Positions 1 through 64,000 of a DNA stretch of 64,000 nt are shown here, one piece after another. The DNA lies in the NCBI RefSeq assembly GCF_018881655.1, contig NZ_JACVPX010000001.1, forward strand, positions 186,001 to 250,000, written 5' to 3'. Positions within the stretch are counted from its first letter, which is position 1. The number at the start of each line of letters is the position of its first letter. Both the position numbers and the translations under genes were made by a program. The notes under the pieces are model-generated. The model was not told where the DNA came from, made no database searches, and saw only the letters and a list, made by a program, of their open reading frames with translations. Origin of the DNA: Polynucleobacter sp. Tro8-14-1. GTDB taxonomy: Bacteria; Pseudomonadota; Gammaproteobacteria; Burkholderiales; Burkholderiaceae.

Positions 1-527
1 CTAATGCAGTATTGGATGGTACTGATGCAGTGATGTTATCTGCTGAGTCTGCTGCAGGCATGTATCCCGTGCAGACTATTAAAGCAATGGCAGAGATCTG
101 CGTTGAGGCAGAAAAGTCAGATCGCGTGAAACTCGACACCGACTTCTTAGATCAGACTTTTACTCGTATCGATCAAACGATTGCCCTAGGAGCTTTGTTT
201 ACTGCTCATCATTTAAATGCCGATGCTATCGCAGCTTTAACTGACTCTGGCTCAACAGCCATTTGGATGAGTCGTCATAATATTCACGTCCCGATTTTTG
301 CATTGACCTCTAAGATCGCTACACAGCGGGCATTAAGCACCTATCGTAATGTCACACCGATTGGCCTGGATTACACAAAAGATCGTGACACTGCTTTGCA
401 AGAGGTCGAGGCTTGTTTGAAAAAATCGGGCGCTGTAAAAACAGGTAATACTGTTGTGCTTACTTCTGGCGAACCGATGGGCGAGCCCGGTGGTACCAAT
501 ACCCTCAAGATTATTCACGTGAAGTAA
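1..527 (+). CDS. pyk: Pyruvate kinase, C-terminal part (5' end outside window)
   Basis: Frame is open to the window edge and reads NAVLDGTDAVMLSAESAAGMYPVQTIKAM, the conserved pyruvate kinase motif, followed by the C-terminal domain. Confidence 0.95.
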   Translation, partial: NAVLDGTDAVMLSAESAAGMYPVQTIKAMAEICVEAEKSDRVKLDTDFLDQTFTRIDQTIALGALFTAHHLNADAIAALTDSGSTAIWMSRHNIHVPIFALTSKIATQRALSTYRNVTPIGLDYTKDRDTALQEVEACLKKSGAVKTGNTVVLTSGEPMGEPGGTNTLKIIHVK

Positions 528-593
528 TTCACATTGAAAATGACTCAAAACAAATTTATTTTTAACCTCATTACTATTTATTAAGAGAACATC

Positions 594-1658
594 ATGGCTT
601 TAGTATCTTTAAGACAACTCTTGGATCATGCTGCTGAAAATGGTTACGGCCTGCCAGCATTTAACGTGAACAACTTAGAGCAAGTAACGGCGATTATGGA
701 AGCAGCAAATGAAGCTGACTCCCCTGTCATCATGCAAGCTTCTGCTGGTGCACGTAAATATGCTGGTGAGGCGTTCCTGCGCCATCTGATTTCTGCTGCG
801 GTTGAGGCTTATCCACATATTCCGGTAGTGATGCACCAAGACCACGGTCAAAGTCCAGCAGTGTGTATGGCTGCGATTAAGAGTGGCTTTACCAGTGTGA
901 TGATGGATGGCTCCTTAGAGGCCGATGGTAAAAGTGTTGCTAGCTACGAGTACAACGTAGACGTATCCAAAGAAGTGGTGAAGTTCTCTCACTCGATTGG
1001 AGTTACGGTTGAGGCTGAATTAGGTGTATTGGGCTCACTAGAGACCATGCAAGGTGATAAAGAAGACGGTCATGGCGCTGACGGCAAGATGACTCGTGAG
1101 CAATTGCTGACTGACGTTGAGCAGGCTGCTGATTTTGTGAAGGCTACTCAGTGCGATGCCTTAGCAATTGCGATCGGTACTAGCCATGGGGCATACAAGT
1201 TCACTAAAAAGCCGACGGGCGATATTTTGGCAATCGATCGCATTAAAGAAATTCATGCGCGCATACCTAATACGCATTTGGTAATGCATGGTTCTTCTAG
1301 TGTTCCACAAGAGTTGCTTGCTGAGATCCGTGAATTCGGCGGTGATATGAAAGAAACTTACGGTGTTCCGGTTGAAGAGATTCAAGAGGGCATTAAGAAT
1401 GGCGTTCGTAAGATCAATATCGATACGGATATCCGCTTGGCAATGACCGGTGCAATTCGTCGTTACTTTATTGAAAATCCAAGCAAGTTTGACCCACGCG
1501 ATTATTTGAAGCCAGCCCGTGAAGCCGCCAAGAAGGTTTGTATTGCACGCTTCCAGGCCTTTGGTTCTGCAGGTCAAGCCTCCAAAATTAAACCGATTTC
1601 TTTAGAGAAGATGGCTGAGCTATATAAGAGCGGCAAATTAACTCAAATTGTGAAGTGA
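594..1658 (+). CDS. fba: Class II fructose-1,6-bisphosphate aldolase
   Basis: 354 aa; [35 protein letters not shown] zinc-site motif, [15 protein letters not shown]. Confidence 0.95.
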
Positions 1659-1665
1659 TTTAAAT

Positions 1666-2565
1666 ATGCCTGCTTTGTACGCTACCTCTATTAAGTCATT
1701 ACCTTTGTTGTCCAAGGGTAAAGTGCGTGATGTTTATGCATTAGATGACAACAAGTTGCTGATGATTACTACCGACCGTCTTTCTGCGTTTGACGTAGTG
1801 ATGGGTGAGCCCATTCCTGAGAAGGGTGTAGTTCTCAATCAAATGGCCAATTTTTGGTTTGATAAATTGGCTGCAGTGATTCCTAATCATTTGACTGGCA
1901 TTGATCCAGCTACTGTAGTGGCAGCGGATGAGATTAGCCAAGTCAAAGGTCGTGCGGTAGTTGCTAAGCGCTTAAAGCCCATTTTGGTTGAGGCAGTGGT
2001 CCGTGGTTACTTAGCTGGTAGTGGCTGGAAAGACTACAAAGAAACTGGCAAGGTTTGCGGCATTGCTTTGCCGGAAGGTTTAGAGAATGCCCAGAAATTA
2101 CCTGAGCCTATTTTTACTCCTGCTGCTAAAGCAGAGTTTGGTCAGCATGATGAAAACATCTCATTTGAGAAAGTCATCGAGCTCATTGGTGAAAAGTTAG
2201 CCAATCAAATTCGTGAAGTGAGTATTCGTTTGTACAAAGAGGCTTCTGAATACGCAGCTACTCGTGGAATCATCATTGCTGATACCAAGTTTGAGTTTGG
2301 CTTAGATGCCAATGACCAACTGGTGTTGATGGATGAGATCCTGACAGCCGACTCTTCTCGTTTTTGGCCTGCAGAGACCTACTATGTAGGCTCTAACCCA
2401 CCTTCTTATGACAAGCAGTTTGTGCGTGATTGGCTAGAAACCGCCATGGTGGATGGTAAGTTATGGCCTAAAACAGCCCCTGCACCGCAATTGCCAGCAG
2501 ATGTGATTGAAAAGACTGCCCAAAAGTATCGTGAAGCGCTTACCCGCCTTACTGAGACTTCTTGA
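1666..2565 (+). CDS. purC: Phosphoribosylaminoimidazole-succinocarboxamide synthase
   Basis: [37 protein letters not shown] is the SAICAR synthase signature; followed by purE/purK. Confidence 0.96.
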
Positions 2566-2614
2566 GTCAGGGATAATAGAGTCCTTAATGGTTATAAGGC
2601 ATTTGGAGAGGTAA

Positions 2615-3109
2615 ATGAGTAAGAAGCCAATCGTCGGAATAGTGATGGGATCCAATTCAGATTGGGACACCATGCAGCACGCCGCTCAAATGCTTGAGCA
2701 ATTCGGCATTGCTCATGAGGCAAAAGTACTCTCCGCACACCGCATGCCAGATGACATGTTTCAGTACGCTGAAAAAGCGCAGGCGAATGGTTTGCAAGCC
2801 ATCATTGCTGGTGCAGGTGGCGCAGCTCATCTACCAGGCATGCTCGCCTCAAAAACGATTGTTCCCGTTTATGGCGTACCTGTCGCTAGTAAATATTTGC
2901 GTGGAGAAGATTCTCTCTTTTCTATTGTGCAGATGCCTAAAGGTATTCCGGTTGCTACTTTTGCGATTGGTGAAGCCGGCGCAGCAAATGCTGCCTTGCA
3001 TGTGATTGCAGGTTTAGCTTTGCATGATGCTGATTTAGCAAAGCGCTTAGAAGATTTCCGTGCCAAGCAGTCTGATGCTGCACGCTCAATGAATTTGCCG
3101 GGATATTAA
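2615..3109 (+). CDS. purE: N5-carboxyaminoimidazole ribonucleotide mutase
   Basis: VGIVMGSNSDWDTMQHAAQMLEQFGI, SAHRMPDDM, GAGGAAHLPGM motifs. Confidence 0.96.
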   Translation: MSKKPIVGIVMGSNSDWDTMQHAAQMLEQFGIAHEAKVLSAHRMPDDMFQYAEKAQANGLQAIIAGAGGAAHLPGMLASKTIVPVYGVPVASKYLRGEDSLFSIVQMPKGIPVATFAIGEAGAANAALHVIAGLALHDADLAKRLEDFRAKQSDAARSMNLPGY

Positions 3110-3113
3110 TTAC

Positions 3114-4298
3114 ATGGCAGATCGTATGGAACCCATTTTGCCGGGTTCATATTTAGGAATTTTAGGTGGCGGTCAATTGGGGCGGATGTTTACTCAAGCC
3201 GCTCAAGCGATGGGCTACAAGGTTTGCGTGCTCGACCCTGGCTCTGATAGTCCTGCAGGCTCTATTGCTGAAAAATTTATTCAAGCTGACTACACTAATA
3301 GTGCCGCTTTAAAAGAGATGGCTGCACTATGTTCATCAGTGAGTACTGAGTTTGAAAATGTTCCCGCTCAAGCTTTGGATGAGTTGGAGTCTTTGGGTGT
3401 ATTTGTGGCGCCACGCAGCAGTTGCGTGTCTCTTGCCCAAAATCGTATTGCTGAGAAAAATTTCTTAGCCACTTGGAAGTCAGAGACCAATATTGGCCCA
3501 GCTCCCAACTTTGTGATTGAGCATGAGGCTGATATTGCCCATGCTCCAAAGGAGCTCTTCCCTGGAATCTTGAAGACTGCTCGAATGGGTTATGACGGCA
3601 AAGGTCAGGCTACTGTTTACAGTGCAGATGAATTGACTACTGCATGGAATGAGTTCGGGCGCGTGCCTTGTGTTTTAGAAAAGCGCATGGAATTAGATTT
3701 TGAAGTGTCAGCTTTGGTAGTGCGTGGTTATGACGATGCTGTAGTAGCCTATCCAGTGGCCCAAAATATCCATCGTGACGGTATTTTGCATACCTCGACT
3801 GTGCCAGCCCCTTCACTGAAGCCTGCTCAGGAAAAGAAAATCATTGATGCAGCCAAGGCGCTGATTCGGAAGATCGATTACGTTGGTGTTCTTTGCGTAG
3901 AATTCTTTGTGCTGAAGAACGGCGACATCGTGGCTAATGAAATCGCTCCACGCCCTCATAATTCCGGCCACTACACCATGGATGCTTGTGTGAGCAGTCA
4001 GTTTGAGCAGCAAGTCAGAGCAATGGCAAGATTGCCTCTAGGTGATACACGTCAGCTTGCTCCGGTATCCATGTTGAACTTGCTTGGAGACCTTTGGTTT
4101 GAGGGCAGCGAAGACCAGCCAAAAGAGCCTGCCTGGAATAAAGTACTAGCTCATCCAGATGCAAAGTTGCATTTGTATGGAAAGTCTGAGCCACGCATGG
4201 GCAGAAAAATGGGTCATATCAACTGTTTGGGTGAAGCTCTTAATGAGGCACGTCAAAACTGTGCAGCTGTTGCTGCTGAATTAGGGATTGAGCCCTAG
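3114..4298 (+). CDS. purK: N5-carboxyaminoimidazole ribonucleotide synthase
   Basis: ATP-grasp protein; LGILGGGQLGRMFTQAAQAMGYKVCVLDP, EIAPRPHNSGHYTMDAC; directly after purE. Confidence 0.96.
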   Translation: MADRMEPILPGSYLGILGGGQLGRMFTQAAQAMGYKVCVLDPGSDSPAGSIAEKFIQADYTNSAALKEMAALCSSVSTEFENVPAQALDELESLGVFVAPRSSCVSLAQNRIAEKNFLATWKSETNIGPAPNFVIEHEADIAHAPKELFPGILKTARMGYDGKGQATVYSADELTTAWNEFGRVPCVLEKRMELDFEVSALVVRGYDDAVVAYPVAQNIHRDGILHTSTVPAPSLKPAQEKKIIDAAKALIRKIDYVGVLCVEFFVLKNGDIVANEIAPRPHNSGHYTMDACVSSQFEQQVRAMARLPLGDTRQLAPVSMLNLLGDLWFEGSEDQPKEPAWNKVLAHPDAKLHLYGKSEPRMGRKMGHINCLGEALNEARQNCAAVAAELGIEP

Positions 4299-4300
4299 AA

Positions 4301-5407
4301 ATGTCCGCAGACAGTGCCCACTTGCAATCTTCTGCAGTGATTAATGAGGCAGTACAAACCTTGCGTGATGGCGGATTAGTTGCGTTCCCTACTGAGACCG
4401 TTTATGGCTTGGGCGCGGATGCTAAAAATCCTGAAGCGATTAAGAAAATCTTTACCGCTAAGGGTCGCCCATCAAATCACCCCCTAATTGTTCATTTAGC
4501 TGCGCCAGATAAATTTGATCAAGCTCAAGTCGACTGGGTTGCGCTATTGGCACCGTGGGTAAGAGATTTATCCGAAGAAGCCTTAAAGCTCATTAATGCC
4601 TTTTGGCCAGGACCATTAACCCTGGTCTTCAAGAAAGATAAAAGTGTTTTAAATGAACTGACTGGCGGCCAAGATACGGTAGCGATTCGGGCTCCTTCTC
4701 ATCCTGTTGCACAGGAGTTATTACGTAAATTTAAAGGCGGAGTTGTTGCGCCATCAGCCAATCGCTTTGGTAAGGTATCGCCGACTAGTGCTGCCGACGT
4801 CCGTAATGAGTTCGAGGGTATGTTGGATTTAATGATTTTGGATGGTGGCGATTGTGAAGTCGGTATCGAGTCAACCATCATTGATTTGTCATCTGGCGAT
4901 AAGGCTGTGCTACTCAGACCCGGCGCAATCACTCCAAGTGAAATTTTTACCAAGACAGGTGTAAAGGTTTATCAGCCTGGAGAAGTAAAAGGGAATGAAG
5001 CGCCCAATGAAGCAACGGCAGATCTACCAAGGGTATCTGGAAGTCTCAAAGCCCATTACGCACCAACTACGCCTTTGCGCCTATATGCCCCGGGTCGTGT
5101 CTTGGATGCCTTGACTGAATATCCAGATATTAAATCGCGCGTTGCTGTAGCGGTGTGGGATTCAGAATCCTCCTTAAGCGAAGATGGGCATCCTTCGGCC
5201 CACTTTGAGGAGGTTGAGGTTCCAAGCGATAGCGGTGCCTTTGCGAGTCGGCTATATCGCTCCTTGCGTGATTTAGATCAGCAAGGTTGGGATTTGATTT
5301 TGTTCCCTGAACCGCCAGCGGGCGAGGAGTGGGACGGCGTTAGAGATCGTCTTCAGCGCGCATGCTTTGGTTCTGGCCCATCTTCAAGCAGCCACGATAG
5401 CAACTGA
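4301..5407 (+). CDS. L-threonylcarbamoyladenylate synthase (Sua5/YwlC/YrdC family)
   Basis: GGLVAFPTETVYGLGADAKNPEAIKKIFTAKGRPSNHPLIVH; 368 aa Sua5-type length with C-terminal domain. Confidence 0.92.
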   Translation: MSADSAHLQSSAVINEAVQTLRDGGLVAFPTETVYGLGADAKNPEAIKKIFTAKGRPSNHPLIVHLAAPDKFDQAQVDWVALLAPWVRDLSEEALKLINAFWPGPLTLVFKKDKSVLNELTGGQDTVAIRAPSHPVAQELLRKFKGGVVAPSANRFGKVSPTSAADVRNEFEGMLDLMILDGGDCEVGIESTIIDLSSGDKAVLLRPGAITPSEIFTKTGVKVYQPGEVKGNEAPNEATADLPRVSGSLKAHYAPTTPLRLYAPGRVLDALTEYPDIKSRVAVAVWDSESSLSEDGHPSAHFEEVEVPSDSGAFASRLYRSLRDLDQQGWDLILFPEPPAGEEWDGVRDRLQRACFGSGPSSSSHDSN

Positions 5408-6882
5408 TCGTGCGCCTCTAGACCCTTCCAAGCATTGGGGTGGTTGATGAATGAAGTCACCGCATACATCTTTCCAGATTTACTCATTACATAACCTGAG
5501 ATAGCTCGCACATCTGCAAGAGAACCGGTTTTAATTCTGGCTTCTGGTTTTTTCTTCAGATGTAAAAACTTGCGTAGTTGAACCATTAAGCGATTGCGCA
5601 TCGTGCCATCGGTACCTGCAATTGGTAGGCTGTTATATAAAATATCACCCACTGGTAAATTACGAGCAGTGAGCAAGAGCTGATTCATTTGACTGGCAGA
5701 GATTGCTTCGTTGCGAGATAGCCCAGAGCCATTCTCAATCACCAGCCCCTGAAAGTCCAAACCATTTTGTTTGAGCCAACTCTGAATCACTAACTCACCA
5801 TTGGCAGTTGTTGCTGGCTTACCCATTTTCTCTAAAGCCATAGTCAAAAGAACTTGGCGTGCCATGACGTTATTTGAGTACTTGTTGATGTCTAAGACAT
5901 CATCGGCAAGTTTGCTGCCTTCAAATTGCAAAAGAAGTCGGGCGGCTAAAGGAACTGAACCATCTTTACCGATAGGAGCTTGTGCCCAGCTGCCACCAGC
6001 TAATTCCCAAGCGGCAGCAAAGCCTTGCGTTAGAAAGGTATTGGCGTCAAGCGCAACAACGTTAAAGTTCACTCCCTTACAGGAGCTTGGGAACGCCCCA
6101 GAGAACTGTGCAGTTAAAGGCTGATCGGTATTGGTGACACCTTCCGGATCTAAATTAAAGCGGATATTGCTTTTCCAGTTATCGCATGAGCGATCGACCA
6201 GCTGCATTTGGTTGGATACCTTTAGCTGGGAGAGGGATGGGGTGTAACTAATGTCAATAAAATCCGCAGTGCGTGACTTACCTAGTTGAAACGACAAAGT
6301 TCTAAATGCATAGAGCAGAGGATCTGGCGGAACGTTGTATGCACGCAGAGCTTCGCCATCAATAGTATTTTGCTCCATGACATTAGCCGCATAAGCACTG
6401 CGATCAAAGAATAGATTGCCATCAATCTTCTGGATACCCAGACCTTGAAGGTCCTTCATCATCTTAGCTAACTCTTCCGGAACAAGCTTGGGATCACCAG
6501 TTCCCTGTAAATATAAATTACCTTTCAGAGCTCCCTGACGAATAACACCATCGGTATAGACATTAGTGCGCCAACGATATTGAGGACCTAAGATGTCTAA
6601 ACCAGAAAGCGTTGTTAATAACTTCATCGTTGAAGCGGGGTTCATTGGATCGCCACCGCGCCAATCTAAAACTTTCTTAGCTACATTCTTTCCGGGGCGA
6701 CCGGGTTCGATCTCTAGAACTGAAATACTTACCGTATCAAGAGGAATTTGATTGCGCTCGAGGCTACTCGCTACGGATGGTGGAATTACTGGGGATGCAG
6801 TCTCGCCGGCAAAGGCTAAAGAACTAGCCGTCCAAAGGAGGATTGCGATAAAAGCAGATGGGCGAAGAGGAGAAAAACGCAT
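5353..6882 (-). CDS. dacB: D-alanyl-D-alanine carboxypeptidase/endopeptidase (PBP4, S13 family)
   Basis: NPASTMKLLTTLSGLDILGPQYRWRT (SxxK), YSNNVMARQ (SxN), KTGSLADVRAISGYV (KTG); signal peptide. Confidence 0.93.
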   Translation of the reverse strand: MRFSPLRPSAFIAILLWTASSLAFAGETASPVIPPSVASSLERNQIPLDTVSISVLEIEPGRPGKNVAKKVLDWRGGDPMNPASTMKLLTTLSGLDILGPQYRWRTNVYTDGVIRQGALKGNLYLQGTGDPKLVPEELAKMMKDLQGLGIQKIDGNLFFDRSAYAANVMEQNTIDGEALRAYNVPPDPLLYAFRTLSFQLGKSRTADFIDISYTPSLSQLKVSNQMQLVDRSCDNWKSNIRFNLDPEGVTNTDQPLTAQFSGAFPSSCKGVNFNVVALDANTFLTQGFAAAWELAGGSWAQAPIGKDGSVPLAARLLLQFEGSKLADDVLDINKYSNNVMARQVLLTMALEKMGKPATTANGELVIQSWLKQNGLDFQGLVIENGSGLSRNEAISASQMNQLLLTARNLPVGDILYNSLPIAGTDGTMRNRLMVQLRKFLHLKKKPEARIKTGSLADVRAISGYVMSKSGKMYAVTSFINHPNAWKGLEAHDQLLSWLLEDGPEPKHAR

Positions 6883-6913
6883 CCCCCATAGGATAAACCC
6901 ACCGCATCAAAGA

Positions 6914-9340
6914 TTAAAGCTTTGCATATTGAGATTGATACCTAGTAATAATTAGATTTTGGTCCTCCAGTAATTGAATAAAGGTGGTAATTCGAGCATC
7001 TAAATTCTTCTCTTGCTCCAGGACCTCACATGCCCTAGTAAAGTTTTTGGCATTGAGGAGCTGAGCCCCTCCTTTGACTTTATGAACCATGTTTCTGAAG
7101 GCGCCTTCATCTACGGCTTCATTTCTTAGGGTGAGTAGGGTCTCATCATGCACCTTTTTAATTTCTTCCAAGATCACCAGAATGTACTCTGGGCTATTTC
7201 TGAGGAGGTTTCCAAAGGCATCAAATGAATACTCCTCCAGACCTCCAGTTTGAGTTGTAGTCTCAGTTAATTCTTCGACTTGGAAATAGCGTGACAGCTC
7301 ATTCTCTAAAGTCATGAGACTTAAAGGTTTGATCAGGACACCATTCATGCCCGCCTCCAAGAATTGATGGCGTGAATCTAGGGCATAGATATCTGCAGTA
7401 ATGCCGATGATGATGAGATCTTGATTGCCTGTATTACGTATGTGCTTGGCAAGCTCTGAACCCTGCATGCCTGGGATAGATTGATCGGTTAGCAGAAGAT
7501 CAAAATGCCGTTGACTGATGAGATCCAGAGCTGTGGTGGCGTTATCGCAAACCGATACTTCAATCCCTAAGGCTTGAAGTTGAAGCGAGATAATTTGGCG
7601 ACTTGCAGCATGATCTTCAACAACTAATGCTTGTAATGAGGACTCATTATTTTGAGCATGCTTGGAGACTAGCTTTCTGGATATATTGCTATGTTCAGGT
7701 CTTGAGGCTCTGTTTGCAGCAATGCTGGTGCGTGGAAATGCAACGCAAAAATGAATATTGCTACCAAAGCCAGGTGCGCTCTCAAAGTAAAGTTGGCTGT
7801 TCATGGAGGTAACTAAGTGGTTGGTAATGGTAAGGCCAAGACCAGTGCCATTCGCTTGTTCGGTATTGCCTGGTATTTGCTCAAAAGCTTGGAGTGCTAT
7901 GGCAATCTCTTCTGTACCCATGCCAACACCGGTATCAATGACTCTGAATTCAACTAATTGTCCCGCATGATCATCTGCCAGCACGCTGATAGAGAAATAG
8001 ATTTCACCATGATCAGTGAACTTAATAGCATTACTAATCAAGTTCTGCAGTATTTGACGTAGACGCAAAGAATCTAACAATAAAACTTCTGCAATGCGTG
8101 GATCTTTGGAGGTATATAGCTTGAGACTCTGCCTATGGGCAACCGTTGAGAATGCCGAATCGATGTCATCAATCAAAGCATTGAGATTACAAGGCTCAAT
8201 ATTGAGTGTGAGCTTGCCTGCCTCAATCTTTGAAAGATCCAAAACCTGGTTTAGGATTCCCAAAAGAGATTCTGCTGATGAGTGTGCGCTCTTCAGTAAA
8301 GTTTTTTCATTTGCAGGTAGGGAGCTGCTGAGCAATAACTCTTGCACCCCCAAAATGGCATTCATTGGCGTGCGAATTTCATGGCTCATGGTGGCCAGGA
8401 AGGCAGACTTTGCGGCGTTTGCATTTTCTGCCTGCTCTTTCGATGAAATAAGATGTTTCGCTTCTTGTTTTTGAATTGTTTGTCTCTGATGCATGCGCCA
8501 AAGCAAGGTAGAGCCTATCAGTAGGATTGCCAAAGTGGAGAGCCAAGGTAAATGGTTGGGTGGGGATGAGTGGCCTCTTTCAAAAGTACACACGTTGATG
8601 TTAAAAAGATCTCGTGATGCGATTGGATCTAGATTATTGAGAAACTGCTCAAGTACTCCATGCAAAGCTTCATCTTGATTCGAGATAAGCCAGCGATATT
8701 CAAAGGGCTCTCTACTGTAAAGCCCGTCAACCTGTAACTTGTCTGCGTTTAATTTCTGAATGAGTTGTTGCGCAAGACGAAGCGGTAAGACAAGCGCTTC
8801 AATATCGTTTTTGAGGAGATCAAATATTAATTTTTCCGCATGGCCGGATACGCTGGCTTGGGGGTGATTGGGTATTGGTGGATTTTCAAAGCCACGGTCA
8901 AAGTAGGCGATATTAATTGGCTCAATAGGCGCATCGTTTTTGGACCGTTTAGTCAGAATAGCGTCATGCCCCCAAAAGATTGCTTCTGATAAGGACCCAA
9001 ATTTCAGATACTCATCATCTATAGCGGGCGGATCAATGATGAAATCCACCTCTCCATTGGCTAGTTGCTCAAGTCCCTCCTGATCACTCTTACGCCACGT
9101 CGGTAAAAACTCTTGGTGGGTAAATTCACCAAGTTTTCTTAGAAAGCTATGGAAAACTCCAGATTCACCCTTTTCATGCACATCTAAGTAAGGCGCATAT
9201 TTTTCATGAATACTAAAACGTACTATGGGATGGGCATCGATCCACCGTTGCTCTGCTGGGTTCAGTAAGTTCGCATAGGCATTGCTTAATATCCCATTGA
9301 ATAGGATAAAAACGGCAATACGGGTGATGGACCGACGCAT
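6914..9340 (-). CDS. BvgS/EvgS-like hybrid sensor histidine kinase (periplasmic SBP_bac_3-like domain, TM, HisKA, HATPase, REC, HPt)
   Basis: Signal peptide; N-terminal solute-binding-like domain; TM LPWLSTLAILLIGSTLLW; H-box ATMSHEIRTPMNAILG; N/G boxes NLISNAIKFT, DTGVGM, GTGLGL; REC DLLLTDQSIPGMQGSEL; HPt-like MVHKVKGGAQLLN. Confidence 0.9.
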   Translation of the reverse strand: MRRSITRIAVFILFNGILSNAYANLLNPAEQRWIDAHPIVRFSIHEKYAPYLDVHEKGESGVFHSFLRKLGEFTHQEFLPTWRKSDQEGLEQLANGEVDFIIDPPAIDDEYLKFGSLSEAIFWGHDAILTKRSKNDAPIEPINIAYFDRGFENPPIPNHPQASVSGHAEKLIFDLLKNDIEALVLPLRLAQQLIQKLNADKLQVDGLYSREPFEYRWLISNQDEALHGVLEQFLNNLDPIASRDLFNINVCTFERGHSSPPNHLPWLSTLAILLIGSTLLWRMHQRQTIQKQEAKHLISSKEQAENANAAKSAFLATMSHEIRTPMNAILGVQELLLSSSLPANEKTLLKSAHSSAESLLGILNQVLDLSKIEAGKLTLNIEPCNLNALIDDIDSAFSTVAHRQSLKLYTSKDPRIAEVLLLDSLRLRQILQNLISNAIKFTDHGEIYFSISVLADDHAGQLVEFRVIDTGVGMGTEEIAIALQAFEQIPGNTEQANGTGLGLTITNHLVTSMNSQLYFESAPGFGSNIHFCVAFPRTSIAANRASRPEHSNISRKLVSKHAQNNESSLQALVVEDHAASRQIISLQLQALGIEVSVCDNATTALDLISQRHFDLLLTDQSIPGMQGSELAKHIRNTGNQDLIIIGITADIYALDSRHQFLEAGMNGVLIKPLSLMTLENELSRYFQVEELTETTTQTGGLEEYSFDAFGNLLRNSPEYILVILEEIKKVHDETLLTLRNEAVDEGAFRNMVHKVKGGAQLLNAKNFTRACEVLEQEKNLDARITTFIQLLEDQNLIITRYQSQYAKL

Positions 9341-9346
9341 GCTGAA

Positions 9347-9970
9347 TTAGCTTTCGATAATGTTGTTCATACGACAGAACAAAATCAAGTCTGCAATATT
9401 GTTAATGCCCAGCTTGTCAAAGACTCTGGTCTTATAAGTAGCTACTGTCTTATTGCTGATATGTAGCATTTCAGAGATTTGTTGGTTTGAGTTCCCTTTG
9501 CCCAGATATTTCATAACCTGTAACTCACGATCAGAAATTAACGCAAGCTTATCGTTGTCACTTAATGAGCTATTGCCATTTTTGCCATGAGTGAAAAAGT
9601 TATAGCCTTGGGATATGGCAACGCAGGCGGCTAGGATGACATCTGCACCTGCAGTTTTATTTACAAAACCATGTCCACCTAATGAGCGCACTCTCCCGCC
9701 ATAAACAGCCTCGTCCATACTGGAAAGAACCAGCATTCGAACTTCGGGATACATTAATCCGATACGGCGTATAACATCAAAGCCATCCGTCTTGGGCATA
9801 TCGAGATCCAAGATCACCATATTGGGGTTCACCTCTTTCATGGACCTAAGGCACTCCTCTCCATTCTGAGCTTGCCCTGCGATCTCAAATAGCAACTGGT
9901 CCTGCAACATACTTTTAAGAGCCATCAGCATTGCCGGATGGTCATCTACCAACATCACGCGTTTTCTCAT
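9347..9970 (-). CDS. NarL/LuxR-family response regulator (BvgA/EvgA-like)
   Basis: REC domain MLVDDHPAM...VILDLDMPKTDGFDV...LSSMD...VNKTAG; LuxR HTH SDRELQVMKYLGKGNSNQQISEMLHISNKTVATYKTRVFDKLGI. Confidence 0.93.
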   Translation of the reverse strand: MRKRVMLVDDHPAMLMALKSMLQDQLLFEIAGQAQNGEECLRSMKEVNPNMVILDLDMPKTDGFDVIRRIGLMYPEVRMLVLSSMDEAVYGGRVRSLGGHGFVNKTAGADVILAACVAISQGYNFFTHGKNGNSSLSDNDKLALISDRELQVMKYLGKGNSNQQISEMLHISNKTVATYKTRVFDKLGINNIADLILFCRMNNIIES

Positions 9971-10818
9971 TACTTGTCTCCGTTTTGGTTTGGGTGTTGA
10001 TGAGGGTGCAGCGAAAAAATGGCTTTAGCGATACGGCTATCGTTAATCTGCAGCATCTGATGGCGGCTTACAGGCGACATCATGAGACCACCATAGGAAT
10101 GGTCGGCAATCAAAGTGGAGGCATTTTCTAAATCTTTTACTAATCCAATATTGCTGGCATAAATTTGTGTAGGTGAGTAGGGTGATTGCCTGAGTTGAGA
10201 AAGGGCATCACTTGCCATCTCACGCTCACGCATTTGACTCATATCAATATGAACACCTTCCAATTGCATCTCCGTGATCCACTGCAACTCTTCAATGCTT
10301 CCGGTGAATGTGAGGAAATGTAGTAATACACCAAGCCGTCGCAAACGAAGTAATCCTTCTTTGCAAGCATCAGCGCTGTCGGGCTCAGGAATAGTTTGAA
10401 TGCCGATACTGACCAAGCCCACTGGTAGACGTGAGTTCAGAATCAGCTCACTCATGGCATCCACGTAGCCGCTTGACGCTATGGCATACGTTGGTATTGG
10501 CAAAATTCCAGGAATAAAACGACCACTGCGATACCAATAGGCAATGGTGTCTAGGCCTTCCATAAAAAGGCGTAGCAATTGCATATCAGAGGTAGTCAGT
10601 AATGGTCTAAATAAAGATCCTGTCAGTTTGGTTCCCTTACAGTTAAAAATGGGTTCATGACTAATCGCTTGTCGTTTAGACCAGGATTGGTGTTCTTCAA
10701 GGGCTTGGTTACTAAGGCCAAGCCAGGGATCGCCACAGGCGTCTCGTACTTCCTGGAAGGGTTTGTTCTTCCATGCCTTTACAAGCGTGTACAGCCGGGA
10801 TTTCGGGCTCATCAGCAT
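9970..10818 (-). CDS. Degenerate EAL-domain protein, probably non-catalytic
   Basis: EAL-like layout: ISHEPIFNCKGTKLTGSLFRPLL where yQPI...vGaEALlRw is expected; SGRFIPGILPIP; LPVGLVSIGI; LRRLGVLLHFLTFTGSIEELQWITEMQLEGVHIDMS where DDFGTGYSSL...lKID is expected. EAL, DDFGTG and K of KID are substituted. TAATG overlap with the response regulator start. Confidence 0.65.
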   Translation of the reverse strand: MLMSPKSRLYTLVKAWKNKPFQEVRDACGDPWLGLSNQALEEHQSWSKRQAISHEPIFNCKGTKLTGSLFRPLLTTSDMQLLRLFMEGLDTIAYWYRSGRFIPGILPIPTYAIASSGYVDAMSELILNSRLPVGLVSIGIQTIPEPDSADACKEGLLRLRRLGVLLHFLTFTGSIEELQWITEMQLEGVHIDMSQMREREMASDALSQLRQSPYSPTQIYASNIGLVKDLENASTLIADHSYGGLMMSPVSRHQMLQINDSRIAKAIFSLHPHQHPNQNGDK

Positions 10819-10874
10819 TCTCCAATCGGTGACTATCCAGTCTAGGCAGGACGGATTGGAGCGGTAAGGGCTTT

Positions 10875-10910
10875 AGGCTGATTTATCTGTAGGAATTGAC
10901 CTACCAGCCT
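10875..10910. repeat. Nested inverted repeat upstream of the EAL/RR/HHK cluster
   Basis: Outer arms AGGCTG (10875-10880)/CAGCCT (10905-10910); inner arms GTAGG (10889-10893)/CCTAC (10900-10904). Confidence 0.7.
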
Positions 10911-10916
10911 GTCCCT

Positions 10917-10922
10917 ATTATA
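10917..10922 (-). promoter_or_regulatory. Putative -10 box (TATAAT on minus strand) for the EAL/RR/HHK cluster
   Basis: Minus strand TTTAGCCTATTTTTATAATAGGGACAGG; perfect TATAAT, weak -35 candidate about 17-18 bp upstream; lies inside the small inverted repeat CCTATT-ATAAA-AATAGG (10914-10930). Confidence 0.45.
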
Positions 10923-10962
10923 AAAATAGGCTAAATCCTTAAAGAATTTATGGTGATCCGCC

Positions 10963-10993
10963 CTTGAAATCCAGGGAATCAGACCTATATAAT
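10963..10993 (+). promoter_or_regulatory. groESL promoter with overlapping sigma70-like and sigma32-like boxes
   Basis: TTGAAA (10964-10969), 18 bp spacer, TATAAT (10988-10993); also CTTGAAA (10963-10969), 14 bp, CCTATAT (10984-10990). Confidence 0.7.
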
Positions 10994-11019
10994 CAGCACT
11001 CCCTACATGCGAGTGCTAA
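10993..11019 (+). promoter_or_regulatory. CIRCE element (HrcA operator)
   Basis: TCAGCACTC-N9-GAGTGCTAA; one mismatch to TTAGCACTC-N9-GAGTGCTAA; upstream of groES. Confidence 0.93.
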
Positions 11020-11128
11020 AGAGGCGATTTATACCTAAATAACCCTTGGCTTCCGTGTGAAGAGATTATAAAGCATTGATTTATATAGTTTATTTAAATA
11101 GTTAACACTTACTAACATAGGAGAAGAG

Positions 11129-11419
11129 ATGAATTTGCGTCCCTTACATGATCGCGTAATCATCAAGCGTTTAGATCAAGAATCAAAAACTGCTTCCGGA
11201 ATCATCATTCCTGACGCTGCTGCAGAAAAACCTGATCAAGGTGAAGTATTGGCAGTAGGCCCAGGTAAACGTGATGACAGCGGCAAATTAAACGCACCTG
11301 ACGTCAAAGTAGGCGATCGCGTGTTGTTTGGTAAATATGCAGGTCAAACAGTAAAAGTTGACAGCGAAGAACTCATCGTGATGCGTGAAGACGACATCAT
11401 GGCTGTTGTACAGAAGTAA
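11129..11419 (+). CDS. groS: Co-chaperonin GroES
   Basis: [47 protein letters not shown]. Confidence 0.98.
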
Positions 11420-11432
11420 TTTCGGTATTTAA

Positions 11433-13097
<1,665 letters not shown>

Positions 13098-13137
13098 TAG
13101 CCGTTACTTTCCTCAGCCATCTGGCTGTAGAAATAAG

Positions 13138-13168
13138 AGCGCCTGGTTCAAAAGACCAGGCGCTTTTT
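13138..13168 (+). terminator. Rho-independent terminator after groEL
   Basis: AGCGCCTGGT-TCAAAAG-ACCAGGCGCT followed by a T run. Confidence 0.9.
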
Positions 13169-13218
13169 ATTTATAGGAGTAAGCTGTACCCAACATTACC
13201 ACTGGAACGGGCGTCAAG

Positions 13219-13953
13219 ATGACTGGTCGCAATCAAGCAACTCTCCTCATTTCAGCGGGTTTACTCTTACTGAGCTCCACTCTTCTTTGCGGGACTTCAC
13301 TCGCTCAATCAGCTGACTCTCAGCCAGTATTTCAGAAAAGCGTCTCAAATCTACGTAATCAGCGTTATTGCGAAGTTCTGGTAGGCAAGCGAGCTTGGCT
13401 CAATTTGGAAGTAAAGGTATTTAATACGCAAGGGCTTAATCTTTGCCCTGAAGCCCAGTGGAAGACTTTGACCAAGGAATCTATTGAGAAGTCTTTTGAT
13501 GCCTCATTTGTTTTGTTAAATGGTCCTCGCTATTGGACTATGGATGAAATACAAGCGGCAGGAACTACTGTCAATGACGTAAAAGAATCTTTTGGTGGCA
13601 TCGAGATGAATTTGCGAGCAACTGTGCAAGTGAGTTTGCTTAAGCAATTGATGGGTAGTAAGCAGTACAGCCCAAATGAAGTTACCCGCACTACCAATTT
13701 TGTATATAGAGCCGGTAGTGCTGTATACGAGCTTACCTCTCCCGCAGGAGAGGTTTATGTTATGCAGTCGTACTCACAGATTGTGAATCCTGCACTCAGT
13801 ATGAAAGATCTACCGGTACTGAGTGAGCAGTTGAAATTACCCGCTGGTTGGACTTACCGAAGCCGCGTACTCGATCAAGACCTTTCTTTGGTAGTCAATG
13901 GCATTGCCTATGTACTGCAGGACAATTTACTCAATAGCTACCAGAGAAGATAG
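13219..13953 (+). CDS. Hypothetical secreted protein
   Basis: 244 aa ORF with a hydrophobic N-terminal segment and AQS-type cleavage site (LLISAGLLLLSSTLLCGTSLAQS); no recognised domain. Confidence 0.75.
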   Translation: MTGRNQATLLISAGLLLLSSTLLCGTSLAQSADSQPVFQKSVSNLRNQRYCEVLVGKRAWLNLEVKVFNTQGLNLCPEAQWKTLTKESIEKSFDASFVLLNGPRYWTMDEIQAAGTTVNDVKESFGGIEMNLRATVQVSLLKQLMGSKQYSPNEVTRTTNFVYRAGSAVYELTSPAGEVYVMQSYSQIVNPALSMKDLPVLSEQLKLPAGWTYRSRVLDQDLSLVVNGIAYVLQDNLLNSYQRR

Positions 13954-13966
13954 TTTGCACGGCAGC

Positions 13967-14758
13967 TTATTCCATTAGAGTTTGAGCTCTCAATAAGTCT
14001 GCGTTAAAGGAGTCGTACGGAAATAATTCGTTCGGGAACTCTAATGCGAAGATCACATAGAGAGCGAAGCCCATCAGTCCAAGGTAGATAAAAGTTAAAA
14101 ACCAATCTTCTTCATTCTTGACTGCCATAGCATAGCCGCTTAAGAGTGCGCTAATAGATAGTAGGGCAAATAAGAAGCGCTCAAGAATTACAGGGGGGTG
14201 ATGTCTTGCATTCAACATTCCATCCCTCAAGACTACCGTGAGATTATCGGCTTGGGGTCTCAAGATCTTGTCTGCCAATTCCCTGTTGCCAATGGGCGCG
14301 CGAGGAATACTCAGCATCATTAATTCATTAAACTCATTTAACTTATTGCCTAGGCGAGTGATGTTTTCATTCAAGTCGTCGAATGTATTAACCTCTTTGT
14401 ACAAAGCAAGACGATCTGCAAGAATTACTTTAAGAGAGTTGTGTACTTCAATCTGATCTTTTGGGCTAAGGTACTTGCTCGATTGGTAGACTTGGCTAAT
14501 GGCATCTGCTTGTGCGCGTATGAGGCTAATGCGCTTATCAAAATGCTCATTTGCACCCGAGAATGTAAAACCGAGAACCAGTGCCGATAATCCAAAGATG
14601 GAAGCTGCCAAAGAATCTCGAACAATTACCTTATCCGTGCGAAGCAGGCGGTATCTCCCAAACATCCAGCCTATCAATAAGAATGCCAGGATAGAGGTAA
14701 AAAATATTAGGAGGGCATCTTTAACAATATTTAGGTGATTCCCAACGAAATTTGGCAT
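13967..14758 (-). CDS. Multi-pass membrane protein, DUF4239-like
   Basis: TM segments at both ends, central SALVLGFTFSGANEHFDKRISLIRAQADAISQVYQ, as in DUF4239 (bestrophin-like) proteins. Confidence 0.65.
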   Translation of the reverse strand: MPNFVGNHLNIVKDALLIFFTSILAFLLIGWMFGRYRLLRTDKVIVRDSLAASIFGLSALVLGFTFSGANEHFDKRISLIRAQADAISQVYQSSKYLSPKDQIEVHNSLKVILADRLALYKEVNTFDDLNENITRLGNKLNEFNELMMLSIPRAPIGNRELADKILRPQADNLTVVLRDGMLNARHHPPVILERFLFALLSISALLSGYAMAVKNEEDWFLTFIYLGLMGFALYVIFALEFPNELFPYDSFNADLLRAQTLME

Positions 14759-14810
14759 AGCAAGCTCTTATAAGATGGTTTCGCTTTAATTAAGGAGTTT
14801 GCTTAGTGTA

Positions 14811-14836
14811 ATAAAAAACCGCCCGAAGGCGGTTAA
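14811..14836 (-). terminator. Rho-independent terminator for the pnt operon
   Basis: Minus strand: AACCGCC-TTCG-GGCGGTT followed by a T run. Confidence 0.9.
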
Positions 14837-14861
14837 TTATTTGATGATTCTTGACTCAGGC

Positions 14862-16229
14862 TTATTCAACCGCCTTGACCATCTCTTCAACCACCTTCTT
14901 CGCATCACCGAAGACCATCATGGTCTTATCCATATAGAAGAGCTCGTTATCTAGGCCGGCATAACCAGCTGCCATAGAGCGCTTGTTCACGATGATAGTT
15001 TTGGCTTTAAATGCTTCCAAGATCGGCATGCCAAAAATTGGGCTACCTGGAGTGCGTGCAGCAGGGTTCACCACGTCATTCGCACCAAGGACTAACACTA
15101 CGTCAGCCTGACCAAAGTCGCTATTGATATCTTCCATCTCAAATACTTGATCGTATGGAACTTCAGCTTCAGCCAAGAGTACGTTCATATGACCAGGCAT
15201 ACGGCCTGCCACTGGGTGAATCGCGTATTTCACAGTCACGCCATGATGAGTTAACTTTTCAGTCAATTCTTTGAGGGCATGTTGAGCGCGAGCCACTGCC
15301 AAGCCGTAACCTGGAACAATGATTACAGTGTCAGCATTTTCCATGAGGAACGCCGCATCTTCTGGTGAACCTGTTTTGTAATTCTTAGGGCCACCATCAT
15401 CGCCACCGCCGGCAGCAGCTTCAGCGCCAAAGCCGCCGAGCAATACAGCCAGAATGGAACGGTTCATTGCCTTACACATGATGTATGAAAGAATCGCACC
15501 GGATGAGCCTACGCAAGCACCCGCAATAATCAACACTGGGTTGTTTAAGGTGAAGCCAATACCAGCCGCTGCCCAACCAGAATAACTGTTCAGCATTGAT
15601 ACAACCACTGGCATATCAGCGCCACCGATAGGGATGATCAAGGTCACGCCCAATACCAAAGCAACGGCACACATTGCCAAGAAAGCTGCGTGGCTATCAC
15701 CCATGTAATAAGCAATACCAGCGCCAACCATTGAGACGGCCAAAATCAAATTCAGCAAATGTTGACCAGCGAAAGTAACTGGCTTACCACTGACTTTGCC
15801 GGATAACTTACCAAATGCAATGACAGATGCAGTAAAGGTGATGGCACCAATAAACGCGCCAATGAAAAGTTCAATCTTCTGTGCGCCAGTATGGTCATGC
15901 GCTGGATTAAATACAGCAGCAATCGCAATTAATACGGCCGATAAACCTACGAAGGAGTGCATCAAAGCAACCAACTCAGGCATCTTGGTCATTTGCACGC
16001 GCTTAGCAGCGAGCGTACCAATGATGGCGCCAGCCACAACCGCAACACCAATCAACGAGACGACTGGCTTGAAGTCGGGAATGAAGAAAGTGGTGACAAC
16101 GGCTAACAACATGCCAATCATGCCAAAAGTATTACCTTGACGTGAAGTGGTTGGTGAAGACAAGCCACGCAAAGCGAGGATGAACAACACCGATGAAATG
16201 AGATAAGAAATAGCGGTTATGTTTGACAT
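14862..16229 (-). CDS. pntB: NAD(P) transhydrogenase subunit beta
   Basis: GYGLAVARAQHALKELTEKLTHHGVTVKYAIHPVAGRMPGHMNVLLAEAEVPYDQ; multi-TM N-terminal region. Confidence 0.96.
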   Translation of the reverse strand: MSNITAISYLISSVLFILALRGLSSPTTSRQGNTFGMIGMLLAVVTTFFIPDFKPVVSLIGVAVVAGAIIGTLAAKRVQMTKMPELVALMHSFVGLSAVLIAIAAVFNPAHDHTGAQKIELFIGAFIGAITFTASVIAFGKLSGKVSGKPVTFAGQHLLNLILAVSMVGAGIAYYMGDSHAAFLAMCAVALVLGVTLIIPIGGADMPVVVSMLNSYSGWAAAGIGFTLNNPVLIIAGACVGSSGAILSYIMCKAMNRSILAVLLGGFGAEAAAGGGDDGGPKNYKTGSPEDAAFLMENADTVIIVPGYGLAVARAQHALKELTEKLTHHGVTVKYAIHPVAGRMPGHMNVLLAEAEVPYDQVFEMEDINSDFGQADVVLVLGANDVVNPAARTPGSPIFGMPILEAFKAKTIIVNKRSMAAGYAGLDNELFYMDKTMMVFGDAKKVVEEMVKAVE

Positions 16230-16262
16230 AGTTTTGGTCTCTATATAGGTCTTGTTCTAGGT

Positions 16263-16601
16263 TTATTTGGTTCCAGCCGCATCAGCTTTAGGAGCTTTTT
16301 TCTTGAACATTTCAAGCATGCGACGGGTGACCATAAAGCCACCAAAAATATTGATAGACGCGAGAAATACCGCCACTGCACCAATGATGCTGGTGAGAGT
16401 GATTTCATCGCCACCGATAACTTCAGTTTGGAGCAATGCTCCAACGATGATGATGCCGGAGATGGCATTGGTCACCGCCATTAAAGGCGTATGCAATGCT
16501 GGCGTAACGTTCCAAACTACGTGATAGCCAACAAAAATGGCCAATACAAACACAGTAATGTTTTGAACGGTGAGGATGCTTTGAAAGGCAGCGAGATCCA
16601 T
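16263..16601 (-). CDS. pntAB: NAD(P) transhydrogenase subunit alpha part 2
   Basis: 112 aa membrane protein; [40 protein letters not shown]. Confidence 0.94.
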
Positions 16602-16625
16602 AGTGTTTCCTTAGTATTTTTACTA

Positions 16626-17756
16626 TTAGTTTTTGCGGATGGCTTGGCCATCACGACACATTAAGCAAGCAGTAACAATGTCATCATCACTTGGGATGAC
16701 TAAATTGGCTTCTTTATCCACAATGAGTTTCATGAAATCGAGCAAGTTACGTGAGTACAGTGCAGAAGCATCTCCTGCAACCATGCTAGCTAAGTTGGTG
16801 TAGCCAACAATTTTCACGCCATTCACATCAATTACTTTATCTGCTTGCGTTAACGGGCAGTTACCTGAACCGTTATCACCTTTGCCTGCAGCTAAGTCAA
16901 TTACGATCGAGCCTGGCTTCATATTGGCAACAGTATCGCTATGCAAAAGAACAGGTGGCTTACGCCCCGGGATCAATGCAGTGGTAATTACGATGTCGGC
17001 TTGTTGAGCGCGCTCTGCAACCAAGGCTGCTTGACGCTTCATCCAAGCTTCAGGCATTGGGCGAGCATAGCCACCAACGCCTTGGGCAATCTCACGCTCT
17101 TCATCGGTTTCATAAGGAACGTCAACAAACTTGGCGCCTAATGATTCGATTTGTTCTTTCGCTGCTGGGCGCACATCAGATGCTTCAATCACGGCGCCAA
17201 GACGTTTTGCTGTGGCAATGGCTTGTAAGCCTGCAACACCAGCACCCAAGATTAGTATGCGAGCTGCTTTAACAGTTCCTGCAGCAGTCATCAGCATTGG
17301 CATGAAGCGTTGATATTCGTTAGCTGCAACCAATACTGCTTTGTAACCAGCAATGTTTGCCTGGGAAGACAAGACGTCCATGCTTTGTGCGCGTGTTGTG
17401 CGTGGTGCAGCCTCTAAAGAGAATGCAGTAACACCTTGAGCAGCCATGGCTGCAATCATGTCGTTATCAAACGGATCGAGCATGCCCAGAAGAACGGCAC
17501 CGGATTTAATCTGTTTAAGTTCGGCTGCCTCGGGCGCACGTACTTTAAGAACGATCTCTGCACCAAACGCATCTGCAGCGCTACCAATGCTTGCGCCGAC
17601 AGATTCGTATGCGGAGTCAGGTTGACTGGCTTTTACTCCGGCGTCTTTTTGAATGACGACGGTATGACCTTGACCAATTAATTTTTTAACGGTTTCTGGT
17701 GTGGCGGCTACTCGAGTTTCCCCGGGCCTTGTTTCCAGTGGCACTCCTATGCGCAT
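16626..17756 (-). CDS. pntAA: NAD(P) transhydrogenase subunit alpha part 1
   Basis: MRIGVPLETRPGETRVAATPETVKKLIGQGHTVVIQKDAG; Rossmann motif GAGVAGLQAIATAKRLGA. Confidence 0.95.
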   Translation of the reverse strand: MRIGVPLETRPGETRVAATPETVKKLIGQGHTVVIQKDAGVKASQPDSAYESVGASIGSAADAFGAEIVLKVRAPEAAELKQIKSGAVLLGMLDPFDNDMIAAMAAQGVTAFSLEAAPRTTRAQSMDVLSSQANIAGYKAVLVAANEYQRFMPMLMTAAGTVKAARILILGAGVAGLQAIATAKRLGAVIEASDVRPAAKEQIESLGAKFVDVPYETDEEREIAQGVGGYARPMPEAWMKRQAALVAERAQQADIVITTALIPGRKPPVLLHSDTVANMKPGSIVIDLAAGKGDNGSGNCPLTQADKVIDVNGVKIVGYTNLASMVAGDASALYSRNLLDFMKLIVDKEANLVIPSDDDIVTACLMCRDGQAIRKN

Positions 17757-17930
17757 GGCATGTCTCCAAAAGCAAAAATTTATAAAAAATCTATTTTAGT
17801 TAAATAGGGCTCGTTGCGCCTATTTACTCACCCCTAAGTCCTTTTGCTTGGTTTTTGCCCGAAATTCTGTGAAATCAGGCTAAGACTTCTACAATATGGC
17901 CTGTAAGCTTATATTGAATTCTCGCATTTT

Positions 17931-19046
17931 TTGATGATCCCGCTCAATTCTTCCTCAATCCCGTCCTCCCAGCCCAAGAAAGTCGTTATTGGCATGTCTG
18001 GGGGGGTAGATTCGTCGGTGGCTGCCTGGATGCTCAAAGAGCAAGGCTTTGAAGTTATTGGCCTTTTTATGAAAAATTGGGAGGATGACGATAACGACGA
18101 GTACTGTTCTGCTCGTCAAGACTGGCTCGATGTGGTTTCAGTCGCCGATATGATCGGAATAGACGTTGAAGCAGTCAATTTTGCTGCCGAATATCGTGAG
18201 CGCGTATTTGCTGATTTCTTACGCGAGTACGCCGCAGGGCGAACGCCCAACCCCGATGTCTTATGTAATGCCGAAATTAAGTTCAAGGCTTTCTTAGATC
18301 ACTCCATGAGTTTGGGTGCGGATGCTATTGCCACCGGTCACTATGCGCGCGTTCGTCATGAAGGTGGCAGGGTGCAGTTGTTGAAAGCTGTCGATGCCAG
18401 TAAAGACCAGAGTTATTTCTTGCATCGCTTAACGCAGCAACAATTGGCAAATGTGATGTTCCCACTTGGAGAAATTCCAAAAACAGAAGTCAGAAAAATT
18501 GCAGAGCAAATTGGTTTGCACAATGCTAAAAAGAAAGACTCCACCGGCATTTGCTTTATTGGTGAACGTCCTTTTAGAGAATTCTTAAATCGCTATTTAC
18601 CGCGCGTACCTGGCCCGATAAAAACCCCAGAAGGTAAAACAGTTGGCGAGCATATGGGCTTAGCCTTCTTCACCTTAGGTCAGCGCAAGGGTATTGGTTT
18701 GGGCGGCAGTCAAGATGGCAATGGTGACGCTTGGTATGTGGCGCGCAAGGATGTTCCAAATAACACTCTGTATGTAGCGCAAGGCCACGAACACCCGTGG
18801 CTATTGGCTAATCAGCTTGCTGCGATGGATGCCAGTTGGGTTTCTGGTGCTTCACCAACACCCGGAAATTATTCTGCTAAGACTCGTTATCGACAAGCAG
18901 ACTCTGCTTGTACTTTGAGTGCTGGTGCTGAAGCACTAAGCTTCGACTTAAGTTTTCCAGAAGCGCAGTGGGCTGTTACTCCAGGGCAATCTGCTGTCTT
19001 GTATGACGGAGATATTTGTTTGGGTGGCGGAATTATTTCTGCATAA
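17931..19046 (+). CDS. mnmA: tRNA-specific 2-thiouridylase MnmA
   Basis: [50 protein letters not shown]. Confidence 0.97.
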
Positions 19047-19070
19047 TCTTCATTAGCAAGTAGCAGATAC

Positions 19071-19102
19071 AAAAATGCCAATCAGTTTTGATTGGCATTT
19101 TT
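19071..19102. terminator. Bidirectional terminator between mnmA and the GST gene
   Basis: AAAAATGCCAATCA-GTTT-TGATTGGCATTTTT, 14 bp perfect stem between convergent genes. Confidence 0.9.
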
Positions 19103-19120
19103 TATTCAGCGGCAAGTTAA

Positions 19121-19735
19121 TTAAGCAGCCGGTGGTTCGGTTTCAATAAAAGAAGGTCGCAGTAATAATTTTTGATACAGACGATCTAAATTTGGGTATT
19201 GGGTTTGCCATTTCACTTCTGGAAAGCGAAACAATAAATATCCGATTGCGCAACCTACGGCGATATCTGCCAAGGTGATTTGATTGCCGTGACACCAAGC
19301 ATTACCACCCAGCTGTTCAGACATTTGACGTAGGGCGTCATTAATCTTGCCCATCTGGCGGTCATACCAAGCTTGGCTTTGTTGTTCTGCTGGGCGCAAG
19401 GTGCGCTCTAAACGGGCCAAAATGCCGGCATCCATCACGCCGTCTGCCAGTGCCTCCCAGGTTTTCACGGCTGCGCGCTCACGGTTATCAGCCGGAATGA
19501 GCTTGCTGACTGGGCTTAGGCCATCAGCGTATTCGGCGATGACGCGGGAGTCATAAATAGCCTCTCCATCGTCAGCCATGAGGCAGGGAACCTTCCCCAG
19601 GGGGTTGGTAAGGGCTATTTTGGTGTCTGCAGCCCAAACATTCTCTAATTCGAGGTCAACATCGACCTTTTTCTCGTTAAAAACAATGCGTACTTTACGT
19701 ACATAGGGGCTGGTAAGGGATCCGATAAGTTTCAT
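19121..19735 (-). CDS. Glutathione S-transferase family protein
   Basis: MKLIGSLTSPYVRKVRIVFNEKKVD; thioredoxin-like N-terminus and GST C-terminal domain. Start trimmed from 19786 to the internal ATG at MKLIGS. Confidence 0.9.
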   Translation of the reverse strand: MKLIGSLTSPYVRKVRIVFNEKKVDVDLELENVWAADTKIALTNPLGKVPCLMADDGEAIYDSRVIAEYADGLSPVSKLIPADNRERAAVKTWEALADGVMDAGILARLERTLRPAEQQSQAWYDRQMGKINDALRQMSEQLGGNAWCHGNQITLADIAVGCAIGYLLFRFPEVKWQTQYPNLDRLYQKLLLRPSFIETEPPAA

Positions 19736-19749
19736 GGGCTCAAGTATAG

Positions 19750-22562
<2,813 letters not shown>

Positions 22563-22576
22563 ACTAAAAGACTGAG

Positions 22577-23551
22577 TTAGACCCGTGCTCCGTAGTTGGG
22601 ATCATCTTTGCGGGCATCATCATCAGGTTTTTTATCGCCCCTCACTAAATCTTCACGTGTCACACCAAGCCACATGGCCAATGCAGCAGCCACGAAGACT
22701 GAGGAGTAAATACCAAACAAAATACCAATGGTCAGCGCTAAAGCAAAGTAGAAGAGCGTTGGACCACCAAAGACCAGCATTGCCAGGACCATCATCTCAG
22801 TACTACCGTGAGTGATTACGGTACGGCTGATAGTGCTTGTAATTGCGTTATCAATGATTTCACGAGTATTCATCTTGCGATATTTGCGGAAGTTCTCCCG
22901 AATACGGTCAAAGATCACCACAGATTCGTTTACTGAGTACCCTAGAACTGCGAGAACAGCCGCCAACACTGAGAGGGAGAACTCCCACTGGAAGAAGGCA
23001 AAGAAGCCCAGGATGATGACAACGTCATGTAAGTTCGCAATGATGCCGGCAAGCGCAAACTTCCACTCAAAGCGGAAGGATAGATACACCACGATGCCAA
23101 TGATTACAAAGATGAGTGCTTTTAAGCCGTCAATAGCCAACTCTTGACCCACCTGTGGGCCAACAAACTCAACGCGTTGCAATTTCACGCCAGTCGTTGC
23201 TGGTTCAAGCGCTTGCATCACTGCCGTGCTTTGATCAGCAGAAGAAATCAATTTGCCTTCAGCATCTTTTTGCAATGGTAGGCGAATCATGACATCGCGT
23301 GAGCTACCAAAGTTCTGAATTTGAGTATCTGCATAGCCCAGCTTCTCAACCTTGGTGCGAATGGAGTCCAAAGGCGCAGTTTGTGGATAGCTGACTTCCA
23401 TCACCGTTCCACCAGTAAATTCGATGGAGAGATGCAGGCCGTTATGCCAGAGGAAAAAGACTGCAGCTAAAAAAGTAACTAAAGAAATCGCATTAAGCAC
23501 CAATGCATGGCGCATGAAGGGAATATCTTTTTTGATCCGGAAAAATTCCAT
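22577..23551 (-). CDS. secF: Protein translocase subunit SecF
   Basis: FTGGTVMEVSY; GYSVNESVVIFDRIRENFRKYRKM; next to secD. Confidence 0.97.
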   Translation of the reverse strand: MEFFRIKKDIPFMRHALVLNAISLVTFLAAVFFLWHNGLHLSIEFTGGTVMEVSYPQTAPLDSIRTKVEKLGYADTQIQNFGSSRDVMIRLPLQKDAEGKLISSADQSTAVMQALEPATTGVKLQRVEFVGPQVGQELAIDGLKALIFVIIGIVVYLSFRFEWKFALAGIIANLHDVVIILGFFAFFQWEFSLSVLAAVLAVLGYSVNESVVIFDRIRENFRKYRKMNTREIIDNAITSTISRTVITHGSTEMMVLAMLVFGGPTLFYFALALTIGILFGIYSSVFVAAALAMWLGVTREDLVRGDKKPDDDARKDDPNYGARV

Positions 23552-23554
23552 GGC

Positions 23555-25414
23555 TTATTTCTCCTGTGGACGCCAAACTTGGCCGATAGCGAGTTTTTGA
23601 ATCTTCTTATGTCTGCCGTACCAGAGGTTAACAAGGCCACGTGAGAAGAAGACAGCCGAGAACATTGAAGTCAGAATACCTAAGCAGTGAACCACTGCGA
23701 AGCCTTTGATAGGGCCAGATCCAAATGCTAACAAGGCCAGACCAGCAATTAAGGTTGTTACGTTAGAGTCCAGGATTGTTGCCCAAGCTTTATCAAAGCC
23801 GACAGAAATGGCTGTTTGTGGTGAAGCTCCGTTACGTAACTCTTCACGAATACGTTCGTTAATCAACACGTTGGAGTCAATAGCCATACCCAGAGCCAAG
23901 GCCATCGCAGCGATGCCCGGCAAGGTGAGCGTGGCTTGCAGCATCGATAGCACTGAGATGAGCAAGAGCAAGTTCACCGCCAAAGCGACAACGGAGAAAG
24001 TGCCAAACAGTAAGTAGTAGACCATCATGAAAATCGCGATCGCAGTAAAGCCGATCAAGAGCGACTTAAAGCCCTTCTCAATATTTTCTGCGCCAAGGCT
24101 TGGTCCAATAGTGCGTTCTTCAATGATTTCCATTGGTGCCGCTAATGATCCAGCGCGCAAGAGCAGGGCTAAGTCATTAGCGCTCTCGGTAGTTGGCTGA
24201 CCAGTGATCTGGAACTTAGAGCCAAACTCACTTTGAATGGTGGCGATGGTGAGCACTTCACCTTTATCCTTTTCAAATAAGATCATGCCCATCGGCTTGC
24301 CGATATTTTCGCGAGTCACTTCTTGCATGACGCGACCACCAGCGGCATCCAGGGAGATGTTTACTGCTGGGCGTTGGTTTTGGTCAAAGCCAGCACTAGC
24401 ATCGGTAATGCGATCACCACTGAAGATGACTGATTTTTTAAATACACCCAAGCGATTTTCACCAAAGCGGAAAGTATCCATGCCTGGAGGAGGGGTTTCG
24501 CCTAAGCTGATGGTAGACGCCAAGGGGTCAGCTAAGCGAGACTCTAGAGTTGCTGTGCGACCGATGATGTCTTTGGCACGAGCGGTATCTTGTACGCCAG
24601 GTAACTGCACCACAATGCGCTCAGCACCTTGTTGTTGAATCACTGGCTCTTTAACCGCTAATTCATTGACGCGCTTATTGAGGGTGATGATATTTTGTTT
24701 GACGGCGTTATCTTGAATGGCCTTGAGAGCAGCTGGCTTAAATTCACCCACTAATTTAGGTAAAGAGCCATTGGATTTGATTAACCAAATGAGCTCAGGT
24801 TGCCCCGTTGTAAGTACTGCGCGCGCTTGATCTGCATCTTCGACATTGGCGAAGTTAATGGAGATAAAGTCAGCGCCACGTTCAATACCTTGATGCCTGA
24901 TGCTCTTATCGCGTAATTGACTGCGAATATCGCCTGCCAAGGAAGTCACTTTTTTCTGGACTGCCCCCTTCATATCCACTTGCAAGAGGAAATAGACACC
25001 GCCACGCAAATCAAGGCCTAGTGGCATTGGTAATGCATTGATTGCACTTAACCAGCCCGGTGTATTAGACAGCAGGTTTAAGGCAACAGTGTAGTTGGGA
25101 TCATTTTGATCTACATTTAATTTCTGCTGCAATAGATCGCGTGCGCGCAACTGAATGTCAGTGTTATTGAAGCGAACTTTGATCGAGCCTACATTGCCAG
25201 CGACTTCGAAGAAGAGACCGGTGTTATTAATGTTGGCTTCTGCAAGAATCTTTTCGACACGAGCCTGCGTTGCCAAATCAACCTTGATGGTTGGCTTGGC
25301 AGACGAGACTTGAACCGCTGGTGCCTCACCATAGAAATTGGGCAATGAATATAGTCCGCCGATCAGTAATGCAACGGCAATGACTAGATATTTCCAGAGA
25401 GGGTAGCGATTCAT
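23555..25414 (-). CDS. secD: Protein translocase subunit SecD
   Basis: MPLGLDLRGGVYFLLQVDM; GMAIDSNVLINERIREELRNG. Confidence 0.97.
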   Translation of the reverse strand: MNRYPLWKYLVIAVALLIGGLYSLPNFYGEAPAVQVSSAKPTIKVDLATQARVEKILAEANINNTGLFFEVAGNVGSIKVRFNNTDIQLRARDLLQQKLNVDQNDPNYTVALNLLSNTPGWLSAINALPMPLGLDLRGGVYFLLQVDMKGAVQKKVTSLAGDIRSQLRDKSIRHQGIERGADFISINFANVEDADQARAVLTTGQPELIWLIKSNGSLPKLVGEFKPAALKAIQDNAVKQNIITLNKRVNELAVKEPVIQQQGAERIVVQLPGVQDTARAKDIIGRTATLESRLADPLASTISLGETPPPGMDTFRFGENRLGVFKKSVIFSGDRITDASAGFDQNQRPAVNISLDAAGGRVMQEVTRENIGKPMGMILFEKDKGEVLTIATIQSEFGSKFQITGQPTTESANDLALLLRAGSLAAPMEIIEERTIGPSLGAENIEKGFKSLLIGFTAIAIFMMVYYLLFGTFSVVALAVNLLLLISVLSMLQATLTLPGIAAMALALGMAIDSNVLINERIREELRNGASPQTAISVGFDKAWATILDSNVTTLIAGLALLAFGSGPIKGFAVVHCLGILTSMFSAVFFSRGLVNLWYGRHKKIQKLAIGQVWRPQEK

Positions 25415-25439
25415 ATTGAGATACTTTTAAACAAATAAA

Positions 25440-25766
25440 TTAAGCAGACTTCAGAGTGCCTTTTGGCAATACTGTAGTGATGGCACCTTTTTGCATGTGC
25501 ACTTCAGTGCCAGCAGAAATTTCAACGGTAACTATTTGGTCTTTCAATGCCGTTACTTTGCCCATGATGCCGCCAACAGTAACAACTTCATCGCCAACGC
25601 CTAATGACTCGAGCATTACCTTAGTTTCTTTTTGACGCTTCATTTGTGGGCGAATCATGATGAAGTACAAAACTGCAAACATCAAAATCAAAGGGAGAAA
25701 GCTCATCAAGCCACTGGAATCTGCGCCCGCTGCAGGAGCTTGGGCAAAAGCGTTACTAATCCACAT
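25440..25766 (-). CDS. yajC: Preprotein translocase subunit YajC
   Basis: LMFAVLYFIMIRPQMKRQKETKVMLESLGVGDEVVTVGGIMGKV; upstream of secD. Confidence 0.96.
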   Translation of the reverse strand: MWISNAFAQAPAAGADSSGLMSFLPLILMFAVLYFIMIRPQMKRQKETKVMLESLGVGDEVVTVGGIMGKVTALKDQIVTVEISAGTEVHMQKGAITTVLPKGTLKSA

Positions 25767-25871
25767 ACAAAACCTCCGTTAATTACCAATTAAAAACTGC
25801 GATATTTTTCGACCTTTAAACCGATGGCCGTAACCCGCAATTCTAAACTGTGTGGGGCTTTGGAGGTGATT

Positions 25872-25894
25872 TACAGGGGGTTTTGCCCCCTGTA
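25872..25894. repeat. GC-rich hairpin in the tgt-yajC intergenic region
   Basis: TACAGGGGG-TTTTG-CCCCCTGTA, perfect 9 bp stem without a T run. Confidence 0.75.
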
Positions 25895-25900
25895 GGGCTA

Positions 25901-28101
<2,201 letters not shown>

Positions 28102-28131
28102 AGCATTACCATCAGGTATTAGATTTTAACG

Positions 28132-30195
28132 ATGACTACTAAACAAGCGCCAAGCACACTCCAAAAGATGGGTTTAGATACCCCTATGGCCCTTGCTTTG
28201 CACTTGCCATCCCGTTACGAGGATGAGACCGAGCTGCTCACTATCGAGGAGGCAATACATCAGGGTCGATTTAACTCCGCTCAGACTCAAGGTGCAGTTA
28301 TTCGTAATCAGGTCTTATTTAGACCCAGAAGGCAGATGATAGTCACTATTGAGGATGAAACTGAAACCTTAAATCTGCGTTTCCTGAACTTCTATCCTAG
28401 CCAGCAAAAACAAATGGCTGTTGGGGTCAATATTCGAGTCCGCGGTGAAGTGCGTGAAGGTTTTCAGGGTCCAGAGATGGTGCACCCTACGGTGAGAGCT
28501 GTCGCTCCAGATGCACCTTTGCCCGTTAGTTTGACTCCAGTTTATCCAGCAAGTGTTGGAGTCTCGCAAACCATTATTCGTAAGGCAGTGACACAAGCCT
28601 TGCGTGAACCAAGTCTGCAAGATAGTTTGGCTGAGTTCTTGCCCAAAGAACTGATGGCAGAGTTGCTACCAAGTCATGATTGGCCAAACTTGCAAGCGGC
28701 GATTACCTATTTGCATCAACCACCTGCTGATGCAAATACCCAAGCATTGCTAGAGCGTACTCATCCTGCTTGGCGTCGAGTGCAGTTTGAGGAACTCCTT
28801 GCTCAGCAAATTTCGTTAAAGCGTGCCCATGCGATTCGTCGGGAGCGGCATGCACCAAGCTTTCCAAGGGCAAAGAAACAAAGCCTTGAAGGGGGTTTGT
28901 TAAAGGTATTGCCTTTTAAATTAACTAATGCTCAAGATCGTGTTTGGTCTGAAATTAGTAATGATCTTTCTCAATCATTTCCGATGAATCGCCTTCTACA
29001 AGGAGACGTGGGTAGCGGCAAGACCGTAGTGGCTGCTTTAGCTGCAGCGCGGGTGATGGATCATGGTTATCAAGCAGCTATCATGGCGCCTACGGAGATC
29101 TTGGCTGAGCAGCACTACCTCAAAATGAAAGAATGGTTTGAACCTTTGGGGGTAAAAATCGCTTGGCTGTCAGGGAGTCTGAAAGCCAAAGAAAAACGAT
29201 TGGCGCAAGAAGTGATCGAGAATGGGCAAGCCCAACTCATTATTGGTACGCATGCTCTTATTCAAGAAAATGTGAGCTTTGCCAAACTTGGCCTCGCAGT
29301 GATTGATGAGCAACATCGCTTTGGAGTGAGGCAGCGTTTAGAGATTCAGCAACGGGTTGGCTCAGAATTGTTCTACTGCCATCAGCTGATGATGTCAGCG
29401 ACACCAATACCACGCACTTTAGCGATGACCTACTATGCGGACTTAGATGTCTCTGTCATCGATGAATTACCTCCTGGCCGAAAACCGATTGCTACCAAGG
29501 TAGTTAAAGCCAGTCGCCGTGATGAGGTGATCGGTGGTTTGCAAAGTTGGTTATCCAAGGGGTTGCAAGCGTACTGGGTTTGCCCTCTCATTGAAGAGTC
29601 TGAAGTGCTGCAATTGCAAACCGCAGTTGAGAGCTTCGAGCAACTGACGCAGGCTTTACCTGACTTCAAGGTTGGCCTGGTACATGGCAGATTAAAAGCA
29701 GAAGAAAAAGCGGCAGTCATGGCTGCCTTCAAGGCAAACGAGATTCAGCTCTTAGTGGCTACTACGGTAATTGAGGTTGGGGTAGACGTACCTAATGCGG
29801 CGTTAATGGTGATTGAGCATGCTGAGCGTTTTGGTTATGCCCAGATTCATCAATTACGCGGGCGCGTGGGTAGAGGGTCTGCGGATTCGGTCTGTATTTT
29901 GATGTATGCCGAACCACTTTCAATGGCCGCCAAGGAGCGTCTACAAACTTTACGTGAGACCTCAGATGGTTTTGTGATTGCTGAGCGAGATTTATCACTG
30001 CGTGGTCCGGGTGAATTATTGGGCGCAAAGCAATCAGGGGATGCGATGTTGCGCTTTGTTGATTTGCAACGCGACGCCTGGTTAATTGAGTTGGCTCAAC
30101 AGGCGGCTGAGCGCTTACTCGCTGAGCATGCAGATCTGGTAGAGCGTCATTTAGAGCGCTGGCTCGGATCTCGAGCTGAATTTCTGAAGGCCTGA
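28132..30195 (+). CDS. recG: ATP-dependent DNA helicase RecG
   Basis: [65 protein letters not shown]. Confidence 0.97.
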
Positions 30196-30205
30196 TAATT
30201 ACCTT

Positions 30206-31069
30206 ATGAATTTAAAAGATCGTTTTATTTCTTACGGGTACCTAATCAGGCTAGATAAGCCAATTGGTACGCTATTACTGTTATGGCCTACGCTCTGGGC
30301 TCTTTGGTTGGCAAGCAGTGGCGTGCCTGATTTATCTATTTTGCTGATCTTTACGGTTGGTACTTTTTTGATGCGTAGTGCGGGCTGCGCAATCAACGAT
30401 TATGCTGATCGTGATTTTGATCGGCATGTTAAACGGACCCAAGGTCGCCCAGTCACGAGTGGAAAAATCTCCGGCAAAGAGGCTGTAGCCGTAGCTGGTA
30501 TTTTGGCACTACTCGCCTTTTTACTCATTCAGCCCCTGAACCTATTTACAAAGCAGTTATCCGTGCTTGCTTTGCTAGTAGCCTTCGTCTATCCCTTTAC
30601 TAAACGCTTTTTTGTCATGCCTCAAGCTGTCTTGGGTATTGCCTTTGGCTTTGGCATTCCGATGGCGTATGCGGCTATTTTGGATTTCATCCCCCTAGAG
30701 GCTTGGTTCTTATTTATTGGGAACATCTTTTGGGCGATTGCTTATGACACCGCTTATGCCATGGTTGATCGCGATGATGATCTGCGCCTAGGGTTGAGAA
30801 CATCGGCCATTACTTTTGGTCAGTACGATGTCGTCGCTATAGCAATAAGCTACGGGATGCTTTTTCTGAGTCAGCTATGGGTGGCGCAATTAGCCAACTT
30901 AAGCAATTATTATTTAGTGGGTTGGTTCGCTGCATTGGCTTGCGCAATCTATCACTTGAAGTTGGTTTCAACTCGCAATAGAGATAATTGCTTTAAAGCA
31001 TTCCGCCATAACAACTGGTTAGGCGGATTTTTATTTATAGGAATTGTGCTGGGTTTAGGTATTAACTAA
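30206..31069 (+). CDS. ubiA: 4-hydroxybenzoate octaprenyltransferase
   Basis: [51 protein letters not shown]. Confidence 0.96.
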
Positions 31070-31935
31070 CTCTGGCCGAGTTCATCGCCCATCGTTTTGC
31101 CACGCTGACTGGCTGCATCAATCGCTTTTTCTAAAATTTCATGCCAACCTTGTTGTTTCATGACATCTAGAGCAGCAGCAGTGGTTCCGCCTTTTGAAGT
31201 GACTCTCTCGCGGAGAACGCCAGCGTGCTCATCAGAGTTATGGGCGAGCTGTGTAGCGCCTTCAAGAGTGGCATACGCCAGCTTGCGAGCCGTCTCTGTA
31301 TCAAGACCGAGCTTCTCTCCAGCAGATTGCATTGCCTCTAAAAATGCAAAGACATAGGCTGGGCCACTACCAGAAACAGCAGTTACTGCGTCCATCAATT
31401 TTTCTTCTTTTACCCAAACGGTTTGACCTACCGCATTACAAATGGTTTCAGCTAAGGCGCGGTCAGATTGATCTACAGCTGCATCTGCAAAAAGACCGGT
31501 AATCCCTTTACCAATTAAGGCTGGAGTATTGGGCATAGCGCGCGCACAGCGTGTGTGATCAAGCCAGCGACTCATATCTTTTAGGCGAATACCGGCAGCG
31601 ATGCTCAGAATGAGTGGGCCGGGAGCGCTAGCATGCTTAAGTTTAGATGCCAAACCTTTGGCGACGACATTGAAGTCTTGGGGTTTGATCGCCATGACAA
31701 GCACATTATTTTTAGAGAAGTCAAAAGAGATATGTTCTAAAGCGCTAATGCCTTGAACGCCAAAATCTTCGTGCAGCTTGAGGGCGGTTGTAGCATTTGC
31801 TTCTACAACAGAGATTTGATTGGATTCGAATCCACTAGCAAGAAGGCCGCTAATGAGGGCGCGCCCCATATTGCCGCCACCAACAAAGGTGATGTGCGCA
31901 TTGCTATTATTTTGTGCGATTTTGTTTGTGCTCAT
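31066..31935 (-). CDS. proC: Pyrroline-5-carboxylate reductase
   Basis: [57 protein letters not shown]. Confidence 0.96.
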
Positions 31936-32657
31936 TTGCTAATCTTATCGCGCTTCCCGAAAATGGCTGTACCAACGCGAACTAAAGTGCTGCCTTCAGC
32001 GATGGCGGCCTCTAAATCATCGGACATGCCCATCGAAAGGGTGTCAAAGAACTGGTAACCAAGTTCAGTGAAATGGCTGGCTTGTATGCGCTTGAAACAA
32101 TCTTGTACGGCTGCAAAAGCCTGGCGTTGCAAGGCAGGGTCTGGATTAGGTGCGGGAATTGCCATCAAGCCCCGCAGAACTAAGTTTGGTAAAGAGGTAA
32201 TAGCGTTACAGAGTTCTTCAACTTCAACCAGAGAAATGCCGCTTTTGCTCTCTTCCTCGCTAACATTGATTTGTACGCAAACCATCAATGGCGGTAAATC
32301 TGGAAACTCGCCACGTTGGGCGGATAGGCGTTCTGCAATTTTGAGGCGGTCCACACTATGAACCCAATCGAAGTGTTGGGCTACTTCTCTGGTTTTATTG
32401 CTCTGCAAAGGTCCAATGAAATGCCAGTTCAACCAAGGGCGTAATTTGGCTAACTTCTCAATTTTTTCAACGGCCTCTTGCACATAGTTTTCACCAAAAG
32501 CCGATTGACCAGCATGCATAGCTTCTTCAACGGCAGCGGCAGGAAAGGTTTTGCTAACAGCTAAAAGTTCAATATCTTCCGGCTCACGCTTTGCTGCTAG
32601 GGCAGCAAGTTCAATCCTTGCTCTGACTTGCATCAGATTGACAACAATGGAATTCAT
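31932..32657 (-). CDS. yggS: YggS/PROSC-family pyridoxal phosphate homeostasis protein
   Basis: LLAVSKTFPAAAVEEAMHAGQSAFGENYVQEAVEKI; WHFIGPLQSNKTREVAQHFDWVHSVDR; LSMGMSDDLEAAI. Confidence 0.95.
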   Translation of the reverse strand: MNSIVVNLMQVRARIELAALAAKREPEDIELLAVSKTFPAAAVEEAMHAGQSAFGENYVQEAVEKIEKLAKLRPWLNWHFIGPLQSNKTREVAQHFDWVHSVDRLKIAERLSAQRGEFPDLPPLMVCVQINVSEEESKSGISLVEVEELCNAITSLPNLVLRGLMAIPAPNPDPALQRQAFAAVQDCFKRIQASHFTELGYQFFDTLSMGMSDDLEAAIAEGSTLVRVGTAIFGKRDKISK

Positions 32658-33931
32658 GAGGCCTTAGAAGATTTGCTAAGTAGTTGATCTACGATTTCAA
32701 TCCAATGCACTACTGGGGTGTCTTCTTGCTGCAGATGGGTGATGCAGCCAATGTTTCCAGAAACAATGACCTCTGCACCAGATTCCTCGCAGGCGGCATT
32801 TAAGTGGGTTAACTTATTTTTACGAAGTTGCTCAGAGAGTTCTGGTTGAGTAACAGAGTAAGTGCCTGCAGAGCCGCAGCAAAGATGGCTGTCCGCACAT
32901 AAACGCACACCAATACCGATACTAGAAAGTAAGCCCTCAACCTTGCCGCGAATTTGTTGGCCGTGTTGCAAGGTGCAAGGCGGGTGATATACGACGCCTG
33001 GTTTTGGATCTGTACCTACCAGCTGCACCAGCTCATTTTGCAAGGAAGGCAGTATTTCAGAAATATCCTTGGTCAGATCTGAAATCTTTTTCGCTTTGGC
33101 TGCGTAGATGGGATCATTTGCAAAGAGATGGCCATAGTCCTTCACCATCACACCACAACCAGATGCAGTCATGACAATGGCTTCTGCACCACTTTCAACC
33201 AAAGGCCACCACGCATCAATATTTTGCTTGGCATTATCTAAACCGCCAGCTTGATCATTAAGGTGATAGCGTAGTGCTCCACAGCAAGTGGCATTGGGCG
33301 CACTAGTCATTTGAATCTTTAACGCGTTAAGCACACGTGCTGTTGCTGAATTGATATTTGGGAGCATGCCAGGCTGTACGCAACCTTCGAGTAAAACCAT
33401 TTTGTGCTGATGGGTTGTAGTAGGTCTTGCGTAAGCATCAGTGGAATCGGCCAGTGCTTTATTAACAGTTAGCGGAATCTTGCGCTTGATGCCGCTTGGC
33501 ATTAACGGACGCACTAAGCGACCTAGGGTCATAGCCGTATTAAATAAAGCAGGCTTAGTTAAACCTTCTTTTAGGGCCCAACGGGTCAAGCGTTGGCCGA
33601 TTGGGCGCTCAGGCGTATTTTCTTCTGCCCACTTGCGACCAATGTCTATTAAGTTGCCGTATTGAACACCGCTCGGGCAAGTACTCTCGCAATTGCGACA
33701 AGTTAAACAGCGATCTAAATGCAGGCGAGTCTTTTCAGTGGGTGCCTGCCCTTCTGCGATCTGCTTAATCAGATAGATGCGTCCGCGAGGCCCATCTAAC
33801 TCATCACCTAGTATTTGATAGGTAGGGCAGGTGGCCGTACAAAAACCACAGTGAACACATTTGCCCAGAATGCGGGCTGCCTCGATACCTTCCGGTGTGT
33901 TGGCAAATTGAGGGGCGAGTTGAGTTTGCAT
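32654..33931 (-). CDS. glcF: Glycolate oxidase iron-sulfur subunit GlcF
   Basis: Two 4Fe-4S motifs (CVHCGFCTATCPTY, CLTCRNCESTCPSG) and CCG domains; downstream of glcD/glcE. Confidence 0.95.
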   Translation of the reverse strand: MQTQLAPQFANTPEGIEAARILGKCVHCGFCTATCPTYQILGDELDGPRGRIYLIKQIAEGQAPTEKTRLHLDRCLTCRNCESTCPSGVQYGNLIDIGRKWAEENTPERPIGQRLTRWALKEGLTKPALFNTAMTLGRLVRPLMPSGIKRKIPLTVNKALADSTDAYARPTTTHQHKMVLLEGCVQPGMLPNINSATARVLNALKIQMTSAPNATCCGALRYHLNDQAGGLDNAKQNIDAWWPLVESGAEAIVMTASGCGVMVKDYGHLFANDPIYAAKAKKISDLTKDISEILPSLQNELVQLVGTDPKPGVVYHPPCTLQHGQQIRGKVEGLLSSIGIGVRLCADSHLCCGSAGTYSVTQPELSEQLRKNKLTHLNAACEESGAEVIVSGNIGCITHLQQEDTPVVHWIEIVDQLLSKSSKAS

Positions 33932-33939
33932 AGAAATAC

Positions 33940-35085
33940 TTATGGAAGGCGTTTAGTAGCGAATACACCTGCAGGATCAAAAGCTGATCTCAGGCGTTCT
34001 TGCACTGCCTCAAGGGCAAAGGAGTGAGCTTGCTCGGATAGCAAGGTAAAGCGCTGATTGCTAGGATCTACATTGGCACCCTGTTTAAAGCGAGTTGCAT
34101 GTCCGCCATGGGAATTAGCAATGGCCTTGATGGCTTTAAAGGTAGCATCATCGCCAGGCGCTGTAATCCAACGTTGTTGACCATGCCACTCTAGAACAAT
34201 TTCATCCGAGGCACCACTGATAGTAATTGGCCCACTGGCTGCAGGGAGTGCTAAGCGATAAAGCGTTTGATCGGCACCTAGATTGGCAAATGCAGAAAGT
34301 TTTTGCTCACGTAAATCATTCCAGAAATGTTCTGCGGTTTCAGGATTAACCTCAGTAGCCATAACCAAAGAACTCATGAGAGGAATTGCGGCTTTAACCG
34401 CGGCTGCGGCACCCGCAAGACGGAAAGTTAACTCTCCATCGCCGCCTGTAGTGGAACCAATCCAGCAGCTTGCAGATAAAGGTAGTGGCTGTCCAGCCCA
34501 TTCGTTCAATATCTTGAGGGCTTTCTCTTGGGAGATCTGGCACCGTAAGGTTGCGGTCGCCGCAGGTTTAGGTAAGACCTTGACTGAGGCTTCCAACAAA
34601 AGAGCAAGCGTTCCCAAAGAGCCGGGCAGTAAACGAGAGACGTCATATCCCGCTACGTTCTTCATGACCTTACCGCCAAAGGAAAGATCTTGGCCTTTGC
34701 CATCAATAATGCGAGCACCCAATACAAAGTCACGGAAGTTGCCCACAGCAATGCGCCCTGGGCCAGCAAGTCCGGCGGCAATTGCACCACCAAAGGTTGC
34801 ATGTTCACCAAAGTGTGGTGGTTCAAAAGCAAACACCTGATTCTTTTCTTTTAGAGCTGCTTCAATTTCTTTTAGCGGAGTGCCTGCACAGGCGGTGATG
34901 ACTAATTCTTCTGGCTGATATTCCAAAATACCGGAGTAAGTACGTGTATCTAGCTTTGTATAGCTATTCGGATTGCCATACCAAGCTTTAGTGCCACCGC
35001 CTTCAATCGAGAGCGGGGTTTTATTCTTTGCTGCATTGAGAATTTGCTCTTGGAATGCATTAATTTGTGGATGGGAGTGACTCAT
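33940..35085 (-). CDS. glcE: Glycolate oxidase FAD-binding subunit GlcE
   Basis: FAD-binding region YQPEELVITACAGTPLKEIEAAL, FGGAIAAGLAGPGRIAVGNFRDFVLGARIIDGKG. Confidence 0.94.
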   Translation of the reverse strand: MSHSHPQINAFQEQILNAAKNKTPLSIEGGGTKAWYGNPNSYTKLDTRTYSGILEYQPEELVITACAGTPLKEIEAALKEKNQVFAFEPPHFGEHATFGGAIAAGLAGPGRIAVGNFRDFVLGARIIDGKGQDLSFGGKVMKNVAGYDVSRLLPGSLGTLALLLEASVKVLPKPAATATLRCQISQEKALKILNEWAGQPLPLSASCWIGSTTGGDGELTFRLAGAAAAVKAAIPLMSSLVMATEVNPETAEHFWNDLREQKLSAFANLGADQTLYRLALPAASGPITISGASDEIVLEWHGQQRWITAPGDDATFKAIKAIANSHGGHATRFKQGANVDPSNQRFTLLSEQAHSFALEAVQERLRSAFDPAGVFATKRLP

Positions 35086-36599
35086 CAGAAGCGCTCCAAT
35101 TCTGGGTGAGGCAATTGGCCGCCGCTAATGCGCATGCGACCATATTCTGCGCAGCGACTTAAAGTCGGAATAGCTTTGTCTGGGTTGAGTAATTTTTCTG
35201 GATCAAAGGCACTCTTCACGCCCCAGAAAGATTCGCGCTCACCTTCACCAAACTGAACACACATCGAATTAATTTTTTCAATGCCAACACCATGCTCACC
35301 AGTGATGGTGCCGCCAAGCTCAACACAGGCTTCTAATATTTCAGTGCCGAATTCTTCTGCGCGATGCCATTCGTCTTGATCGGCACCATTAAATAAAATC
35401 AATGGATGCATATTGCCGTCACCCGCATGGAAAACATTTAAACAACCAAGGCCGTACTTTTCTTCCATGCCCTGAATGCGCTTGAGGAGCGTAGCAATAT
35501 GGCGGCGCGGAATAGTGCCATCCATACAGTAGTAATCAGCTGCCAGCCGACCTGCAGCAGGGAAGGCATTCTTGCGCCCACTCCAAAACTTTAAGCGCTC
35601 GCTTTCATCTTTGGAGATCTGAATGCCACTAGCGCCAGATTCTTCGAGTACTTTAGTCATGCGTTCAATTTCTTCAGCCACTTCTTCAGGAGTGCCATCA
35701 GATTCGCAGAGCAAAATAGCTGCAGCGTCTAAGTCATAGCCAGCATGTACAAACTCTTCTACAGCGCGGGTAGTAGCCTTGTCCATCATTTCAAGACCGG
35801 CAGGAATAATGCCAGCAGCAATAATGGCGGCAACTGCATTACCACCCTTTTCAATGTCATCAAAACTCGCCATGATGACACGTGCTAATTTTGGTTTAGC
35901 AACCAATTTGACCGTAACTTCAGTCACAACAGCTAGCATGCCCTCGCTGCCCATCATGATGGCTAATAAATCAAGGCCTGGTGCATCGGGTGCTAGGCCG
36001 CCAAATTCAACAATCTCACCATTCATGAGGATTGCACGCACGCGAAGAACGTTGTGCAGAGTAAGCCCATATTTAAGACAGTGCACACCACCGGAGTTTT
36101 CATTGACGTTGCCACCAATTGAACAGGCAATCTGAGAGGAGGGGTCTGGAGCGTAATACAAGCCAAGATGGGCAACTGCTTCAGAAATAGCAAGATTGCG
36201 CACGCCAGGTTGAACAACTGCAGTGCGGGTAAATGGATCAATGCTGACAATTTTCTTGAGCTTGGCTAATGACAGTACCAACCCCTGAGAAATAGGCATT
36301 GCACCACCCGAGAGACCAGTTCCCGATCCGCGAGGCACTACGGGGATTTGCATTGCATAGCAAATCTTCAAAATTTGGGTAACTTGCCCTTCTGTTTCTG
36401 GCAGAGCTACTGCCAAAGGCATCCGACGGTAAGCGGCCAGACCATCACATTCATAGGGAATGGTGTCTTCTGGCTCCCATAGAAGGGCATGTTCCGGCAG
36501 GATTGGGCGCAAGGTCGCAACCAATTTGGACTGAAGGGCGCTAATAGCGGCTAATTCGGGGGGTGGGGTCACCATATTCATAAGAATCATTTTAGCCAT
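35085..36599 (-). CDS. glcD: Glycolate oxidase subunit GlcD
   Basis: VPRGSGTGLSGGAMPISQGLVLSLAKLKKI; NVFHAGDGNMHPLILF; TGEHGVGIEKI. Confidence 0.95.
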   Translation of the reverse strand: MAKMILMNMVTPPPELAAISALQSKLVATLRPILPEHALLWEPEDTIPYECDGLAAYRRMPLAVALPETEGQVTQILKICYAMQIPVVPRGSGTGLSGGAMPISQGLVLSLAKLKKIVSIDPFTRTAVVQPGVRNLAISEAVAHLGLYYAPDPSSQIACSIGGNVNENSGGVHCLKYGLTLHNVLRVRAILMNGEIVEFGGLAPDAPGLDLLAIMMGSEGMLAVVTEVTVKLVAKPKLARVIMASFDDIEKGGNAVAAIIAAGIIPAGLEMMDKATTRAVEEFVHAGYDLDAAAILLCESDGTPEEVAEEIERMTKVLEESGASGIQISKDESERLKFWSGRKNAFPAAGRLAADYYCMDGTIPRRHIATLLKRIQGMEEKYGLGCLNVFHAGDGNMHPLILFNGADQDEWHRAEEFGTEILEACVELGGTITGEHGVGIEKINSMCVQFGEGERESFWGVKSAFDPEKLLNPDKAIPTLSRCAEYGRMRISGGQLPHPELERF

Positions 36600-36617
36600 T
36601 TACCTATAATTAAGCTT

Positions 36618-37187
36618 ATGGGAAATCGACTATCAAAAATCGCCACTAGAACCGGTGACGCAGGAATGACGGGCTTGGGTGACGGAAGTCGCGTAGAGAA
36701 GGATCACCTTCGGGTCTGCGCCATGGGCGATATCGATGAGCTGAACTCAGAAATCGGGGTTTTAATGACTGAGGAGATCCCAGCGAGCATTTCTGCTGAA
36801 TTACAGGAGCTTTTTCTGCAGGTGCAGCATGATTTATTCGATTTAGGGGGTGAACTTTGCATCCCTAATTACAAACTGCTCAATCCTGAGCATGTAGCGC
36901 AGCTAGATGTTTGGCTCGAAAAATACAACAAACAATTACCCCCTTTGACTGAATTCATTTTGCCGGGCGGTACTCGTGCTGCTGCACAAGCCCATGTTTG
37001 CCGCACCGTATGTCGCAGGGCAGAGCGTTCGATTGTTCGCTTGGGTTGGGAAGAGCCTTTATATGATTCCCCTCGTCAATATGTCAACCGCCTATCTGAT
37101 TTGCTCTTTGTGCTTGCACGTATTTTGAATCGTGCGGCTGGCGGTTCGGATGTGTTGTGGAAGCATGAAAAAAAAGAGACTAAATAA
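36618..37187 (+). CDS. PduO-type cob(I)alamin adenosyltransferase
   Basis: KIATRTGDAGMTGLGDGSRVEKDHLRVCAMGDIDELNSEIG; CRRAERSIV. Confidence 0.94.
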   Translation: MGNRLSKIATRTGDAGMTGLGDGSRVEKDHLRVCAMGDIDELNSEIGVLMTEEIPASISAELQELFLQVQHDLFDLGGELCIPNYKLLNPEHVAQLDVWLEKYNKQLPPLTEFILPGGTRAAAQAHVCRTVCRRAERSIVRLGWEEPLYDSPRQYVNRLSDLLFVLARILNRAAGGSDVLWKHEKKETK

Positions 37188-37200
37188 ATTAGTCTCTTTT
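37172..37200. terminator. Bidirectional terminator between the adenosyltransferase and DAHP synthase genes
   Basis: AAAAGAGACTAA-ATAAA-TTAGTCTCTTTT; the left arm includes the 3' end of the adenosyltransferase CDS. Confidence 0.85.
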
Positions 37201-37229
37201 ATCAGTGGTACTTAAAAAATACTGCAGTA

Positions 37230-38354
37230 TTACTTTTTCTTGCTTCTACGTTTCTTAACGGCTGTAGCTAGACGCTCTAGTACCTTCACAGAGTCATCCC
37301 AGTTGATGCAGGCATCCGTAATGCTCTTGCCGTATTCCAATTTACTTGGGTCATCTTTTCCTGGCGTAAATTTCTGAGCACCATCATTTAAATGACTCTC
37401 AACCATCACGCCAAAAATCTGGTGTGAGCCAGACTCAATTTGCTGCGCCACATCGTCAGCAACCACAATCTGACGCTCATGCTTCTTACTTGAATTGGCA
37501 TGGGATAAATCAACCATCAAACTGGCTGGAAGCTTGGCTGCCTCTAGCTCAGAGCAGGCCGCTTGCACAAACTGAGCTTCATAGTTTGGCTCTTTGCCAC
37601 CACGCAAAATCACGTGGCAATCTTTATTGCCTTTAGTTTCCACAACCGATACTTGACCATTTTTATGAACGGATAAGAAATGATGAGGGCGACCTGCTGC
37701 TTGAATCGCATCGGTAGCAATTTTGATGTTGCCATCAGTACCGTTCTTAAATCCGATAGGTGCGGATAGGCCAGATGCAAGTTCGCGGTGAACTTGGCTC
37801 TCAGTAGTACGCGCACCAATAGCACCCCATGAAATCAGATCCGCAATATATTGCGGAGAAATCACATCTAAGAATTCGCTACCAGCAGGCATGCCAAGGC
37901 GATTAATTTCCATTAACACCTGACGCGCAAGGCGAAGACCTTCTTCGATGCGATAGCTTTCATCCAGATACGGGTCGTTAATCAAACCCTTCCAGCCAAT
38001 AGTAGTGCGTGGCTTTTCAAAATACACGCGCATCACAATTTCTAATTCACCGGCAAAACGCTCGCGCTCAGCTAAGAGGCGTTGGCAATATTCCAACGCT
38101 GCTTTTGGGTCATGAATGGAGCATGGTCCGATGATCACGAGTAAGCGGTCATCTTTGCCATGAATAATGTCGCGGATCTTTTTGCGAGTGTTGCTGATCA
38201 ACGCTTCAGTAGGTGTTCCAGAAATCGGAAAGAAACGGATTAAATGCTCTGGCGGAGGCAGAACAGAAATGTTGTCAATGCGTTGATCGTCAGTATCTGA
38301 AGTCTTGTCGACAGCAGAGTACCAATTGGCGGGATTCGTATTTTGTTGGCTCAT
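37230..38354 (-). CDS. aroG: 3-deoxy-7-phosphoheptulonate synthase, class I
   Basis: DDRLLVIIGPCSIHDPKAALEYCQRL; FEKPRTTIGWKGLINDP; GSEFLDVISPQYIADLISWGAIGARTTESQVHRELASGLSAPIGFKNGTDG. Confidence 0.95.
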   Translation of the reverse strand: MSQQNTNPANWYSAVDKTSDTDDQRIDNISVLPPPEHLIRFFPISGTPTEALISNTRKKIRDIIHGKDDRLLVIIGPCSIHDPKAALEYCQRLLAERERFAGELEIVMRVYFEKPRTTIGWKGLINDPYLDESYRIEEGLRLARQVLMEINRLGMPAGSEFLDVISPQYIADLISWGAIGARTTESQVHRELASGLSAPIGFKNGTDGNIKIATDAIQAAGRPHHFLSVHKNGQVSVVETKGNKDCHVILRGGKEPNYEAQFVQAACSELEAAKLPASLMVDLSHANSSKKHERQIVVADDVAQQIESGSHQIFGVMVESHLNDGAQKFTPGKDDPSKLEYGKSITDACINWDDSVKVLERLATAVKKRRSKKK

Positions 38355-38384
38355 CCGGCTATTTTAAGCCGTAATTAGCCAGTA

Positions 38385-39887
38385 TTAGGCAGTCCCACCC
38401 ACAGTCAGGCTATCAATCCTCAGGGTAGGCTGCCCAACCCCGACTGGAACACTTTGCCCTTCCTTGCCACAAACCCCAACCCCACCGTCTAATTTCAGGT
38501 CATTTCCGATCATAGAAACCTGTTTTAGGGATTCTGGCCCGCTACCAATAATGGTCGCGCCTTTGACGGGGTATTGAATTTTGCCGTTCTCAACCCAGTA
38601 GGCCTCTGAAGCAGAAAACACAAATTTGCCACTAGTGATATCAACCTGACCACCACCAAAGTTCACTGCGTATAAACCGCGCTTGATGCTGGCGACAATT
38701 TCTTGAGGATCCTCTTTACCGGCCAACATATAGGTATTTGTCATGCGCGGCATTGGCAGCGAAGCAAAACTTTCGCGGCGACCATTGCCGGTGAGGGGCA
38801 TATTCATGAGTCGGGCATTCAGGCTGTCCTGAATGTAACCTTTCAATATGCCGTCTTCAATTAAGGTGGTGCATTGAGTGGGAGTACCTTCGTCATCGAT
38901 ATTCAGAGAGCCTCTGCGTCCAGATAAAGTTCCATCATCCACAACGGTGACACCTTTAGCTGCAACACGTTGTCCAATGCGACCAGCAAAAGCAGAGGAT
39001 CCTTTGCGATTAAAGTCACCTTCGAGACCATGACCTACTGCCTCATGCAATAGAACGCCAGGCCAGCCTGGTCCCATTACAACTGTCATTGGACCAGCAG
39101 GCGCTGGGCGCGATTCCAGATTTACTAGGGCTCCGTCAACAGCCTCATCGACATAGCGATTAATCAAATCAGTATTAAAGTAAAGATAGTCATGACGTGC
39201 ACCGCCGCCAGAAGAGCCTGATTCACGTCGACCATTCTGTTCTGCAATAACGTGTACCGAAACGCGTACTAGTGGGCGTACATCTGCCGCTAATAAGCCG
39301 TCTGCACGCACAACCAATACAACATCAAATTCCCCAGCCAGACTGGCCATCACTTGGATGATCCGTGGGTCACGTGCTTTAGCGCGACGTTCTATGCTTT
39401 CCAGAAGCGCGATTTTTTCTTTGGGCTCAAGAGAATCTAAAGGATTCACATCCGAGTAGAGCTTATTGGATACGGGGTTAAACAGCTTGCTTGCAACCGC
39501 TTGCTTGCCACCCTCTGGCCCAATTACTCGAGTAGCTTTGGCTGCTTTATTTAATGCTTCTAAATTAATCTCATCCGAATAAGCGAAAGCCGTCTTATCG
39601 CCATAGATAGCGCGCACACCAACGCCTTGATCAATATTAAAGCTGCCGGATTTAACGATACCCTCTTCAAGACTCCAACTTTCACTCCGAGTATGTTGGA
39701 AGTAAAGATCTGCATCATCAAGGCGATGGGCAAATAGGTTGCCAAAGGTGCCGTGCAAATCTTGCTCGGATAAGCCGGTTGGTTCGAGCAAAATAGATTT
39801 GGCTAGTTTGATGAGGTCTGCTTGCTTTTTGGCTTTGGTCCAATTGGCGGGGAATAGTGCTTCTGGTGCATTCATGTGATTCAGCAA
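38385..39887 (-). CDS. tldD: Metalloprotease TldD
   Basis: [34 protein letters not shown] (HExxxH); [19 protein letters not shown]. Confidence 0.96.
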
Positions 39888-39895
39888 ATCTTTCT

Positions 39896-40729
39896 TTAAA
39901 GCTTGCGATGCGCAAGTGCGGGTAACTTAGAGCGTACCTCGTTTAATTTATCTTTGCACAAAACTCCGGAAATAAAGCCTTCCCCCTCAGGGAGGTTAGC
40001 CAAGATACTGCCCCAAGGATCAATCAGCATGCTGTTACCCCAAGTGCGACGTTGATTTTGATGGATGCCGCCTTGGGCAGATGCTAATACGTAACATTGG
40101 TTTTCGATAGCGCGAGCACGTAAGAGGATTTCCCAATGATCCTTGCCAGTTGTATATGTAAAAGCGGCTGGGATGATATGGCAGTCTACCTGTCCAAGGG
40201 CGCGATAGAGCTCTGGAAAGCGCAGGTCATAACAAATACTCAAGCCAAAGGTCCAATCATTTCCATTAATTGAAATTTTTAAGAGGCCTGGCTCATTGCC
40301 AGCCTCAATCGTTTCGGATTCTTGGTAGCGTTCGGTTGCTGTTTGAAAACCAAATAAATGGATTTTGTCGTAACGAGAAATTTGCTCGCCTGCAGGATTA
40401 AAGGCAAGCGTTGTGTTGAGTACTTTATTAGGATCTTTTGCTTCCAGTGGAATAGTGCCTGCCACTAGGTAAATATTATTTTGTTTTGCAATATCCGAAA
40501 GTTGTTCTTGGATGGGGCCGTTTCCAATACTTTCGCGGGCGCGCACTTTATCGGTGTCCTTGAGACCCATTAAGCAAAAATACTCTGGCAAGACGGCTAG
40601 TTGTGCGCCGTCAGTTGCAGCTGCGGCGATGAGCCTGCTTGCTGCAGATAAGTTCTCCCGTAAATCAGGAGTGGAAACCATCTGAATGGAGGAAATCTTG
40701 AGATCTGCGCTGTTTGCTGATGGGCTCAT
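39896..40729 (-). CDS. Carbon-nitrogen hydrolase (nitrilase family, Nit-like)
   Basis: Glu [11 protein letters not shown], Lys YDKIHLFGF, Cys [17 protein letters not shown] catalytic motifs. Confidence 0.93.
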
Positions 40730-40735
40730 GATGAT

Positions 40736-43700
40736 TTAGTTGGAAGTTTTATTGAGGTTGCCTGAATTGGTTGGGTTACTTTGTGGTCCAGAGTTAGTGC
40801 TGTTTGGCTTGCTTTGTTCTTTTAACAAGTCTTTGCTGCGAATAGTGTCTAATGTTTTCGAGTCAATTGGCTGACCCTTTTGATCAAGGGGAATCACTTC
40901 TGGATCATCCCAAGAGCCCTGGACCAGATAGTCTGATTGGAGATTTCGGTTAATTTGACTCGTAATTAAGTACTGCCCAACCAATGCGCCCAGACCTACG
41001 ATGGGATTAATAGCAAAGGCAGCCAATGAGCCGGCTGTTGCATCAATTGTTGGGAATATAGTGACACGTAAATCTTGCGTTTGTTTGGGGATATTGATTT
41101 GTCCATTCATGGCAACCCGTGCTTGGTCTAAACCCATTGTGAATTGTTTTGTTTGAGCAACTCCAGAGCTAATATCAAAAGAAGCATCAATCGAATTAAA
41201 CGGAGTTCCCTTAGTCACAATATTGCCCACGCTTCCCTTGAGGTCCAAAGTAGCAAATCTAAACAAACTTTGTAGACTGAGAACATCCAGTAGCTTAGCG
41301 CCGCTAGTATTCACCTCTAACAGGCGACCTTTTTCAAGATTCAAAGTTACCTTACCGGCTAGAGTGTCATATTGAGGTGTGAAAGGAGTGCCATCCCACT
41401 CCACGTTACTTGTGAGTTTGCCCTGGCCACCTTCGACTGATTTTTGGCTGGTCCAATGTCCAATAATTTGACCAGCATCCTTAATGTCTAAATCAACATT
41501 CACCGTTGTGTGCTCAGCTTGATTCTGAGCAGCACCAACCCAGCGACCAGTCAAAACAGAGCTACCTTGGGGGTTATTAAATTGAATGGAATCCATATTG
41601 AGGACGTTGTTGTTTGTCCTAGTTTTAATTTTCACCTGACCAAGTTGAGCCTTGCCCCAGTTGAAGTCATCAATAGCTAAGTCAATACTGGGAATGGAGT
41701 CAGGATTAACCGCAGTTTTGACAGGAAGATTTTTTGAGGCTGGCTTTTTGACCTCAATTGGAGCGCTGACTTTCTCGGGAAACTTGAGTTGTGCTAGACG
41801 GCCACTAATCAAGCCACTTGGCTGCGACTTATTAGGCTCTGTGTATTGCAGTTGGCCGGCAATGGAGGGTGAATTAATGCGCATTTGCCAAGCAGCATTT
41901 TTATTGCTTGCTGAAAAATTCAGATCCTGCCAATTGCGCTCAAACAAAATGACTTTTTTTACTTGGGCGGCAATTTGAATATTGCTTGGATTATTTTCTT
42001 CCGCTTTAGAGGAGCCTTTCTTCTTTTGGCTTTCTAAAAAATCTTGCCATACGTCGAGATTGAGCTCTGAAGTTGCAAGATTGAGTTGAAATCCTTGAGC
42101 TGGTGGCACTGCGTTAGTGCCAATGCCTACGGCATGACGAAGAGTGTCATCACTGCCAAGTTCACCTTGAATAAAGTAGGCGTCACCAATTTTCCCATCC
42201 CATGTAAAGCGACTGGAGGTGGAGGGTGATTTCGCAAAGGACTTCAGAGTTAATTGGCCTGACATGGGTGCCCCCATCTGCTTTTTCGCGGGTGCTGGCG
42301 CCGAACTGGCCCAATCACGCATATCAATCTTGAGATTGGTTTCGCTATTGCCTTTATTAAAATGAATGGCACCCTCATACCTTGCTACGCCGCTCATTGC
42401 TTGCAAAATCGGCGCCACCTGAACCGATGCATCTTTTGCAAAGTAGTCTCTAATAAAGCTAGCGCTAATATCGCCTGAGATGTTGTAGCTCTGGCCGCCT
42501 TGATTTGGCGTTGCGCTTGAAATCTTAATAGCGCCACCTAGGAAATTAGCGGTGATATCTTCGAATTCAGGATTGATCTCGGTTATACGAATCTTTCCTT
42601 TGAGGTTATCCAGAGGAGGCAAGTCATCCCACTGGACTCTGTTGCCAGGAAAACTTAATTGAATGTCAGTTTTGGTGTCTTCATTCCCTGATAGGGGAAT
42701 GCTAAGAGCCAAATTGAGCTTGGTAGGTCCTGTAACCTTTAGATTGCGCTCAAGCGCAATCTGTTTTTTACCAACAGGTGAGGCAAATAGATATTCAAGT
42801 AGTTGTGGGGCGTCACCTTGAGCCTCACCATTCACCGTCAGAAGTAATTGCTTTGCGCTCACACTAGGAATTTCTGCATGAAATTTGCTTAGTGCAACTT
42901 GTTTGTAGTTTGCTTGATCAATGTCTACCGTAAAGTTGGCATTCTGCATATTGATCATGCCATTTACTTTATTGAATGCGGGCCAGATACCTTGTGCGGT
43001 AGATGAGCTTGGCACTGGGCTGAAAGTAGCGTCAGTAACTGGAAGTTTGAGGCTAAATTCTACGGTACCCGATTTGGGGAAGGGCACTTCATTAGGATCA
43101 CCTTTAATATGCAAGCTACCATTTTTGATGATGCCTGCATCAAAGGCTTTACTTAAATAGGATTTGGCATCACCACCCATGCCAACGGGTAAATAACGAT
43201 AGGCGGTTTTGAGGTCAGCCTGAGCAAAATTCATGTCCAGGTTCATGAAGTCAGGATTTTTACCTTCACCAATGATGTAATTGAGATTGAGCGTGGTTGA
43301 AATCTCAGAATTACTAAGCGCCAACTGCTTTGCATTAACGACCCAATTCCCTTTTTGTTTTGCCCAAGAAATTTGACCATTGGCTTGATCAAGCTTGATT
43401 TTTGGATCAACCAATAGGTCCTTAACCTCGAGCTCTAGATCGCTGGATTTAATCGAGAAGCTGCCCTTGTTTTGGTCGGCAGAAAGGAAGCCAGACAGTT
43501 TGGATACTGAAGGCATAGCTTTATTGATGCCAACAAAGCTGAGGTCGATGAGTTTTCCGCTCACAGTAAAGTCTACTTTGTTCGACTTGAACCAGCCGCC
43601 GGGAATATTGAGGGCAGATAAGGGTGATTTACTTTCAGACCAATTGATATCGAGATCTTGTAACTCACCATCAGCTTGTGAGGCTTTAATCCACTGATGA

Positions 43701-44896
43701 ACTTTTTTAGATAGCGGTAGGTTGAGGGCAAATAAGGCAACATCTTCAACCGAAATCTTTGGCGATGAAAAACCAAACTCTTTAATTTCCCCGTCTCCTG
43801 CTGGTGGTCTCCAGCGGAAAGTCATTGGGCTTAAATTCTCGAGGGGGGTAGATACTGGACTCTCAATATCACGCCAGGCAAATGTCTTGGTAGTAACAGA
43901 TATCAATCCATTATCAGTTTCTTGAACCAGGTTGGTTTCTAGCCTTCCAAGAGCAATAGCATCTTCATCTTTAGATAGTTGAATAGTTAAACGATCGGCA
44001 GCAAGATAAATTTCTCCGCCATCAGGTTTGCCGTTGTCAATTTTTAATTTTCCATTGGAGTTCACTACTCCCTCAAGCGTATTGAGCGAGAGAGCAAATT
44101 CATTTGCTATTTGAGTGAGCTGGAGTTCATTTATATTCCAAGAGATAGTCCCGATCCAATCGCGCCAATTACCCGCTTGGCCGCCGATATGGTGAACAAG
44201 ATCAATATCAAGCGAGACCGGCCCTTTGGTCCAGGGGGTAATGACACTCAGTGAGCCTTGATGGCTACGAATGCCGTTACTAAGAGAAAGCTTTTGAATA
44301 TCTATTGAAGTAATGGGTTTCTTTTTGAGTTGATCATCCCAAAATAATTTGACATTACTTACACGAATCTCATTTTGAGAAAAGAGCCAATTCTCAGTAG
44401 AGTAGTCATTGGATTTTCTATCTATGGGTATGCCAGCAACAGTAATGACGCCTTTGCCATTACGTTGCCCATAAATTTCGGCGCCCTCGATATTAAGCTC
44501 ATGAAAGAATGGTGCTAGGTGATAAAAAGTTGCCCAGCTGAGTTGTCCATTAATCTTCTGAATGAGTAAGAGCGGTTTCGCTTTATCGGGCGGGTTGAAG
44601 CGCAAACCTTCAATTTCAAAATTAGGTCTAATGCCCGTCCATGAAACTTGTAGAGAGTCCATAGATACATCGGCACCAATGCGAGCACTAATGAGTCTTT
44701 CAACGGAGGTTTTGGATTTCTCAATTTGCGGCCAAAGAACAAATCGCACGCCCACATGCACCAGCACACAAAGAGCCAAAACAACGCCCGTCAAGATGAG
44801 GGCACGCTTACGCCAAGCCCCGTTCGAACCTTGAGGACGTTTAGCAAGCACGCTCTTGAGGCGAGGCGGGATGATGTTTTGCAGCATGACCTCCAT
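40736..44896 (-). CDS. yhdP: YhdP/AsmA-like envelope lipid-transport family protein
   Basis: 1386 aa; N-terminal TM; DUF3971-like/AsmA-like beta-rich repeats; C-terminal DLRVTIFPTIDATAGSLAAFAINPIVGLGALVGQYL; next to nitrilase and tldD. Confidence 0.9.
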   Translation of the reverse strand: MEVMLQNIIPPRLKSVLAKRPQGSNGAWRKRALILTGVVLALCVLVHVGVRFVLWPQIEKSKTSVERLISARIGADVSMDSLQVSWTGIRPNFEIEGLRFNPPDKAKPLLLIQKINGQLSWATFYHLAPFFHELNIEGAEIYGQRNGKGVITVAGIPIDRKSNDYSTENWLFSQNEIRVSNVKLFWDDQLKKKPITSIDIQKLSLSNGIRSHQGSLSVITPWTKGPVSLDIDLVHHIGGQAGNWRDWIGTISWNINELQLTQIANEFALSLNTLEGVVNSNGKLKIDNGKPDGGEIYLAADRLTIQLSKDEDAIALGRLETNLVQETDNGLISVTTKTFAWRDIESPVSTPLENLSPMTFRWRPPAGDGEIKEFGFSSPKISVEDVALFALNLPLSKKVHQWIKASQADGELQDLDINWSESKSPLSALNIPGGWFKSNKVDFTVSGKLIDLSFVGINKAMPSVSKLSGFLSADQNKGSFSIKSSDLELEVKDLLVDPKIKLDQANGQISWAKQKGNWVVNAKQLALSNSEISTTLNLNYIIGEGKNPDFMNLDMNFAQADLKTAYRYLPVGMGGDAKSYLSKAFDAGIIKNGSLHIKGDPNEVPFPKSGTVEFSLKLPVTDATFSPVPSSSTAQGIWPAFNKVNGMINMQNANFTVDIDQANYKQVALSKFHAEIPSVSAKQLLLTVNGEAQGDAPQLLEYLFASPVGKKQIALERNLKVTGPTKLNLALSIPLSGNEDTKTDIQLSFPGNRVQWDDLPPLDNLKGKIRITEINPEFEDITANFLGGAIKISSATPNQGGQSYNISGDISASFIRDYFAKDASVQVAPILQAMSGVARYEGAIHFNKGNSETNLKIDMRDWASSAPAPAKKQMGAPMSGQLTLKSFAKSPSTSSRFTWDGKIGDAYFIQGELGSDDTLRHAVGIGTNAVPPAQGFQLNLATSELNLDVWQDFLESQKKKGSSKAEENNPSNIQIAAQVKKVILFERNWQDLNFSASNKNAAWQMRINSPSIAGQLQYTEPNKSQPSGLISGRLAQLKFPEKVSAPIEVKKPASKNLPVKTAVNPDSIPSIDLAIDDFNWGKAQLGQVKIKTRTNNNVLNMDSIQFNNPQGSSVLTGRWVGAAQNQAEHTTVNVDLDIKDAGQIIGHWTSQKSVEGGQGKLTSNVEWDGTPFTPQYDTLAGKVTLNLEKGRLLEVNTSGAKLLDVLSLQSLFRFATLDLKGSVGNIVTKGTPFNSIDASFDISSGVAQTKQFTMGLDQARVAMNGQINIPKQTQDLRVTIFPTIDATAGSLAAFAINPIVGLGALVGQYLITSQINRNLQSDYLVQGSWDDPEVIPLDQKGQPIDSKTLDTIRSKDLLKEQSKPNSTNSGPQSNPTNSGNLNKTSN

Positions 44897-44964
44897 TATC
44901 CTTCAGCCCCAGCCTGATCGACAAGCTTCTGGCTTGGGTCTTGGGGTCGGATTAAGATGGGGGA

Positions 44965-47778
44965 ATGGATGATTTTTCCCAGCAAATCGATTTTTTAGAG
45001 CAGCACTCGACTTATGCGCGACGTTGGCTAACTGCTCACCCTGAGTGGCTTGAGTGGCTCCGTATTCAAGGGCAGAAAAAAGTCGATATACAGGGCATTA
45101 AGGCCTTGCTAAAAGACTGTGGTGTCGATGAACGGGCTGATGCGCAAGACGAGGCCCTATGGATGACCAATTTGCGCTTGGCAAGGCAGCGATTGATGCT
45201 CTGGGTTGCATTCAGAGACTTAAATGGCATGGCCGCCTTGCAAGAGGTGACTCAGGCGCTGAGCCATTTTGCTGAATTAGCAGTTTCCGCATCGATTGCC
45301 TTTATTCGGCAAGACCTAAAAACCCGTTTCGGCTTGCCTTGGAGTAACGCAACGCAATCAGAGATGCCGCTCATGGTTGTCGGCATGGGTAAATTGGGTG
45401 GCCTTGAACTCAACCTGTCATCAGATATCGATTTGATTTTTCTCTATGAGCATGAGGGTGAAACCACTGGTGGGCCTAAGAGTTTATCCAACCAGGAATG
45501 GTTCACGAGAATGGGCAAACGCTTAATTAAGCTGCTTGCTGAGCACGACGCCAATGGGTTTGTTTTTAGGGTGGATATGCGCCTTCGTCCCAATGGAGAT
45601 TCAGGACCCCTGGTATGTAGTTTGGATATGCTGGAAGAATATCTATTGGTTCAGGGGCGAGAGTGGGAGCGCTACGCCTGGATTAAAGGTAGATTAATCG
45701 CGCCTCTACCTGGTGCCCCAGATTTTTCCCGCTGCCAAAGAGAGCTTGACCAACTGATTCGTCCCTTTGTGTATCGTCGACATTTAGATTACGGTGTGAT
45801 TGCCTCCATTCGGGATTTGCATGCGCAAATTCAGGCAGAAGCAGAAAAACGCTCTTCGGGTCATCAGGGGCGTTCACGTGACATCAAGTTAGGGCGCGGG
45901 GGCATTCGAGAGATTGAGTTTTTGGCGCAAATGTTTCAACTCATGCGGGGCGGTACAGATCCTCGCTTTAGAGTCCGCCCAAGCTTGGAGGTCTTAGATC
46001 TCATTAAGCAATGTAGCATCTTGCCCGCCGATGAGGTAGATGCCTTACAGGCGGCCTATGTTTTCTTAAGGCGCTTGGAGCATCGTATTCAGGTATGGGA
46101 TGACCAGCAAACCCACTATCTGCCTGATGATGCTGAAGTACGGTCACGGTTGGCGATTTCGATGCAAGGCCAACAAGCGCAAGTAAACGCTTTTATGACC
46201 GAACTAGAGCGGCATCAAAATAAGGTTGCTCAACTTTTTGAAAAAGCATTTTTACTGGACGATGGCTCGCGTCTCGAGATTGCGCCCTTAGCTCGGGACT
46301 GGGCGCCTGACCCAATATTTTTCCCTGACTCCTATATTCGTTGGCAGTCGTGGATTGATAGCCCAAAACAAAAATTACTGCCGAAAAAAAGTCGTTTAAT
46401 TTTCGATAACTTGATGTGCAAGGCGGCAGAGAGTTTACAGATTGAAGCTGCTACCTCGGCACATGCTGACCAAACACTATTGCGTTTGTTTGATTTGCTT
46501 GAGGCAATTGCGAGGCGTAGTGCCTATCTTTCCATTTTGGCCGAGTATCCCAGGGCATTATCTAATGTGCTTGACTTACTCAAGGCGTCACAATGGGGTG
46601 CGCAATATCTTACGCGTCATCCACATTTACTGGATCACTTATTGAACTCTCAAACCGAGAGAACTTTAATCGAGGATCCATCAAGATATTGGACCGAGGT
46701 GCGAGCCAATCTCAATATGCGGCTCGATGATGTTGTGGCCGATAGTGATGGCTCTGAGCAGGCGATGGATATCCTACGAGTCACCCATCACAACGAAACC
46801 TTCATCACGCTATTGACAGATCTAGGTATTGGCGTGCAACAAGCGTTGCCGGTGGAGCGGGTTAGTGACCACCTATCTGCTTTAGCGGATTTAATTTTGC
46901 AGACGACATTTGAGCGGGTTTGGCCTAGTGTGGCTCAAAAGTTTGATTTACCTCTCGAGGCTAGCCCTCCATTTGCAATTATTTCTTATGGCAAATTGGG
47001 TGGCAAAGAATTAGGCTATGCCTCTGATTTAGACATTATCTTTTTGTATCAAGCGGAAGACTCAGACTATGCGGCTCAAGAAGTTTATGCTTTGCTAGCA
47101 AAGCGCATGATTAATTGGTTAACTGCGTTTACTTCTACTGGTAGCTTATTTGAGATCGATACGCGTCTTCGTCCTAATGGCTCCGCTGGATTCTTAGTAA
47201 CGAACGCGGATGCCTTTAAAAAATATCAACTTCGAGAAGGTGATAATGCGGCTTGGGTCTGGGAGCATCAGGCCCTTACGCGAGCTCGTTGCTCGGCCGG
47301 TAATCGGGGCGTGGGCAAATTCTTTGACTTAGTTCGTTCCGAGGTGTTAAGTCAGAAACGCAATATTGGTCAGCTCAGGACAGAAATTTTAGAAATGCGC
47401 CGCAAGGTGCATGCAGGTCATCCCAATACCAAGGCTGATTTTGACTTAAAGCATGATTCTGGTGGTATGGTCGATATTGAATTTATTGTGCAGTTCTTAG
47501 TCTTGGCTTATGCCCATCAGCATGCTCAACTCATTGGCAATCTAGGTAACATTGCTTTGTTGCGAATTGCTGGTGATGTGGGCTTAATTACGCAAGAGGC
47601 TGCACTCACTGTTGGCAATGCGTATCGATTGCTGAGGGCCCGTCAACATCGCTTGCGTTTGGATGGGGCTGAAAAGACCCAGATCAATCTAGAAAATGAG
47701 ATTGAGCTCATTGCGGCAAGAAATGCAGTTCAAGCGCTTTGGCTGGAGATTTTTAAAGCGCCCTCAAGTATTGGCTAG
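44965..47778 (+). CDS. glnE: Bifunctional glutamine synthetase adenylyltransferase/deadenylyltransferase
   Basis: Two nucleotidyltransferase domains: GMGKLGGLELNLSSDIDLIFLYEHEG and SYGKLGGKELGYASDLDIIFLYQ. Confidence 0.96.
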   Translation: MDDFSQQIDFLEQHSTYARRWLTAHPEWLEWLRIQGQKKVDIQGIKALLKDCGVDERADAQDEALWMTNLRLARQRLMLWVAFRDLNGMAALQEVTQALSHFAELAVSASIAFIRQDLKTRFGLPWSNATQSEMPLMVVGMGKLGGLELNLSSDIDLIFLYEHEGETTGGPKSLSNQEWFTRMGKRLIKLLAEHDANGFVFRVDMRLRPNGDSGPLVCSLDMLEEYLLVQGREWERYAWIKGRLIAPLPGAPDFSRCQRELDQLIRPFVYRRHLDYGVIASIRDLHAQIQAEAEKRSSGHQGRSRDIKLGRGGIREIEFLAQMFQLMRGGTDPRFRVRPSLEVLDLIKQCSILPADEVDALQAAYVFLRRLEHRIQVWDDQQTHYLPDDAEVRSRLAISMQGQQAQVNAFMTELERHQNKVAQLFEKAFLLDDGSRLEIAPLARDWAPDPIFFPDSYIRWQSWIDSPKQKLLPKKSRLIFDNLMCKAAESLQIEAATSAHADQTLLRLFDLLEAIARRSAYLSILAEYPRALSNVLDLLKASQWGAQYLTRHPHLLDHLLNSQTERTLIEDPSRYWTEVRANLNMRLDDVVADSDGSEQAMDILRVTHHNETFITLLTDLGIGVQQALPVERVSDHLSALADLILQTTFERVWPSVAQKFDLPLEASPPFAIISYGKLGGKELGYASDLDIIFLYQAEDSDYAAQEVYALLAKRMINWLTAFTSTGSLFEIDTRLRPNGSAGFLVTNADAFKKYQLREGDNAAWVWEHQALTRARCSAGNRGVGKFFDLVRSEVLSQKRNIGQLRTEILEMRRKVHAGHPNTKADFDLKHDSGGMVDIEFIVQFLVLAYAHQHAQLIGNLGNIALLRIAGDVGLITQEAALTVGNAYRLLRARQHRLRLDGAEKTQINLENEIELIAARNAVQALWLEIFKAPSSIG

Positions 47779-47791
47779 AGGTAATGCAGCT

Positions 47792-49462
47792 TTAGTTTTG
47801 CTCTAGTAACTCACGGGCATGACGACGAGTGGTGTCGGTAATGGTAGCGCCACCAAGCATGCGGGCCACTTCTTCCACCCGTTCAGCCCTACCCAAAATC
47901 TGTACTTGCGATACCGTCTTCTCACCGTTTTGAGATTTGCTCACTTTGAGGTGATGGTTGCCTTGAGCCGCTACCTGTGGCAAATGGGTTACACATAAGA
48001 TCTGGTGAGATTGACCCAATTGATGCAATAGTTTGCCTACTGTTTCAGCAACTGCGCCACCAATCCCCGCATCCACTTCATCAAAGATGAGCGTGGGGGT
48101 GAATGATGCTTTACTTGTAATAACGCTAATTGCTAGGCTAATGCGGGCTAGCTCTCCACCTGAGGCTACCTTAGCAAGTGAGCGAGGAGTGCTACCAGCA
48201 TGACCGGCTACTAAAAATTCAATTTGCTCAAGACCTTGGAATCCACCCTCGCTAAGGGGTGCCAAACCAATCTCTAGGCGCCCACCTGCCATGGATAAAT
48301 CTTGCATGGCATTAGTCACTAAATCGCCTAGCTCTTTGGCGGCCTTGCTGCGTTTTTGTGAAAGCTGTTTTGCTAGCTTTAAGTAAACCGCTTCTTCTTG
48401 TTTGACTTGATCTCGGAGTGCTTCAATATTTTGGGATGCGGTTAAAGCATCCAGTCGCTCTGATGTCTCCTGAAGAAGTTTTGGTAGTTCCTCAACTTCT
48501 GCACGGTATTTGCGAGCCGTGCTATGCAATGCTTGCATCCGCTCTTCTACTTCGGAAAGTCGAGCGGGATCTAAGTCAATCTTTTGCAGGTAACGATTGA
48601 GCCCATGAATGGCTTCATCTAGCTGAATGCTGGCTGACTCTAGTGCTTGATTGATCTCGCCTAAGGCTGGGTCATGCTCCGCTAGGGCGCCTACATTGGC
48701 GCATACTTTCGACAAGGTAGATTCCAGGGAGTTATCGGCATCACTCAACACTTCAATTGCTTCTTGGCAACCACCAATTAACTTTGCACCATTTGCTAAG
48801 CGGGCGTGCTCGCTTTGAATGTTGACCCATTCACCTTCTTGCGGGGAGAGTTCGGTGAGTTCTTCCAGTTGCCACTTAAGGCGCTCACGTTCGCGTTCAA
48901 CGTCTTGGCCTGCGTTTTCTGCTTGCTCAAGACGGCGACGAGAATTGGCCAGTGTTTTGAAGGTTTGGGCTACCTCTGCAGAGAGTGGTAGCAAGCCAGC
49001 GTGGCGATCGAGAAGTTCGCGTTGAGCACCACCCTTTAATAAGAGTTGGTGGGCATGTTGTCCGTGAATGTCCACTAGCTGATCACCAGCTTCACGTAAT
49101 TGCGCTAGCGTCGCAACGCTGCCATTAATAAAGGCACGACTACGTCCATTACTTTCTACGGTTCTTTTGAGTAATAAGCTTTGGCCCTCATCTTCAATGG
49201 GGAATCCTTGCTCATCCAGCCACTGACTAAACGATTGCACTAGCTCTGGCTCAATCCGAAAGAGTGATGAAATTTCTGCGCGGTTACTGCCTTCACGTAT
49301 TTGGCTGCTATCAGCACGCTCACCCAGCACTAAACCAAGGGCGTCTAGCAGAATTGATTTGCCTGCACCGGTCTCGCCGGTGAGCACAGTAAACCCGCTT
49401 GAGAAATCTAGCTCTAGCTGATCAACAATGACAAAGTCACGGAGTGAGATGGTTTGAAGCAT
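47792..49462 (-). CDS. recN: DNA repair protein RecN
   Basis: MLQTISLRDFVIVDQLELDFSSGFTVLTGETGAGKSILLDALGLVLGER; LIFDEVDAGIGGAVAETVGKLL. Confidence 0.97.
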   Translation of the reverse strand: MLQTISLRDFVIVDQLELDFSSGFTVLTGETGAGKSILLDALGLVLGERADSSQIREGSNRAEISSLFRIEPELVQSFSQWLDEQGFPIEDEGQSLLLKRTVESNGRSRAFINGSVATLAQLREAGDQLVDIHGQHAHQLLLKGGAQRELLDRHAGLLPLSAEVAQTFKTLANSRRRLEQAENAGQDVERERERLKWQLEELTELSPQEGEWVNIQSEHARLANGAKLIGGCQEAIEVLSDADNSLESTLSKVCANVGALAEHDPALGEINQALESASIQLDEAIHGLNRYLQKIDLDPARLSEVEERMQALHSTARKYRAEVEELPKLLQETSERLDALTASQNIEALRDQVKQEEAVYLKLAKQLSQKRSKAAKELGDLVTNAMQDLSMAGGRLEIGLAPLSEGGFQGLEQIEFLVAGHAGSTPRSLAKVASGGELARISLAISVITSKASFTPTLIFDEVDAGIGGAVAETVGKLLHQLGQSHQILCVTHLPQVAAQGNHHLKVSKSQNGEKTVSQVQILGRAERVEEVARMLGGATITDTTRRHARELLEQN

Positions 49463-49488
49463 GTATTAGCGTAGCAAAAAACTCGACA

Positions 49489-50394
49489 TCAGAAAGTCGA
49501 TGGGTATTCATTCCAGTGCAATTTCTCACGCAAAGTCTTGTAGTCACTGTGATTGCTGGGGTGTAATAGATCAATAGTTTTATCAGACTGACGCACTTCA
49601 ATCTTGTCACCGCTTTGTAAATTCGTTTGTGATTGCATGTCGAAATTGACAATCACTTCAAGTCCATTGACCACCTCAATCACCGTGACACTATCCTCCG
49701 GCAAAACAATTGGCCGATTAGAAAGTGAGTGTGGCGCAATCGGGACAAGCAATATACCTGCCACATGCGGATGCAAAATAGGTCCGCCTGCAGAGAGTGC
49801 ATAAGCGGTTGAGCCGGTAGGGGTCGATACGATCAAGCCATCAGATCGTTGGTTATACATAAATGAGCCATTGACGTGAACAGCCAACTCAACCATTCCT
49901 GAAATGCCAGAGCGATTCACGACAACATCATTAAGTGCTAATGCGCGATTAATTTCTTTGCCATTACGAAGCACTACAGCATCGAGCAATGTGCGTGTAT
50001 CGGCTTCGTATTCCCCGGAAATAATTTTGGGTAGCGTAGTCTGAACCGACTGAATTGGAATATCAGTCATATAACCAAGGCGACCCATATTGATTCCAAC
50101 GAGCGGAACATTGCTGCCTGCCAATTGACGTGCAATGCCCAGCATGGTGCCATCGCCCCCCAAAACAACAACAAGGTCAATTGCTCCAGCAAAGTCTTTC
50201 GCAGTTTTTGTGGGGTAGGTGTTCAAACCAAGGTGAGTGGCTGTCTCAGACTCAATAAAGACCTCACAACCCAATCCTGAGACTACTTTGGCTAGGTCTT
50301 TTAGGTGCTCCTCAATGCCATCAGCATGAAATTTGCCGACAAGCGCAACCCGGCTAAATGCCTTTTTGCTGGAATTTGGGGATGGGCTTAACAT
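49489..50394 (-). CDS. nadK: NAD kinase
   Basis: VVLGGDGTMLGIARQLAGSNVPLVGINMGRLGYMTDI; SGLIVSTPTGSTAYALSAGGPI-type motif. Start trimmed to ATG of MLSPSPNSSKK. Confidence 0.95.
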   Translation of the reverse strand: MLSPSPNSSKKAFSRVALVGKFHADGIEEHLKDLAKVVSGLGCEVFIESETATHLGLNTYPTKTAKDFAGAIDLVVVLGGDGTMLGIARQLAGSNVPLVGINMGRLGYMTDIPIQSVQTTLPKIISGEYEADTRTLLDAVVLRNGKEINRALALNDVVVNRSGISGMVELAVHVNGSFMYNQRSDGLIVSTPTGSTAYALSAGGPILHPHVAGILLVPIAPHSLSNRPIVLPEDSVTVIEVVNGLEVIVNFDMQSQTNLQSGDKIEVRQSDKTIDLLHPSNHSDYKTLREKLHWNEYPSTF

Positions 50395-50431
50395 ATAACG
50401 ATTAAACCATAGGCATAAAATCCCTTCCACC

Positions 50432-51442
50432 ATGGATGAACGTTCCCGCGCCTTACTAAAAACTCTCATCGAGCGCTATATCGAGGAGGGTCAGCCTATT
50501 GGCTCGCGCACACTGTCTAGATTCTCGGGTTTGGACCTCTCCGCAGCCACTATACGTAACGTGATGGCGGATTTAGAGGAGATGGGGCTTGTTACCAGCC
50601 CCCATACTTCAGCTGGCCGCATTCCAACCCCCCGGGGTTATCGCCTGTTTGTGGACACCATGGTGACGGTGCGCCCATTGGAGGCGATGGCTGCTAGAGA
50701 GGTTGAAAAAGGCCTTCTACCGGATTCTCCTCAAAGGGTCCTGAACTCGGCGGCGCAGATTTTGTCCAACTTGACCCATTTTGCTGGTGTTGTCATGACG
50801 CCCAAACGAGCCCAGGTTTTTAAACATATTGAGTTCTTGCGCTTGGGCGAAGGCAAGATATTGCTCATCATGGTTACGCCAGAGGGCGATGTACAAAATC
50901 GTATATTGCCAACCACTCAGGATTACACGCCAAGTCAACTCATTGAGGCGGGTAACTTTATCAACGCCCAGTTTGCTGGAAAAAGTTTTGATCAAGTGCG
51001 TATGCATCTGAAATCCGACTTAGATAATTTGCGTACAGATATTGCTGGGTTAATGGCTTTGGCCTTGCAAACCGGTGTTGCTGATTACGACATGGGGCGG
51101 GGCGACATGGTTTTGTCTGGTGAGCGTCGCTTATTGAATGTTGGAGATTTAAGTTCCAACCTCGATAAATTACGCAAGATGTTTGATATGTTGGAACAAA
51201 AATCGGTACTTATGCAATTGCTCGACGTATCAAGTCATGCGGACGGTATTCAAATATTTATTGGCGGTGAAAGTGATTTATTGCCTTATGAGGACCTCGC
51301 TGTAATCAGCGCCCCATATAGTGTAGACGGTCAAATAGTGGGAACGCTTGGGGTGATTGGGCCAACACGGATGGCATATGACCGAGTGATTCCGATTGTG
51401 GATATCACCTCAAAATTACTATCGGGCGCCTTAAGCTCCTGA
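50432..51442 (+). CDS. hrcA: Heat-inducible transcription repressor HrcA
   Basis: [75 protein letters not shown]. Confidence 0.98.
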
Positions 51443-51493
51443 GTCCAAGTCTAACTTTTTATATTTAAAACTCATTACCAGAGACAGAACATC

Positions 51494-52588
51494 TTGAATC
51501 CGAATCCGCATCTACGTGCTTCCAAAACCGCAGTATTGCTTTTGAACTTGGGGACACCATCCGCTCCAACATCTAAAGCGGTACGTGCCTATTTAAAAGA
51601 ATTTCTTTCGGATCCACGCGTAGTAGAAATTCCGCGCATTATTTGGTGGTGCATTTTGAATGGCATTATTTTGCCAATTCGTAGTGGTGCTTCTGCGAAA
51701 AAATATGCCTCTATTTGGTTGCCAAAGTTAGGTTCTCCCTTAATGCACTACTCACGCTTGCAGGCGAAAGAATTGGGCGAGAAATTTGCCAATGAGGGTC
51801 ATGCAGTTTTAGTGGATTTGGCAATGCGCTATGGCCAGCCCTCTACACAGGTCGTCCTAGAGGGCCTGAAGGCACAAGGTATGGAACGTTTATTGTTATT
51901 GCCTTTATACCCTCAATACTCCGCCACAACCACGGCGTCTAGCTTTGATGAAGTCTTTCGTGTTTTAGGTACTTGGCGCGATCAACCTGAGCTGCGTTCA
52001 GTAAAGCACTATCACGACAACCCTGCTTATATTGCCGCATTGCGTGATCAAGTGTTATCGAGCTGGGATAAAGATGGCCGTCCAGATTTTGCAAAAGGCG
52101 ATCGTTTTGTAATGTCTTTCCATGGTTTGCCAAAGCGTAGTTTAATGAAGGGTGACCCCTATCATTGCGAGTGTCTGAAAACAGGTCGCTTGCTGGGCGA
52201 GTCTCTGGGTTTAGAGCCTGGACAATATATTGTGACCTTCCAGTCCCGCTTTGGTAAGGCGGAATGGTTAAAGCCCTATACAGCTCCAACAATTGAAAAG
52301 TTAGCCAAAGAAGGTTGCCAGCGCATCGATATTTTTTGCCCTGGATTTCCGGCCGATTGCTTGGAGACCTTAGAAGAGATCGCCATGGAAGCCCGCGAAA
52401 TCTTCCTAGAGCATGGCGGTAAAGACTATCGCTATATTCCCTGTCTAAACAGCAGCCCCAAGTGGATAGAGGCTCTGAGCGATATTGCTCATCATCATCT
52501 GCAAGGCTGGTCTTTAGGCGTGGAGTCTGACGCTGAATTAGCGAAGCGTAATGAAAGGGCTGAGCTGGCTGAAAGAATGAAGTCTTGA
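51494..52588 (+). CDS. hemH: Ferrochelatase
   Basis: AVLLLNLGTPSAPTSKAVRAYLKEFLSDPRVVEIPR; LSFHGLPKR-type motif; FCPGFPADCLETLEEI. Confidence 0.97.
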   Translation: MNPNPHLRASKTAVLLLNLGTPSAPTSKAVRAYLKEFLSDPRVVEIPRIIWWCILNGIILPIRSGASAKKYASIWLPKLGSPLMHYSRLQAKELGEKFANEGHAVLVDLAMRYGQPSTQVVLEGLKAQGMERLLLLPLYPQYSATTTASSFDEVFRVLGTWRDQPELRSVKHYHDNPAYIAALRDQVLSSWDKDGRPDFAKGDRFVMSFHGLPKRSLMKGDPYHCECLKTGRLLGESLGLEPGQYIVTFQSRFGKAEWLKPYTAPTIEKLAKEGCQRIDIFCPGFPADCLETLEEIAMEAREIFLEHGGKDYRYIPCLNSSPKWIEALSDIAHHHLQGWSLGVESDAELAKRNERAELAERMKS

Positions 52589-52611
52589 AATTGCAACAAT
52601 CAGCCCCATAT
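52584..52611 (+). promoter_or_regulatory. sigma32-type heat-shock promoter of grpE
   Basis: CTTGAAA (52584-52590)-N13-CCCCATAT (52604-52611), full match to the sigma32 consensus. Confidence 0.88.
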
Positions 52612-52654
52612 TGCAAAGTAATAGCCATCTTTATAGAAAAGTAAAATAGCGCCC

Positions 52655-53203
52655 ATGACACAAGAAAACCAAAACCCATCCCCAGAGCAAGAGAATTCTT
52701 CTGCAGAACCACTCAATGAGGCTGCAGCAGAAACTCCGCCTGTAAAAACGCCTGAACAGGAAATTGCAGAACTCAATCAAAAGATTGGTGAGCTGCAAGA
52801 TAACTTCTTGCGCGCTAAGGCGGAAGGAGAAAATATTCGTCGCCGTGCCGTGGAAGATATTGCGAAGGCGCATAAATTTGCGATTGAAAGTTTTGCAGAG
52901 CATTTGGTACCCGTGACGGACAGTCTTTACGCTGCATTGAGTACCGATGCTGGTGATGCCAAAGCTTTTAAAGAAGGCTTGGAAATCACCCTTAAGCAGC
53001 TACTGTCTGCCTTTGAAAAAGGCCGTATGACAGAAATTAACCCTGCGGTTGGGGATAAGTTTGACCCGCACCACCATCAGGCTATTGCTTCCGTGCCTTC
53101 CGAGCAAGAGTCCAACACAGTGGTTTCTGTATTGCAGCGGGGTTATACCGTGGCTGATAGGGTTTTAAGACCTGCTTTGGTGACGGTCAGCGCTCCAAAA
53201 TAA
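52655..53203 (+). CDS. grpE: Nucleotide exchange factor GrpE
   Basis: [60 protein letters not shown]; upstream of dnaK. Confidence 0.97.
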
Positions 53204-53246
53204 GCTAAAAAGGGGCTAAAACCCTAAAAAGTCATAAAAAAGGTAG

Positions 53247-53271
53247 AAAAAGGCAGATTTCTGCCTTTTTT
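53247..53271 (+). terminator. Rho-independent terminator after grpE
   Basis: AAAAAGGCAG-ATTT-CTGCCTTTTTT. Confidence 0.88.
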
Positions 53272-53283
53272 GCTCTTTGTCCC

Positions 53284-53310
53284 CTTGAAATCCCTTTTTT
53301 AGACCCCACT
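53284..53310 (+). promoter_or_regulatory. sigma32-type heat-shock promoter of dnaK
   Basis: CTTGAAA (53284-53290)-N13-CCCCACT (53304-53310). Confidence 0.8.
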
Positions 53311-53367
53311 TACTGGGTATCGAAATATTTATCAGTACAACAAACAATTTAATTTTTTGGAGCAATT

Positions 53368-55305
53368 ATGGGAAAGATTATCGGAATCGACTTAGGAACC
53401 ACGAATTCATGCGTTTCAGTCGTTGAAAACAATGCACCTAAAGTTGTCGAGAGCGCTGAAGGCGGTCGCACAACTCCATCCATCATCGCTTACGTTGAAG
53501 ATGGCGAAGTCTTGGTTGGTGCGCCTGCAAAGCGTCAGTCAGTAACCAATCCTAAAAATACTATCTACGCAGTGAAGCGCTTGATGGGCCGTAAATTTAC
53601 AGATCCTGAAGTGCAAAAAGACATCAGCTTGATGCCTTATTCAATTATTGCTGCTGATAACGGCGATGCTTGGGTTCAAGCACGCGATAAGAAAATGGCG
53701 CCACAACAAGTGTCCGCTGAAATCTTGCGCAAGATGAAGAAAACTGCCGAAGATTACCTTGGCGAAGAGGTGACAGAGGCCGTGATTACTGTTCCTGCTT
53801 ACTTTAACGATAGCCAGCGCCAAGCAACTAAGGATGCTGGCCGTATCGCTGGTTTAGATGTGAAGCGCATCATCAATGAGCCTACCGCTGCTGCATTAGC
53901 GTTTGGCTTGGATAAACAAGACAAAGTGGATCGCAAGATTGCTGTGTATGACTTGGGTGGCGGTACATTCGACGTATCCATCATTGAGATTGCTAACGTT
54001 GACGGTGAGAAGCAGTTTGAAGTTCTCTCTACCAACGGCGATACATTCTTAGGTGGTGAAGACTTTGACCAACGCATCATTGATTGGATCATTGCTGAGT
54101 TCAAAAAAGAGCAAGGCGTTGACTTGAGCAAAGACGTATTGGCGTTGCAGCGTTTGAAAGATGCTGCTGAAAAAGCCAAGATCGAATTGTCATCTGCACA
54201 ACAAACTGAAATTAATTTGCCATATGTAACGGCTGACGCTAGCGGTCCTAAGCATTTGAACTTGAAGTTGACCCGCGCTAAGTTGGAGTCTTTGGTTGAA
54301 GAGTTGATTAGCCGTACAGCTGGCCCTTGTTTAACTGCGATTAAAGATGCTGGCGTAAACGTAGCGGACATCGACGACGTCATCTTGGTTGGCGGTCAAA
54401 CCCGTATGCCTGCGGTTCAAGACAAAGTAAAAGAAATCTTTGGTAAAGAACCACGCAAAGACGTGAACCCAGATGAAGCCGTTGCTGTTGGCGCTGCAAT
54501 TCAGGGTTCTGTATTGTCTGGCGATCGTAAGGACGTATTGCTCTTGGACGTTACCCCATTGTCATTGGGTATAGAAACTCTTGGTGGCGTCATGACCAAG
54601 ATGATTCCTAAGAACACCACGATCCCTACCAAGCATTCACAGGTTTACTCAACTGCGGAAGATAACCAGCCTGCTGTAACCATTAAGTGCTTCCAAGGTG
54701 AGCGCGAGATGGCTGCTGCAAACAAGTTGCTAGGGGAATTTAACCTTGAAGGTATTGCTCCTGCGCAACGCGGTATGCCACAGATTGAAGTAACTTTTGA
54801 CATCGATGCTAACGGTATTTTGCATGTAACAGCAAAAGACAAGACCACTGGTAAAGAGAACAAGATCACCATCAAGGCAAACTCTGGTTTGACTGAAGAA
54901 GAAATTCAACGCATGGTGAAGGATGCTGAAGCCAATGCTGCTGAAGATAAGAAAGCGCTTGAGTTGGTAACTGCTCGCAATACTGCAGATGCCTTGGCTC
55001 ACTCAACCAAGAAGGCTTTGGAAGAGCATGGTGCTAGCTTAGAGGCTTCCGAAAAAGAAGCGATTGAAGCGGCCTTGAAAGACTTAGACGAAGCCATTAA
55101 AGGTAGCGACAAGGAAGCCATTGAAGCTAAAACAGAAGCTTTGGGTAAAGCAAGTCAGAAGCTGGGCGAAAAAGTCATGGCGGCTGAACAAGCTAAAGCT
55201 GGCGGTGCCGCACCTGGTGCAGCTCCTGGTGGTGCAGCCCCTGGCGCTGCCCCTGATGCGGATGTTGTTGACGCTGACTTTAAAGAGGTTGATGACAAGA
55301 AGTAA
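53368..55305 (+). CDS. dnaK: Chaperone DnaK
   Basis: [42 protein letters not shown]; Gly/Ala/Pro-rich tail ending [13 protein letters not shown]. Confidence 0.99.
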
Positions 55306-55351
55306 TTCTGCAATTGGACATTCATTAACGTAGTTTTGATGTACTTAAATA

Positions 55352-55376
55352 ACAAGTCGGCCTCGTGCCGACTTGT
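55352..55376. repeat. Perfect hairpin between dnaK and dnaJ
   Basis: ACAAGTCGGC-CTCGT-GCCGACTTGT, 10 bp stem without a T run. Confidence 0.8.
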
Positions 55377-55405
55377 GTCATTCAGGTTGTTGAGAGGAAT
55401 AGGCT

Positions 55406-56542
55406 GTGCCTAAAAGTAAACGCGATTTTTATGAAGTGCTTGGTGTAGCAAAAGGTGCCAGTGACGATGAGCTAAAAAAGGCTTATCGCAAGATGGCGAT
55501 GAAACATCACCCTGATCGCAATCCCGATAGCAAAACGGCTGAAGCCCAATTTAAAGAAGTTAAAGAAGCTTACGAAACCTTAACCGACCCCAATAAGCGC
55601 GCGGCTTACGACCAATATGGTCATGCTGGCGTCGACCCATCTATGGGTGGCGGATTTGGCGGTGGCGGTTTCGGGGGCGGTGGATTTTCTGATGCGTTTG
55701 GGGATATCTTTGGTGATATCTTCGGTCAAGGCGGCGGCCGTCACTCTGGCCCTCAAGTTTATAAAGGCGCAGATTTACGCTACAACATGGACATTACGCT
55801 TGAGCAAGCGGCTGAAGGCTATACAACCCAAATTCGTGTACCTAGCTGGAGTAATTGCAAGCCTTGTCATGGTACCGGCGCAGAGCCTGGATCTAAGGCT
55901 GAGACTTGCACAACCTGTAATGGTCATGGTCAAGTGCGTGTGCAGCAAGGCTTCTTCTCCATGCAGCAAACTTGCCCTAAGTGCCGTGGCACTGGCGAGT
56001 ACATTCCTAAGCCATGTAAAACTTGCCACGGCAGTGGAAAACACAAAGAACAAAAAACACTTGAGATCAAAATACCGGCAGGCATTGATGATGGAATGCG
56101 TGTCCGCTCAGTGGGTAACGGTGAACCAGGTGTCAATGGTGGACCATCCGGCGATCTTTATGTAGAGGTGCGTGTTAAGCCGCATAAAGTCTTTGAGCGT
56201 GATGGTAGTGATTTGCATGTACAAATGCCAATCTCTTTTGCGACAGCTACTATCGGTGGTGAAATCGAAGTGCCAACACTCTCTGGTCGCGTGGAGTTTC
56301 CAATCCCTGAGGGAACTCAGACGGGTAAGACTTTCCGCTTGCGAAATAAAGGCATCAAAGGATTGCGCTCAACCATGGTGGGCGATCTCTTTGTCCACGT
56401 TCTGGTAGAAACTCCGATTAAGCTTACTGAAGAGCAAAAGAAATTACTACAGCAGTTTGACGACAGTCTGAAATCTGCTGGCGACAAACACAGCCCTCAA
56501 CAAAAGGGTTGGTTTGATGGTGTAAAGAGTTTCTTTAGCTAG
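55406..56542 (+). CDS. dnaJ: Chaperone DnaJ
   Basis: [36 protein letters not shown]; four CxxCxGxG zinc motifs; GTG start. Confidence 0.98.
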
Positions 56543-56545
56543 TAA

Positions 56546-56572
56546 CTAATTGGCAGCCAAGCTGCCAATTAG
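56546..56572. terminator. Inverted repeat at the convergent dnaJ/panB 3' ends
   Basis: CTAATTGGCAGC-CAA-GCTGCCAATTAG, 12 bp perfect stem containing the panB stop codon; no T run. Confidence 0.6.
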
Positions 56573-57387
56573 CCAGCAAAGCCATGCTCGGGTCCGGGGA
56601 ATTTCCCGGACTTCACTTCGCGCACATAAGTCTTGATGGCGGCTTCAACGGAGTGATGGCCATCCATAAAGTTTTTGACAAACTTCGGCGGCTTACCGGG
56701 GCTGATGCCCAACATATCCTGCAGAACCAATACTTGACCAGAGCAATCTGGACCAGCACCAATTCCGATAGTGGGAATATGAAGTTCGGCAGTAATCTTT
56801 TCGCCCAATGAAGAGGGAATTGCTTCCAACACTACCATTTGGGCTCCAGCTTCTTGGCAGGCAAGTGCTTGCTCAAGCATGACGCTTGCAGCATCTTTAG
56901 ATTTGCCCTGCACTTTGTAGCCGCCCAAGACATGAACTGATTGAGGTAGTAATCCTAAGTGAGCGCAAACAGGAACACTGCGCTTAACTAAATGACTAAT
57001 GACATCAATCTGCCAGTCGCCACCGCCTTCAAGCTTAACCATATCTGCACCAGCACGCATTAATTGAGCAGAGGATTCGAGAGCCTGCACTGGATCTCCG
57101 TAGCTTGCAAATGGGAGGTCAGCGATGAGAAATGCATGGGTATTAGCACGAGCTACACATTCGGTGTGATACGCCATTTGTTCAATGGTCACTGGCGTAG
57201 TGCTGGAGTGTCCTTGAATCACATTCCCAAGAGAGTCGCCAATCAAGATCGTTTCAACAGCGCAGCGATTGAGAAGCGCTGACATAGTTGAGTCGTATGC
57301 CGTGAGCATGGCAATTTTTTCACCCTCAGCATGCATTGCGAGGAGCTTAGTAATTGTGATTGGCTTGTCGCCTTGTAAGTAACCCAT
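56569..57387 (-). CDS. panB: 3-methyl-2-oxobutanoate hydroxymethyltransferase
   Basis: [54 protein letters not shown]. Confidence 0.96.
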
Positions 57388-57404
57388 GGCGAGAGTTTAA
57401 TGAA

Positions 57405-57932
57405 TTAATGCGCCGTTTGGCTATAAACGTCTTTTTCCCCGCAATTACAGTTCCTGCAGGGGAGTTTTTCAATTCTTTGGTGTGCCACGTTGGGTAGGTA
57501 GGCCTTGAGTTCGCCCCAGTTAGGCAAAAAGATATCGGGAGCGATTTCCAGCAGGGGTAGGAGTACAAATGAGCGCTCGATAATTCTAGGATGCGGCAAC
57601 ATCAATTCTGTTTCGCTTTGAGTAACCCCTTCAAACGAAAGGATGTCTAGGTCAAGAGTCCGGGGGGCATTTGCATATGGGCGCTCACGACCAAATTCTT
57701 GTTCAATGGTTTGGCAAACATGTAAAAGGCCGTAGGGGCTTAACTCGGTTTCGACTTCAATGACGGCATTAATGTAGTCGCCGCCTGTAGCTTCAACAGG
57801 CGCGCTTTGATAAAAACAGCTTTTTGCCAAGATTTGAAGTTCGGACCGCAATGCCAAGCAAACAATGGCATCAGTAATAAGCTGACGCGTGTCGCCGATG
57901 TTGCCGCCAAATCCGATATATGCCCGTGCCAT
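57405..57932 (-). CDS. folK: 2-amino-4-hydroxy-6-hydroxymethyldihydropteridine diphosphokinase
   Basis: ARAYIGFGGNIGDTRQLITDAI; FGRERPYANAPRTLDLDILSFEG; LPHPRIIERSFVLLPLLEIAPD. Confidence 0.96.
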   Translation of the reverse strand: MARAYIGFGGNIGDTRQLITDAIVCLALRSELQILAKSCFYQSAPVEATGGDYINAVIEVETELSPYGLLHVCQTIEQEFGRERPYANAPRTLDLDILSFEGVTQSETELMLPHPRIIERSFVLLPLLEIAPDIFLPNWGELKAYLPNVAHQRIEKLPCRNCNCGEKDVYSQTAH

Positions 57933-57984
57933 AGGTTTCCAAACTAGAGATGAAACTACTTTACTGAAATTTCTCTAAGTCTGC

Positions 57985-59385
57985 TTAGCTTGCTGCACTC
58001 TCTGGGGGCACTGCCGCTTTTGGCTTTCTTCGACGCCGTCTTTTGGCAGGACTTGGACTGCTACCAGATTCATTTTTGACGCCAGCCATCAGCTTATCTT
58101 GCCCTGTGACGTCGGTTGCAATGAAGTCTGTCCACCACTGCCCGATTGCTGGGTTTAATTCCTCGGTGGCGCAGCGGAGCAACATAAAGTCATAACCCGC
58201 TCTAAAACGTGGGGATTCGATGAGGCGATAAGGGTATCGCCCCACGCGTCTCTCAAAGCGGGGTTGCATAGACCAAATTTCGCGCATATCGCTTTCGAAG
58301 CGTCGTTGAATCGTCATGCCGCTACTTTGAGTGGCAATCGTGTCGTCCATCGCATCATGCAAGGCAGGAATATTAGCCATTCCTTTAGCGGAGTTGGCCT
58401 TCCAATTCTTTAGTAGATCAGGCCAGAGTAGGGTGGCAAATAAAAATCCAGCAGAAACGCTTTTACCGGATTGAATGCGTTCGTCAGTATTGGCCAAAGC
58501 CAGCTTTACAAAATCATTGGCCCCCTTGGAGTCTGCGCCTGTATCCAGAATGTGGTCTAAGAGCGGGAGAAGACCATGATGCAATCCAGCATCTTTGAGC
58601 CCTTGGATTGCTGCCCAAGAGTAGCCGGACATCAAGAGCTTCAAAATTTCATCAAAGAGCCTCGCAGAGGGGACGTCGTTTAATAATTTGCCTAGCTTTG
58701 CGATGGGCGCGCGTGTAGCACCATCTAATTCAAAGCCAGTCTTTGCTGCGAAGCGTACTGCCCTGAGCATGCGAACAGGATCTTCGCGATAGCGCTTTGC
58801 TGGATCGCCAATCATGCGCAAAGTTTTCTTTTGCATATCTGCCATGCCGCCGTGATAGTCCAAAACAGTTTCGGACGAAGGGTCGTAATACATTGCGTTG
58901 ATTGTGAAATCGCGTCTTGCAGCATCCTCACCTTGCGAGCCCCAGACGTTATCGCGCAGGATCCGGCCGCTCTCAGCTACGTGATCTCCAGCGTTATCTA
59001 ATAGGGCCCTGAAGGTGGATACCTCAATGATTTCAGGATGGCCTTTGCCAAAAAAAGTCACGTGCACAATTTGAAAGCGGCGACCAATTAGGCGCGCTTT
59101 GCGAAAGAGTCTTTGCACTTGATCTGGTGTTGCATTGGTTGCCACGTCAAAATCTTTTGGACTGATACCTAGAGCAAGATCTCTAACAGCGCCACCGACA
59201 ATAAATGCCTCAAATCCTGCCTGCTGCAATGTGTGCGTTACCTTGACTGCATTCTTAGAAAGCAAATGCGGATCAATTCGATGTGCTTTTTTAGGGATGC
59301 GCTTTGGGGCGCCAGTATTGTTGGCCTGCGTATGTTTGACCATCGGGTCACGCCGCAAAATACGTTTAATAAATTTAGTGATCAT
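57985..59385 (-). CDS. pcnB: Poly(A) polymerase I
   Basis: GFEAFIVGGAVRDLALGISPKDFDVATNATPDQVQRLFRKARLIGRRFQIVHV; extended basic C-terminus. Confidence 0.92.
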   Translation of the reverse strand: MITKFIKRILRRDPMVKHTQANNTGAPKRIPKKAHRIDPHLLSKNAVKVTHTLQQAGFEAFIVGGAVRDLALGISPKDFDVATNATPDQVQRLFRKARLIGRRFQIVHVTFFGKGHPEIIEVSTFRALLDNAGDHVAESGRILRDNVWGSQGEDAARRDFTINAMYYDPSSETVLDYHGGMADMQKKTLRMIGDPAKRYREDPVRMLRAVRFAAKTGFELDGATRAPIAKLGKLLNDVPSARLFDEILKLLMSGYSWAAIQGLKDAGLHHGLLPLLDHILDTGADSKGANDFVKLALANTDERIQSGKSVSAGFLFATLLWPDLLKNWKANSAKGMANIPALHDAMDDTIATQSSGMTIQRRFESDMREIWSMQPRFERRVGRYPYRLIESPRFRAGYDFMLLRCATEELNPAIGQWWTDFIATDVTGQDKLMAGVKNESGSSPSPAKRRRRRKPKAAVPPESAAS

Positions 59386-60062
59386 GCAAACAATTCAAGA
59401 ATGGGCCAGTTGCGCTGCTTAGCTTCGTTGCGAAGACGATCATCTGGATTGGTGGCAACAGGATGACTTACTTTTTCGAGTAAAGGAAGATCGTTCATCG
59501 AGTCAGAATAAAAATAACTATAAGGTAAAGCATCTAGAGACAGTTTTTGCGATGCTAACCAGTCGTGTAGATTTTGAATCTTACCTTCGCGGAAATTGGG
59601 AATGCCTTTGACTTCCCCAGTGTAGTTACCTAATGGATGGTTGTCTGCGGTGGCTGGCTCTGTGGCAATCAGGTGCTCAATGCCAAAGCTTTCAACAATA
59701 GGGCGTGTCACAAAGCTGTTGGTGGCAGTAATCACGCAGCAAAGATCACCAGCATCTTGGTGACGTTTTACTAGATCGATTGCTTGTTGTCGGAGTTGGC
59801 CATTAATAACTTCTTTCATAAACGCGTCGTGCCACTCTTTGAGTTGCGCGCGTGAATGTTCTGAGAGTGGCTTAAGAGCAAAACGCAGAAACTCATGAAT
59901 ATCCAGATTGCCTTCTTTATAGTCTTGATAAAAGCGCTCGTTTTGTCGTGCATAGTATTCGCTGTCTACAACACCAATGCGAGCCAAAAATTGACCCCAT
60001 TCGTAATCGCTATCGCAAGGCAAAAGGGTGTGGTCTAAATCGAAAAGGGCTAGCTGAGTCAC
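59382..60062 (-). CDS. HAD-IB family phosphatase (SerB-like)
   Basis: LALFDLDHTLLPCDSDYEWGQFL; YFYSDSMNDLPLLEKVSHPVATNPDDRLR. Confidence 0.9.
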   Translation of the reverse strand: MTQLALFDLDHTLLPCDSDYEWGQFLARIGVVDSEYYARQNERFYQDYKEGNLDIHEFLRFALKPLSEHSRAQLKEWHDAFMKEVINGQLRQQAIDLVKRHQDAGDLCCVITATNSFVTRPIVESFGIEHLIATEPATADNHPLGNYTGEVKGIPNFREGKIQNLHDWLASQKLSLDALPYSYFYSDSMNDLPLLEKVSHPVATNPDDRLRNEAKQRNWPILELFA

Positions 60063-60080
60063 GAATTGATATTTAATAAA

Positions 60081-60836
60081 TTATTTGGGCTGCAAGAGCT
60101 CGCGAACAAGGGGTAAGGTTACAGCACGTTTTGTTTCAAGGGAGTAAGCGTCTAAAGCATCCATCAATGCCATCAAGCTGGGCATATCGCGATAAAAGCG
60201 ACTTAACAGCCAGGGCAACACATCGGGGGATAAAACAAGCCCTCGCTCTTTGGCCGCTTCCTCTAGTGCTTGTATTTTCTCATCATCATCCAAAAGCTGC
60301 GTTTGAAAGATTAAGCCCCAGCCCAGACGGGTTCGCAGGTCTTCTCGAAGCTTGAGATTGGCTGGAGCAGCGTTTCCGGCCATAAAAATATGAATCGCTT
60401 TGCTTCCTTGAACGCCATTCAGGATCCGAAATAAGGAGCCAACAAGACGATCATCTAGCTGGTCAACATCATCAACGGTGATGACTGAAGGGGTATCACT
60501 TTCAGTCATTGCATTCATCTTTTCTTCTAAGCGAACCCAAGCAGTAGGTTCGAGTGGAGAGAGGGCAATGTGTAACAGGCCAGCATGCTTCGCCGCATTT
60601 TCAATGGCATTTAGTAGATGAGTACGACCTGAACCCTCTGGCCCCCACCAATAAATCCAGCGCTGATTGAGCGGGTTATCAGAGCTTTGAGGGCTGACCT
60701 TGCCCCAAGATTTTTCAATATTTTGCAGAGCAGAAATTAAGGCAAGATCTTTCCCGGGAAGATAGTTTTCTAAACTAGCTATGGGTGAGTGACTAATGTC
60801 TAGCGCAAATTGTTTTGGAAGCGAGGGTGTATTCAT
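60081..60836 (-). CDS. hda: DnaA-related regulatory inactivator Hda
   Basis: DnaA-AAA+-like short protein; WGPEGSGRTHLLNAIENAAKHAG; VITVDDVDQLDD. Start trimmed to MNTPSLPKQFALDI. Confidence 0.88.
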   Translation of the reverse strand: MNTPSLPKQFALDISHSPIASLENYLPGKDLALISALQNIEKSWGKVSPQSSDNPLNQRWIYWWGPEGSGRTHLLNAIENAAKHAGLLHIALSPLEPTAWVRLEEKMNAMTESDTPSVITVDDVDQLDDRLVGSLFRILNGVQGSKAIHIFMAGNAAPANLKLREDLRTRLGWGLIFQTQLLDDDEKIQALEEAAKERGLVLSPDVLPWLLSRFYRDMPSLMALMDALDAYSLETKRAVTLPLVRELLQPK

Positions 60837-60847
60837 TGCTACCAAAC

Positions 60848-61861
60848 TTATTTTTGATACCAAGAGCTTTGCGTATAAATAGACCATAAGTACTGGACTA
60901 AGACTAAGCTGACCGCACTAATTGGTAGGGCGAGTAATACACCAAAGAAGCCAAATAGCTTGCCAAAGAAAAGCAACGCAAACAAGACGGCAACGGGATG
61001 CAGGCCAATGCGCTCGCCCACTAGGCGTGGCGTCAAGAAGAAGCCTTCTAAGAATTGCCCAATTCCATAGATGACTAGTACACCGATGATTTCTGAGCCC
61101 GGACCAAATTGAAGAAGGGCCGAAACTATAGCAAGCGTGAATCCTAGTGCAATGCCGATATAAGGAATCACAATCATTAAGGCGGTAAAAATACCCAAAG
61201 CAACCGCACCTTTGATGCCAATCAAAGTCAAGCTAATGCTATAGAAAGCGGACATGATGGAGACAACGATTACCATGCCATTGAGATACTGCGAGAGCAG
61301 TCCATCGGTATGCATTGCAAGATGATGTACGGTTTCTTGGGCGCGCTTGGGTACTAAATTTTTGACGTACTGAAAAAATTGATTCCAATCAATCAATAAA
61401 TAAAACATCACAAATAGAATTAATACGGAATTTACAAAGCCAGTGATAACCGAGCTGCCCGACATCAGTACGGTGTCTATCGTGGTACTCATTAGTGAGT
61501 CGGCATTGTCGCTAATATGCTCTGAAATTTTTTGCGATGCTGTGTTTTTTAAAGTACCCCAATCAACATCAATATGAAATTCAGCTAATTTAGGACCCAG
61601 CCATGCCTGTGTATTTGAGATCCATCCTGGGAGCTGGGCTTTGATTAGGGGAATTTCTGTTTTGAGGAGGCCTATAAAGAGGCTCAATATCGCCGTTACT
61701 GCAGCCAACCCTAAGATGACAGTGAGTCCTGCAGCCAGGGATGAGGGAATGCGTCTTCTTTCCAGCCATAGAAAAGCAGGCCTCAGGATGTAGGCAAGGA
61801 TGAATGCAGCCAGAAAAGGGGTAAAAATTTCAGCCATGACGAGTAATCCTCTAGAATTCAA
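60848..61861 (-). CDS. AI-2E/PerM-family permease
   Basis: Multi-TM protein; AAFILAYILRPAFLWLERRRIPSSLAAGL; GIGQFLEGFFLTPRLVGERIGLHPVAVLFALLFFGKLFGFFGVLLALP. Confidence 0.92.
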   Translation of the reverse strand: MNSRGLLVMAEIFTPFLAAFILAYILRPAFLWLERRRIPSSLAAGLTVILGLAAVTAILSLFIGLLKTEIPLIKAQLPGWISNTQAWLGPKLAEFHIDVDWGTLKNTASQKISEHISDNADSLMSTTIDTVLMSGSSVITGFVNSVLILFVMFYLLIDWNQFFQYVKNLVPKRAQETVHHLAMHTDGLLSQYLNGMVIVVSIMSAFYSISLTLIGIKGAVALGIFTALMIVIPYIGIALGFTLAIVSALLQFGPGSEIIGVLVIYGIGQFLEGFFLTPRLVGERIGLHPVAVLFALLFFGKLFGFFGVLLALPISAVSLVLVQYLWSIYTQSSWYQK

Positions 61862-61909
61862 TGATTCTACTGACCTAGTAGCATTTTTTACTAATATTCC
61901 AGCGCTGAC

Positions 61910-62962
61910 ATGACCTCATCTACTAATTCTTCCTCAAAAGGCCTTTCCTACCGTGACGCTGGTGTCGATATTGATGCTGGAGATGCCCTGGTTGACCGCA
62001 TTAAGCCGCTTGCCAAGAAAACCATGCGCGAGGGTGTTTTGGCCGGAATTGGCGGCTTTGGGGCCCTTTTTGAGGTACCTAAGCGCTATAAGGAGCCAGT
62101 ATTAGTATCCGGTACGGATGGTGTTGGTACTAAGCTAAGGCTGGCTTTTGAGTGGAATCGTCATGAAACCATTGGTCAAGACTTGGTAGCCATGAGTGTG
62201 AATGACATCCTGGTTCAGGGTGCTGAGCCCCTTTTCTTCTTGGACTACTTTGCATGCGGCAAGTTGACTGTGGATACCGCAGCAACGGTTGTTGGTGGCA
62301 TTGCCAAGGGTTGTGAATTATCTGGTTGCGCATTAATCGGTGGTGAGACCGCAGAAATGCCGGGCATGTACCCACCAGGCGAATATGACTTAGCCGGATT
62401 TGCCGTGGGCGCAGTTGAAAAATCCAAAATCATTACTGGCGCAACGATTGTTCCGGGTGATGCGGTATTAGCAGTTGGCTCTAGTGGCGCACATTCAAAT
62501 GGCTACTCATTGGTCCGTAAGATTATTGAGCGTGCTGGTGCAAAGCCTACTGATGATTTGGGCGGTCGTCCATTGGGTGATGTGGTGATGGCGCCAACAG
62601 AAATTTACGTAAAGCCACTGCTCAAATTGATTTCTGAAATCAATGTAAAAGGAATGGCGCATATCACGGGTGGTGGTTTGGTTGATAACGTGCCACGCGT
62701 GCTCCCAGAAAACACTCAAGCAGTTTTGCATCGCGATAGCTGGCAAATGCCAGACCTCTTCCGTTGGTTGCAAATGAAGGGTGGCGTTGCTGATGCAGAA
62801 ATGGTGCGCGTATTTAACTGCGGCATCGGTATGGTTGTGATTGTTGCGCCTGATCAAGTGGATACAGCAATCAAATCATTAACTGCGCAAGGTCTCAAGG
62901 CTTGGACAGTTGGTGAAGTGGTTGAGCGTCCAAAAGATGCGCCACAAACCATCGTTATCTAA
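61910..62962 (+). CDS. purM: Phosphoribosylformylglycinamidine cyclo-ligase
   Basis: [60 protein letters not shown]. Confidence 0.97.
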
Positions 62963-62973
62963 ACGATCTACCT

Positions 62974-63981
62974 TTATTTTTGGATGAGATTGCTTTTGCA
63001 ATAATCTAGCGCCGCCTTCAACTCTTCGGGGTTGAAGGGGTCAAATGTGCTTCTTCCATCTATTGCACGCAGCCATGTAAGTTGACGCTTACCAAGTTGG
63101 CGCGTCGCTGCCAATGCTTTGTAACGCATTTCTTCAGCGTCAATTTCACCATTGAGAAACTCCCAGGCTTGGCGATAACCAACCGAACGTATCGCTGGAA
63201 GATTTGCATGCAATCTAGTATTGGTACGAAGAGTTTTGACTTCATCCATAAATCCAGCGGCAAGCATTTCATCAAAACGCTTTTCTAAGTTCAGATGCAA
63301 TCGCTTACGATCACTTGGTTCAAGTGAAATTAACTTAATCCATGGTGGAATCGCTGAACCTTCTCTGCCATCTTCACTGGGTGAGTCAGCCAGCAATAGA
63401 GACATGGGTTTGCAGGTAATTTCATAAACCTCTAGAGCACGTTGCACTCGTTGGGAATCGTTTGGCTTTAAGCGCGCTGCAGTTTTGGGATCAACCTTGG
63501 CAAGCTTGTCGTGCATTGCTGGCCAGCCAATGGCTTTACCCTCTTCATCCAAACGAGCACGAATTTCTGGATTTGCTGGAGGGAGCGAGGAGAGGCCATG
63601 CGCCCATGCCCGCCAATACAACATCGTTCCGCCAACCACCACTGGAATATTGCCTCGCGCACGAATCTCGGTGCAAAGTCGTTTTGCATCATTAGCAAAA
63701 CGTGCCGCTGAATACACTTCAGTCGGATCAATGATGTCAATCAGATGATGAATAACCGCAGCTTGCTCTGACTTAGTTGGTTTGGCGCTGCCAATATCTA
63801 AACCCCGATAGACTAAAGCGGAATCCATGCTGATAAGTTCAATCGTTAAGCCAATGGATTTCGCATGCTCAGCCAAAGACATGGCGAGATGGGTTTTGCC
63901 TGCGCCAGTAGGCCCAACAATACAAAGCGTTGAGACTTCATTTGGAGCATGCATAGGCTGAATGTAGGGTTCAGTTTGCAT
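62974..63981 (-). CDS. miaA: tRNA dimethylallyltransferase
   Basis: LCIVGPTGAGKTHLAMSLAEHAKSIGLTIELISMDSALVYRGLDIGSAKPTKSEQ; RQLGKRQLTWLRAI. Confidence 0.96.
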   Translation of the reverse strand: MQTEPYIQPMHAPNEVSTLCIVGPTGAGKTHLAMSLAEHAKSIGLTIELISMDSALVYRGLDIGSAKPTKSEQAAVIHHLIDIIDPTEVYSAARFANDAKRLCTEIRARGNIPVVVGGTMLYWRAWAHGLSSLPPANPEIRARLDEEGKAIGWPAMHDKLAKVDPKTAARLKPNDSQRVQRALEVYEITCKPMSLLLADSPSEDGREGSAIPPWIKLISLEPSDRKRLHLNLEKRFDEMLAAGFMDEVKTLRTNTRLHANLPAIRSVGYRQAWEFLNGEIDAEEMRYKALAATRQLGKRQLTWLRAIDGRSTFDPFNPEELKAALDYCKSNLIQK

Positions 63982-64000
63982 ACCTGATTATAAGAGCCTG

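Follow-up and report, generated by a model that had tools for sequence, protein, structure and literature searches.

A three-gene signalling locus in Polynucleobacter sp. Tro8-14-1, carried on the 64,000-nucleotide stretch of DNA analysed here (the window), is probably a positively autoregulated phosphorelay operon with a non-catalytic EAL-like protein as its output. We regard the module as a variant of the BvgASR/RocSAR kind in a free-living genus, and the likeness to BvgR lies in its design and in its loss of active-site residues. Beyond what a first-pass annotation of this sequence had described, we found a conserved and apparently self-directed operator ahead of the module, and the EAL protein is probably independent of c-di-GMP.

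The locus comprises three tightly packed, co-directional genes on the minus strand, as originally annotated. The first encodes a class III-like degenerate EAL protein of 282 aa (9970–10818), the second a NarL/LuxR-type response regulator of 207 aa with a GerE DNA-binding domain (9347–9970) and the third a hybrid histidine kinase of 808 aa (6914–9340). The TAATG overlap of 1 nt between the EAL-like and regulator genes and the 6-nt gap between regulator and kinase, both reported previously, are present in the window sequence, and we infer that the three genes are co-transcribed. A dacB-like gene for a D-Ala-D-Ala carboxypeptidase (Peptidase_S13; 5353–6882, minus strand) follows 31 nt downstream of the kinase gene and possibly receives read-through from the module in this lineage; in another lineage it is parted from the module by other genes. 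A CIRCE element with one mismatch (10993–11019, plus strand) belongs to the divergent groESL genes and is a neighbour outside the module; it lies between groES and the EAL-like gene and is kept in the relatives examined.

The order of divergent groESL, module and dacB-like gene recurs across Polynucleobacter, where the module is syntenic in 137 of 151 genomes, and such conservation means that the arrangement is not due to chance. The kinase/regulator/EAL triplet is conserved within this one genus. In samples of other Burkholderiaceae and Burkholderiales, a search with the EAL-like profile detected nothing comparable, although it would not have picked up modules built around another EAL family. 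Most profile matches outside the genus were long open frames; four were short (263–292 aa) and were rejected as modules, there being no tblastn match around them to the module proteins or their neighbours.

Identifying the first gene product required family profiles, because the window copy alone has no EAL match: single-sequence searches returned no EAL match from Pfam or NCBIfam and nothing meaningful from the PDB. Among its relatives, 25 of 34 match Pfam EAL (best 3e-8). Run against the PDB, the profile of the family alignment, which has 34 members, gave 26 matches with E values of 10 or less, the best of them 1.1e-4, and each was judged an EAL or GGDEF-EAL protein; hhalign of the family against canonical Polynucleobacter EAL domains gave 97.2% (E=9e-11). 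An AlphaFold model of moderate confidence (pLDDT 63.6, pTM 0.61), mostly confident over residues 77–244 with the N-terminal 76 residues not resolved, had only EAL-domain structures among its best 50 listed Foldseek matches. Residues 1–22 form a predicted N-terminal helix, in which Y10 and W16 are conserved in the family. Profile similarity and modelled fold together indicate an EAL fold; the first-pass annotation had called this protein a degenerate EAL and let that call depend on profile and structural comparison, and both found EAL similarity. In the genus search, ORFs of 536–544 aa (for example in G007:C5, G080:C1, G047:C5 and G110:C1) also matched the final 33 positions of the EAL profile, weakly but repeatedly; in some genomes they lie near ORFs of 443–449 aa that match profile positions 104–236.

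The degeneracy of this protein is extensive. Thirteen active-site positions, which we take to be numbered as in RocR, were located in the family by combining the hhalign alignment with manual placement. Of these, the window copy keeps R71 and D192 only, having lost the other 11 catalytic or ligand positions, among them the ligand-contact Q, the metal-binding N and both aspartates of loop 6. Hence, it does not carry the catalytic and metal-binding residues of a phosphodiesterase. The 34 family members keep between zero and three of the 13 residues and share near-fixed replacements (E55 in 31/34, H190 in 32/34 and Y242 in 32/34), while the catalytic-base position is a glutamate in five distant copies, consistent with the family having once been active and since decayed. 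The gene is under purifying selection: expressed as Nei-Gojobori medians over non-independent pairs with a dS filter of 0.2–1.2, omega is 0.12 for the EAL-like gene, 0.10 for the kinase and 0.008 for the regulator, the last more constrained than GroEL (0.026).

No GGDEF match was obtained in 47 of the 151 Polynucleobacter genomes, and a match to the EAL-like gene is kept in 43 of these 47, with the exact operator described below in place in 30 of the 43. Absence of GGDEF from incomplete assemblies is weak evidence, but the negative genomes include G004, G080, G081, G104, G107, G110, G119 and G144, all single-contig and at least 99% complete, some single-contig genomes being scored as negative by elimination from the list of positives. 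Retention of the gene where GGDEF is not detectable makes a c-di-GMP-independent role likely, and the effector role first proposed for the EAL protein is unlikely if it is taken to operate through c-di-GMP. That the protein might instead be a non-catalytic c-di-GMP receptor, linking the two-component system to the second messenger, is improbable; the window genome does encode intact GGDEF proteins and degenerate BvgR has been proposed as a c-di-GMP effector (PMC12805831), but the ligand-contact and metal-binding residues named above are gone from the window copy and the gene persists in genomes without detectable GGDEF. One GGDEF match in the window genome (G000:C6:225394-225854) contains several stops and looks broken, and a search of the same genome returned no canonical EAL gene.

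The kinase begins with a signal/transmembrane helix, followed by a Venus flytrap (VFT) domain at approximately residues 28–248, a transmembrane segment, HisKA (H320), HATPase, a receiver (D619) and HPt (H753). Pfam recognizes HisKA, HATPase_c and Response_reg, and scores Hpt at 20.6 bits, under its cut-off of 24.6; each of the 73 family kinases has H320, D619 and H753, which bears out the earlier description of an intact His-Asp-His relay. The periplasmic domain has no Pfam match and folds as a Venus flytrap in the AlphaFold model, its best PDB match by Foldseek being BvgS VFT2 (3mpl, E=2.5e-14), with the EvgS periplasmic domain also among the structural matches; the solute-binding-like domain previously noted is thereby substantiated. 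Only a single VFT fits within residues 28–248, and no PAS domain was found in the window kinase. Kinases at the same locus in other lineages are about 505–586 aa long (one is predicted at 637), leaving no room for a flytrap, and by inspection have transmembrane segments near the N terminus. Input to the system therefore varies, while relay and output stay.

The regulator combines a receiver (Response_reg, E=1.2e-21) with a GerE domain (E=2.7e-18), as expected of the NarL/LuxR type, and D55 is assigned by motif as its phosphoacceptor. Its best NCBIfam model is EvgA, with a score under that model's cut-off, in keeping with the kinship to EvgAS that had been suggested. The recognition helix is nearly invariant, and regulators with a synonymous divergence of approximately 0.9 retain 99% protein identity. 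Conservation this extreme would suggest many targets, and so weaker sites are likely beyond those reached by an exact search.

Alignment of the intergenic region upstream of the EAL-like gene revealed a conserved block, an inverted repeat GTAGG-N4-TTCCTACA with a variable centre, which is the predicted operator (GTAGGTCAATTCCTACA; 10888–10904, minus strand). Just downstream is an AATCAG element (10878–10883, minus strand), similar in most of the operator-bearing promoters seen, and then TAGACT (10839–10844, minus strand), a putative -10 element assigned from spacing. Operator and TAGACT start 60 bp apart in the window, and this distance is kept wherever both were located, including a lineage with a regulator only about 48–60% identical; the operator is centred approximately 52 bp ahead of the -10-like element, or roughly at -63 from the inferred start. 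The arrangement suggests positive autoregulation of the operon, with activation rather than repression, like the -10 assignment itself, read from the spacing.

The exact operator precedes the EAL-like gene in 100 of the 137 genomes that have the gene, as counted from the coordinates of EAL-like genes and exact sites; the 151 genomes together contain 122 distinct exact sites, 22 of them elsewhere. In the window genome this is the only exact copy, and since a reversed-pattern control had more two-mismatch matches than the operator motif itself, the motif is not enriched across the genome. A one-mismatch site in the window genome was rejected as a target because it lies inside an ORF. Some genomes of the window's lineage have a second copy at the end of a ligA-like gene (L261–L268), in most copies some 70 nt ahead of the following gene, although the identity of that gene varies by genome. 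Autoregulation is not universal in the genus: in the lineage with a single-transmembrane kinase, the operator is missing before the triplet and present at other promoters, namely those of an HTH_17 gene (divergent from a sucA-like gene), a gene for a 191-aa unknown protein and a CNNM/CorC gene (divergent from a TonB receptor gene). The copies in that lineage (L251–L260 and L270) constitute a candidate regulon.

Since the same palindrome occurs there away from the triplet, and since its binding by the module's regulator is a prediction, the repeat could belong to another regulator that represses or otherwise controls the operon. We give this little credence, given that the exact site is missing from 13 of the 14 genomes without the EAL-like gene, most of which are without the regulator too, and that the half-sites, TTCCTA, are the core of the BvgA heptad TTTCCTA (PMC4314077), the regulator being EvgA/BvgA-like. 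Co-occurrence, the conserved recognition helix and the BvgA-like half-site all point to the module's own regulator as the probable binder. A literature search for the EvgA box did not return the motif.

Loss of the module is mostly as a unit, for 13 of the 14 genomes lacking the EAL-like gene also lack a close regulator and the exception lies at a contig edge; in G069, dacB comes after groES with a small gene between. Such co-loss, the 1-nt overlap, which suggests translational coupling, and the presence of a single exact site in the window genome would all suit an EAL-like protein that is a dedicated feedback partner (anti-activator) of its own kinase or regulator, the upstream site then serving a homeostatic loop and not an effector circuit. 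We lean against this possibility. Its interaction between EAL-like protein and partner is hypothetical, and in some reduced genomes of endosymbiont type the EAL-like gene is broken and the regulator next to it intact, indicating that the EAL-like gene is dispensable there and can decay first. Decay of the EAL-like gene was seen in L224, L225, L216 and L217, and in three of these (L217, L224 and L225) the regulator is intact. In G035 (L218), an insertion of about 18 kb of foreign-looking genes (585–18990) lies close to the 5' end of the EAL-like gene, and operator, promoter and start codon remain on the groES side; in G145 (L208, L219), a single contig carries groES and the EAL-like gene approximately 34 kb from each other, and the latter appears frameshifted.

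In the autoregulated phosphorelay that we favour, the VFT of the kinase would sense either a small ligand or some condition of the envelope, and so set kinase activity, and phosphate would pass from H320 through D619 and H753 to D55 of the regulator. The phosphorylated regulator would then bind the inverted repeat and so switch on its own operon, whose promoter would depend on an activator. Since the window genome has no other exact site, the chief product under strong control in this lineage would be the EAL-like protein, which would accumulate when the system is on. Having no phosphodiesterase site, this protein would probably act by contact with another, as YdiV and BluF do and as has been proposed for BvgR, most likely upon a transcription regulator and possibly upon that of the module itself. 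More tentatively, a degenerate EAL working without c-di-GMP may be the dedicated output of a two-component system whose regulator binds essentially a single target with high affinity, namely the operon that encodes it.

Comparison with known systems places the module near BvgASR, as the first-pass annotation proposed, but only in part. The two share a VFT phosphorelay kinase, a LuxR-type regulator, TTCCTA half-sites and, beside the two-component genes, an EAL protein that has lost nearly all catalytic residues, BvgR being without 12 of the 13 (PMC11537037). The kinase also has the periplasmic VFT, transmembrane helix and helical linker to HisKA of the BvgS family (by AlphaFold and the Foldseek match to 3mpl), as well as its His-Asp-His phosphorelay, the HPt residue being invariant despite the sub-threshold domain score. 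However, it has one VFT, and other lineages none, where two in tandem have been used to define the BvgS family (PMC5829827), and it differs from BvgS in that no PAS was found; the EAL-like gene is co-directional and leads the cluster, whereas bvgR is convergent and transcribed as its own unit (PMC7250471); and the module is present in genomes without detectable GGDEF.

The RocS1-RocA1-RocR locus of Pseudomonas likewise unites a kinase with an SBP_bac_3 periplasmic domain, a LuxR regulator and an EAL protein (PMC12051241), but RocR, a response regulator of receiver-EAL architecture, is active as a phosphodiesterase, and rocA1 is divergent, whereas the Polynucleobacter protein has neither receiver nor active site. 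In Burkholderia pseudomallei, mrgRS-ORF1 combines regulator, sensor kinase and an adjacent co-directional EAL gene, which differs in following the kinase gene and probably has a transcript of its own (PMC1557856); neither EAL degeneracy nor an operator is known to have been described for it. EvgAS of E. coli provides the best-scoring model for the regulator and a structural match for the sensor, although the periplasmic region of EvgS is larger. We know of no EAL gene in the EvgAS locus. YdiV/RflP and BluF of E. coli are degenerate EALs that contact transcription regulators and have no phosphodiesterase activity (PMC3510510, PMC3509220). Degeneracy is what the Polynucleobacter protein has in common with them; their targets, FlhDC and BluR, set them apart. 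To our knowledge, neither is encoded with a two-component system.

In Bordetella, the way in which degenerate EAL proteins of the BvgR type work, and whether c-di-GMP takes part, is an open question (PMC12805831). Among Polynucleobacter there are free-living relatives that keep such a gene where no GGDEF gene is detectable, and with the predicted operator to hand a single reporter experiment could test the circuit. If the tentative reading of a dedicated, c-di-GMP-independent output is true, BvgR-type proteins can be c-di-GMP-independent effectors.
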